From an uncultured Oscillospiraceae bacterium (lineage in GTDB: Bacteria > Bacillota > Clostridia > Oscillospirales > Ruminococcaceae): a stretch of DNA of 43,081 nt. The stretch is from the NCBI GenBank assembly GCA_949282975.1, contig CASDQY010000021.1, forward strand, positions 1-43,081, read 5' to 3'. The position numbers and the translations under genes were made by a program. This document shows, in pieces, positions 1 to 43,081 of the stretch (position 1 is the first letter of the stretch; each line of letters starts with the position of its first letter). The notes beneath the pieces were generated by a model. It did not search any database. It was not told the DNA's origin and saw only the letters and a program-made list of their open reading frames with translations.

Positions 1-67
1 ACAGTAAAATGAAGCATAAAAACAAAAAGATCCACCCCTGAAAGGAACGAAAACTTTTTGCAAAAAA

Positions 68-104
68 ACCGCTTGAGGCAAGTATCTTTTCCTCAAGCGG
101 TTTT
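68..104. terminator. Probable bidirectional intrinsic terminator
   Basis: A perfect 11-bp inverted repeat (arms 68-78 and 91-101, CCGCTTGAGG core) encloses a short loop. It has a T-run on the plus side and an A-run before the left arm that becomes a U-run on the minus strand. It sits just past the end of the small minus-strand gene at 152-247 and could stop transcripts from both sides. Confidence 0.75.
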
Positions 105-151
105 GGAGTTTTACTTCAAAGTGTAAACAAGTTTGCACAAAATGCGCAATT

Positions 152-247
152 TTATTTGGCGTTTGGACGGTTCAGCCGAATAATCAGCGCTCCCAGCAGG
201 CACGCCGACATGGCGACAAATAACAAAGTAATCATCATTTTGTCCAT
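152..247 (-). CDS. Small single-span membrane peptide (31 aa), function unknown
   Basis: The peptide is 31 residues: a short start (MDKMM), one hydrophobic span of about 18 residues (ITLLFVAMSACLLGALII) and a basic tail ending RPNAK. The start at 247 is chosen because GAGGG lies just upstream, and because a longer in-frame start at 385 would fall inside the promoter spacer. It lies about 120 nt downstream of a near-consensus promoter and is followed by a terminator, so it looks like a monocistronic transcript. Size, one span and a basic end fit KdpF-like subunits and type I toxin peptides, but no kdp genes are adjacent and no antisense RNA promoter was found. No family was recognised. Whether it is translated is uncertain. 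Confidence 0.4.
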   Translation of the reverse strand: MDKMMITLLFVAMSACLLGALIIRLNRPNAK

Positions 248-373
248 ACTCGCTCCCTCGATTCCATGCGTTACAACATCTGAATATTGTTTATTAAAGA
301 TGCTGCGCTGAACATTCAAGACTTCCTCCCCAAGATGGGGGAAGCTGAATTTACCCCTTATCGTATGGGTGCG

Positions 374-402
374 ATTATAGCACAAAAGTTTTTTGTTGTC
401 AA
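374..402 (-). promoter_or_regulatory. Consensus sigma-A promoter (minus)
   Basis: Read on the minus strand, TTGACA (397-402) and TATAAT (374-379) are separated by exactly 17 bp. Both boxes are perfect. Transcription would start near 367 and run through a 120-nt leader with a CTTCC/GGAAG hairpin (about 310-332) into the 31-aa peptide. The upstream regulator gene ends at 407, only 5 bp from the -35 box. Confidence 0.85.
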
Positions 403-406
403 GTCG

Positions 407-682
407 TCACTTTGGTAAAATTGATAGGTACACCTCCAGCTTTTGAAGGGCCCGCTGTTTAGTGCGGCAGATTGTGGAAGGGTTGCGGTGCAATGCTTTG
501 GCAATTTGAACCAGATTCAATCCGCACTCATAATAGAAATACAAAATTTCCTGCTGCCGGGTGGTCAAAACGGTTTCCATTGCCTCCCGCAATAACTGGT
601 TTGCCCAGGCTCGATAGGAACTTTGTTCCTTTCGGGGAAGTTGTTTTAACATGGTTTCCAGGGAAAGGCTGCGACGCTTCAT
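407..682 (-). CDS. Small sigma-70 region 4-like helix-turn-helix protein
   Basis: This is a 91-residue protein. Residues about 38-85 read as a sigma-70 region 4 helix-turn-helix: a TTRQQEILYFYYECGLN stretch, then LVQIAKALHRNPSTICRTKQRALQKL, the recognition-helix pattern of sigma factors and of ArpU/phage late-gene activators. There is no region 2, so it cannot be a complete sigma factor. The start at 682 has a strong TAAGGAGG 7 bp upstream. It follows the coiled-coil gene at 695-928 with 12 bp between them, so the two are probably co-transcribed. Such stand-alone region-4 proteins are common on phages and integrative elements, but no other mobile gene is visible here. DNA binding is well supported; its target is unknown. 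Confidence 0.8.
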   Translation of the reverse strand: MKRRSLSLETMLKQLPRKEQSSYRAWANQLLREAMETVLTTRQQEILYFYYECGLNLVQIAKALHRNPSTICRTKQRALQKLEVYLSILPK

Positions 683-694
683 GGAAATTCCTCC

Positions 695-928
695 TTATAA
701 TTTTCGGTGGCTGTTTCGGTCGTAATAATGTTCCAGATATTCTGAAAGCTGCAGGGTATCCCAATATTCCAGTTCCAACAGGTTGATCCGGTCTTTCAAC
801 CGGTTTTCTTCCCGCTGGGTCATGCCGATGATTCCCATTTGCCCCTCTTTGAGTTTTTGTTTGAGTTCCTTGCGCCGTTGTCTTAATAGGATTGCCGAAT
901 GCCGGTATTCCTTTGCCAACTGCTTCAT
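695..928 (-). CDS. Small charged coiled-coil protein, function unknown
   Basis: This 77-residue protein is rich in Lys, Arg, Glu and Leu, with heptad-like spacing through most of its length (ILLRQRRKELKQKLKEG, then NRLKDRINLLELEYWDTLQL). It probably forms two helices or a coiled coil. It has no signal peptide or membrane span. It lies 12 bp upstream of the sigma-region-4-like gene in the same direction, so the two probably form one operon. A GGAAAGGCGGG stretch precedes the ATG at 928 and may serve as the ribosome site, though its spacing is long. No family was recognised. By position it could be a partner or anti-activator of the regulator, but that is inference only. Confidence 0.6.
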   Translation of the reverse strand: MKQLAKEYRHSAILLRQRRKELKQKLKEGQMGIIGMTQREENRLKDRINLLELEYWDTLQLSEYLEHYYDRNSHRKL

Positions 929-1044
929 TGCAGATCCCGCCTTTCCGGATAAATTGTGATATTATGGATTACAATGTGATGGTACTTTGAATTTGTGCTG
1001 TTGTCAATAGAAAATCGAACATTTGTTCCAAATTTTTGCCAAAA

Positions 1045-1086
1045 AAATTGCCCGATTGGGAATCAGTCCCAAAAATCGGACAATTT
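1045..1086 (-). terminator. Intrinsic terminator of the PAP2 gene
   Basis: Read on the minus strand, a long imperfect stem (AAATTG / CAATTT outside, CCGATT and GGGA / TCCC inside) is followed directly by a run of seven U. It overlaps the stop codon of the PAP2 phosphatase gene. Confidence 0.8.
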
Positions 1087-1600
1087 AACCCAGATGCAGC
1101 CACAACAGCGGCAGGTAGCACACTGCGGCAAACAGGCTGGAAATTCCTGCGCCCAGCAAAACATCCCGCAGAAAATGCATTCCGGTAAACACTCGGATGG
1201 TTCCAATCAGCAACGCCAGCACCAAAAGAATACCGAAGAGCAGCCAGCCGCTCCATCCGCCTATCAGCAGTGCCGTCCAACAGAGGATGACCGCGCTGGC
1301 CGTATGCCTGCTGGGGCAGCCTTCCCCTGGTTCGTGGGGATGCAAGGGAGAGATTCCAAGAAGGGCAAAAGGCCTCGGGCAATTCCATTTTTTTCGCAGC
1401 CACCCCACCAGCAAAAAAACCACGGCAGGAACTGCAACCGCAAAGGACAACCGCAGCCAGTTTCCCAGCCAAAGCAGCCGCAGCAGCATCACGCCATACC
1501 CTGCTGCCACCGCTAAACTCAATCCTTGATTGATCCGCCAGAACCAGGAGGATGCAAATATCCGCCGCTGCATCTGGCGTCGGTACCAAGTCAGCTTCAT
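1085..1600 (-). CDS. PAP2-family membrane phosphatase
   Basis: This 171-residue membrane protein belongs to the type 2 phosphatidic acid phosphatase family, which dephosphorylates lipid phosphates or undecaprenyl pyrophosphate at the outer membrane face. The three family signatures are visible. C1 is a variant R69-x6-R76-P77 with Arg where Lys is usual. C2 is P96-S-R-H-T. C3 is R136-x5-H142-x3-D146. About four to five hydrophobic spans surround them. The start at 1600 is chosen over a longer upstream reading because AGGAGG sits 7 bp before it and the added N-terminus has no family character. It follows the GT2 gene on the same strand, separated by a hairpin at 1626-1651. The substrate cannot be told from sequence; recycling of the lipid carrier is plausible. 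Confidence 0.88.
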   Translation of the reverse strand: MKLTWYRRQMQRRIFASSWFWRINQGLSLAVAAGYGVMLLRLLWLGNWLRLSFAVAVPAVVFLLVGWLRKKWNCPRPFALLGISPLHPHEPGEGCPSRHTASAVILCWTALLIGGWSGWLLFGILLVLALLIGTIRVFTGMHFLRDVLLGAGISSLFAAVCYLPLLWLHLG

Positions 1601-1625
1601 GGCTCCCTCCTGAAACAACACGAAA

Positions 1626-1651
1626 CCATCCCGGCTGAAATGCCGGGATGG
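1626..1651. terminator. Hairpin between GT2 and PAP2 genes
   Basis: A perfect 10-bp stem (CCATCCCGGC / GCCGGGATGG) with a 6-nt loop lies just after the GT2 stop. On the minus strand it is followed by TTTCGTGTTGTTT, a broken U-run, so it would be a leaky terminator or attenuator that reduces PAP2 expression relative to GT2. Confidence 0.6.
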
Positions 1652-1668
1652 AAAAATGTTACAAGAAT

Positions 1669-2925
1669 TTACTGAGTGATCTCCTGTACGGTTTTGGATA
1701 CGCCGTGGGGGATGGGCTTCCATTCAATTTTCTTAAAGAGAGCAACCACGGCAATGGGGATGTAAGTCAGCATAAACAGCGGGAAGGTGAAGCAATACAA
1801 AATCTTCTTGCCGGTAGAGCAGTGAATGTTTTTGCGTTCCGTAATGGCGGTCAAAGTGCCGAACACAAAGAGGATAGCGGCAAAGTTGAAGATGGTCATA
1901 AAGATGCTGGACACCGTAGCATTCAGCAGGGCAGTATCCGCTGTTACAGCGCCGGCAATCAAAAAGCCCAGGTTAAACAGAATGCAGAGCATGGATAAAA
2001 TCATGGCCGGAGAGATGTTCATCATCATGTCAAAGGCGGAGAAACTCCGTTTTTTCACGGCGGTGGTAACCAGCTTTTTGCCGTAGCCGCCAAACACCTG
2101 ATAGAATCCCTTTGCCCAGCGCAGCCGCTGCCGCCAACTCATGCGGAAGGTATCGGGCTGTTCGTCGTAAACCATAGCGTCGTGGCAGTAACCGATCTTT
2201 TCGCCCTGAATGGCATTGTCCACAGAGAATTCAATATCTTCGGTAAGCAGGTGGTGCTTCCAGCCGCCCTGACGGTTAATGATTTCAGAACTCACCAAGA
2301 AACCGGTGCCGGAGATTGCGCAGCTGGTTCCCAGCATCATCCGGGGATTGTTTAAGTACCGGGCCTCCCGCAAGAACCAAAGGGCATAACCGGCGCTGAT
2401 CCAGTTGGTGCCGTAGTTTTTGGAGTTGCGGTAACTGGTGAGCACCTTATAGCCCTGATCAAACTGGGCGTTCATGGCACGGATGAAGTTGGGATCCAAT
2501 ACATTGTCGGCGTCAAAGACGAAATAGCCTTCGTAACCTTTGTAAGAGTAAATGTTGTTGATGATCTTTAACAGATAGTCCAGGGCATATCCTTTGCCCA
2601 CCTTTTCGGTATTGAACCGTTCATAGACGATGGCGCCGTGTTTTCTGGCAATGGCGGCGGTGTCGTCGGTGCAGTTATCGGCTACTACAAAAATATCCAC
2701 TAAGTGGGAAGGATAATTTTGCTGCTTGATGCTGTCGATGAGATTGCCGATCACGGCGCTTTCGTTCCGGGCAGAAATCAAAACACCGTATTTATGCAGT
2801 TTTTTGGCTTCCGCTTTTTTCGGCTTTTTCACCAGGGCAACGATGGCGTAGATGAATTGATAGGAGTAACACAGGGTAAACAAAAGAAAAATCGCCCAGT
2901 TGACATTTTGTACAAAATCAATCAT
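1669..2925 (-). CDS. Family 2 membrane glycosyltransferase
   Basis: This is a 418-residue processive-type GT2 enzyme. An N-terminal span (about 9-32) leads into a GT-A domain with an SARNES nucleotide-binding start (51-56), a DAD metal motif (D138-x-D140), TED (D230, the likely catalytic base) and QRLRW (266-270), the Q-x-x-R-W acceptor motif of cellulose/hyaluronan/poly-GlcNAc synthases. Three to four C-terminal spans follow (about 300-400). The ATG at 2925 is preferred to an earlier GTG at 2934 because AAGGAG lies 8 bp before it, while the GTG would nearly touch that site. The neighbouring PAP2 phosphatase and the divergent capsule-type kinase pair suggest cell-surface polysaccharide or glycolipid synthesis. 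The sugar is not predictable. Confidence 0.92.
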   Translation of the reverse strand: MIDFVQNVNWAIFLLFTLCYSYQFIYAIVALVKKPKKAEAKKLHKYGVLISARNESAVIGNLIDSIKQQNYPSHLVDIFVVADNCTDDTAAIARKHGAIVYERFNTEKVGKGYALDYLLKIINNIYSYKGYEGYFVFDADNVLDPNFIRAMNAQFDQGYKVLTSYRNSKNYGTNWISAGYALWFLREARYLNNPRMMLGTSCAISGTGFLVSSEIINRQGGWKHHLLTEDIEFSVDNAIQGEKIGYCHDAMVYDEQPDTFRMSWRQRLRWAKGFYQVFGGYGKKLVTTAVKKRSFSAFDMMMNISPAMILSMLCILFNLGFLIAGAVTADTALLNATVSSIFMTIFNFAAILFVFGTLTAITERKNIHCSTGKKILYCFTFPLFMLTYIPIAVVALFKKIEWKPIPHGVSKTVQEITQ

Positions 2926-3259
2926 GGGATACACTCCTTAACTTCTAGTTTGCTTTTGATGCCTCTATCTTAGCGAACAACCCTAACAAAGGGAACAAGA
3001 AAAAATAAATTATTTCTAAACAACTCTCAACTTTTTCTAACAAAGCGGTTCTGTTGGAAATGTTTGTTTAAAAAAGAGATGAAGCCGGAATGCTCTTCCG
3101 AGAAATGCTGGAATCCGTTTGGGATTATTTTTTGAATTGACAATCTGTGCCGGACTGGGTATAATAAATTGTATTGCAGCGGCGCCGGAATGCGCCGGAC
3201 AGGAAACAATTTTAAAAAGCAGGTTGTTTCATCAGTAATTCTTGTAGGAGGCAGTCAAT
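2926..3259. promoter_or_regulatory. Divergent intergenic region with capsule-pair promoter and leader stem
   Basis: This 334-bp AT-rich gap separates the minus-strand GT2 from the plus-strand Wzz-like gene. A strong plus-strand promoter lies at 3137-3165. Its transcript starts with a structured leader: AAATTGT (about 3167-3173) can pair with ACAATTT near 3206, enclosing a GGCGC/GCGCC hairpin. No convincing minus-strand promoter for the glycosyltransferase and no small gene were found. Confidence 0.6.
3137..3165 (+). promoter_or_regulatory. Consensus sigma-A promoter of the capsule-regulator pair
   Basis: TTGACA (3137-3142) and TATAAT (3160-3165) are separated by 17 bp, a perfect match in both boxes. 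It drives the modulator and kinase genes at 3260-4741 after a 90-nt leader. Confidence 0.88.
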
Positions 3260-4030
3260 ATGGCTCAAAATTTGCCGGAACCGGCACGGGAAGAGGAGGA
3301 CACCATTTCCCTCACAAAACTTGCCCATGCGGTTTGGAAGCGGATCCTCTGGGTCATTGCGGCCGTGGTGCTTGCGGTAGCGGCATCCGGCATCATTACA
3401 CAGTTTTTCATCACTCCCCAGTATCAGGCGTCTTGCTGGCTGTTTGTGAATAGTTTTACAAATTCCTCCTCGCAAAATGAAGTAAGCGCTGCTCAATTAC
3501 AAGCCTCTACCCAGCTTGCCAATACCTATATTCAGCTTTTGGGCTCTGAGACGGTGCTCAACGATGTCAGCGCCGAATTGGACGGTGCCTATTCTGCTGC
3601 CGCTCTTTCCGGCATGATTTCCGCCAGTGTCATTACCGACACACAGATTTTGGTGATCACCGTCACCCATCCCGACCCGGAACAGGCCGCCCAGATAGCG
3701 AATGCGGTGGCACGGGTGGCGCCGGGCGACATCCAGGCGTTTGTGGAAGGAAGTTCCGTAACGGTGCCCCAATATGCATCCGTGCCTTCTTCGCCCAGCT
3801 CCCCCAGCATGAGCCGCAATCTTCTCATCGGCTTTGCAGCTGGTTTGGTGGTGGGGATTGCTGCGGCGCTTATCGCCTACTTTTTGGATACCCGCATTAA
3901 CCAACAGGACAACCTTCAGGAAATGTACGGCTATCCGGTGCTGGGGATCATTCCTAATTTGGATGTGGATGTACCGGCCGGATATTACGGATTGGACCAT
4001 GTGGCCGGCAAGAGCAGGAAAAGGGGATGA
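3260..4030 (+). CDS. Wzz-like chain-length/tyrosine-kinase modulator (CapA/YwqC type)
   Basis: This is a 256-residue polysaccharide co-polymerase. A cytoplasmic N-terminus (EEDTISLTKLAHAVWKR) precedes span 1 (about 29-50), then an extracellular domain with the PQYQASCWLFV start typical of the Wzz family. Span 2 (about 190-211), preceded by a proline-rich PSSPSSPS stretch, leads to a short cytoplasmic tail. In Gram-positives this protein anchors and activates the separate BY-kinase; that kinase starts 6 bp after its stop at 4037. AGGAGG precedes the ATG at 3260. The pair usually controls exopolysaccharide export or polymerisation, but no polymerase or flippase is adjacent. Confidence 0.92.
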   Translation: MAQNLPEPAREEEDTISLTKLAHAVWKRILWVIAAVVLAVAASGIITQFFITPQYQASCWLFVNSFTNSSSQNEVSAAQLQASTQLANTYIQLLGSETVLNDVSAELDGAYSAAALSGMISASVITDTQILVITVTHPDPEQAAQIANAVARVAPGDIQAFVEGSSVTVPQYASVPSSPSSPSMSRNLLIGFAAGLVVGIAAALIAYFLDTRINQQDNLQEMYGYPVLGIIPNLDVDVPAGYYGLDHVAGKSRKRG

Positions 4031-4036
4031 GCTGTT

Positions 4037-4741
4037 ATGGGAAAACGCAATCAGAATAAACCATCCTCTCCGGCGGACCGGGTGCTGAGCAAAGACAGTT
4101 CTTTTGCGGTGCGGGAAGCTTATAAAACCCTGCGCACCAATCTGGAATTCTCTTTTTCGCAAACGGGCAGCAAAGCGCTGCTCTTTACCTCCACCAGCCA
4201 GGGAGAAGGAAAATCCACCAGTTGTTTAAACGCTGCCATTACCTTTGGGGAAGCCGGATTCAAAACAGTTTTGATTGACTGCGATTTGCGCCGCCCCAAT
4301 GTTGGCCCTTTGCTGAAGTTCAATCACCGGGAAGGTTTGTCCAGCCTGCTTACCGGCCATTCTCAGATCAATGATATGCTCATCCCCACTGAGCACCCCA
4401 ATCTGGATGTTATTGTTTCCGGCAGGATCCCCCCCAACCCGGCGGAACTCCTTTCCAGCGATGCCATGGGGGAATTGGTGGAGCGGCTGAAAAGCTATTA
4501 CGATTATGTGTTTTTGGACGCACCGCCCATTGGAGTAGTCACCGACGGCATGGTCTTGAGCCGCTACGCCGACGGCGTAGTGCTGGTGGTGCGGGAAAAT
4601 GTGACCGACAAGAAGATGCTGCAAGTCACCATCGGACAGCTTCAATTTGCCAAAGCAAAGATTATTGGCTTTTTGTACAACGATGCTGTTATGGAAGGAA
4701 AAGGCTTGAGTAAGTATTATGGAAGATATTACGGAAAGTAA
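4037..4741 (+). CDS. BY-type protein tyrosine kinase (CapB/YwqD/CpsD type)
   Basis: This 234-residue cytoplasmic P-loop kinase works with the preceding membrane modulator. Walker A is at residues about 53-61 (SQGEGKST core), Walker A' at LIDCDLRRP (D81, D83) and Walker B at FLDAPP (D161). An N-terminal AVREAYKTLRTNLEF segment is the known ring-forming activation region of the family. The C-terminal autophosphorylation tail is very short, with four Tyr in the last eight residues (YYGRYYGK). The enzyme usually controls capsule or exopolysaccharide synthesis by cycling between phosphorylated and non-phosphorylated oligomers. A terminator follows at 4751, so the operon holds just two genes. Confidence 0.93.
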   Translation: MGKRNQNKPSSPADRVLSKDSSFAVREAYKTLRTNLEFSFSQTGSKALLFTSTSQGEGKSTSCLNAAITFGEAGFKTVLIDCDLRRPNVGPLLKFNHREGLSSLLTGHSQINDMLIPTEHPNLDVIVSGRIPPNPAELLSSDAMGELVERLKSYYDYVFLDAPPIGVVTDGMVLSRYADGVVLVVRENVTDKKMLQVTIGQLQFAKAKIIGFLYNDAVMEGKGLSKYYGRYYGK

Positions 4742-4750
4742 GTCCTGTTA

Positions 4751-4785
4751 AAAAGCTGCCCACCCGGCAGCTTTTCGGATTTTTC
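4751..4785 (+). terminator. Intrinsic terminator after the tyrosine kinase gene
   Basis: A 10-bp stem (AAAAGCTGCC 4751-4760 / GGCAGCTTTT 4766-4775) with a CACCC loop is followed by TTTT and, after CGGA, by TTTTT. It separates the kinase operon from the beta-galactosidase gene. Confidence 0.8.
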
Positions 4786-4857
4786 AGCAAACATATTTGG
4801 AAGATAGACATATTTGATTTTAAAAACAAAATGTATCAGTAAAAAGGAGAACCGCAG

Positions 4858-7800
4858 ATGGAATCCAAAGAGTTTTCGTATCATTGGCTGGAGGATCCCA
4901 CGGTATTTGCCGTAAACCGTCTGGACGCCCATTCGGACCATTATTTCGCCACCGAAAGCGGATTGGAGCAGTCTGATCTGGTCCGGTCCCTGAATGGACA
5001 GTGGGACCTGTCTGTGTTTGAGGATCCGGATGGCCCGGAAGTATCGGCATTTTGCCTGGAAGGAGCGCCGGCCCAGCGTCAGGTGCAGGTGCCGGGACAT
5101 CTTCAACTCCAGGGAGTTTGGAGGGCGCAGTATGTGAATGTGCAGTATCCCTGGGACGGCAAACTGAATGCTGAGATCGGCGCCCCGGTTCCGGATCGCA
5201 GTTTAGCCTGCTATCGGCGGCATTTTACCCTTCCTTCCGCCTGGGAAGGAAAATCCGTGAGCGTGGTGTTCCATGGTGCAGACTGCGCTGTCTATGTGTT
5301 CTGCAACGGCCATTTTGTGGGCTATGGGGAGGACAGCGCCACCCCCAGCGAATTTGATCTTACCCCGTGGCTGAACTTTGCCGGAGAAAACACCCTGTCG
5401 GTGCAGCTTTTCCGCCGCAGCACCGCAAGCTGGCTGGAAGATCAGGACTTTTGGCGGCTGTCCGGCCTGTACCGGGACGTTACTTTGGTGGCTCGGCCGG
5501 AATGCCATTTGGAAGATTTGTTTTTGCACCCCAACCTCAGTTTGGATTACACCCACGGGGATCTGGCGGTGGAATATCGCTGCACCGGTGAAGCCAGGGG
5601 ATATGCCGTTACGGCCAAACTCACCGCTCCGGACGGAACCGAAGCGGGAAAAGGGGGAAGCTGCGCCTGGGATGGGCGGATTGCCATTCCGGTGGAACAG
5701 CCCGCTTTGTGGAGCGGGGAGATCCCCAACCTCTATACCCTGGAGCTTTGGGTTGTCCGGGAAAGCGACGGCGCCGTGGTGGAATACTGCCGCACCAAAA
5801 CCGGTTTCCGCCGGTTGGAGCTGATGCACGGAGCCTATCACATCAATGGCAAAAAGCTTCAGCTTCGGGGGGTCAACCGCCATGAATTCTGTATGGAATC
5901 GGGGCGTGTGGTTTCGGAAGAGACCATGCTCCAGGATATCTTCTGCCTGAAGCGCAACAACATCAATGCAGTCCGCACCAGTCATTATCCCAACCAATCT
6001 GCCTGGTACCGGCTGTGCGATGAATACGGCATTTATCTGATTGACGAAGCCAATCTGGAAACCCACGGAAGCTGGTCCCAGGCGGATCACCTTTCCCCCC
6101 AGTGGAACCTTCCCGGCAACCGGGAGGAATGGAAAGAAGCTGTGGTAGACCGGGCCAAAAGCATGGTGGAACGGGACAAAAACCATCCTTCCATCGTAAT
6201 CTGGAGCTGCGGCAACGAATCCTTTGCCGGTACCGGCCTGGAAGCCATGAGCAATTTTATCCGTCAGCGGGACCCATCCCGTCCGGTGCACTACGAAGGG
6301 GTCAACTTCTACAAGGATTTTCAGTTCATCTCCGATTTTGAAAGCCATATGTATGCCAAGGCGGCGGAAGCACGGGAATATCTGGAAAATGCCCCGGCAA
6401 AGCCCTATCTGCTCTGTGAATATTCCCACGCCATGCACAATTCCTGCGGGGGCCTTGCCGAATATGGCAAGCTGGAGCAGTATCCCGGCTATCAAGGGGG
6501 CTTTATCTGGGATTTTGTGGATCAGTGCCTGCTGGATGAAGAAGGCAATCTCTGCTACGGGGGCGATTTTGGGGATCGTCCCACCGATTATGATTTCTGC
6601 TGCAACGGCATCCTGTTTGCCGACCGGACTGAATCCCCCAAAATGCAGGAGGTCAAACAGGTATATTCTCCCATCCGGATCACGGTGGCACGAAATCGGG
6701 TGGCGGTGGAAAACCGCCGGCTGTTCGCCAATCTTTCGGATCTGAAGCTGATCTGCACCGCCGTACAGCAGGGAAAGGAAGTTTTCCGCCAGGAACTGCA
6801 TCTTACTGCCGGCCCCGGAGAAACGGAAGTGATCCCCCTGGTGTTTCCTCAGCCGGGGGAACAGGATTTGCTGTTGTCCGCTGTGGCGGTGCTGGCGGAG
6901 GATACCCCTTGGGCAAAAGCGGGTTATCCGGTGGCCTTTGGGGAAAAACTGGCCGAGGGCTCGCTTCGGACCACCTTCCAGCGTGCCGAATCCATGGAAA
7001 TTATCGAAGGCGGCTGGAATGTGGGCGCCAAATGGAAGGACGGCAGCGTGCTGTTTTCTCTCAGCGAGGGCGGCATCGTTTCCCTGACCCGGAAGGGCAA
7101 AGAATTGATTGCCCTTCCGCCCCGCCCCTGTTATTGGCGGGCTTCCACCAGCAACGACACCGGTTGGAAATTTCCCCAGGACAGTGGGATTTGGGCGGCG
7201 GCGGATTTGCTGGGCCGTCCCACGGAACACAGCTATGATGTGGATCCGGACCGCACCATGCTTACCGTGCGTTACCGGTTCAGCGCCCCCAGCCTGCCCC
7301 GGCTGGATGTGGCGGTGAGCTATACCGTCAACAGCAAGGGAGAAATTTTGGTCAGCGCCCAGTATAACGGCATTTCAGGCCAGCCCCTTTTGCCTGAATT
7401 CGGCCTGCGGTTTACCCTGAATTCGGAGCTGGAATACCTTTCTTACTTCGGCCGGGGCCCGGAAGAAAACTACTGCGACCGGAATACCGGCGCCGCTTTG
7501 GGCTGGTATCAGACCACCGTTTCGGATAACCTGACCCCTTACGCCAAATGCCAGGAATGCGGCAACCGCACCGATGTGCGCAGCTTTACCCTGACCGACG
7601 AAAAGGGAATCGGCCTTTCAGTGCAGCGGCTGGGGGAGGACACCTTGGAGATCTCCTGCCTGCCGGTGAGCGCTTTTGAGCTGCAAAACGCCCGGCATCC
7701 TTCGGAGCTGCCCCCCCGCCACTACACCCACCTGAAGGTGCTGGCTGCGCAGATGGGCGTAGGCGGGGATGACAGCTGGGGCGCCCCGGTGCTGCCCCAA

Positions 7801-7860
7801 TATCGGCTGTCTTCCCAGCAGGACTACGCCGTGCGGTTTATTCTCCGCACCGTTGGCTGA
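4858..7860 (+). CDS. lacZ: Beta-galactosidase, glycoside hydrolase family 2 (LacZ type)
   Basis: This 1000-residue enzyme is the usual LacZ length and hydrolyses terminal beta-galactosides. Domain order is a GH2 sugar-binding jelly-roll (about 40-210), an Ig-like GH2 domain (about 215-315), the TIM barrel (about 318-600), a further Ig-like domain and the C-terminal Bgal_small_N domain (about 725-1000). The acid/base is E454 in SCGNES and the nucleophile is E521 in LLCEYSHAMHN. RGVNRHEF marks the barrel entry. There is no signal peptide, so it is cytoplasmic. AAGGAG lies 9 bp upstream of the ATG. No sugar transporter or regulator is adjacent; it stands alone between two terminator or promoter regions. 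Beta-galactoside from plant arabinogalactan would fit the arabinan genes further down, but that link is inference. Confidence 0.95.
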   Translation: MESKEFSYHWLEDPTVFAVNRLDAHSDHYFATESGLEQSDLVRSLNGQWDLSVFEDPDGPEVSAFCLEGAPAQRQVQVPGHLQLQGVWRAQYVNVQYPWDGKLNAEIGAPVPDRSLACYRRHFTLPSAWEGKSVSVVFHGADCAVYVFCNGHFVGYGEDSATPSEFDLTPWLNFAGENTLSVQLFRRSTASWLEDQDFWRLSGLYRDVTLVARPECHLEDLFLHPNLSLDYTHGDLAVEYRCTGEARGYAVTAKLTAPDGTEAGKGGSCAWDGRIAIPVEQPALWSGEIPNLYTLELWVVRESDGAVVEYCRTKTGFRRLELMHGAYHINGKKLQLRGVNRHEFCMESGRVVSEETMLQDIFCLKRNNINAVRTSHYPNQSAWYRLCDEYGIYLIDEANLETHGSWSQADHLSPQWNLPGNREEWKEAVVDRAKSMVERDKNHPSIVIWSCGNESFAGTGLEAMSNFIRQRDPSRPVHYEGVNFYKDFQFISDFESHMYAKAAEAREYLENAPAKPYLLCEYSHAMHNSCGGLAEYGKLEQYPGYQGGFIWDFVDQCLLDEEGNLCYGGDFGDRPTDYDFCCNGILFADRTESPKMQEVKQVYSPIRITVARNRVAVENRRLFANLSDLKLICTAVQQGKEVFRQELHLTAGPGETEVIPLVFPQPGEQDLLLSAVAVLAEDTPWAKAGYPVAFGEKLAEGSLRTTFQRAESMEIIEGGWNVGAKWKDGSVLFSLSEGGIVSLTRKGKELIALPPRPCYWRASTSNDTGWKFPQDSGIWAAADLLGRPTEHSYDVDPDRTMLTVRYRFSAPSLPRLDVAVSYTVNSKGEILVSAQYNGISGQPLLPEFGLRFTLNSELEYLSYFGRGPEENYCDRNTGAALGWYQTTVSDNLTPYAKCQECGNRTDVRSFTLTDEKGIGLSVQRLGEDTLEISCLPVSAFELQNARHPSELPPRHYTHLKVLAAQMGVGGDDSWGAPVLPQYRLSSQQDYAVRFILRTVG

Positions 7861-7912
7861 TTAAATTGGAAAAAGACGGTTTATTTTTAGAAATCGTTCA
7901 CCATTCCGGTTT

Positions 7913-7927
7913 CAAATATGCTATAAT
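7913..7927 (+). promoter_or_regulatory. Extended -10 promoter
   Basis: TATAAT at 7922-7927 is preceded by TGC, the extended -10 signature. The -35 region is weak (TTCACC with a 19-bp spacer). Transcription would begin near 7934 in front of the structured leader. Confidence 0.7.
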
Positions 7928-7928
7928 G

Positions 7929-8113
7929 GAATCGTTGGCAAAGCGGCTCAAAGGGGAAAGCGGATCTGAAACATCCTCTGGTCCGGCGGTCAGAAGGGCC
8001 CTGGTTTCGCTTTTGGCGAAAACCGGGGGTTCATTCAGACAACACAGGCCGGCGAAGACGGCATGGCGTGACTGTTTGATGTAGTACCACAGCCCAAATG
8101 CCCTTTGCTGATT
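7929..8113 (+). ncRNA. Candidate structured RNA of about 185 nt (6S-like fold possible)
   Basis: The two ends can pair into a long irregular closing stem: AATC/GATT, then GCAAAG plus GGC with one bulged C (about 7938-7948) against GCCCTTTGC (8099-8107). Inside, TCTGAA (7965-7970) pairs with TTCAGA (8034-8039), and the apex is a strong hairpin CCCTGGTTTCGC / GCGAAAACCGGGG (about 8000-8027, loop TTTTG). A large asymmetric internal loop lies between. Length, one elongated hairpin with a central bubble, and a start at the promoter resemble 6S RNA, but no conserved 6S sequence could be confirmed by eye. It could equally be the first half of a regulatory leader for the two-component genes. Confidence 0.35.
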
Positions 8114-8248
8114 TTAACCGGCTTTCTCAAAAGGCTGCCTTGTGCTGCTGGTGTGGCCGGGAAAAACAAATTCGGAACAGAAATTCTGACGGAAGTTCCG
8201 TCGGAATGGAAAAAAGACCACCGCTTTTCAGCGGAAGGGGGAACGATT

Positions 8249-8941
8249 ATGGCACAGGAAAAAATCATGGTGGTGGACGATGACCAGAATATCTGCGAAC
8301 TGCTCCGCCTTTATCTGGAAAAGGACGGCTATAACGCCACAATCTTCAACGACGGCGAAGAAGCCTTGAAAAATTTTGACAGCGTATCCCCGGATCTGAT
8401 CCTGCTGGACATTATGCTGCCCGGTCAGGACGGCTGGCAGGTATGCCGGGAAGTGCGGAAAAAGTCCAATGTCCCCATTATTATGCTGACCGCCAAAGGG
8501 GAAACCTTCGACAAAGTGCTGGGCCTGGAGCTGGGTGCGGATGATTACGTCACCAAGCCCTTCGACACCAAAGAGGTTATGGCCCGGATCAAGGCGGTGC
8601 TTCGAAGAATGGATCACTCTTCCAAAGCCGACGAGGTCAAGGAAGTGCGCTACGATAAACTGGTGGTCAATATGACCCGTTATGAACTGAAGGTGGACGG
8701 CAAAGTGGTGGATACGCCGCCCAAAGAACTGGAACTTCTCTTCCATTTGGCCAGCCATCCCAATCGGGTGTACACCCGGGATCAGCTTTTGGACGAGGTT
8801 TGGGGCTTTGAGTATTACGGCGATTCCCGCACCATCGACGTTCATGTAAAGCGCCTGCGGGAAAAGCTGGAAGGCGTTTCCGATCAGTGGAGCCTGAAAA
8901 CCGTTTGGGGTGTAGGCTATAAGTTTGAAGTCAATGAATGA
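8249..8941 (+). CDS. OmpR/PhoB-family response regulator
   Basis: This 230-residue protein has a receiver domain (about 5-118) with acidic pocket D10-D11-D12, phospho-acceptor D54 (LLDIMLPG), T81 and K103 (TKPFD). A winged-helix DNA-binding domain follows (about 130-228), with the RTIDVHVKRLREKL recognition helix and a VWGVGYKF wing. The start at 8249 is chosen because GGAAGGGGG precedes it and the receiver begins there; an in-frame extension to 8105 lacks a ribosome site and is made of leader sequence. It is followed by a kinase and an HtrA protease, as in WalRK- or CssRS-like cell-envelope systems. The 5' leader of about 315 nt is unusually long. Confidence 0.95.
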   Translation: MAQEKIMVVDDDQNICELLRLYLEKDGYNATIFNDGEEALKNFDSVSPDLILLDIMLPGQDGWQVCREVRKKSNVPIIMLTAKGETFDKVLGLELGADDYVTKPFDTKEVMARIKAVLRRMDHSSKADEVKEVRYDKLVVNMTRYELKVDGKVVDTPPKELELLFHLASHPNRVYTRDQLLDEVWGFEYYGDSRTIDVHVKRLREKLEGVSDQWSLKTVWGVGYKFEVNE

Positions 8942-8965
8942 CCGCTGCGTTTGCAGCAGGTCTGG

Positions 8966-9002
8966 ACCCCCGTCTGCCTGCTAGGCTCGGGGGTTCCTTT
9001 TT
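8966..9002 (+). terminator. Hairpin between response regulator and kinase
   Basis: ACCCCCG (8966-8972) pairs with CGGGGGT (8988-8994), followed by TCCTTTTTA. It is terminator-like and lies between two genes expected to be co-transcribed, so it may make the kinase a minor product relative to the regulator. Confidence 0.6.
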
Positions 9003-9026
9003 ATCCGGAGAAATTGGGGAAACATT

Positions 9027-10502
9027 ATGCAGCGAAGTATTATCTTTAAGTACTTTACCATTTACCTGGCGTTGGTGCTGCTGAGCATCGCCGTGCTGGG
9101 AGCGGGAATTATGGCGTTTGCCACCATGTATTTCAAGGATGAAAGCTATCAGCAGCTGGAGGTCTGCGCCCAGGAGGGCAGCCAGCGGATCAGCCGCTCC
9201 CTGACGGCGGATGCGCAGCTGGATCAGGAGCTGGTTTCGGACTATCTGGCGGTGATGGCGTCCAGCGTGGATGGGGAGCTTTTGGTCAGCGATTTAGACG
9301 GCACCCTGCTGCTCAGTTCTGATTCGGATTCCAAGCTTCCCGGCGGCCAGGTGGACAGCCGCATCCTGGATCAGCTTCGCCTGGATCTGGTGTATCGGGA
9401 GATGGGCTATCTGGGGGGACTGTTCCCGGTGCACTACAATACGGTGGCTCTGCCCATCTATAGCGGCCAGGAGCAGGTGGTGGGATACTTTTTTGCTTGC
9501 TCCCCGGCCGGAGAACCGTTGAATTCCTTTTTGCTGGACTTTTTGCAGGTGTTTTCCGTGGCATCGGTGATTGTTCTGGCTGTGGTTTCGGTGATTATCT
9601 ACTTTGTTTCCCGGCAGTTGGTAAAGCCCCTGCGGCAGATGAGCGAAGCCGCCGCCAAGATGAGCAGCGGGGATTTCTCCCAGCGGTTGATGGTGGATTC
9701 CGACGATGAATTGGGCCAGCTGGCCTTGGCCATGAACCATATGGCCCAGTCTTTGTCCTCTCTGGAAACCATGCGCCGGAGCTTTATCTCCAATGTGTCC
9801 CACGAACTGAAAACCCCTATGACCACCATCTCCGGCTTTGTGGACGGCATTTTGGACGGCACCATTCCCCCCAATCAGCAAAAGAAATATCTTCGGATTG
9901 TATCGGATGAAGTCAACCGCTTAAGCCGTTTGGTGGTAAGCATGCTCAATCTTTCCCGGATTGAAGCCGGGGAAATGAAGCTCACCCGCCAAAAGGTGGA
10001 TGCTGTGGACTCCACCATTCAAACCCTCTTCCAGCTGGAATCCCAGATTGAAAAGCGGGAACTGGAGGTACAGGGTCTGGATCACGAGCCTTTGTATGTG
10101 GACGCCGATCCGGACCTGCTCCACCAGGTGATCTATAACCTTACAGAAAATGCCTGCAAATTTGCCAACCAGGGGGGCACCCTGTCTTTCTCCTTTGAAA
10201 AAGAGGGGAACCGTGCTTTAATCGGGGTGCGGAATACCGGGGAAGGACTGTCCAAGCAGGAACTATCCCGGGTGTTCGACCGGTTTTATAAAACCGACCG
10301 CTCCCGGGGCCTGGACAAAACCGGCGTGGGGCTGGGCCTTTACATCGTCCGCTCCATCGTTACCCTCCATGGCGGGGATATTATTGTCCGCTCCGTAAAG
10401 GGGGAATACACGGAATTTGTGTTTACCCTGCCCCTTTACAATCCCATGCGGAAGTTCAAGAAGAAAACCGATGGTAAGGAGGAATCCAATGCGAAATCAT
10501 GA
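9027..10502 (+). CDS. Membrane sensor histidine kinase
   Basis: This is a 491-residue class I sensor kinase. Span 1 (about 10-33), an extracellular domain of about 130 residues, span 2 (about 168-193), a HAMP linker (about 194-246, KPLRQMSEAAAKMSSGDF), a dimerisation/phospho-acceptor helix with H259 in SNVSHELKTP, and a HATPase domain with N box YNLTENACKF and GVGLGLYIV. Its stop overlaps the start of the HtrA gene by 14 nt. It pairs with the upstream response regulator. The extracellular domain looks like a small PAS/Cache-type sensor, but the signal is unknown. The neighbouring protease points to envelope or secretion stress. Confidence 0.95.
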   Translation: MQRSIIFKYFTIYLALVLLSIAVLGAGIMAFATMYFKDESYQQLEVCAQEGSQRISRSLTADAQLDQELVSDYLAVMASSVDGELLVSDLDGTLLLSSDSDSKLPGGQVDSRILDQLRLDLVYREMGYLGGLFPVHYNTVALPIYSGQEQVVGYFFACSPAGEPLNSFLLDFLQVFSVASVIVLAVVSVIIYFVSRQLVKPLRQMSEAAAKMSSGDFSQRLMVDSDDELGQLALAMNHMAQSLSSLETMRRSFISNVSHELKTPMTTISGFVDGILDGTIPPNQQKKYLRIVSDEVNRLSRLVVSMLNLSRIEAGEMKLTRQKVDAVDSTIQTLFQLESQIEKRELEVQGLDHEPLYVDADPDLLHQVIYNLTENACKFANQGGTLSFSFEKEGNRALIGVRNTGEGLSKQELSRVFDRFYKTDRSRGLDKTGVGLGLYIVRSIVTLHGGDIIVRSVKGEYTEFVFTLPLYNPMRKFKKKTDGKEESNAKS

Positions 10503-11802
10503 TCCCAATTCCCATGCGTCCCGGCAAACGTCCTCCGGCGGCTTCCAGGTAATCTCCGGCCAGCCTGCCGGAGAATTTCAAAAGGTGAGCCATATCTCCG
10601 GAAAAGAAGATACCGGCGTACCGGTCATGGCGGATTTGTCTTTGGGCGCTCAGCGGCATTCCGGTATCCGGCTTTTCTGGGTGATTTTAATTGTTTTGGC
10701 CGGCGTGGCGCTGATGGTCGCCATTGCCCTGGCTGTGCTGCAATGGCGGGAAGAAGCTTCCGACAGCGTGGGGGAGCAGGTTCAGCTGACCTTACAGCAG
10801 CCTCCTGATTCTTCCAACCAAAGCAGTTCTTACGATGACGGCCTTTCCACGGAAGAGATCGCCGCTATGGCAGAGGACAGCGTAGTGGGCATTATCACTG
10901 CTTCCCTGAGCAGCAGCGGGAACGGCTATATCACCAACAGTCAGGGAAGCGGGGTGATCCTCACTTCCGACGGCTATATCGTCACCAACGCCCATGTTAT
11001 CGGTACGGCGGACAGCACCGGCACCACCTATATCCCCGCCGAGCGGATCGTGGTGTATTTCCATGACGGCAGCTCGGTGGACGCTTCTCTGATTGCCTTT
11101 GACGCACCCACCGATCTGGCGGTAATTAAGGTGGAGGTACAGCAGGAACTGACCCCCGCTGTGCTGGGGGATCCCGATGCACTGGTGCTGGGGGAACGGG
11201 TGGTAGCCATCGGCAACCCCGGCGGCATCTCCCTGTCCGGCACCATTACCCAGGGCATTGTCTCCGGTTTGGACCGCACCGTAACCGTGGGCAATGCGGG
11301 AGGGGACCAGATCCCCTGCATTCAAACCGATGCCGCCATCAATACCGGTAATTCCGGCGGCGCTTTGCTGAATAAATACGGCCAGGTGGTGGGCATCGTT
11401 TCCATTAAAATGGGGGACAGCTATGAGAATATCGGTTTTGCCATTCCCATGGATCTGGTGAAGTCGGTGGCGGAGGAGCTGATTGCCCATGGCAATGTGC
11501 AGCTGGGCCGTGTTCGCATCGGCGTTACCTATACCAGCATTACCGAAGAGATGAGCGCTCTTTACGGCATCCCCGCCGGATTGCGGGTGGTGGAAGTGGA
11601 CGCTCAAAGCGACTGCGTGGGCAAAATCCAACCCGGCGACATCATTACCGCCATGGACGGCACCCAGGTGCTGGACAGCGACAGCATTGACGCAGTCCTG
11701 CAAACCAAAATAGCCGGCGATCCTTTGATACTCACCGTCTATCGTGCGGATGAGAACGGGGAAGGGTACCAGAATGTAGCCATTACCCTGATGGAAGAAT
11801 AA
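10489..11802 (+). CDS. HtrA/DegP-like membrane serine protease with PDZ domain
   Basis: This is a 437-residue S1C protease. A cytoplasmic N-terminus of about 58 residues precedes one span (59-86), then a trypsin-like domain with catalytic H169 (TNAHV), D209 (TDLAVI) and S289 (NTGNSGGALL), and one PDZ domain (about 345-425). The family degrades or refolds damaged proteins outside the membrane. The start at 10489 has AAGGAGG 6 bp upstream and lies within the last codons of the kinase gene, which suggests translational coupling; an in-frame start at 10417 is deeper inside the kinase and lacks a ribosome site. It ends the two-component unit and may be one of its targets, as htrA genes are in Bacillus (CssRS). 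Confidence 0.95.
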   Translation: MRNHDPNSHASRQTSSGGFQVISGQPAGEFQKVSHISGKEDTGVPVMADLSLGAQRHSGIRLFWVILIVLAGVALMVAIALAVLQWREEASDSVGEQVQLTLQQPPDSSNQSSSYDDGLSTEEIAAMAEDSVVGIITASLSSSGNGYITNSQGSGVILTSDGYIVTNAHVIGTADSTGTTYIPAERIVVYFHDGSSVDASLIAFDAPTDLAVIKVEVQQELTPAVLGDPDALVLGERVVAIGNPGGISLSGTITQGIVSGLDRTVTVGNAGGDQIPCIQTDAAINTGNSGGALLNKYGQVVGIVSIKMGDSYENIGFAIPMDLVKSVAEELIAHGNVQLGRVRIGVTYTSITEEMSALYGIPAGLRVVEVDAQSDCVGKIQPGDIITAMDGTQVLDSDSIDAVLQTKIAGDPLILTVYRADENGEGYQNVAITLMEE

Positions 11803-11823
11803 AAACTGCATTGCAAACAAGAC

Positions 11824-11860
11824 CGCCTGCGGGGCAAAACAGCACCCGCAGGCGATTTTT
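11824..11860. terminator. Intrinsic terminator after htrA-like gene
   Basis: A perfect 10-bp GC-rich stem (CGCCTGCGGG 11824-11833 / CCCGCAGGCG 11845-11854) is followed by ATTTTT on the plus strand. It also lies downstream of the convergent minus-strand operon ending at 11925 and may act on both. Confidence 0.88.
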
Positions 11861-11924
11861 AGGTTCTTATGTTTTAAAGTTGGTGAATGGTTTTATTTGT
11901 TTTTCCTTCTTTGTTTTAGGGCAA

Positions 11925-12749
11925 TTACAGCTTCAGCGCTTTGTTCGGGCATTCCTCTACGCACTTCAAACAGAGGATGCATTCAGTGGCATGCTTTTTG
12001 CTTCGGGCGTTGCTTGGTACCTCTACATTCATAGGGCAAACCCGGCTGCATTTATGGCAGGAGACACATTTTGTCTCCTCCACTTTAATTCGGAATAAAG
12101 AGAAATAGCTCATGGGCTTGAGAAATACCGTAATGGGGCAGATGTATTTGCAGAAGGCCCGGTTGTCCTTGCAGAGGAAGGCCAGCAAGATGCCTGTCAG
12201 ATAATACAGCCCGTTGCCAATGAGAAAACTCCACCACATCACCTCTTCCTTGTTCGGTATTCCCAGTAAAAACAGAGCCGATACAAAAATCAGGGAAGCG
12301 GCAAAGGTGAGGTATCGGATCCAGCCCCATTTTTTCCGGCCGGACCGGGGAACTTTATAGGGAAGCAGGTCCAGCACCATGGCGGTCCAGCAGGCGTATC
12401 CGCACCATCCCCGGCCGAACAGCAGCGGCCCGAAGATTTTTGCCACCACATAGTGGATCACCGCCGCCTGGAAGGTCCCCAAAAACAGGTAGTACCAAAA
12501 CCCTTCGATCTGCATATTTTCCCGGCAGAGTATGCCCAGGTATACCAACATATACAGTCCTACGGCAATCTGCACCGCATGGCGGGCATATTTCCATTTT
12601 TTCAGGTATAGCGCCAGCCCCACTGCGATGGCTGTGCCGATGTAGGAAAAATTCAAGAGATAAAAAAGGTTATTTAGGCTCAGCCAAAGAATCACCGCCA
12701 CGGCTTCAAAGACCAGCCACAGCAGAAGGGGAGACAGATATTTTTTCAT
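11925..12749 (-). CDS. Polytopic membrane 4Fe-4S ferredoxin-like protein (NapH/NosR-C type)
   Basis: This 274-residue membrane protein has about five to six spans and a cytoplasmic C-terminal 2x[4Fe-4S] ferredoxin domain: CVSCHKCSRVCP, then CILCLKCVEECP near the end. Upstream it carries RGWCGYACW and CKYICP, cysteine motifs of the NapH/NosR/CcoG membrane redox family, which pass electrons between quinone or soluble donors and partner enzymes. The start at 12749 has GGAGG 8 bp upstream and overlaps the preceding gene's stop in an ATGA, so the two are translationally coupled. No terminal reductase is adjacent; the rubredoxin-domain oxidoreductase two genes upstream in the same operon is the nearest possible redox partner (inference). 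Confidence 0.87.
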   Translation of the reverse strand: MKKYLSPLLLWLVFEAVAVILWLSLNNLFYLLNFSYIGTAIAVGLALYLKKWKYARHAVQIAVGLYMLVYLGILCRENMQIEGFWYYLFLGTFQAAVIHYVVAKIFGPLLFGRGWCGYACWTAMVLDLLPYKVPRSGRKKWGWIRYLTFAASLIFVSALFLLGIPNKEEVMWWSFLIGNGLYYLTGILLAFLCKDNRAFCKYICPITVFLKPMSYFSLFRIKVEETKCVSCHKCSRVCPMNVEVPSNARSKKHATECILCLKCVEECPNKALKL

Positions 12750-13438
12750 CCCTGTTTCCTCCGCAAAGAGCGCAGCAGTTTTTTCTGCTCCGGTGTAATC
12801 CTTCGGCTTTCCACCGCTTTCTGGATGGTTTTGTTGTGAACCCAGATCTCCAGTTTTTCCTCCGTCAACCAGGGAAGGGCAGCCTCCCACTGTTTGGCCA
12901 GCGCCGTGGCAAACAGCCAGGCCTGCATCATCCGGATGTAATACTCCTCCCGCCGGATCTCTCCCGCCCGCTGCAGCACGGCGGGGGTGAAGTCCTCCTC
13001 CAGAAAATGGCTCATCAGCATCCCCAGCCCAAACCGCACGGTGTAGGGATGGGCGTCCGTCAGCCAAAGGGGGATTTGCTCCCACAGTTCTGGGTGATGT
13101 TTGGCAAATACGTTGGGGGAAAGTAGGTCGCAGGTGGCCCAGTTGTCTACCTGGGGAAGGAATGCTTCCAGCCGCCGGATCACTTCCCGGTAATCCTTTT
13201 TCCGCTCCAGCAGCAGGCCGTGAAGGTTGTTTTCCTCATAGTAGAAGTGGGGGAGAGAGTCCAAAAAACAGTCCGCATCCGGGCCTTTGCTCAGCCCGGC
13301 GGCATACTTTCTCAACACCGGCATTCGTACCCCCATCACCCGGTGGGGGTTGTAGTCCGGCATCAGCTTGCATTGGAATTCCCGGTATTCCGGGTCGGCC
13401 AGAGCCAACAGCTCCCGGCGGATGGTTTCAGGGTTCAT
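12746..13438 (-). CDS. AlkD-like DNA alkylation repair enzyme
   Basis: This 230-residue protein is all-helical with HEAT-like repeats, the size of AlkC/AlkD 3-methyladenine glycosylases, which remove positively charged alkylated bases without flipping them. The family's active-site pattern is seen as W100 and D104 (VDNWATCDLL) with R135 (TVRFGLGML). The start at 13438 has GAAAGGA upstream; a longer reading to 13708 overlaps the previous gene and lacks family character. It is the middle gene of three, 17 bp after the rubredoxin-domain gene and overlapping the membrane ferredoxin by 4 bp. A DNA-repair enzyme between two redox genes is an unexpected grouping. Confidence 0.88.
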   Translation of the reverse strand: MNPETIRRELLALADPEYREFQCKLMPDYNPHRVMGVRMPVLRKYAAGLSKGPDADCFLDSLPHFYYEENNLHGLLLERKKDYREVIRRLEAFLPQVDNWATCDLLSPNVFAKHHPELWEQIPLWLTDAHPYTVRFGLGMLMSHFLEEDFTPAVLQRAGEIRREEYYIRMMQAWLFATALAKQWEAALPWLTEEKLEIWVHNKTIQKAVESRRITPEQKKLLRSLRRKQG

Positions 13439-13455
13439 AGGGTTCCTTTCTGAAA

Positions 13456-14838
13456 TCAGGCGTGGGGAATGTTGGTGAATTCGCTGATTTCCCGGTTGGT
13501 GGTGCAGAGATCTTTGACACTTAAATCGTGAATGTCGCTGTGGCCGGTAATGCGGGCAAACATTTTCAGTTCTTCCCGGCTGACATTCAGATAGTTTGCC
13601 ACCCGCTTTGCAGCATCGTCGGGGCTTAGCCGTTTGCGCAACTCCGGATTTTGGGTGGCAATCCCCATGGGGCAGTTGCCGGACCCGCAGATGCGGTACT
13701 GCTGGCATCCTAACGCCAAAAGCGCCCCGGTGGCCACGGCAACAGCGTCAGCGCCCATGGCGATGGCTTTGGCAAAGTCCGCCGATACCCTTAGCCCCCC
13801 GGTCACGACCAGGTCAATCTCGGCCCCTGCTTCATCCAGATAAGCCCGGGCACGATGCAGGGCATAGATGGTGGGCACTCCGGCAGCATCCCGGAGCATT
13901 TGCGGGGCAGAGCCGGTGCCGCCGCCCCGGCCGTCAATGGTGATGAAATCCGGCTGGGCAAAGACGCACCAGTCCAGATCCCGCTCAATCTGTCCGGCGG
14001 CGATCTTAATGCCGATGGGCCGGCCCTCCGAAGCATAGCGGAGCTGCTCCACCAGGTCCCGCAGGTTCTCCTTGCTGCCGATGTCCTCAAACCGGGAGGG
14101 AGCGTGGATGTCCTGCCCTACGGTGCGGCCACGGATTCGGGCGATTTCAGAGGTTACCTTTTCCCCCGGCAGATGCCCGCCCATGCCCGGCTTAGCGCTT
14201 TGCCCGATCTTAATTTCGATGGCATCGGCACGTTTCAGCAGTTCCGGGGTGACGCTGTAGCGGTTGGCCACGTATTCGAAGATGTAGGCGCCGGCCGCCT
14301 CCATTTCTTCCGGGAGCACCCCGCCCTCCCCGGAACAGGCGGCGGTTCCCGCCATGGCGGCGCCTTTTGCCAGCGCAATTTTCGCTTCCCTGGAAAGGGC
14401 GCCGAAAGACATGTGGGAGATGTATACCGGACTTTCCAGCACCATGGGCCGTTTGGCGTGTTTGCCGATGACGGTTCGGGTGGAAACCGGGGCGTCGTCC
14501 GCCAAAGGGAAGGCAGCAAGCTGCGCCCCCAACAAAAGGATGTCTTCCCAGGCGGGAAGGGCCATCTTGGTTCCCATGGCGGCAGACAAAGACCTGCCGG
14601 TTGCCGCCATTTCATGGATTTCCTTCATATAGCGGATGGACTCATCCTCCCGGGCGTACTCCCCGGGGTAGTCCGGCGCCGAATCGGGCTTGGGGGAAGC
14701 CGGGGCTTTTTCCTCCTTTTTGCGGAATACGCTGGCGGGCTGGCGGCAGACAGGACATTCTTTTAAATCAGAAAAGGATTTTCCTTCCTTTTCTTCGTCG
14801 AACAGGTAGCCGCAGACGCTGCATTGATAAACGGCCAT
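13456..14838 (-). CDS. Rubredoxin-fused glutamate synthase-like FMN/Fe-S oxidoreductase
   Basis: This 460-residue protein has an N-terminal rubredoxin-like domain (C6-x2-C9, C28-x2-C31) and a low-complexity linker of about 30 residues. A glutamate-synthase alpha-subunit central domain follows (about 75-455), a TIM barrel binding FMN with GRGGGTGSAP and VTGGLRVSADFAKAIAMGADAV phosphate-binding loops. CQQYRICGSGNCP supplies the three cysteines of a 3Fe-4S centre. It lacks the glutamine amidotransferase domain, so it resembles archaeal-type/GlxD GltB-like proteins, whose activity is often unproven. It leads a three-gene operon and starts 41 bp from an extended -10 promoter. True glutamate synthase activity would need an ammonia source and reductase not seen here. 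Confidence 0.9.
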   Translation of the reverse strand: MAVYQCSVCGYLFDEEKEGKSFSDLKECPVCRQPASVFRKKEEKAPASPKPDSAPDYPGEYAREDESIRYMKEIHEMAATGRSLSAAMGTKMALPAWEDILLLGAQLAAFPLADDAPVSTRTVIGKHAKRPMVLESPVYISHMSFGALSREAKIALAKGAAMAGTAACSGEGGVLPEEMEAAGAYIFEYVANRYSVTPELLKRADAIEIKIGQSAKPGMGGHLPGEKVTSEIARIRGRTVGQDIHAPSRFEDIGSKENLRDLVEQLRYASEGRPIGIKIAAGQIERDLDWCVFAQPDFITIDGRGGGTGSAPQMLRDAAGVPTIYALHRARAYLDEAGAEIDLVVTGGLRVSADFAKAIAMGADAVAVATGALLALGCQQYRICGSGNCPMGIATQNPELRKRLSPDDAAKRVANYLNVSREELKMFARITGHSDIHDLSVKDLCTTNREISEFTNIPHA

Positions 14839-14882
14839 AGTGCAATCCTCCTTGCTTCGGAACAGGTCCGTGATTTTTCTTC

Positions 14883-14891
14883 AGTATACCA
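14883..14891 (-). promoter_or_regulatory. Extended -10 promoter (minus)
   Basis: On the minus strand TATACT (14883-14888) is preceded by TGG, an extended -10. The -35 region is poor. It lies about 45 bp before the rubredoxin-domain oxidoreductase gene. Confidence 0.55.
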
Positions 14892-15015
14892 GAAATTCAA
14901 AGATATTACCAGTAAAATCTGTTTATTTTAACAAAATCGGCGGTTTTTCTCCTTCTATTTTGCCAATGAATGCCGGATGCAATCCCTGTGCGGCGGGCGG
15001 CGGGGCCGGCTCCCC

Positions 15016-15044
15016 TTGAATTTTTTCGTATTTTCGTGTATGAT
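15016..15044 (+). promoter_or_regulatory. Sigma-A promoter of the ior operon
   Basis: TTGAAT (15016-15021) and TATGAT (15039-15044) are separated by 17 bp. The leader contains a 9-bp hairpin CCTTTTTGG/CCAAAAAGG (15068-15093) that lacks a following U-run. Confidence 0.75.
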
Positions 15045-15132
15045 AGTAATAATCGTAAAAATACGGTCCTTTTTGGGCAGACTGCCAAAAAGGCCGGGAC
15101 TAAAAAATCACTGATAAAGAGAGAGAAAACGC

Positions 15133-16866
15133 ATGGAAAAACAACTTCTCATCGGCAACGAGGCCATTGCCCGGGGCCTGTACGAAGCCGGCTGCCGGGT
15201 GGTGTCCAGTTATCCCGGCACGCCCAGCACCGAAGTCACCGAATCTGCTGCCACCTATCCGGAAATTTACTGTGAGTGGTCCCCCAATGAAAAAGTAGGG
15301 GTGGAAACTGCTTTGGGCAGCGCCATCGCCGGGGCACGGTCCTTCTCCGGCATGAAGCATGTGGGCTTGAATGTGGCCGCCGACCCCTTGTTCACTTCGT
15401 CTTACACCGGCATCAATGCCGGCATGATGATTTTGGTGGCGGACGACCCGGGAATGCACTCTTCCCAGAACGAACAGGATTCCCGCCATTACGCCAAAGC
15501 CGCCAAATTGATGATGCTGGAACCCTCTGATTCCCAGGAATGTAAGGATTTTACAAAACTGGCGTTCACCTTGTCCGAACAGTTCGATACCCCGGTGATG
15601 CTTCGCCTTACCACCCGGGTGGCTCACTCCCGGAGCCTTGTGGAGCTGGGTGACCGGGAAGAGGTGGCCCTGCACCCCTATGTAAAGGACACCGACAAAT
15701 ATGTCATGATGCCCGGCCAGGCCAAAAAGCGCCATGTGATTGTGGAAAATCGGGTGGAAGCCCAAAAGCACTGGGCGGAGACTGCCGAAATCAACAAGGT
15801 GGAGGATAACGGCTCTAAAATCGGCGTGATCTGCGCCGGCATCAGCTATCAATATGCCCAGGAAGCTTTGGGGGACAAGGTAAACTATCTGAAGCTGGGC
15901 TGCGTCTATCCTCTGCCGGAAAAACTGATTCAGGGCTTTTCCCACCATTGTGAGAAGGTTTATGTGCTGGAACAGTTGGACCCCTTCCTGGAAGAATACT
16001 GCAAAACCATCGGCGTCGACGTCATCGGCAAGGAAGCCTTTACCCTGCAGGGAGAATATTCCCAGCGGCTGATCCGCAAGGTGATTTTAGGGGAGGAAGC
16101 CCCCACCGTCAGCCTGGACATGGCAATCCCGCCCCGTCCCCCGGTGCTCTGCGCCGGCTGCCCCCACCGGGGACTGTTCTTTGCGCTGAAGAAACTGAAG
16201 GTCACCGTCTGCGGGGACATCGGCTGCTACACCTTGGGCGCTTCCGCTCCGCTGAGCATGATCGACACCTGCATCTGCATGGGTGCTTCCATCTCCTCCC
16301 TCCATGGGCGGAACAAGGCAAACCCCGAAAATGAAAAGAAGAGCGTTGCCGTCATCGGTGATTCCACCTTCATTCACTCCGGCATTACCAGTCTCATCGA
16401 CATCGCTTATAATCACAGCAACTCTACCGTCATCGTGCTGGACAACAGCATTACCGGCATGACCGGACACCAGCAAAACCCCACCACCGGCAAGAATATC
16501 TACGGCGATCCTGCTACGGCGGTAAACCTGGAGGCTTTGGCACACGCCATCGGCATCAACCGGGTGCGGGTGGTTGACCCCTACCAGCTCAAAGAATGCG
16601 AAGATGTGATCCGGGAAGAACTGGAAGCGGAAGAACCCAGCCTGGTGATTTCCCGCCGTCCCTGCGCCCTGCTGAAGTATGTGAAGCACAACCCGCCCAT
16701 GCAGGTCGACACCGATAAATGCGTGGGCTGCAAGATGTGCCAGAAGATCGGCTGTCCGGCCCTGAGCATCCGGGATAAAAAATCCCATATTGATTTCACC
16801 CAGTGCGTGGGCTGCGGCGTCTGCACCCAGCTCTGCAAATTCGGCGCCATTGTGGAGGGCAAGTAA
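15133..16866 (+). CDS. iorA: Indolepyruvate:ferredoxin oxidoreductase, alpha subunit
   Basis: This 577-residue subunit oxidatively decarboxylates aryl-pyruvates to aryl-acetyl-CoA, reducing ferredoxin, in amino acid fermentation. The N-terminal pyrimidine-binding domain (SSYPGTPSTEV) is followed by a transketolase-C-like domain and a TPP domain with GDSTF-x-HSG and DNSITGMTGHQ (about 415-450). The C-terminus is a 2x[4Fe-4S] ferredoxin (CVGCKMCQKIGCP, then CVGCGVCTQLCKF). Length and domain order match the family. GAGAGAG precedes the ATG at 15133. It abuts iorB with no gap. The enzyme is oxygen-sensitive, which indicates a strict anaerobe. Confidence 0.96.
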   Translation: MEKQLLIGNEAIARGLYEAGCRVVSSYPGTPSTEVTESAATYPEIYCEWSPNEKVGVETALGSAIAGARSFSGMKHVGLNVAADPLFTSSYTGINAGMMILVADDPGMHSSQNEQDSRHYAKAAKLMMLEPSDSQECKDFTKLAFTLSEQFDTPVMLRLTTRVAHSRSLVELGDREEVALHPYVKDTDKYVMMPGQAKKRHVIVENRVEAQKHWAETAEINKVEDNGSKIGVICAGISYQYAQEALGDKVNYLKLGCVYPLPEKLIQGFSHHCEKVYVLEQLDPFLEEYCKTIGVDVIGKEAFTLQGEYSQRLIRKVILGEEAPTVSLDMAIPPRPPVLCAGCPHRGLFFALKKLKVTVCGDIGCYTLGASAPLSMIDTCICMGASISSLHGRNKANPENEKKSVAVIGDSTFIHSGITSLIDIAYNHSNSTVIVLDNSITGMTGHQQNPTTGKNIYGDPATAVNLEALAHAIGINRVRVVDPYQLKECEDVIREELEAEEPSLVISRRPCALLKYVKHNPPMQVDTDKCVGCKMCQKIGCPALSIRDKKSHIDFTQCVGCGVCTQLCKFGAIVEGK

Positions 16867-17448
16867 ATGGAAACCAAAAGCATTATGATTGTGGGCGTGG
16901 GCGGACAGGGCACCCTGTTGGCCAGCCGGCTTCTCGGCAACGCCCTGTTGAGCAAAAATTATGACGTAAAGGTCAGCGAGGTCCACGGCATGAGCCAGCG
17001 GGGCGGCAGCGTGGTTACCTATGTCAAGTACGGCAGCAAGGTGGCAAGCCCCATTGTCTGCCTGGGGGAAGCGGATCTGATCCTCTCCTTCGAACAGCTG
17101 GAGGCTGCCCGGTGGCTGCCCTATCTGAAAAAGGGCGGCACCATTATCACCAACACCCAGAAGATGGATCCCATGCCGGTGGTTATGGGGGCGGCGGAAT
17201 ATCCTCAGGATATCCTGGACGCCATTCGTGCCAAAGGGGTCAATCTGGTGGCTGTGGATGCCCTTTCCATGGCGGTAGAAGCCGGCAGCGCCAAGGCGGT
17301 GAACGTGGCTTTGATCGGCGTGATGGCCCGGAATATGGATCTGGAAAAGCAGGTCTGGAAAGACACCATCGCCGCTACGGTTCCCGCCAAATTCCTGGAA
17401 ATGAACGAAAAGGCCTTTGAACTGGGCTATGCGTCCCAAGGAGAATAA
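16867..17448 (+). CDS. iorB: Indolepyruvate:ferredoxin oxidoreductase, beta subunit
   Basis: This 193-residue gamma/beta-type subunit of the 2-oxoacid:ferredoxin oxidoreductase superfamily starts with VGVGGQGTLLASRLLG, and contains HGMSQRGGSVVTYVKYG, hallmark motifs of IorB. It forms the heterodimer with IorA. The ATG directly follows the iorA stop; GGAGG lies inside the end of iorA, so translation is coupled. The next gene starts 1 bp after its stop. Confidence 0.96.
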   Translation: METKSIMIVGVGGQGTLLASRLLGNALLSKNYDVKVSEVHGMSQRGGSVVTYVKYGSKVASPIVCLGEADLILSFEQLEAARWLPYLKKGGTIITNTQKMDPMPVVMGAAEYPQDILDAIRAKGVNLVAVDALSMAVEAGSAKAVNVALIGVMARNMDLEKQVWKDTIAATVPAKFLEMNEKAFELGYASQGE

Positions 17449-17449
17449 G

Positions 17450-17935
17450 ATGGATTATACCGCTTCCCCTCGGGGACAGAAAGCAAAAGCGCTGTTTTTG
17501 GAAGGGTACAACTGCTCTCAGGCCATTGTCATGGCGTTTCAGCAAGAGTTGGAGCAGAAGGGATTTCCCATGAAGGCCACCTTGTCTATGGTGGGTTCCA
17601 TGGGCGGCGGTATGGGCCGACTGCGGGAGGTCTGCGGCACGGTCAGCGCTATTTTCCTGGTGGCGGGAGCGCTGTACGGCTACAGCGACCCCAAGGACAA
17701 ACAGGCCAAAGCGGAGCACTATGCCCGCATCCAGCAGCTGGCGGCCCGGTTTCAGGAAGTCAACGGCAAGGACACCATTGTCTGCCGTGAACTGCTGGGC
17801 CTGACCCAAAAGAAGGACGATCCCACCCCCAGTGAACGCACCCCGGAATACTACAAAAAACGTCCCTGCCCGGATCTTTGCGCCATTTCGGCAGCGGTGC
17901 TGGAAGAATATATCCAACAGCATCCCTGGCAGTGA
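17450..17935 (+). CDS. C_GCAxxG_C_C family protein
   Basis: This 161-residue protein belongs to the cysteine-rich C_GCAxxG_C_C family, seen here as C22 in the GYNCSQA segment, GGGMGRLREVCG (C62), VCRELLG and RPCPDLC near the C-terminus. The family is thought to bind a metal or act in redox reactions; its function is not established. The start at 17450 is chosen because AAGGAG (in the end of iorB) is correctly spaced from it; a longer frame from 17417 runs back into iorB. Its tight coupling to iorAB suggests a redox or cofactor role for that enzyme (inference). A terminator follows. Confidence 0.88.
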   Translation: MDYTASPRGQKAKALFLEGYNCSQAIVMAFQQELEQKGFPMKATLSMVGSMGGGMGRLREVCGTVSAIFLVAGALYGYSDPKDKQAKAEHYARIQQLAARFQEVNGKDTIVCRELLGLTQKKDDPTPSERTPEYYKKRPCPDLCAISAAVLEEYIQQHPWQ

Positions 17936-17952
17936 AATAAGACAAAAAGAGT

Positions 17953-17987
17953 CCGCCCTCCGGTTTTTGCGTCGGAAGGCGGTTTTT
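17953..17987 (+). terminator. Intrinsic terminator of the ior operon
   Basis: CCGCC (17953-17957) with adjoining bases pairs with GGCGG (17978-17982), followed by TTTTT. It lies 17 bp after the C_GCAxxG gene. Confidence 0.75.
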
Positions 17988-18122
17988 CTGTATTTTGGTT
18001 TTTGCGGGGCAGAAGGATTACTTTTTCATCCATCCTGCGCTGCTGTTCCAGGCCTGGGCATTTCCTTCATCCCTTGCATGGCGGCTCCGGAATTAGCGGA
18101 AAGCAGAGGCTTTGATTTATGG

Positions 18123-19013
18123 TTACGCATCCGCCGCCGTAAAGCTTACAATGCCGCACAGGGCCAGGATCAGCACGAACACCCCAAAAGCGATCCGGTA
18201 AACGGCAAACACCGTCATGGGCTTCTTTTGCAGGAAGGAGATAAACTTCTTCACCACAAACAGCGCCACCACAAAGCTCACCACAAATCCCACGATCAGG
18301 CTTACCAGCTCGGTGGTGTTCATGGCGCCGAAGCCGCCCAGCTGGATCAGCTTCAGCCCGCTCATGCCGACCATCACCGGAATGGCTAAGAAGAAGGAAA
18401 ATTCGGCGCTGGCGGTGGTGGAAAGTCCCGCAAACCAACCGCCAATGATGGTGGAGGCACTGCGGCTCATGCCGGGAATGATGGAGAGGCATTGGAAACA
18501 CCCGATGATGATGGCCTGCTTCACGCTCACCGAAAGCCACCCTTCGCTTTGGGGGGTGGAGGGGGCTTTTTTGCAGAACTTCTCTGCCAGAATCATGGCC
18601 ACGCCCCCCAGCGCCAGCACGATGGAAACGCTGACGGGATTAAAGAGGTAGGTGTCCGCAATGTCGCCCAGCAGCAATACTCCGATGAACCCGGGAATGC
18701 AGGTAATGGCCAGGGTCACCCAGAACCGCAGGCCGGTTTGGGCATAGGGCCGCACCAGCACCCCGTTTTCCTTTTTGGGCAGGAAATTTTGCAGGGTGCG
18801 CAGAATCTTTTTCCGGTACAGCACAATCACTGCCAAAATGGCTCCCAGCTGGATGACATAGGAATAGGTGTTGATGTACTGATCGGAGGCGTTGAAATTG
18901 AGGATATCCTCAAACACAATGAGGTGGCCGGTGGAAGAGATGGGCAGAAATTCGGTGATGCCCTCTACGATCCCCAGCAAGAACGATTTGATGCAGAATA
19001 AAACGCTGTCCAT
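18123..19013 (-). CDS. uppP: Undecaprenyl-diphosphatase
   Basis: This 296-residue polytopic membrane enzyme dephosphorylates undecaprenyl pyrophosphate to recycle the lipid carrier for peptidoglycan and surface polymers, and can confer bacitracin tolerance. The two diagnostic motifs are EGITEFLPISSTGHLI near residue 17 and PGMSRSASTIIGG in the second half. About seven to eight spans follow the BacA fold. GGAAGGGAG precedes the ATG at 19013. It is convergent with the ior operon and appears monocistronic; no clear promoter was picked out upstream. Confidence 0.96.
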   Translation of the reverse strand: MDSVLFCIKSFLLGIVEGITEFLPISSTGHLIVFEDILNFNASDQYINTYSYVIQLGAILAVIVLYRKKILRTLQNFLPKKENGVLVRPYAQTGLRFWVTLAITCIPGFIGVLLLGDIADTYLFNPVSVSIVLALGGVAMILAEKFCKKAPSTPQSEGWLSVSVKQAIIIGCFQCLSIIPGMSRSASTIIGGWFAGLSTTASAEFSFFLAIPVMVGMSGLKLIQLGGFGAMNTTELVSLIVGFVVSFVVALFVVKKFISFLQKKPMTVFAVYRIAFGVFVLILALCGIVSFTAADA

Positions 19014-19207
19014 AACGGCTCCCTTCCAAGATCGTTTGCTTTATCATACGAAATACCTTTGGCTATCATACCATATCCCAACCGAAAAGGGAAGGGGAAA
19101 GGCTTCAGTTTCAAAAGATTTTATTTTTGCGGTGGATTTTTGCGATCCGTTGGCCCTGCAGCAACATCCTGCCGGAACCGCTTTCATCACGGTCCCGGTT
19201 TAGAAAA

Positions 19208-19239
19208 CTCCCCGCACCGGCAATCACCGGAGCGGGGAG
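19208..19239 (-). terminator. Intrinsic terminator of the queA-tgt operon
   Basis: CTCCCCGC (19208-19215) pairs with GCGGGGAG (19232-19239), and CCGG/CCGG extends it inside. On the minus strand it is followed by TTTTCT. It lies just after the acyltransferase gene. Confidence 0.85.
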
Positions 19240-19267
19240 AGCTTATCCTTATTCTGTCTGTGTTTTT

Positions 19268-20074
19268 TCAAAACCCCTTCAGCATTCCTCTGGCCCAGCC
19301 CACCTTCTTGCCTTCCAGCAGATACTGTTTCATGGCTCGCTGCAGGGCGGTTTTTTCCGGAAGCTGTTCATAGGGCACCCTTGGCCCGGGGAAGACCCAG
19401 TTCAAAACGCCGTCGCTGTCCCAGTCCACGCTCTGCACCTCAAAGCAGCTCTGGAACCACAAAATCCGGGAATCCTCGGGCAGAAGCTCTTTCAGCGCCG
19501 GGCTCAGCATCCAGCTGTCGCAGAGGATGGGAGCCTGGAAAAAATTCGGATAGTATTGAAGAAATAGGTCTTGCATTTGGCGCAGGGATGTTTGCAGCAG
19601 AACAGGCTCCAGCCTGGCGCCGGAGGGAATGTGCAGGGAGACTACCGGTCCTTCTTCGGTGTGGACCCGTTCGTACTCCAGTTCCCCCAGGCGGAATTCG
19701 TGAAGGGAAAGCTGTCTGGGAAACCACCACCCACAGGGGAAGGAATAGTCGCCGTAATGCTCTTTCTGCCATGTTAAAAACCGGGGGATAAATCCCATGG
19801 TATCCCAGAAAATTTTTTCCGGAATGCCTTTTTGCCGGTACTGCCGGTAGGCGGTCAAGGCGCAGTGAAGCTCGCAGGTGAGCATTTGAAATCCCTTCGG
19901 ATCCTCCCCGAAGGCCCGGGAAAGCTCTTCAAAGCCATGCTGCCACTGTTTCGGCGAAAAAAGCAGGCGCCAATAGCGTTCCCAGTCCCTGTGGCGGTAG
20001 GTTTGGTCGATTCGCTTTACCTCTTCCCGCACCGGATCGGGCAGGAGCGTTTGACAGAGCATAGAATAGTTCAT
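19268..20074 (-). CDS. GNAT-like acyltransferase domain protein
   Basis: This 268-residue soluble protein resembles the two-domain family of an N-acyltransferase-like N-terminus with a GNAT-like C-terminus: an IFWDTMGFIPRFL segment (about 107-120), an RQLSLHEFRLGELEYE segment, VSLHIPSGARLEP and a CDSWMLSP segment. These conserved blocks are the reason for the call; the substrate of the family is unknown. AAGGAGG sits 6 bp before the ATG at 20074. It starts 24 bp after the tgt stop in the same direction and precedes the operon terminator, so it is the third gene of the queuosine operon. A role in tRNA or nucleoside modification is possible but is only guilt by association. Confidence 0.72.
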   Translation of the reverse strand: MNYSMLCQTLLPDPVREEVKRIDQTYRHRDWERYWRLLFSPKQWQHGFEELSRAFGEDPKGFQMLTCELHCALTAYRQYRQKGIPEKIFWDTMGFIPRFLTWQKEHYGDYSFPCGWWFPRQLSLHEFRLGELEYERVHTEEGPVVSLHIPSGARLEPVLLQTSLRQMQDLFLQYYPNFFQAPILCDSWMLSPALKELLPEDSRILWFQSCFEVQSVDWDSDGVLNWVFPGPRVPYEQLPEKTALQRAMKQYLLEGKKVGWARGMLKGF

Positions 20075-20098
20075 GGCAGCCTCCTTTTTTGAATAAGG

Positions 20099-21229
20099 TC
20101 AAATTCGCTGATCCAATAATCCGGAATATTGCTTGCGGAATTCTTCAAAGGTACCGCTGTCCAATGCTTCCCGGATTCGCTCCATTAAGGTGTTATAGAA
20201 ATATAGGTTGTGCATCACGGCCAATCGCATGGCCAGCAGTTCGTTTGCCTTAAACAGGTGCCGCAGATAAGCCCGGCTGTGGCGGCGGCAGGTGGGGCAG
20301 TCGCAGCTTTCGTCAATGGGGCGGTCATCCTCGGCGTACTTGGCGTTTAAAATATTGCGGATGCCCTCCCAGGTGTTCAGGTGCCCGTGACGGGCATTGC
20401 GGCTGGGCATGACGCAGTCGAACATATCAATGCCCCGGGCCACTCCTTCGATGATGTTGGAGGGGGTGCCCACCCCCATCAGGTACCGGGGCTTCTCCTT
20501 TGGCGCATAGGGCAGCACCACATCCAGAATGTGGTACATCTCCTGGGTGGGTTCCCCCACGGCCAGCCCGCCGATGGCGTAGCCGTCCAGATCCAGTTCG
20601 GCAATCTGTTTCATGTGCTCGATCCGCAGATCGTCAAAGGTGCATCCCTGATTGATGCCGAACAGTTTTTGCTGGGGATTTAAGGTTTCCGGCAGGGAAT
20701 TCAGCCGGGCCATTTCCGCCTTGCACCGCTTCAGCCACCGCACCGTCCGGGCGCAGCTCTGCTTGGCATATTCATAGGGAGCGGGGTTTTCCACGCATTC
20801 GTCAAAGGCCATGGCAATGGTGGAACCTAAATGGGACTGGATCTGCATGCTTTCCTCCGGCCCCATAAACAGGATCCGCCCGTCCACATGGCTGTGGAAG
20901 GTGACTCCTTCCTCTTTGATTTTGCGCAGGGAGGCCAGGCTGAACACCTGAAACCCCCCGCTGTCGGTGAGGATGGGGCGCTCCCACCCCATGAATTTGT
21001 GTAAGCCTCCCCGGCGGTAAATCAGCTCGTCCCCCGGGCGGATGTGGAGGTGATAGGTGTTGCACAGCTCTACCTGGCACTTCAAATCCACCAGATCGTA
21101 GGAGGACACCCCGCCCTTGATGGCGGCGGCGGTGCCCACATTCATAAATACCGGGGTCTGCACCGTACCGTGTACGGTGTCCAGCCGTCCCCGCCGGGCC
21201 AGTCCCTGCTGGGATAGTAACGTGTACAT
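20099..21229 (-). CDS. tgt: tRNA-guanine (queuine/preQ1) transglycosylase
   Basis: This 376-residue enzyme exchanges G34 of GUN-anticodon tRNAs for preQ1 in the queuosine pathway. Nucleophile and base are seen as D89 in LTDSGGFQVF and D271 in FDCVMPSRNARHG. The zinc site is C309, C311, C314 and H340 (DCPTC and a later VMH). GAGGAGG precedes the ATG at 21229. It lies 11 bp after queA, the next enzyme in the pathway. No preQ1 synthesis or transport genes are visible in the window. Confidence 0.97.
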   Translation of the reverse strand: MYTLLSQQGLARRGRLDTVHGTVQTPVFMNVGTAAAIKGGVSSYDLVDLKCQVELCNTYHLHIRPGDELIYRRGGLHKFMGWERPILTDSGGFQVFSLASLRKIKEEGVTFHSHVDGRILFMGPEESMQIQSHLGSTIAMAFDECVENPAPYEYAKQSCARTVRWLKRCKAEMARLNSLPETLNPQQKLFGINQGCTFDDLRIEHMKQIAELDLDGYAIGGLAVGEPTQEMYHILDVVLPYAPKEKPRYLMGVGTPSNIIEGVARGIDMFDCVMPSRNARHGHLNTWEGIRNILNAKYAEDDRPIDESCDCPTCRRHSRAYLRHLFKANELLAMRLAVMHNLYFYNTLMERIREALDSGTFEEFRKQYSGLLDQRI

Positions 21230-21240
21230 TCAAGACCTCC

Positions 21241-22266
21241 TCAAAGGAACAGGCAGGCGTCCCCGAAGGAAAAGAACCGGTATTCCAGTCGTACTGCCTC
21301 TTCATATGCGTGTAAAATGTGTTCCCGGCCGGCAAAAGCACTGACCAGCATGATTAAAGTGCTTTCCGGCAGATGGAAATTGGTGATCAGCCCGTCCAGC
21401 ACCTTAAATTCATATCCCGGGTAGATAAAAATATCGGTGTACCCTTCCCAGGGCTGGATTTTGCCGGTAAAGGTGGCTACGCTCTCCAACGTGCGGCAGC
21501 TTGTGGTGCCCACGGCGATGACCCGGCCGCCCTTGGCCTTGGTTTGCAGGATTTTCTCCGCCGTCTCTTTGGGCAGCAGACAGTGTTCCGAATGCATTTT
21601 GTGCTGGGTAACTTCTTCCGCCTTTACCGGGCGGAAGGTGCCCAGCCCCACATGTAGGGTGACCGAAGCAAAATCCACCCCCATGGCCCGGATTTTGTCC
21701 ATCAGTTCCGGGGTGAAATGCAGCCCTGCGGTGGGGGCGGCGGCGCTGCCCAGCTCTTTGGAATACACCGTCTGGTAGCGTTCCTTGTCCTGAAGCTTTT
21801 CGGTGATGGAGGGGGGCAGGGGCATCTGGCCGATCTGGTCCAGCACCGAGTAAAAGTTCCCGTCGCAGGTAAACCGTACCATCCGATTGCCGTCCTCTTT
21901 GACCTCCACCACTTCTCCGGTGAGCAGGCCGTCTCCAAAAATCAGCTTGGTGCCGGGTTTCGCTTTTTTGCCGGGTTTGGCCAGACATTCCCACAAAAGG
22001 TTTTCCTTCTGCTCCAACAGCAGCAGCTCCATATGAGCGCCGGTGTCCTGTTTATACCCGTACAGCCGGGCGGGAAGCACCCGGGAATCGTTGACCACCA
22101 GCAGATCCCCGGGGCGGAGATAATCCGTAATATCGTAAAAGTGGCGGTGCTCCATCTCTCCGGTGAACCGGTCCATCACCAAAAGACGGGAGTGGTCCCG
22201 GGGCTCCACCGGGGTCTGGGCGATCCGCTCTTTGGGAAGATCGTAGTAAAAATCATGGGTTTTCAT
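21241..22266 (-). CDS. queA: SAM:tRNA ribosyltransferase-isomerase
   Basis: This 341-residue enzyme transfers the ribosyl moiety of S-adenosylmethionine to preQ1-tRNA, making epoxyqueuosine. The start [24 protein letters not shown], the middle [24 protein letters not shown] and the late [11 protein letters not shown] are all family signatures, and the length is typical. AAGGAA precedes the ATG at 22266 with a fairly long spacer. It is the first gene of the queA-tgt-acyltransferase operon, driven by the promoter at 22304-22332. Confidence 0.97.
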
Positions 22267-22303
22267 GCTGTATGCTTTCCTTCTTCACTTTCAATGTAAA
22301 CTC

Positions 22304-22332
22304 ATTGTAGCAAAGGCGGCGGATTCTGTCAA
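22304..22332 (-). promoter_or_regulatory. Sigma-A promoter of the queA operon
   Basis: On the minus strand TTGACA (22327-22332) and TACAAT (22304-22309) are 17 bp apart, about 40 bp before the queA start. Confidence 0.85.
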
Positions 22333-22407
22333 ACACCTGAAAGGAAAGCAGAAATTGGCCTGCTTTTTGCCCGGGTTTTCCCATTCAAAGAACAGATGCA
22401 AAAACAG

Positions 22408-22436
22408 TTGACATCCGCTTTAGGGGATGGTATGAT
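22408..22436 (+). promoter_or_regulatory. Sigma-A promoter of the asd-dapA-dapB operon
   Basis: TTGACA (22408-22413) and TATGAT (22431-22436) have a 17-bp spacer. Transcription starts near 22443, just before the lysine riboswitch. Confidence 0.88.
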
Positions 22437-22449
22437 AAGGACATGGAAA

Positions 22450-22617
22450 TCGGATAGAGGTTGCGGCTTTTATCAGTACCCCGGCTCTTATGGAAGCACT
22501 CGCCGGATCGGGGGAAAGGAAACGCCGCCGAAGGAATTTCGCAGGGCAGCGGTTTTCCTGATGGTGCATCGAACAGGTGTATCATTGTCATCATAGAGTA
22601 TGATGGAGCGCTATCCA
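22450..22617 (+). promoter_or_regulatory. Lysine riboswitch (L-box) aptamer
   Basis: The conserved L-box blocks appear in order: GGATAGAGG followed by TGCGGCTTTTATCAGTA (22452-22477), GCCGCCGAAGGAA (about 22532), a GCAGCGG block, and a final hairpin ATCAT/ATGAT followed by GGAGCGCTATCC (about 22605-22616). GGATAG at the start pairs with CTATCC at the end as P1. The location, between a promoter and the lysine-pathway gene asd with a terminator beyond, fits a transcription-attenuating switch that shuts the operon off when lysine is abundant. Confidence 0.93.
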
Positions 22618-22676
22618 CCGATCCGGCTTAGGCTGACTGCCGGAAACGTGGATCGGGTACCAATACCTAAGATGCG

Positions 22677-22701
22677 CCGGTTTTTGCAAACCGGTTTTTT
22701 T
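22677..22701 (+). terminator. Riboswitch expression-platform terminator
   Basis: CCGGTTT (22677-22683) pairs with AAACCGG (22688-22694), followed by seven T. The upstream CCGGCTTAGG (about 22623-22632) can instead pair with CCTAAG and GCCGG (22666-22680), which would occupy the terminator's 5' arm: a plausible antiterminator. Confidence 0.88.
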
Positions 22702-22733
22702 GTTGCCGGAATTTGAATGGAGGTATCATAGCG

Positions 22734-23810
22734 ATGAAGCAGTATCAAGTGGGGATTATCGGCGCTACCGGAATGGTAGGACAGCGCTTTGCCACCCTGT
22801 TGGAAAATCACCCCTGGTTTACCGTAAAAAAATTAGCCGCCAGCGCCCGCAGCGCCGGCAAAACCTATGAAGAAGCTTTGGGAGACCGCTGGTGCATGAG
22901 CACCCCGGTGCCGGAAAGCATGAAAAACATGGTGGTACTGGATGCCTCCAAGGTGGAGGAAGTGGCTGACGGGCTGGACTTCGTGTTCTGCGCCGTGGAT
23001 ATGCCCAAGGATCAGATCCGTGCCCTGGAAGAAGCTTACGCCAAGGCGGAATGCCCGGTGGTGAGCAACAATTCCGCCCACCGCCACACCCCCGATGTCC
23101 CCATGGTGGTGCCGGAAATCAATCCGGAACACACTGGCATCATCCCGGCTCAGCGCAAGCGCCTGGGTACCAAAAAGGGCTTTATCGCCGTAAAGTCCAA
23201 CTGCTCTTTGCAGAGCTACGTTCCCGCCCTGCACCCGCTGCGCAAGTATGGTTTGACCAAGGTTTTGGCCACCACCTACCAGGCCATCAGCGGCGCAGGC
23301 AAAACCTTTGAGCACTGGCCGGAAATGGTGGATAACCTGATCCCCTATATCGGCGGGGAAGAGGAAAAGAGCGAAAAGGAACCCTTAAAGCTGTGGGGAC
23401 ACATTGAAGGCGACGTGATTGTGGATGCATCCGGCCCCTCCATCACCACCCAGTGCCTGCGGGTGCCGGTGAGCGACGGGCACACCGCTGCGGTGTTTAT
23501 GTCCTTTGAGAATAAGCCCTCCATCGAACAGATCAAGGAAGATTGGGCCGGCTTCGTGGGCGAAGCCCAGAAGAGAAATCTTCCCAGCGCCCCCAAACAA
23601 TTTTTGCACTATTTTGAAGAAAATGATCAGCCCCAGATTAAAACCGCCCGGGAACTGGAGCACGGCATGGCCATCTCCATCGGCCGGCTTCGGGAGGACA
23701 GCCAGTACGACTACAAGTTCGTCTGCATGTCCCACAACACCCTTCGAGGTGCGGCCGGGGGCGCAGTGCTTCTGGCGGAACTTCTGGCGGATCAGGGCTG
23801 GATGGACTGA
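22734..23810 (+). CDS. asd: Aspartate-semialdehyde dehydrogenase
   Basis: This 358-residue enzyme reduces aspartyl phosphate to aspartate semialdehyde, the branch point to lysine/diaminopimelate and threonine/methionine. It has an NADP-binding start (GIIGATGMVGQRF), catalytic C157 in KSNCSL and a DGHTAAV segment with the conserved His. It is the longer archaeal/fungal-like type of about 355 residues. The ATG at 22734 with GGAGG 10 bp upstream is preferred to an in-frame TTG at 22713, which precedes that site. It is the first gene of the L-box-controlled operon. Confidence 0.96.
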   Translation: MKQYQVGIIGATGMVGQRFATLLENHPWFTVKKLAASARSAGKTYEEALGDRWCMSTPVPESMKNMVVLDASKVEEVADGLDFVFCAVDMPKDQIRALEEAYAKAECPVVSNNSAHRHTPDVPMVVPEINPEHTGIIPAQRKRLGTKKGFIAVKSNCSLQSYVPALHPLRKYGLTKVLATTYQAISGAGKTFEHWPEMVDNLIPYIGGEEEKSEKEPLKLWGHIEGDVIVDASGPSITTQCLRVPVSDGHTAAVFMSFENKPSIEQIKEDWAGFVGEAQKRNLPSAPKQFLHYFEENDQPQIKTARELEHGMAISIGRLREDSQYDYKFVCMSHNTLRGAAGGAVLLAELLADQGWMD

Positions 23811-23849
23811 GATAGAACCCTTTTTGATTTCGGAAAGAAGGTTTTTGGT

Positions 23850-24740
23850 ATGACCAAGAGAAGAATTTTTACCGGCGCCGGTGTGGCCATCGTCACCCCC
23901 ATGAATGCCGATGGTTCGGTAAATTATGAAGCGATGGGCCAGCTCATCGATCAACAGGTGGAAAGCGGCACCGACGCCATCATCGTCTGCGGCACCACCG
24001 GGGAATCCTCTACCCTGACGGATGAGGAACACCGCCGTGTGATCCAGTTTACCGTGGCCCAGGTCAACCACCGCATTCCGGTGGTGGCCGGTACCGGCAG
24101 CAACGACACTGCCTATTGCCTGGAGCTGAGCCAGGAAGCGGAAAAGATGGGGGTGGACGGCCTGCTGCTGGTGACCCCCTATTACAATAAGTGCTCCCAG
24201 AAGGGCCTCATCCGGCATTACCTCACCGTGGCGGACGCTGTGGATCTGCCCATGATTGTTTACAGTGTGGCCAGCCGCACCGGGGTAAATATCCTTCCGG
24301 AAACCCTGAAAGAACTCTCCAAGCACCCCAATATTGTGGCGGTGAAGGAAGCCAGCGGCAGCATCAGCCAGGTGGCCAAGATCCGCCATCTCTGCGGGGA
24401 TGATTTGGATGTGTACTCCGGCAACGACGACCAGATTGTGCCGCTGCTGAGCCTGGGGGGCATCGGGGTGATCTCGGTGCTGAGCAATGTTATGCCCAAA
24501 GAAACCCACGATATCTGCCGGCTTTACTTTGACGGCAAAGTCCAGGAAAGCGCCGCTTTGCAGCTAAAGCTTCTGGATCTCATCAACAGCCTGTTTGCGG
24601 ATGTCAACCCCATTCCCGTCAAGGAAGCGCTGAATATGATGGGCTTCCCCGCCGGTCCCTGCCGGATGCCCCTTTGCGAGATGGACGACGGCCCTCGCCA
24701 AAAGCTGCGGGCCAGCATGGCGGCAGTGGGGCTGCTGTAA
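23850..24740 (+). CDS. dapA: 4-hydroxy-tetrahydrodipicolinate synthase
   Basis: This 296-residue class I aldolase condenses pyruvate with aspartate semialdehyde. The Schiff-base lysine is K166 (VAVKEASG), the catalytic Tyr is Y138 in IVYSVASRTG (commonly YNVPxRTG in the family), and GTTGES (48-53) and PYYNK (110-114) are present. Length and motifs are typical. It follows asd by 39 bp, with GAAAGAAGG upstream, and is separated from dapB by a terminator-like hairpin. Confidence 0.97.
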   Translation: MTKRRIFTGAGVAIVTPMNADGSVNYEAMGQLIDQQVESGTDAIIVCGTTGESSTLTDEEHRRVIQFTVAQVNHRIPVVAGTGSNDTAYCLELSQEAEKMGVDGLLLVTPYYNKCSQKGLIRHYLTVADAVDLPMIVYSVASRTGVNILPETLKELSKHPNIVAVKEASGSISQVAKIRHLCGDDLDVYSGNDDQIVPLLSLGGIGVISVLSNVMPKETHDICRLYFDGKVQESAALQLKLLDLINSLFADVNPIPVKEALNMMGFPAGPCRMPLCEMDDGPRQKLRASMAAVGLL

Positions 24741-24744
24741 AAAG

Positions 24745-24787
24745 AAAAAGGTTCTCTTTTGGGGCAGCCCGGAGGGGAACCTTTTTT
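24745..24787 (+). terminator. Terminator-like hairpin between dapA and dapB
   Basis: AAAAAGGTTC (24745-24754) pairs with GAACCTTTTT (24777-24786), ending in a T-run. It may partly terminate transcription and lower dapB relative to asd-dapA; no separate dapB promoter was seen. Confidence 0.75.
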
Positions 24788-24819
24788 GAGAAAGGATTAC
24801 CAAGAAAGGAAGTATCGCT

Positions 24820-25581
24820 ATGACCCATATCCTCATCAACGGCGCCTGCGGCCACATGGGCCGGGTGATCGCCGATGTGATTGCCAATCGGGAAGACTGC
24901 ACCGTGCTGGCCGGTGTCGATCCGGTGGGAACCCCTTACGCCGAATTCCCGGTGTACCAAAGTTTTGATCTGGTGGAGGAAAAGGCGGATGTGATTATCG
25001 ACTTTTCCCATCCCTCTGCATTGGAAGGAATGCTGGATTACGCAAAGAGTCATTTTACGCCGGTGGTGATCGGCTCAACCGGCTATACCCCGGAGCAGAA
25101 ACAGGAAATTCAAAACGCCGCCAAAGAAATTCCGGTGTTCTTTTCCTTTAATATGTCGTTGGGGGTCAACCTGCTGGTGAATCTGGCGAAGAAGGCCACC
25201 CAGATTTTGGGGGATCAGTTTGATATCGAGATTGTGGAAAAGCACCACAACCAGAAGATCGACGCCCCCAGCGGCACCGCTTTGATGATTGCCGATGCCA
25301 TTCAGGAAACCATGGGCGGCAATATGGTGTATCAGTACGACCGCCATGCGCAGCGGAAAAAACGGGAGCCGAACGAAATCGGCATCCACTCCGTCCGGGG
25401 CGGCACCATTGTGGGAGAACACCAGGTGATTTTTGCCGGACGGGACGAAGTGATCACTTTGACCCACGAAGCCCACAGCAAGCAGGTGTTTGCGGTGGGG
25501 GCGGTGAATGCCGCCGTCTTTCTGGAAAAGAAGGCCCCCGGTCTATATGATATGGGCGCCATGCTTTCTGAAACAGAGTAA
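24820..25581 (+). CDS. dapB: 4-hydroxy-tetrahydrodipicolinate reductase
   Basis: This 253-residue NAD(P)H-dependent reductase gives tetrahydrodipicolinate, the precursor of diaminopimelate and lysine. The nucleotide-binding start is INGACGHMGR. The catalytic signature is EKHHNQKIDAPSGTA (140-154), with the paired His and Lys of the active site. AAGGAAG precedes the ATG at 24820. It ends the asd-dapA-dapB operon; the later pathway genes are not in this window. Confidence 0.97.
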   Translation: MTHILINGACGHMGRVIADVIANREDCTVLAGVDPVGTPYAEFPVYQSFDLVEEKADVIIDFSHPSALEGMLDYAKSHFTPVVIGSTGYTPEQKQEIQNAAKEIPVFFSFNMSLGVNLLVNLAKKATQILGDQFDIEIVEKHHNQKIDAPSGTALMIADAIQETMGGNMVYQYDRHAQRKKREPNEIGIHSVRGGTIVGEHQVIFAGRDEVITLTHEAHSKQVFAVGAVNAAVFLEKKAPGLYDMGAMLSETE

Positions 25582-25615
25582 ATATTCCATATCACATAAA
25601 ACTTGCTGCACCAAA

Positions 25616-25654
25616 CCGCCGGAAAGGAGACTTCCCCCTTTCCGGCGGTTTTTT
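25616..25654 (+). terminator. Intrinsic terminator of the asd-dap operon
   Basis: A perfect 11-bp stem, CCGCCGGAAAG (25616-25626) with CTTTCCGGCGG (25638-25648), is followed by six T. Confidence 0.93.
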
Positions 25655-25659
25655 CGGAA

Positions 25660-25688
25660 TTGACAGCCCCGCTTCCCTTTGCTACAAT
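25660..25688 (+). promoter_or_regulatory. Sigma-A promoter of the CapA-like gene
   Basis: TTGACA (25660-25665) and TACAAT (25683-25688), spacer 17 bp, lie directly after the dap terminator and about 45 bp before the ATG at 25735. Confidence 0.87.
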
Positions 25689-25734
25689 ATCCATAAGTAT
25701 TCGACAGGATTTTGCATGGAGAAAGGAGATTGTC

Positions 25735-26946
25735 ATGAATCGTTTTCGTCGCACCAAATGGATTGCTTTGCTCTGCGCCGGAGCTATGCTTTTCACCCTG
25801 GCGGGCTGTTCCGGAGAAAGCCGGCCTGCCGACACCCAGCCGGAATCCTCCCTGACCGAGGAAAGCCAGCCGGCTGCACCGGAACCGGTAAGCGTCAGCT
25901 TTGTATCGGTGGGGGATAACCTGATTCACTCTTCCATTTATCGTCAGGCCAACGCACGTGCCGGCGGAGGAGAAAATTATGATTTTACGGCAGCTTATGC
26001 CAATGTGGCGGATCGGATCGCCCAGCCGGACGTGGCTACCATCAACCAGGAAACGGTCATGTCGGGAACGGATGCACCGTCCAGCTATCCCCTGTTCAAT
26101 TCCCCCCAGGCATTGGGGGATCAGATGATTGATCTGGGCTTCGATGTATTTAATCTGGCCAACAATCACATGCTGGATATGGGCGCCGACGGCTTGGATA
26201 CCACGCTGCAATACTGGAACAGCAAAACTCAGGTGGTACATACCGGCGCCTACCGGAATCCGGAGGAGTTTTATCAGGTGGAAAGCAATACCGTCAACGG
26301 CCTGAAGATTGGTTACGTGGGGGCGACCAGCTATACCAACGGCCTGAGCCTGCCGGAGGGAAGCTCCCTTACCTATATCCTTACCTCTGAAGAAGATTTG
26401 CTTCAGGCCAAAATTGAAGCTGCTCGGGAAGTTTGTGATTTGGTAGTGGTCAACATCCACTGGGGCAATGAATACGCCACCGAGCCGACCCAGGAGCAGC
26501 GGGAGCTGGCGCAGAAAATGCTCAACTGGGGGGCCGATGTGATTTTGGGCCATCATCCCCATGTGCTTCAAACCATAGAGTATCTGCCAAAATATGATGG
26601 GGAGCAGGGCCTGGTGATCTATTCCCTGGGCAATTTCATCTCCGCTCAGGATCAGGGGATGCGGATGATCGGGGGAATGCTCAACTACACCCTTACCAAG
26701 CATTATGACACCAATACCGTCACTGTGGATAACGTTTCGTTTGAACCGGTGATCACCCATTATGACGCCAGCTTTTCCAACATCCGCCTTTATCTTTACA
26801 GCCAATACAGCAACGATCTAGCTCTGTCCCATGGGGTGCGCAGCAATACTTCCGCCTTCTCCATGGAGTATATCGACCAGGTGGTCAGCGCCGTGATCCC
26901 GGAACAGTTCTGGACGCCGGCGGCATCGGATCAGGCGGCGGCGTAA
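25735..26946 (+). CDS. CapA-family lipoprotein (poly-gamma-glutamate capsule-type metallophosphatase fold)
   Basis: This 403-residue lipoprotein has a basic N-terminus, a hydrophobic stretch and the lipobox LAGC with C25, so it is probably anchored outside the membrane. A Ser/Glu/Pro-rich linker leads to a CapA/PgsA domain (about 53-345) with metal-ligand-like motifs VGDNLIH, NQETV, NLANNHMLD, NIHWG, LGHHPHV and IYSLGNF. CapA proteins act in poly-gamma-glutamate attachment, but most clostridial copies have no known role and no pgsBC partners are here. The start at 25735 has AAAGGAG upstream; a longer frame from 25603 begins inside the preceding terminator. The GT-C gene follows 44 bp later. 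Confidence 0.92.
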   Translation: MNRFRRTKWIALLCAGAMLFTLAGCSGESRPADTQPESSLTEESQPAAPEPVSVSFVSVGDNLIHSSIYRQANARAGGGENYDFTAAYANVADRIAQPDVATINQETVMSGTDAPSSYPLFNSPQALGDQMIDLGFDVFNLANNHMLDMGADGLDTTLQYWNSKTQVVHTGAYRNPEEFYQVESNTVNGLKIGYVGATSYTNGLSLPEGSSLTYILTSEEDLLQAKIEAAREVCDLVVVNIHWGNEYATEPTQEQRELAQKMLNWGADVILGHHPHVLQTIEYLPKYDGEQGLVIYSLGNFISAQDQGMRMIGGMLNYTLTKHYDTNTVTVDNVSFEPVITHYDASFSNIRLYLYSQYSNDLALSHGVRSNTSAFSMEYIDQVVSAVIPEQFWTPAASDQAAA

Positions 26947-26990
26947 CAGCAGGAGGAAAATGCTGTTAAAATTATAAAAAGGAGAAGATC

Positions 26991-29141
26991 TTGTTGTCGA
27001 AAGTGATGCGCTTTTTTCAAACAGGGATCCCCAGGTTTTATCGGGTTGTTGTGGTGGCGCTTTTTTGGGTCATCCTGCTTTACTTCAGTTTTCTCAGCGC
27101 CGTCAGTACAAGTTTTGTGAACTCTTTAGAGAACACCTTCTTTTGCCAAGATAGCATTCTGCTCAATCTCTGTGCGGCGGCAGCCGTGATGCTTTTCTGC
27201 CTTTTTTTCAAGAAATGGAAGGTTTCCCGTCGTTTTCTGGATCGGCTGGAACAGGAAGAGGCGCTTTTTCGACACTGCCGGAGAGTTTTACTGCTGGTGA
27301 TTTTTCTCCTTTCTGTGGTGTGGGTGCTGTCTACCCAGTACGACGCATTGGCGGATCAAAGGAATGTCCAGCAGGCAGTGTATGATTTTCAGGCGGGAAA
27401 TTACCAGACATTCCGCCCCGGTAATTATATGGCTGCTTATCAGAATCAACTGGGACTGTTCTGGCTGTCCTATCTGTTTTCCCTGATATTCGGCAGCCAG
27501 AATTATGTGGCATTTCAGATTATGAATGCAGTAGCCGTCACCCTGTTCTATCGGGAGTTGTCGCAGCTGGGTCGTTATTTCGGCTGGCGGCGGGGAACGC
27601 AGCTTTCCATTCTGCTGATGGGCGTTTTGTTCTATCCATTGCTGATGTACTGCTCCTTTGTGTATGGAAATCTGCTGGGGCTGGCATGTTCGGTGCTGGC
27701 CATTCGGCTGGAACTGCAGTTCTTTCAGACCCATCAAAAGCGGTTTGCTTTCTTTTCGGCAGGGGCCATTTTGCTGGCGCTGCTCTGGAAATCCAATTAT
27801 CTTATCTTTCTGGTGGGCATGATTTTATATGCGCTGGTGGAGACGTTTCGGCAGAAAAAGGGAAAGCTTTTGCTGCTTCCTGTTTTGGTGGCGGCTGCTT
27901 TTTTGGTGCAGTCCTTTCTGCCGGTGGCTTTGGCCAGGCAGGCCACCGGCCAGCCTTTTGATCAACCGATGAGTTCCTGGTCTTGGATTGCTATGGGCCT
28001 GCAACGGGAAAGTCCCTTTGCTCCGGGATGGTATAACGGTTATAACGTCCATTCGTTTGGAGAAAGCAATGGCCAAACGGAAATCCAAACCCAGCTTGCA
28101 AAGCAGGACATTCAGCAATCCCTCCGTTATTTTTGGCAGAACAAAGGGGAAGCCCTTCAGTTTTTCACGCTGAAAACGGCTTCCGAATGGAACAATCCCA
28201 CCTTCCAATCCTATTGGCTGACCGAAAACCATCAGTCCAGCGCAGAGGAAAGCAATTGGCTTTGGCAGTTTACCAGCCCCTGGGGAGAATATTACGGCAC
28301 ACTGTTCTTAAATTTGTTCCAGTTTGTGATTTTGGCAGGGGCCTTGCTGTATTGTTTATTGGACTGGAAGAAATCCGGTTTTACTGCATCTTTGATTTTA
28401 GCCATGATTTTTGTGGGCGGAGCAGCCTTCCATCTGGTCTGGGAGGCAAAAGCTCAGTATACGTTAAGTTATTTTGTGCTGCTGTTTCCCTATGCTGCCG
28501 CCGGGTACAGCCGGTTTGCAGATTGCGGCCTGGTTTTGCTGGGCGGCGGTTATGGCAACGGTCATTGGAAGAACGTCGGCCGCCGCTGGCGGAAAAATCT
28601 GGTCTTTTTGGGGGCTCTGTTTGCGGTAATGGCGGTATTCATCGGAATCTGCTATTCCGGCGGGCGGGTCGCTTCCCTGCGGGCGGATACCGGGGCGTAT
28701 CTGGAGTATGTCCAGCTAAACAGCGGTTCTCCGGCATTGGCTCAAGGGGACTGGGCGCTACAGATCGTGACCGGTGCCCAATTACAGGTAGAATCAACCC
28801 AAAATGAGGATGAATTGGTGCTGTCCACAGCACCGGATTCGGAAGCCGGCCGTTTTTGGGTTTCCAATTACGGAGAAAAAACCAGATTTTACTGCAGCGG
28901 TTGGCAATCCAATCTCTGTTTTGCTGCTGAGGAAGACGAGGCAGGCCAGCCGGTTTTTTCTCTGGCGGCTTATGACCGATCCGATCAGCAGGTCTGGAGA
29001 GTGACGCCGGGCAGGGACGGCAGCGTGGTAATTGCCCAAAACGGAAACGCTTTGACTTATGATGCCCAGACGGGCCGGGTTTTTCTGGCACCGGCGGATG
29101 GAAGCGAGAACCAGCAGTGGTATCCTGTGGCGATTGAGTGA
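26991..29141 (+). CDS. GT-C-type membrane glycosyltransferase with C-terminal ricin-like region
   Basis: This 716-residue protein has about 10-12 spans through residue 575. A first extracellular loop reads YDALADQ and later GNYMAAYQNQLGLFWL, the pattern of PMT/ArnT-like (GT39/GT83-type) enzymes that use polyprenyl-phosphate sugars. The last ~110 residues, extracellular after a final span, contain DQQVWRV and NQQWYPV, the QxW repeats of ricin-B/beta-trefoil lectins. The start is a TTG at 26991 (or the next TTG): GGAG lies 6 bp upstream, whereas the first ATG at 27006 is too far away. It is probably co-transcribed with the CapA-like gene. Donor and acceptor are unknown. Confidence 0.8.
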   Translation: MLSKVMRFFQTGIPRFYRVVVVALFWVILLYFSFLSAVSTSFVNSLENTFFCQDSILLNLCAAAAVMLFCLFFKKWKVSRRFLDRLEQEEALFRHCRRVLLLVIFLLSVVWVLSTQYDALADQRNVQQAVYDFQAGNYQTFRPGNYMAAYQNQLGLFWLSYLFSLIFGSQNYVAFQIMNAVAVTLFYRELSQLGRYFGWRRGTQLSILLMGVLFYPLLMYCSFVYGNLLGLACSVLAIRLELQFFQTHQKRFAFFSAGAILLALLWKSNYLIFLVGMILYALVETFRQKKGKLLLLPVLVAAAFLVQSFLPVALARQATGQPFDQPMSSWSWIAMGLQRESPFAPGWYNGYNVHSFGESNGQTEIQTQLAKQDIQQSLRYFWQNKGEALQFFTLKTASEWNNPTFQSYWLTENHQSSAEESNWLWQFTSPWGEYYGTLFLNLFQFVILAGALLYCLLDWKKSGFTASLILAMIFVGGAAFHLVWEAKAQYTLSYFVLLFPYAAAGYSRFADCGLVLLGGGYGNGHWKNVGRRWRKNLVFLGALFAVMAVFIGICYSGGRVASLRADTGAYLEYVQLNSGSPALAQGDWALQIVTGAQLQVESTQNEDELVLSTAPDSEAGRFWVSNYGEKTRFYCSGWQSNLCFAAEEDEAGQPVFSLAAYDRSDQQVWRVTPGRDGSVVIAQNGNALTYDAQTGRVFLAPADGSENQQWYPVAIE

Positions 29142-29169
29142 AAACAGGGGAAACCCCCGAAAATTTTTC

Positions 29170-29198
29170 TTGACAACCCGCTTCCGGTTTTGTATAAT
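29170..29198 (+). promoter_or_regulatory. Consensus sigma-A promoter of the rplU operon
   Basis: TTGACA (29170-29175) and TATAAT (29193-29198), spacer 17 bp, both perfect, as expected for a ribosomal protein operon. Confidence 0.92.
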
Positions 29199-29204
29199 AG
29201 AAAG

Positions 29205-29285
29205 GCCGCATGGAACGGGCCGGCAAGCAGGCAGTGCCCTGCGCCTGATTCCAGCGAGATTAGAAAAAGGCGGTGCCTTAGAAAG
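29205..29285 (+). promoter_or_regulatory. Putative L21 leader RNA
   Basis: The 80-nt leader between the promoter and rplU has GC-rich repeats able to pair (GGCC/GGCC, GCAGG/CCTGC near 29230-29250, and GGC near 29275). Firmicutes rplU operons carry a known autoregulatory L21 leader at this place. The call rests on position and length; the consensus was not checked. Confidence 0.5.
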
Positions 29286-29597
29286 ATGTATGCAGTCATT
29301 GAAACCGGCGGAAAGCAGTACCGGGTCAGCGAAGGGGACGAAATCTTCGTAGAAAAGCTGGGCCTGGAAGCGGAAGAAAAGGTCAGCTTCGATAAGGTTA
29401 TTGCTGTCAGCGATGACAACGGCCTGAAAGTGGGAACTCCTTATGTGGAATCCGCTACTGTGGACGCAACCGTGGTGAAAAACGGCAAGGGCAAGAAGAT
29501 TACCGTGTTCACCTATAAGCCCAAGAAGAGCAGTGCTCGGAAAAAGGGCCATCGTCAGGCTTACACCAAAGTGAAGATCGACGCCATTCATGCGTAA
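29286..29597 (+). CDS. rplU: 50S ribosomal protein L21
   Basis: This 103-residue protein has the L21 start [14 protein letters not shown] and the RNA-binding end [17 protein letters not shown]. The start at 29286 is fixed by homology; the upstream AGAAAG ribosome site is weak, as often in autoregulated ribosomal genes. It is followed by prp and rpmA, the standard Firmicutes order. Confidence 0.98.
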
Positions 29598-29600
29598 GTT

Positions 29601-29921
29601 ATGATCTTTGCTGAGTTTTCCCGCAAGGGAGACCGCATCACCGGCGTTTCGGTGAGCGGACATGCTGGCTATGCCCCCAAAGGGGAGGATATTGTTTGCG
29701 CCAGCGTTACCAGCGCCCTGCAAACCGTGATCAACGGAATTACCGAGGTGCTGAAGGTTCCGGCGGATGTTCAGGTGGAGGAAAATAAAATCACCTGTGC
29801 CTTGCCGGATGCCCCCGAAGAACCGGCTGCCCAAGCCATGTTGGAAGCGCTTTATTTGCAGCTCACCCTTCTTCGGGAAGATTATCCAAAAACCATAACT
29901 CTGAAAAATCTGGAGGTGTAG
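29601..29921 (+). CDS. prp: Ribosomal-processing cysteine protease Prp
   Basis: This 106-residue protease removes the N-terminal extension of ribosomal protein L27 in Firmicutes. Catalytic H21 (SGHAGYAPKGED) and C33 (IVCASVT) are present. It lies between rplU and rpmA, 3 bp after the first and 3 bp before the second, and its substrate extension is seen in the next gene. Confidence 0.96.
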   Translation: MIFAEFSRKGDRITGVSVSGHAGYAPKGEDIVCASVTSALQTVINGITEVLKVPADVQVEENKITCALPDAPEEPAAQAMLEALYLQLTLLREDYPKTITLKNLEV

Positions 29922-29924
29922 ACC

Positions 29925-31552
<1,628 letters not shown>

Positions 31553-31570
31553 GGAAAGGAGGGGAGCTGT

Positions 31571-31960
31571 TTGGACTCCCCAAAACTGTTAAATCCCCTG
31601 GTGCTGGCTTATCAAGGGGATGTGGTGTACGAACTTTTGGTGCGCCGCCGCCTGATTGAATCCACCCGGCTGGGGGTAAGCGCCCTTCATCGGGAAACGG
31701 TAAAGCGGGTTTGCGCCCACTATCAATCCCAGGCCATGGAAGTGTTGGAGCCGATGCTCACCCCGGAGGAACTGGAAATTTATAAACGGGGCCGCAATGC
31801 TTCCAGCCATGTGCCCCGGCACGCCGATGTGCTGGAGTACCGCCGTTCCACCGGTTTTGAGGCCCTGTTCGGCTATCTTTCCCTGTCCGGCAAGGAACAG
31901 CGGCTGGGCGAGCTGTTTGAAGCAATCTGGCAGCCGCCCCAGGTAGCCACAGCAAAATAA
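31571..31960 (+). CDS. mrnC: Mini-ribonuclease III
   Basis: This 129-residue RNase III-like dimer lacks a double-stranded RNA-binding domain and matures 23S rRNA in Firmicutes. The catalytic region LAYQGDVVYELLVRR (D17, E21) and the GFEALFGYLSL helix with the second acidic site are present. The start is TTG at 31571 with AGGAGG 8 bp upstream; no ATG lies near. It is paired with obg. Confidence 0.94.
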   Translation: MDSPKLLNPLVLAYQGDVVYELLVRRRLIESTRLGVSALHRETVKRVCAHYQSQAMEVLEPMLTPEELEIYKRGRNASSHVPRHADVLEYRRSTGFEALFGYLSLSGKEQRLGELFEAIWQPPQVATAK

Positions 31961-31964
31961 AAAC

Positions 31965-31995
31965 GGACTCCCGGCTGGGAGCCCGCCTTGCCGAA
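31965..31995 (-). terminator. Intrinsic terminator of the Asn/Gln-rich gene
   Basis: GGACTCCC (31965-31972) pairs with GGGAGCCC (31977-31984). Read on the minus strand it is followed by GTTTTTATTTT, so it stops the minus-strand 55-aa gene where it meets the convergent mrnC. Confidence 0.8.
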
Positions 31996-31999
31996 ATTC

Positions 32000-32167
32000 T
32001 CAGTGGCCGCAGTTCTGGCTGGACTGATTGGTGGTCTTGTTGGAGGATTTGTTGTTGGTCTTATTCTGAGTATTCTGCATGTTTTGCGTGTTTTGAGAAT
32101 CCGTGCAGTTTTGCGTGTTTTGCGCATTCTGAGAATTCTGGTTTTGGCTGGTTTTGTTGTTCGCCAT
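32000..32167 (-). CDS. Asn/Gln-rich small protein (55 aa), possibly spore-associated
   Basis: This short gene encodes 55 residues: MANNKTSQNQNSQN, then tandem QN-x-x repeats (AQNTQNCTDSQNTQN, MQNTQNK) and an ending SSQNCGH. About half the residues are Asn or Gln; two Cys are present and no hydrophobic core. GAGGTGA lies 6 bp before the ATG at 32167, and a good terminator follows its stop, so it is a genuine transcription unit. Upstream, GGTATA and TACACTA with 17 bp between them resemble forespore sigma-G/F promoters. Composition recalls Gln/Asn-rich gamma-type small acid-soluble spore proteins and similar clostridial small proteins, but the classical SASP motif is missing. Function unknown; a spore or coat role is inferred. 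Confidence 0.72.
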   Translation of the reverse strand: MANNKTSQNQNSQNAQNTQNCTDSQNTQNMQNTQNKTNNKSSNKTTNQSSQNCGH

Positions 32168-32180
32168 ATCGTATCACCTC

Positions 32181-32215
32181 TTTCGGGGGTAGTGTAACCC
32201 GAAAAACTGGGGCTA
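32181..32215 (-). promoter_or_regulatory. Possible sporulation-type (sigma-G/F-like) promoter
   Basis: On the minus strand GGTATA is followed after 17 bp by TACACTA, compared with the sigma-G consensus TGnATA / CATACTA. The -10 lies about 25 bp before the start of the Asn/Gln-rich gene, the short leader usual for ssp genes. Match is partial; positions are approximate. Confidence 0.35.
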
Positions 32216-32269
32216 TACCTCTGAATATTGAAATAATTACCTGCACGATTCGGAAAGGAGTACCGTCTT

Positions 32270-33379
32270 ATGATCCAGTACGATGATATTCGAGTCAAAT
32301 TAAATAACCGCCGCCCGGAACTGGCGGATTTAAAAGACGCCCTCCAGCTGGACCGGGCGCAGAAGGAGATCCAGGAACTGGAGCACAAGGCTGCGGAACC
32401 GGGCTTTTGGGACAATATGGAAAAAAGTCAGGAGATCCTCCGCCGCACCACCCAGCTTCGAAATAAAGTAGAGGGCTACCAAAAGCTGGAAAGCCTGGCG
32501 GATGATATCGAAACCATGATCCAGCTGGCGGAAGAAGAAGAAGATGCTTCCATGGCCGACGAGGTCAAGGAAATGTATGAAACCTTTGAAAAAGAGCTGG
32601 AAGAACAAACTCTTTCCACGCTGCTCACCGGGGAATACGACGATCACAACGCCATTTTGACCTTCCATGCCGGTGCCGGCGGCACCGAAGCCCAGGATTG
32701 GGTGGAAATGCTGTACCGGATGTACACCCATTGGGCGGAAAAACACGGCTTTTCTTACGATATCCTGGATTACCAGCCCGGCGATGACGCCGGTATTAAG
32801 AGCGCATCCATCCAGATCAACGGCCTGAATGCCTATGGGTATCTCCGCAGTGAAAACGGCGTGCATCGCTTGGTGCGGGTTTCGCCCTTTGATGCTTCCG
32901 GACGGCGGCATACCTCTTTTGCCTCCCTGGAAGTGATGCCGGAAATTGACGATACCATTCAGGTGGACATCCGGGAAGAGGATATCAAAATGGATGTGTT
33001 CCGTTCCTCCGGCGCCGGCGGACAGCACATCAACAAGACTTCGTCTGCGGTGCGCCTGACCCACATTCCCACCGGGATTGTGGTATCCTGCCAAACCGAG
33101 CGCAGCCAGTTCCAAAACCGGGACACGGCCATGAAGATGTTAAAATCCAAGCTGTTTGAAATCAAGCAGCGGGAACATCTGGATAAGATTGAGGATATCA
33201 AGGGCGAACATAAGGAAATCGCCTGGGGCAGCCAGATTCGCAGCTATGTGTTTATGCCCTATACCCTGGTGAAGGATACCCGTACCGGCTATGAAACCAG
33301 CAACGTCAATGCGGTGATGGACGGGGACCTGGACGGTTTTATTTACGCCTACCTGAAACAACAGGATGAAATTAAATAA
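32270..33379 (+). CDS. prfB: Peptide chain release factor 2
   Basis: This 369-residue release factor reads UAA and UGA stop codons and releases the peptide. It has the SPF anticodon-like motif (VSPFDASGRRH, about residue 204) and the GGQ motif (SGAGGQHINK, about 249). The N-terminal region (VKLNNRRPELADLKDAL) is read in one frame from the ATG at 32270, with GGAAAGGAG upstream; no in-frame UGA or CUUUGA slip site is seen, so the programmed frameshift of most prfB genes is absent. It diverges from the Asn/Gln-rich gene and ends at a bidirectional terminator. Confidence 0.97.
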   Translation: MIQYDDIRVKLNNRRPELADLKDALQLDRAQKEIQELEHKAAEPGFWDNMEKSQEILRRTTQLRNKVEGYQKLESLADDIETMIQLAEEEEDASMADEVKEMYETFEKELEEQTLSTLLTGEYDDHNAILTFHAGAGGTEAQDWVEMLYRMYTHWAEKHGFSYDILDYQPGDDAGIKSASIQINGLNAYGYLRSENGVHRLVRVSPFDASGRRHTSFASLEVMPEIDDTIQVDIREEDIKMDVFRSSGAGGQHINKTSSAVRLTHIPTGIVVSCQTERSQFQNRDTAMKMLKSKLFEIKQREHLDKIEDIKGEHKEIAWGSQIRSYVFMPYTLVKDTRTGYETSNVNAVMDGDLDGFIYAYLKQQDEIK

Positions 33380-33400
33380 AGTTGAATCACCCACAAAATA

Positions 33401-33438
33401 CCGCCCTGCCGGAATCATCCGGCAGGGCGGCTCTGTTT
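33401..33438. terminator. Bidirectional terminator between prfB and GH127
   Basis: A perfect 12-bp stem, CCGCCCTGCCGG (33401-33412) and CCGGCAGGGCGG (33419-33430), with a 6-nt loop lies between convergent genes. TGTTTTG follows on the plus side; an A-rich stretch on the other side gives a U-run for the minus strand. Confidence 0.87.
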
Positions 33439-33453
33439 TGTCTTATTTGGATT

Positions 33454-35991
33454 TTATTCCGGTTGCGCCACCGTCAGATAAATCCGTTTTGCGGTGCGGT
33501 GATCCTCGGCCAGGCAGGTGATTTCCCAGCGATCCCCCGGGTTCCATTCCATGGGGCGCATCTCCTCTTCGTCCAGCAGAAAGCTTTGCAGATAGCAAAG
33601 CCCGGTGGGAAGGTGAGGGGTGATCTTAATACCGCCCGGCTGTCCGTTGGGATACAGGATATATTCTCCGTGGCCGGGGGCAAAGTCCGGGGTCAGGTAT
33701 CCGCCGCAGATCTGAATCTGTTTCGGATGGGGATCGGCGTCGTAGTATTCCGACACGGCCAACCGCCCGAAAATGCGGCAGGTTTTCCCGGGCGCCGGGG
33801 CAAATCGGAACACCGCTTCCGGTTGGGTCAGCAATTCTTCCGGCAGGGGGCAGCAGCAGGTCAGGAAGGTATCGTTCTGTTCCCCGGGAAGCAGTTGCAC
33901 GGACAAAGGCGTCCCGTTGGCCTGGATGGTCAATCCATCTGCCCCTTCCTGGGCCAGCACCAAAAACCGCAAAAAGCAGGGCTGTCCGTTCAGCTTCATG
34001 GTATAGGAGAACCAGCCGTTTTCCCCTGCTGCCCGGAAGTTTTCAAAATAATCGCTTCCGGCGTGGGTATGTTCCCCGGCCACCCGGTGGAGCAGTTCGT
34101 ATTGATCGTTGCCGATGGGCAGGCTGTCTACTTCGCAGCGGTACTGCCGCTGCTGCATCTTCCGTGCGGTCAGGTGCCGGGCCAGAGCGGGAGAGTCCGG
34201 CTCAAAGAGGTAAAAATAGATTCCGCCCCGGCAACCGTGCTGGGAATAATAGGGCACGAAGGTCAATTTGTCCTGAAGATCGGCATTTTTCAGGGTGAAA
34301 GAAAGCTTGTCCTGATTTTGAATCAAATTGCTGTGGAGGTTTTGGAACCACTCTTCCCGGTTCTCCACCAGGATGTAGTCCCGTACCGGCACCTCCCGGG
34401 TGGCCACGGTAACGTTCACCCCTACATTGGAGCACTTCATGTCCTCCTTTCCCAGGTCGGCGCTGAGCACCACCGGGCCGTAAGAAAAGGCGACCGCTTC
34501 CTTTTTGTCCGGCAGAAAATGCGCCTGAATTTGCAGCAGCAGGTTCAGCCGCACATTGTCCCGCTGCTGCACCGGCACTGCCAGCAGTCCGTTTTCGTTG
34601 GGGGTTAAGGAGAGCTTTTCCCCGTTTTTCATTACCGTCGGCGTTTGGGTGCACCAATCCGGTACCGCCAGGTACAGGGTGAATCCTTCTTTGGGAGCCT
34701 TGTGGATCCGGATCTCCACCTGCCGGTCTCTTGGCAGGTCGGCGTAGACATGAAGCTGAAAATCCGCCCCTTCTATATGGGAGCTTTGGTACCGCCAAAG
34801 CACCAGATCCCGGTTTTCCGGCCCGGTGCAATAACAGGTTCCTTCCCCCAGTTTGGTAAAGCTTTCCATGCCGGTGCCGGTGCAGCACCAGAAGCTGTCA
34901 AAGGGGGTGGAAAAGGCTTTGAAATAGCCGGTGCCCATGGGTTGAAAATAGGTGGTCATGCCGGTGTCCGGGTTTTGCGAAGCCAGGATGGCGTTGTAAT
35001 AGGTCCACTGGTAAAAATCCATATACTTCCGCTCTCCGGTGATGGAGTACAGCATCTGGGAAAGCTTGAGCATATTGTAGCTGTTGCAGGTTTCACAGTT
35101 GCAGCCGGTTCGTTCCCCGTCCAGCACATCCGCCGGGCCGAAATGTTCCCACTCGCTGTTGCCGCCGGTAACATAACTGTGATGGTGCACCACCATGTCC
35201 CAGAAGGATACGGCGGCTTGAAGATAGGGAAGGTCTTCTTCCCGTTCCCCCAGCACCAGATACCGGCGCACGGCGCCCAGCAGCTTGGGAATGGTGGTGT
35301 TGGCGTGGCGGCCGTTGAGAATGTCCTCTCCGGCGGCCAACGGCTCGAACAGCCAGGTTTCGTCAAATCGGTGGGCCGCTTGTAGATGCCGGGGATCTTT
35401 GGTGAGATCGTAGAGCTGATACATGGCGTCGTTCATGCCGCCGTACTCCACGGACAAAACCCGCTTTTGAGTTTCATCATCCCAGGCCAGCACACGGTTT
35501 GCCACCCAGTCCCCCAGCCGCCGGGCAATCCACAGGGCGTTGGACTGGTGCCCCGGTGTGCGGGCGGCACAGCAAAGGGCGTCCAAAAGCTTGTGCATGG
35601 TGTACCAAGGCACCCAGGCGGGTTTGTCCTGCTCCAAGGCGTCGAACAGGCTTTCCTCCGAAGCGAAAAGATAGCCGTCTTGCCGCTGGCACTTTAACAG
35701 TGCCTCCAAAATGCTGTCGATCCGCCCGAAGATCCAGGGCTGCCCCGTGGTCTGCTGCGCTTGACAGAGGGCGGTGAGGTAATGCCCCAGGGTATGCCCT
35801 TTGATCTGGGTTTTTTCCCAGCCGTCATAGGCAGGAGCAGGCGGCGTCAGGCCGGCTTGAAGATAAAAATAGTGTAGCAGCCGCTGAGGCTCCAGCTGAG
35901 AGAGATATTGCAGTTCTTTTTGGATCGCATTTGCGCAGTACTTGTCCCAAAGATTGACATAACCGCACAGAGGAATGGGGGTATATTTCAT
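33454..35991 (-). CDS. GH127-type beta-L-arabinofuranosidase (DUF1680)
   Basis: This 845-residue enzyme has the (alpha/alpha)6-barrel of families GH127/GH146 with a longer C-terminus than the usual 640-660 residues. The cysteine-nucleophile/zinc site is visible as E300 and C302 (CNCETCNSYNML) and C369-C370 (FWCCTGTGME). Earlier HTLGHYLTAL, WYTMHKLLDAL and GGMNDAMYQLY match the barrel. There is no signal peptide, so it is intracellular and would act on imported arabino-oligosaccharides, probably beta-linked (hydroxyproline glycans or pectin side chains). AAAGGAG precedes the ATG at 35991. It diverges from the secreted double-GH43 dockerin gene, which supports a shared arabinan pathway. The extra C-terminal part is likely a beta-sandwich; its role is unknown. 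Confidence 0.92.
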   Translation of the reverse strand: MKYTPIPLCGYVNLWDKYCANAIQKELQYLSQLEPQRLLHYFYLQAGLTPPAPAYDGWEKTQIKGHTLGHYLTALCQAQQTTGQPWIFGRIDSILEALLKCQRQDGYLFASEESLFDALEQDKPAWVPWYTMHKLLDALCCAARTPGHQSNALWIARRLGDWVANRVLAWDDETQKRVLSVEYGGMNDAMYQLYDLTKDPRHLQAAHRFDETWLFEPLAAGEDILNGRHANTTIPKLLGAVRRYLVLGEREEDLPYLQAAVSFWDMVVHHHSYVTGGNSEWEHFGPADVLDGERTGCNCETCNSYNMLKLSQMLYSITGERKYMDFYQWTYYNAILASQNPDTGMTTYFQPMGTGYFKAFSTPFDSFWCCTGTGMESFTKLGEGTCYCTGPENRDLVLWRYQSSHIEGADFQLHVYADLPRDRQVEIRIHKAPKEGFTLYLAVPDWCTQTPTVMKNGEKLSLTPNENGLLAVPVQQRDNVRLNLLLQIQAHFLPDKKEAVAFSYGPVVLSADLGKEDMKCSNVGVNVTVATREVPVRDYILVENREEWFQNLHSNLIQNQDKLSFTLKNADLQDKLTFVPYYSQHGCRGGIYFYLFEPDSPALARHLTARKMQQRQYRCEVDSLPIGNDQYELLHRVAGEHTHAGSDYFENFRAAGENGWFSYTMKLNGQPCFLRFLVLAQEGADGLTIQANGTPLSVQLLPGEQNDTFLTCCCPLPEELLTQPEAVFRFAPAPGKTCRIFGRLAVSEYYDADPHPKQIQICGGYLTPDFAPGHGEYILYPNGQPGGIKITPHLPTGLCYLQSFLLDEEEMRPMEWNPGDRWEITCLAEDHRTAKRIYLTVAQPE

Positions 35992-36033
35992 GAATGACTC
36001 TCCTTTTATGGTTGGGTCTGGTGATTTTTATCT

Positions 36034-36062
36034 ATTGTAGCAACCGCCTATTCAAATGTAAA
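36034..36062 (-). promoter_or_regulatory. Sigma-A promoter of the GH127 gene
   Basis: On the minus strand TTTACA (36057-36062) and TACAAT (36034-36039) are 17 bp apart, about 40 bp before the GH127 start. Confidence 0.8.
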
Positions 36063-36203
36063 TAGAAAAATCTCATATTGGTGTGTTTTTTTCATGTTTT
36101 GCATTGCATTTCCCAAAAACAGATCCGGGAAAAGATGTTTGGACTGCTTGCTGCGGCACAAAAAAGAGTCTTTTCAAAAACAGCTATTTTTCCAAAAAAC
36201 AGG

Positions 36204-36232
36204 TTGTAGGAAAAAATATTTTTTGTTATACT
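36204..36232 (+). promoter_or_regulatory. Sigma-A promoter of the GH43 dockerin gene
   Basis: TTGTAG (36204-36209) and TATACT (36227-36232) with a 17-bp A/T-rich spacer, 44 bp before the ATG. Confidence 0.75.
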
Positions 36233-36275
36233 TGTAAGAAGAAAATGCCCTGTTGGGTGGAAAGGTGATTCTTTC

Positions 36276-39200
36276 ATGAAAAAACGTTCCTTTTTGGCAT
36301 GGCTGTTGAGCATCGCCATGCTCTGTTCCTGCTTTTCAGCGGGGATGCTGCCGGTTTCGGCACAGGAAGTGGACGGCGTGGAATTTCCGGATTCTTTGGC
36401 TCCCGGCAATGACGCCAATATCCACGACCCCAGCATCTTTTACGACGAAGCCAGCGGCTATTATTATGTTTACAGCACCGGCATCGGCGAAACGCTTACG
36501 GTGGTCCGCACCCAGGACCCCAATATGCGAAGCTGGGAACGGTTGAACTTCGACACCTCCGGACTGATTACCGATGAGATTACTGCCGTTACCCGAGTGG
36601 ATAATATCTGGGCGCCGGATCTGGTGAAGGTGGGGGAGGAATACCGCCTTTACTACTCCTGCTCACAACCGGGGCGGGGGGATTCCTGCATCGCATTGGC
36701 CACTTCCGACCGCCCGGACGGTGGATTTACCTTTCAGGGCATTGTGGTGCGCTCCTACCAGTCCACCTGGAGCAGCACCGGCAACGCCATTGATCCCTGC
36801 ATTGTCACCGAAGAGTCCACCGGGGATCAGTACATGACCTGGGGCAGCTTCGGCGCCGGCATCTTTATCCAGAAAATGACCGAGGACGGCTTTTTGGATG
36901 AAAGCAGCCCGGCGGTGAACATTGCCCGGCGCACCGGGGCACAAACCGGTGTGGAAGGCCCCTACATCCGCTACAATGCCGACACCGGCTATTACTATCT
37001 CTTTGTCTCCTACGGAGATTTGAACAACAATTACAACGTCCGGGTAGCCCGGAGCAGATCCATCACCGGCCCCTATCTGGACGATATGGGTAATAACATG
37101 GCCACCGACAGCAACGGCACGCTGGACAGCGACATCGGCTATAAGCTCACCAGCGGGTGGCAGTATCCCGGCGGCCCCAACGATTTCGGCGCAGCCTGGA
37201 TGGGCCTGGGTCACTGCTCGGTACTGGAACAGGACGGAACCTGGATCCTGTACAACCATGCCCGGATGAACGACGGCAGCGGCAATTCCCTCGGCTATTG
37301 GATGCAGTGCCACCAGCTCCTTTGGAGCGAAGAAGGCTGGCCGCTGATGGTGGCGGCGTTTTACGATGGGGAAGAGGTGCAGCCGATCTCCCCCGGGGCC
37401 ATGGTGGGCACCTTTTTGCGGATTGATCTGAGCAAGGATGATTCCGATCTGACCCGCACCTCCACCGAAATGACCTTTGCCGCCGACGGCACCTTTACCA
37501 GCACCCACGGTTCCGGCACCTGGGACTTTACCGGGGAAAATCTGGTGTACTGCTTTTATGATTCCGGCCGGGTGGATCAGCTTCAGGTGATCCCGGGCTG
37601 GGATCAGGAAAACGGCCGGGGCTGCTATGTGATTACCGGCTATGATCAGGACACCCACCTTCAGGTTTGGGGCAAAAAGGTCAGCGACAACTACAATTCC
37701 GCCGAAGAAATCTCCTTCACCCCCGGCTGGCAGATTCAGCCTTCGGAGGAAGATCTTCTGGCCCACTACCCCTTACAGTATGATCTTTCCGATTCCACCG
37801 GCAATTATGCCGACGGCGCCATTGCCGGAACCGGCTATTCCTTTGAAACCGGAATGCTCCATCTGGACGGCGGCGCAAAATCCACCGGGAATTATGTCAC
37901 CCTTCCTGCCGGAATGCTGGATGGGCAGGACAGCATGACCATTTCTTTCTGGGCGGAAAATGAAAACGCTTCCGGCAACTATGCCGCCTTCTTTGTGGGA
38001 AGCACCGAGGCCAATCCTCTTAACTATCTGCTGCTGAACCCTGCAAATCCCAGCGGCTATGTGAAGCTGGCCTTCACCGATTCCGTTTCCACCAACAACC
38101 AGCCCTGGAACACCGAAGTGGGCTTTGCCGCCACTGCTGACCCCACCGGAAACAGCGTGGAAAGGGCGGAGGGCCTGACACTGTACACCATTGTGGTGAA
38201 CGGCAATCAACTGAGCCTTTATGTCAACGGCCTTCCCGTCGGCCGTACCGTTACCCTCAGCCGCACCATCTCGGATCTGGGAGAGAATTTAGCGGTTTAT
38301 CTGGCGGCTTCCTCCTATGGGGATGATCTTATGGCGGGCTCCTTCCGGGATCTGCGGATTTACGATACCGCCCTCGTTGCCCCTCAGGTTTCCCAGCTGT
38401 ATCTGCAGCGGGATGCCATTTTGGCCCAGCAGGCGCTGGACTGCCTGGATGTGGAGGAAAGCGACCAGCTGCGCAGCAGCCTGACCCTGCCCGGCGAAAG
38501 TTTGGGCTACCAGGTTTCCTGGAGCAGCAGCAATCCGGAAGTGATCTCCCCGCAAGGCGAAGTGTTCCGCCCGGCGGCAGGCAGCGATCCGGTAAACGTG
38601 GTTCTGACTGCCTCGGTTACGGTGGGCGAGCAAACCGCAACCAGGGACTTCACCTTTACCGTACTTCCCCAAGAGGAGGACATCAATGTGGATGCACAGT
38701 ATTATCTGACTCTGGTGGATCTGCCGGAGTATCTCTATACCGATCTGACCCTGCCAAGCACCACCGGCAATCAGGATTCCATCACCTGGTCCAGCAGCAA
38801 TGAGGCCGTTGTTGGCAGCGATGGCACCTTGCATACCGATTCGACTCAGCCCCAGACCGTCACCCTTACCGCAACCCTCACCTACGGAAGCGGCACGGCA
38901 ACCAAAGAGTTTACGCTCATCGCCGTGGGTGGGTATCCCTATGCGGTGGCAGGCTATCTGACCGGCGCCACTGATCTGGACGGCAGCCTGCACCTGGCCG
39001 CAGTCAATACCGATGGCGAAGTGACCCAGCTCAATTCCGGCAACGGCGTATTGTACGCCGATCTCAGCGGTGTGGCTGCAAACAACAACGCCTATAAAGC
39101 GGGGGATACCGGGCTGTACTTCACCTCCGTGGCTCTGGCCCGGCAGCCGGAAAGCGGTTTTGTGGCCGCCGTGTCCCGCTCCATGGAAGAAGATTCGGTT

Positions 39201-40880
39201 TGGTTTTATACCAGCAATGATCTGGTGCAGTACGACGGCGGCACCCCCCTCACCCTGAAAGCGGGCACGGCGGTGAAGCAAATTCATTCTGTGTCTTATT
39301 CTGTGGAGCAAAACGGCTATGCGGTCAGCTGGACCGACAGTGCGGGCGACACCTATACTACATTAGTTGACGCTGATTTCAGCCGGGTGATGGGTGAAAC
39401 TCCGGCGCAGCCTGTGGAAATTTACACTTCCTATACCCTGCCGGATGCCGCCTTGGCAGATACCGCAGGCGTATTGTACCTTACGGAAACAGAGTATACC
39501 GGGCTGGTCAACCGCCTGAGCAATCCCACCAACAACGGCATGGAGGAGATTCCGGAAATCCACACCCCTGTGGGCGGCTCGGTGCAGATGCCGGATACCG
39601 TTACCGCCACCTATACCGACGGTTCCACCGCTGAGTTTGGGGTGGAATGGAATTTGGAGAACGTAGACTTCACCCAGCCCGGCCGGTATACCGTTACCGG
39701 CACGGTGCAGCAGACCCAGTATGAAAATCCCTTTATCCTCTACCGGGCCGATCCCTATATTGTTCAGGCGGAAGACGGCAGTTATTATTTTACCGCCTCC
39801 TATGCCGATGAAAACTATTCCAGTTATGACCGGGTGACCCTGCGCCACGCCGACACCATTGAAGGCCTGGCTTCCGCCGAGGATGTAACCCTTTGGACCG
39901 GTCAGCTTCTCTGGGCGCCGGAAATCCATTATATCAATGGTCAGTGGGTGATGTACTACGCTGAAAACATCCGTGCCTGCGCCCGCATCTGCCGGGAAGG
40001 GGGAGACCCCATGAATCCCGACGACTGGGGGGCAGAGATCCCCTTTGCCACCATTCCCAATTACTACACCACCTCCAGCCTGGATATGACCTATTTCGAA
40101 GCAAACGGCGTGGGTTACGTTATATGGGCTCAGATGGGGGCGGGCAACGCCATCCAGCGCTCCACCCTGTACATGGCGCAGCTGGACCCCAACGATCCCT
40201 CCCAAATCACCGGAAACACCATTGTCCTCACCACCCCCCAGTATGCCTGGGAAATGGTGAATTATATGGTCAACGAAGGTCCCAGCGTGCTGCAAAGGGA
40301 CGGGAAGATTTATGTTTCCTTCTCCGCTTCCGGTACCGGCACCGAATACAGCATGGGTCTGCTGACGGCCGATGCCGATTCGGATCTGATGGACCCGGCC
40401 AGTTGGAGCAAAACCGGTTATCCGGTGCTCACCAGCCAGAATGTGCCCGGCGAATACGGCCCCGGCCACAACAGCTTTACCTACGATGAACAAGGCAACG
40501 CCATCTTTGTCTACCATGCCCGCAGTGAGGACACCAATTCCGGCAATACCCTGGCGGATTCCGGACGGCATGCCCGCATTAAGCGGGTTCACTGGGCGGC
40601 GGACGGCACCCCCATCCTCAGTATGAGTTATGAGGAAGAGCTGGCGGCGGAATATGCTACCGTCACCGCCACCATTGTGGTGGAAGATCCCTCTTCTTTG
40701 GAGATGGATTTCAATCAGGACGGCGAAGTGAATGTGTTGGATGTGATGAAGCTGGCACAGGCGGTGGTAGGTTCCGTTACCCTGCCCGATGGAGTCAACG
40801 GCAACCTGAATGGGGACGAAAGGCTGGACGTGCTGGATGTGATGGAGCTGGCTCAGTGGATTGTCAATTCTCAAGATTGA
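36276..40880 (+). CDS. Secreted multidomain double-GH43 arabinan hydrolase with dockerin
   Basis: This 1534-residue exported enzyme has a signal peptide (1-30, cut near VSAQ). GH43 module 1 (about 48-385) looks like an endo-1,5-arabinanase, with D51 (HDPS), D173 (AIDP) and E228 (VEGP) as the base, pKa modulator and acid. Then a beta module (about 385-490), a LamG/concanavalin-like module (about 495-705), two bacterial Ig-like repeats (WSSSNPEV near 749, WSSSNEAV near 838), a further beta module (about 885-1060), an Ig-like module (about 1095-1145), GH43 module 2 (about 1150-1455; D1159, D1270, E1334) and a two-repeat type I-like dockerin (1478-1530). It would cut arabinan outside the cell and attach to a cohesin. 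AAGGTGA precedes the ATG. Confidence 0.93.
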   Translation: MKKRSFLAWLLSIAMLCSCFSAGMLPVSAQEVDGVEFPDSLAPGNDANIHDPSIFYDEASGYYYVYSTGIGETLTVVRTQDPNMRSWERLNFDTSGLITDEITAVTRVDNIWAPDLVKVGEEYRLYYSCSQPGRGDSCIALATSDRPDGGFTFQGIVVRSYQSTWSSTGNAIDPCIVTEESTGDQYMTWGSFGAGIFIQKMTEDGFLDESSPAVNIARRTGAQTGVEGPYIRYNADTGYYYLFVSYGDLNNNYNVRVARSRSITGPYLDDMGNNMATDSNGTLDSDIGYKLTSGWQYPGGPNDFGAAWMGLGHCSVLEQDGTWILYNHARMNDGSGNSLGYWMQCHQLLWSEEGWPLMVAAFYDGEEVQPISPGAMVGTFLRIDLSKDDSDLTRTSTEMTFAADGTFTSTHGSGTWDFTGENLVYCFYDSGRVDQLQVIPGWDQENGRGCYVITGYDQDTHLQVWGKKVSDNYNSAEEISFTPGWQIQPSEEDLLAHYPLQYDLSDSTGNYADGAIAGTGYSFETGMLHLDGGAKSTGNYVTLPAGMLDGQDSMTISFWAENENASGNYAAFFVGSTEANPLNYLLLNPANPSGYVKLAFTDSVSTNNQPWNTEVGFAATADPTGNSVERAEGLTLYTIVVNGNQLSLYVNGLPVGRTVTLSRTISDLGENLAVYLAASSYGDDLMAGSFRDLRIYDTALVAPQVSQLYLQRDAILAQQALDCLDVEESDQLRSSLTLPGESLGYQVSWSSSNPEVISPQGEVFRPAAGSDPVNVVLTASVTVGEQTATRDFTFTVLPQEEDINVDAQYYLTLVDLPEYLYTDLTLPSTTGNQDSITWSSSNEAVVGSDGTLHTDSTQPQTVTLTATLTYGSGTATKEFTLIAVGGYPYAVAGYLTGATDLDGSLHLAAVNTDGEVTQLNSGNGVLYADLSGVAANNNAYKAGDTGLYFTSVALARQPESGFVAAVSRSMEEDSVWFYTSNDLVQYDGGTPLTLKAGTAVKQIHSVSYSVEQNGYAVSWTDSAGDTYTTLVDADFSRVMGETPAQPVEIYTSYTLPDAALADTAGVLYLTETEYTGLVNRLSNPTNNGMEEIPEIHTPVGGSVQMPDTVTATYTDGSTAEFGVEWNLENVDFTQPGRYTVTGTVQQTQYENPFILYRADPYIVQAEDGSYYFTASYADENYSSYDRVTLRHADTIEGLASAEDVTLWTGQLLWAPEIHYINGQWVMYYAENIRACARICREGGDPMNPDDWGAEIPFATIPNYYTTSSLDMTYFEANGVGYVIWAQMGAGNAIQRSTLYMAQLDPNDPSQITGNTIVLTTPQYAWEMVNYMVNEGPSVLQRDGKIYVSFSASGTGTEYSMGLLTADADSDLMDPASWSKTGYPVLTSQNVPGEYGPGHNSFTYDEQGNAIFVYHARSEDTNSGNTLADSGRHARIKRVHWAADGTPILSMSYEEELAAEYATVTATIVVEDPSSLEMDFNQDGEVNVLDVMKLAQAVVGSVTLPDGVNGNLNGDERLDVLDVMELAQWIVNSQD

Positions 40881-40902
40881 TTTCTTTGACCGTGCGCTTC
40901 TG

Positions 40903-40936
40903 CTTCCCCGATGTCTTCGGATGTCGGGGAAGTTTT
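40903..40936 (+). terminator. Intrinsic terminator after the GH43 gene
   Basis: CTTCCCCGA (40903-40911) pairs with TCGGGGAAG (40924-40932), followed by TTTT. The inner bases may close further around a TTCG loop. Confidence 0.82.
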
Positions 40937-40961
40937 GCGCTTTCCATACCGTTGGGAAATC

Positions 40962-40990
40962 TTTACTTTTTGGCAGGGCTGTGTTATGAT
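40962..40990 (+). promoter_or_regulatory. Sigma-A promoter of the dockerin pseudo-transglutaminase gene
   Basis: TTTACT (40962-40967) and TATGAT (40985-40990) with a 17-bp spacer, 35 bp before the ATG. Confidence 0.65.
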
Positions 40991-41025
40991 GATAATACAA
41001 AAAATCCCCTTGGAAAGGAAAAAAC

Positions 41026-42402
41026 ATGGAAATGCAACGTCAAATTTGGAAACGGGCGGGAGCCGGACTGACGGCGGCTTTGGTTCTCGCCGCCGGCATT
41101 TTGCTTGGGAATGGGCAGGTGAACGCCCAAACCACCCCGCAGCAGGCTTTGCAGGAGCTTCAGTTGGAGGATGCCGCCGCCATACTTACGGACGGCCCGG
41201 ACAGTTACAGCAAACAGGGGAACAAGGCCCTGGTGCTTCATGACCGGCTGCTGGACGTCGTATATCCCGCCCAGACCGGCAGTACGGCGTATGACGCTTT
41301 GGTAAGCGGCGGGGCGGACAGCACTGGCTACGCCCAGGCAATGGCTCTGCTTTTGGAAGAAGTGGGCCTGGAAAACAGCCTGGTGACCGACCCTGCCACC
41401 GGAGAAAGCTGGAACCGGGTGAGAATCGACGGAAGCTGGTACAATCTCTCGGTTTACCGGGACGACCTTTCCGGCCGTCGCACCGCTTTTCTCAAAAGCG
41501 ATTCCGCCTTTGCCGACCTGCTGGACAGCGATCCCGCTTCCTGGGAGGGGGAAAATCCCTGCACCAGCACCTATTACGACAACTGGTTTTTAAATCAGAG
41601 CCGGGACGGCGGGGATGTCTGGAAAAACGATCTCTATTACACCAACGGCAGCGGAACCCTTTATGCCGGTTACCTTATGGGCACTGCTACCCATTCCGGC
41701 CTGTACCGGGAAGAAACCGGCCTGGACTTTGTGGATGCCTGTGCCGCTTTTGATGGCGCCCTTTACCTGATCGGGAGCTTGAACGGCCGGCAGGGACTCT
41801 ACCTTTACGAGGGATCTTCCAGCGTTGAAATCGGCCTGGACGGCACTTTGGTGCATCGGGGAAGTGTTACCCCGGTGGAGCAGGACATTGGCACGGATCC
41901 AATTGTTTCCATGTACAGCAATTCCACCGGCCTGGTGCTGGTGACCCAGGACGGCAGTGAAAAGGAAATCACCCTTCACACCCATACCCTTGGGGATTGG
42001 CAAACGGTGCAGAAGATGGACTGCTCCGGGGTGATTCCCGGCAAAGAGGTGCGCATCTGCACCGATTGCGGAGAAGTGGTGGAGATTCAATACCAAAGCC
42101 CGGAGCACGCCTATTCCGACTGGACTGTGGCTCAGAACCCGTCTTTGGAGCAGGAAGGCAGGCTGGAACAGGTTTGCGTCAACTGTGGGGATCGGGTAAC
42201 GAAACCCCTGCTTTACGGCGATGTGAATCTGGACGGCGGCGTCTCGGTGCTGGACGTGATGAGGCTGGCGCAATCCGTGGTGGGAAGCATCCAGCTCCCC
42301 CAGGGCCTTGACGGCAACTATGACCGGAGCGAGGATGGGGCCATCGGGGTTTTGGATGTCATGGCGTTGGCACAGTATATCGTGTCCGGCCAAAGAGTTT
42401 GA
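41026..42402 (+). CDS. Secreted dockerin protein with inactive transglutaminase-like domain
   Basis: This 458-residue exported protein has a signal peptide (1-34, cut near VNAQ). Residues about 60-150 align with secreted transglutaminase-like domains (AYDALVSG-x-ADSTGYAQA, then ESWNRVRIDGSWYNLSVYRDD), but the expected triad is replaced: Cys by S99, His by E127 and Asp by S142, so it cannot be a cysteine peptidase or transglutaminase. Residues about 205-310 form a beta-rich region of unknown type. Two cysteine pairs, CTDCG (345-349) and CVNCG (384-388), sit in His/Trp-containing repeats seen in surface proteins. A dockerin closes the protein (397-455). AAAGGA precedes the ATG. It probably binds carbohydrate or protein in a cohesin-built complex; function unknown. 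Confidence 0.85.
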   Translation: MEMQRQIWKRAGAGLTAALVLAAGILLGNGQVNAQTTPQQALQELQLEDAAAILTDGPDSYSKQGNKALVLHDRLLDVVYPAQTGSTAYDALVSGGADSTGYAQAMALLLEEVGLENSLVTDPATGESWNRVRIDGSWYNLSVYRDDLSGRRTAFLKSDSAFADLLDSDPASWEGENPCTSTYYDNWFLNQSRDGGDVWKNDLYYTNGSGTLYAGYLMGTATHSGLYREETGLDFVDACAAFDGALYLIGSLNGRQGLYLYEGSSSVEIGLDGTLVHRGSVTPVEQDIGTDPIVSMYSNSTGLVLVTQDGSEKEITLHTHTLGDWQTVQKMDCSGVIPGKEVRICTDCGEVVEIQYQSPEHAYSDWTVAQNPSLEQEGRLEQVCVNCGDRVTKPLLYGDVNLDGGVSVLDVMRLAQSVVGSIQLPQGLDGNYDRSEDGAIGVLDVMALAQYIVSGQRV

Positions 42403-42489
42403 AATCTTCGCTTTCCCCGCCGTTTTTCCAAACAAGAAAAACCAAAGCGGGGGAAAAAAGGAAAAGTATTTGTTTTTGCATAAAACTCA

Positions 42490-42518
42490 TTGACAACCGG
42501 GATGTTTATTGTTATCAT
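42490..42518 (+). promoter_or_regulatory. Sigma-A promoter upstream of the HPr-like gene
   Basis: TTGACA (42490-42495) and TATCAT (42513-42518), spacer 17 bp. The transcript would start near 42525, exactly where a terminator-like hairpin begins. Confidence 0.83.
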
Positions 42519-42525
42519 AGGTTCC

Positions 42526-42572
42526 AGAGCAAAGGAGCTTGACCAAAACAGGCTGCTTTGCTCTTTATTTTT
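42526..42572 (+). terminator. Terminator-like hairpin at the transcript's 5' end
   Basis: AGAGCAAAG (42526-42534) pairs with CTTTGCTCT (42556-42564), followed by TTATTTTT. It spans almost the whole leader from the predicted start to just before the HPr-like ribosome site, so it may act as an attenuator or release a short RNA of about 45 nt. Confidence 0.72.
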
Positions 42573-42593
42573 GCCAGAAGGAGATTGAGGTTC

Positions 42594-42830
42594 ATGCATA
42601 GCTATCAAGTGCTTTTTAAGGATACGAAGGATGTCAGTGATTTTGTCAACATCGCCATGGAATACCCCATGGATATGGATATTGTGTTGCAGCGCCAGAT
42701 TGTAGACGGCAAATCTTTCCTGGGAATTGCCAGCCTGCTGAGTCGGTACCGCAGTGAGCCTCTGTGCCTCACCTGCACGGAAAAGAATCCGGACTTTGAA
42801 CGCCGGATCACCCGGTTTCTGGCCGCTTAA
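42594..42830 (+). CDS. HPr-like protein lacking the phospho-histidine
   Basis: This 78-residue protein has the size and pattern of HPr: residues 30-60 (VLQRQIVDGKSFLGIASLLS) match the GKS-x-LGI-x-SL segment, with S41 at the place of the regulatory Ser46. The active-site loop that should read GxHARP is instead DTKDVSDF, so it cannot carry phosphate from EI to PTS enzymes. Such HPr-fold paralogs resemble Crh, which keeps only the serine and works in catabolite control. The ATG at 42594 has AAGGAG upstream, while an earlier start at 42558 lies in the hairpin. A terminator follows at about 42867. Function as a regulator is inferred. Confidence 0.75.
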   Translation: MHSYQVLFKDTKDVSDFVNIAMEYPMDMDIVLQRQIVDGKSFLGIASLLSRYRSEPLCLTCTEKNPDFERRITRFLAA

Positions 42831-42866
42831 TTGATTTTGCCCGTTTCGATATGATTGCTTCCTAGA

Positions 42867-42908
42867 GGTGCAGCCCGCTTGGTTTTCAGGCGGGCCGCAT
42901 CCTTTTTC
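42867..42908 (+). terminator. Intrinsic terminator after the HPr-like gene
   Basis: GCCCGC (42873-42878) pairs with GCGGGC (42890-42895), extended by GGTGC with GCATCC, followed by TTTTTC. Confidence 0.8.
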
Positions 42909-42937
42909 TTGCACTTTCAGGCGGTTTGTGGTATGCT
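42909..42937 (+). promoter_or_regulatory. Sigma-A-like promoter of the DUF4250 gene
   Basis: TTGCAC (42909-42914) and TATGCT (42932-42937) with a 17-bp spacer, starting inside the end of the preceding terminator. Confidence 0.6.
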
Positions 42938-42959
42938 CGAAGCAAAGGAGGAATGAAAG

Positions 42960-43081
42960 ATGTATCTTTCCCATGCCGAAGACCTGCCCAAAGATCCGGT
43001 GATGCTGCTCAGCATCGTCAATATGAAACTGCGGGACGGATGCCCCAGTCTGGAGGAACTGTGCAAATCTCTGGGGGCGGA
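42960..43081 (+). CDS. DUF4250 domain protein (5' part only)
   Basis: The window ends 122 nt into this gene. The 40 visible residues begin MYLSHAEDLPKDPVMLLS and continue IVNMKLRDGCPSLEELCKSLG, matching the short DUF4250 family of Firmicutes (usually about 60 residues), whose function is unknown. AGGAGG lies about 8 bp before the ATG at 42960; an overlapping ATG at 42953 is in another frame. Partial because of the window edge, not by mutation. Confidence 0.75.
   Translation, partial: MYLSHAEDLPKDPVMLLSIVNMKLRDGCPSLEELCKSLGA

Follow-up and report, generated by a model that had tools for sequence, protein, structure and literature searches.

In R. flavefaciens FD-1, 10 dockerin-linked transglutaminase (TG) modules have been counted among the putative peptidases, and four TG-like ORFs of this strain lie in a head-to-tail cluster (ORF01263-ORF01267 in Table 1 of PMC2930009). 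TG folds that have lost their catalytic activity and act as binding, scaffold or regulatory domains are known as well, with menin, XPC/Rad4, EPB42 and Cyk3 as examples (PMC10318531, PMC4758748). Dockerin-linked TGs and inactive TG folds have thus each been described already; the novelty of the protein reported here is their combination, and no paper that we found in the open-licence literature describes a catalytically dead TG as part of a cohesin-dockerin system.

The window (the whole analyzed stretch of DNA, 43,081 nucleotides) comes from a gut-type Ruminococcaceae bacterium and encodes a 458-aa dockerin protein with a TG fold, referred to below as the pseudo-TG. Similar to the FD-1 proteins, as far as these are covered by the parts of PMC2930009 drawn on here, it has a signal peptide (putative in our case), a TG-like domain and a C-terminal dockerin, and in the genus mate UBA1375 the gene of its ortholog stands in tandem with another TG gene. 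The same parts of that source do not describe a loss of catalytic residues in the FD-1 TGs, whereas all three are replaced in the window protein. The pseudo-TG resembles menin, XPC/Rad4, EPB42 and Cyk3 in keeping the TG fold after the loss of catalytic residues. However, those proteins are eukaryotic and intracellular, belong to other lineages and work outside cohesin-dockerin systems; moreover, the loss described for human menin and Cyk3 is that of the Cys only, while the window protein lacks the whole triad.

Features of the pseudo-TG gene and its neighbors, in window coordinates
Feature	Position	Strand	Evidence
Whole gene, dockerin pseudo-transglutaminase, predicted secreted (P0001)	41026..42402	+	ORF, translation, ortholog L025:7995-9386
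Putative signal peptide, residues 1-35	41026..41130	+	Inspection: WKR n-region, hydrophobic core, cleavage-like NAQ
Predicted transglutaminase-fold core, residues 67-160	41224..41505	+	Family profile, pLDDT, Z to 9crn
Ser99 (AGC), catalytic Cys position	41320..41322	+	C in 79/79 relatives, S in both orthologs
Glu127 (GAA), catalytic His position	41404..41406	+	H in 79/79 relatives, E in both orthologs
Ser142 (TCG), catalytic Asp position	41449..41451	+	D in 79/79 relatives, S in both orthologs
Tyr144-Arg145 in place of family T-W beside Asp	41455..41460	+	T in 73/79, W in 67/79 relatives
Middle beta-rich domain, residues 190-322	41593..41991	+	Strand pattern, moderate pLDDT
Linker with two CxxC motifs, zinc-ribbon-like	41992..42210	+	Sub-threshold Zn-ribbon Pfam matches
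Type I dockerin, residues 397-452	42214..42381	+	PF00404, 29.2 bits against cut-off 22.9
Promoter-like site TTTACT-17-TATGAT, extended -10	40962..40990	+	Consensus scan match, upstream of pseudo-TG gene
Double GH43 protein, LamG and Big domains, dockerin	36276..40880	+	Pfam; also upstream in UBA1375
GH127 beta-L-arabinofuranosidase	33454..35991	-	Pfam; also in UBA1375

The putative signal peptide, recognized by eye only, has a KR n-region and an AXA-like end near residue 34. By inspection, the dockerin carries the duplicated calcium-loop/helix motif, with two loops, the second of which has Gly at position 9. The CxxC linker has a similar stretch in another dockerin protein of the same genome, and Pfam finds no CBM in the protein, which may still carry a binding domain of an uncatalogued type. 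The promoter-like site is kept in sequence and place in UBA1375 (L025:7927-7955); therefore, as judged from sequence, the gene is probably transcribed separately from the arabinanase and not driven from the GH43 gene alone. The double GH43 protein itself measures 1534 aa, and its two GH43 domains may differ in target. Elsewhere in the window, a 716-aa ORF (26991-29141) that follows a PGA_cap gene gives a weak ricin-B-lectin match (E 4e-5, under the cut-off).

TG domains were extracted from relatives in 397 genomes of the same family, and a profile of 28 distinct intact domains was built with the window protein left out. This profile recognizes both the window protein (E 7e-22) and its ortholog (E 1.5e-17). 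The Pfam model Transglut_core (PF01841) stays below its cut-off on the pseudo-TG (residues 83-141, E 0.037, 14.7 versus 23 bits), which is expected because the signature residues are gone, and in NCBIfam a transglutaminase-related lipoprotein family is matched in part (E 4e-8), far under its cut-off. The structure prediction and fold search proposed in the first-pass annotation gave a confident TG core that superposes on solved TG-fold enzymes: an AlphaFold2 model made from an 81-row alignment has a pLDDT of 91-98 across most of the core, and its best solved match by Foldseek and VIA-align is S. pyogenes TglA (9crn; Z 18.3, 1.9 Å, 144 residues), followed by the TGase 4xz7 (Z 12.0). Menin, human transglutaminase 3, PNGase and arylamine N-acetyltransferases are found lower down, where matches near Z 8 could reflect just a common arrangement. 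The profile of the 81-row alignment also picks 9crn by sequence (E 4e-33), a single-sequence search of the PDB with the window protein returned no match, and a search of a viral fold library returned nothing meaningful. As far as profile and model predict it, the TG/papain-like fold is kept in the pseudo-TG.

Unlike the window protein, TglA has Cys/His/Asp in the aligned motifs. The corresponding residues of the pseudo-TG are S99, E127 and S142, in the motifs ADSTGYA, GESWNRV and YNLSVYRDD; the three residues, the ORF and its coordinates are as the first-pass annotation had read them. Cys, His and Asp (C/H/D) each occupy their triad column in 79 of 79 aligned relatives. Among 87 distinct TG domains, two show Ser/Glu/Ser (S/E/S), namely the window protein and its ortholog, two are cut by contig ends, and the 83 other complete ones are C/H/D. 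In the alignment, 15 columns are conserved at 90% or more, and the window protein departs from four of them, namely the triad and a Thr column located two positions beyond the Asp. The hypergeometric p for this is 0.009 (post hoc), and the loss is therefore specific to the catalytic site and not part of a general decay. The family-invariant residues H72, D73, Y89, G101, Y102, W129, N130, G136, Y139 and D147 are all retained, and Y144-R145 is common to both orthologs. The earlier claim of a complete triad loss with the fold preserved therefore agrees with both the alignment (79/79) and the model (core pLDDT 91-98).

A cysteine nucleophile moved to another place in the core was considered and is ruled out by the cysteine inventory. 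Residues 1-178, including the whole TG core, contain no cysteine, and the nucleophile has thus not been relocated within the core. The nearest one is C179, where 17 of 79 intact relatives also have Cys; being common in active proteins, it is no substitute nucleophile. The occurrence of another Cys in the active site, which had been named earlier as evidence against triad loss, does not apply here. With the whole triad replaced and no other cysteine in the core, the window protein, judged by its sequence, is incapable of cysteine chemistry.

Ser-Glu catalysis exists in sedolisins, and one could picture the pseudo-TG as a converted enzyme, a TG-fold serine hydrolase or amidase on a dockerin with Ser99 as the nucleophile and Glu127 as the base. 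We know of no TG-fold serine/glutamate hydrolase, and an S99/E127 hydrolase, if true, would be a new catalytic type in the TG superfamily. A serine does replace Cys at the start of the helix and a glutamate replaces His, both kept in the ortholog, and active-site changes are frequent in papain-like folds (PMC10318531), but the site has lost both His and Asp, with no replacement evident in the alignment, and the T-W beside Asp is replaced too. We regard such a conversion as very improbable.

The sole ortholog found (L025:7995-9386, in UBA1375) has the same S/E/S residues and is 71% identical over a 301-aa query comprising the TG and middle regions, or 66% over the full alignment. The genus is represented by three genomes in our set, and no further S/E/S ortholog was present among overlapping sets of 397 genomes of the family, 394 of the order and 395 nearest genomes, nor in viral contigs or plasmids; the plasmids gave one distant TG match. 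A scan of GTDB contigs with two peptide patterns returned UBA1375 alone, and the two best further matches (L122 and L123) are intact C/H/D proteins. The family alignment suggested by the first-pass annotation thus finds S/E/S kept in the sole ortholog; as just two orthologs are known, "fixed" here describes two sequences, both from incomplete metagenome assemblies (84.7% complete in the case of the window genome). An assembly error behind S/E/S was also considered, and is ruled out by the presence of the same residues in a second genome and by the dN/dS values given below.

Conservation extends to the locus. In UBA1375 the order is GH127 (opposite strand), the double GH43-dockerin gene, the S/E/S gene, an intact C/H/D dockerin-TG of 536 aa (L025:9421-11031) that starts 34 bp downstream of the S/E/S gene in the same direction, and a small ORF. 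The window has the same order, but the intact TG is absent and a small 78-aa ORF directly follows the S/E/S gene. Homologs of the same clade that keep the active triad, which had been named as a point against the first reading, therefore do exist as paralogs, while the direct ortholog is S/E/S. In a further genome, G002, one contig begins with the intact TG and a different one truncates the GH43 gene, which places the S/E/S stretch in a contig gap. The small ORF (window 42594-42830) is nearly identical in UBA1375 (L025:11245-11478) and has no Pfam match. In three other genomes (G177, G090 and G168; loci L060, L061 and L062), tandem arrays of several TG genes, all C/H/D, resemble the R. flavefaciens cluster.

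The intact paralog (L025:9421-11031; L026:386-2050) shares with the pseudo-TG the order TG core, middle domain, CxxC linker and dockerin, but it keeps C/H/D and an N-terminal domain that the window protein lacks, and the two are 37-38% identical. The N-terminal domain of TglA resembles that of the paralog, whose model matches 9crn over 228 residues (Z 22.9). The paralog is alignable with window protein residues 54-450 (E 1e-37), and in the loci retrieved no other protein apart from the ortholog matches the middle domain; this suggests a tandem duplication after which the N-terminal domain was lost. A probable ancestor of the pseudo-TG gene, consistent with the data, is a duplicate of an active dockerin-TG gene that lost the N-terminal domain and the triad. 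In a tree of TG cores the S/E/S pair sits on a long branch and not beside the tandem paralog; a common clade of the four genes (the S/E/S pair and the intact TGs) is not rejected (p-AU 0.159).

The position of the intact gene also bears on a regulatory interpretation, in which the pseudo-TG serves as a regulator or decoy that tunes the activity of the intact paralog, either through binding it or through shielding its substrate, in the manner of enzyme/pseudoenzyme pairs. The two genes of UBA1375 lie 34 bp apart, in the same direction and with a common architecture, and there is a precedent in fungal Cyk3, whose TG-like domain lacks the catalytic Cys and stimulates a partner enzyme (PMC4758748). 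However, the window genome has the dead copy and no intact paralog, either at the locus or elsewhere in its 84.7% complete assembly, and this role seems to us possible but unlikely. The paralog may have been lost from the window locus or never present there.

The long branch and the loss of the N-terminal domain and the triad could also mark a decaying duplicate on its way to becoming a pseudogene. Selection speaks strongly against this. Between the window and UBA1375, the whole gene has a dN/dS (Nei-Gojobori) of 0.19, with 0.14 in the TG core and 0.20 in the middle domain, compared with 0.14 for GH43 and 0.13 for GH127 in the same genome pair and 0.14 for the intact TG core between UBA1375 and G002; dS is about 1.3, near saturation, which makes the exact ratio soft. 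The TG cores differ at 44 of 68 synonymous and 38 of 214 non-synonymous sites (Fisher p 1e-12). None of the 26 changes in 94 positions falls on the five cleft residues, which alone is not significant (about 0.2). The frame is open in both genomes (dN/dS 0.14-0.19), and S/E/S, the upstream promoter-like site and the dockerin are all conserved. Since the ortholog pair is under purifying selection, neutral decay is not tenable on these sequence comparisons, and we give the pseudogene explanation scarcely any credence. Selection on the triad-less protein had been proposed from the sequence of the window alone, and it is now visible at a strength like that on the neighboring glycosidases.

The middle domain is probably made of propeller-like blades, as the model suggests. 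In the intact paralog, the equivalent region resembles propeller fragments of three blades (Z about 10.5), Pizza3 among them, and may be a half-propeller; the two middle domains give a weak BLAST match to each other (E 8e-4). It is conceivable that this domain does the binding and the TG core is a mere structural spacer, given that the middle domain is 70% identical between the orthologs and has the propeller-like equivalent just described. Yet the TG core is constrained at least as strongly as the middle domain (0.14 versus 0.20), and a spacer role leaves the clustering of changes at the catalytic site unexplained; we find it distinctly unlikely.

The dockerin noted on the protein in the first-pass annotation scores over the Pfam cut-off, and candidate partners for it are encoded in the same genome, which has six cohesin (PF00963) matches over the cut-off and 12 dockerin matches, of which 11 exceed theirs. 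The arabinanase neighbor was likewise correctly named, as GH43-dockerin and GH127 genes adjoin the pseudo-TG gene. A likely scaffoldin is a 1338-aa ORF (L115:1466-5479, G000:C86) with three cohesins and Big_2 repeats. A motif of the VLDVM-LAQ type is common to the dockerins of the genome, among those listed; the S/E/S protein and the GH43 protein may therefore share cohesin partners. A 2503-aa open frame (L119:6321-11000, G000:C61) combines a cohesin, a dockerin and a Peptidase_M26_N region, and may encode an adaptor scaffoldin fused to a peptidase-like region. At L116:2275-6752 (G000:C12), an LRR-dockerin protein with the CxxC linker type of the window protein is encoded beside a cohesin protein.

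The triad has been replaced and kept replaced under selection while the fold remained intact; therefore, the pseudo-TG is probably a binding or regulatory part of a cohesin-dockerin surface complex and not an enzyme. Our preferred interpretation, to which we assign a probability of roughly 60%, is that of a pseudo-transglutaminase without catalytic function that is docked and binds through its former cleft. The protein would be secreted, and its C-terminal dockerin would plug into a cell-surface cohesin. With the TG/papain-like fold retained, by model and profile, and cysteine chemistry lost, the old cleft, relined by S99, E127, S142, Y144 and R145, would most likely bind a peptide or a glycopeptide that it neither cleaves nor cross-links. 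The bound ligand could then be kept near co-docked enzymes, such as the neighboring GH43 protein. A possible link to the plant cell wall or to host glycans comes solely from the gene neighborhood. Both GH127 and GH43 enzymes target arabinofuranosides, and some members of GH127 are active on those of plant hydroxyproline-rich glycoproteins; a plant wall glycopeptide is therefore a reasonable candidate ligand.

The pseudo-TG is well supported as a pseudoenzyme and has a narrow distribution. Non-CAZyme dockerin proteins (TG-like, LRR, serpin and others) make up much of the ruminococcal cohesin systems and have no established role. Dead and active dockerin-tagged copies side by side constitute a natural control pair for binding by the TG-like module, and this pair could show whether it acts on plant-wall glycoproteins, peptidoglycan or host proteins.
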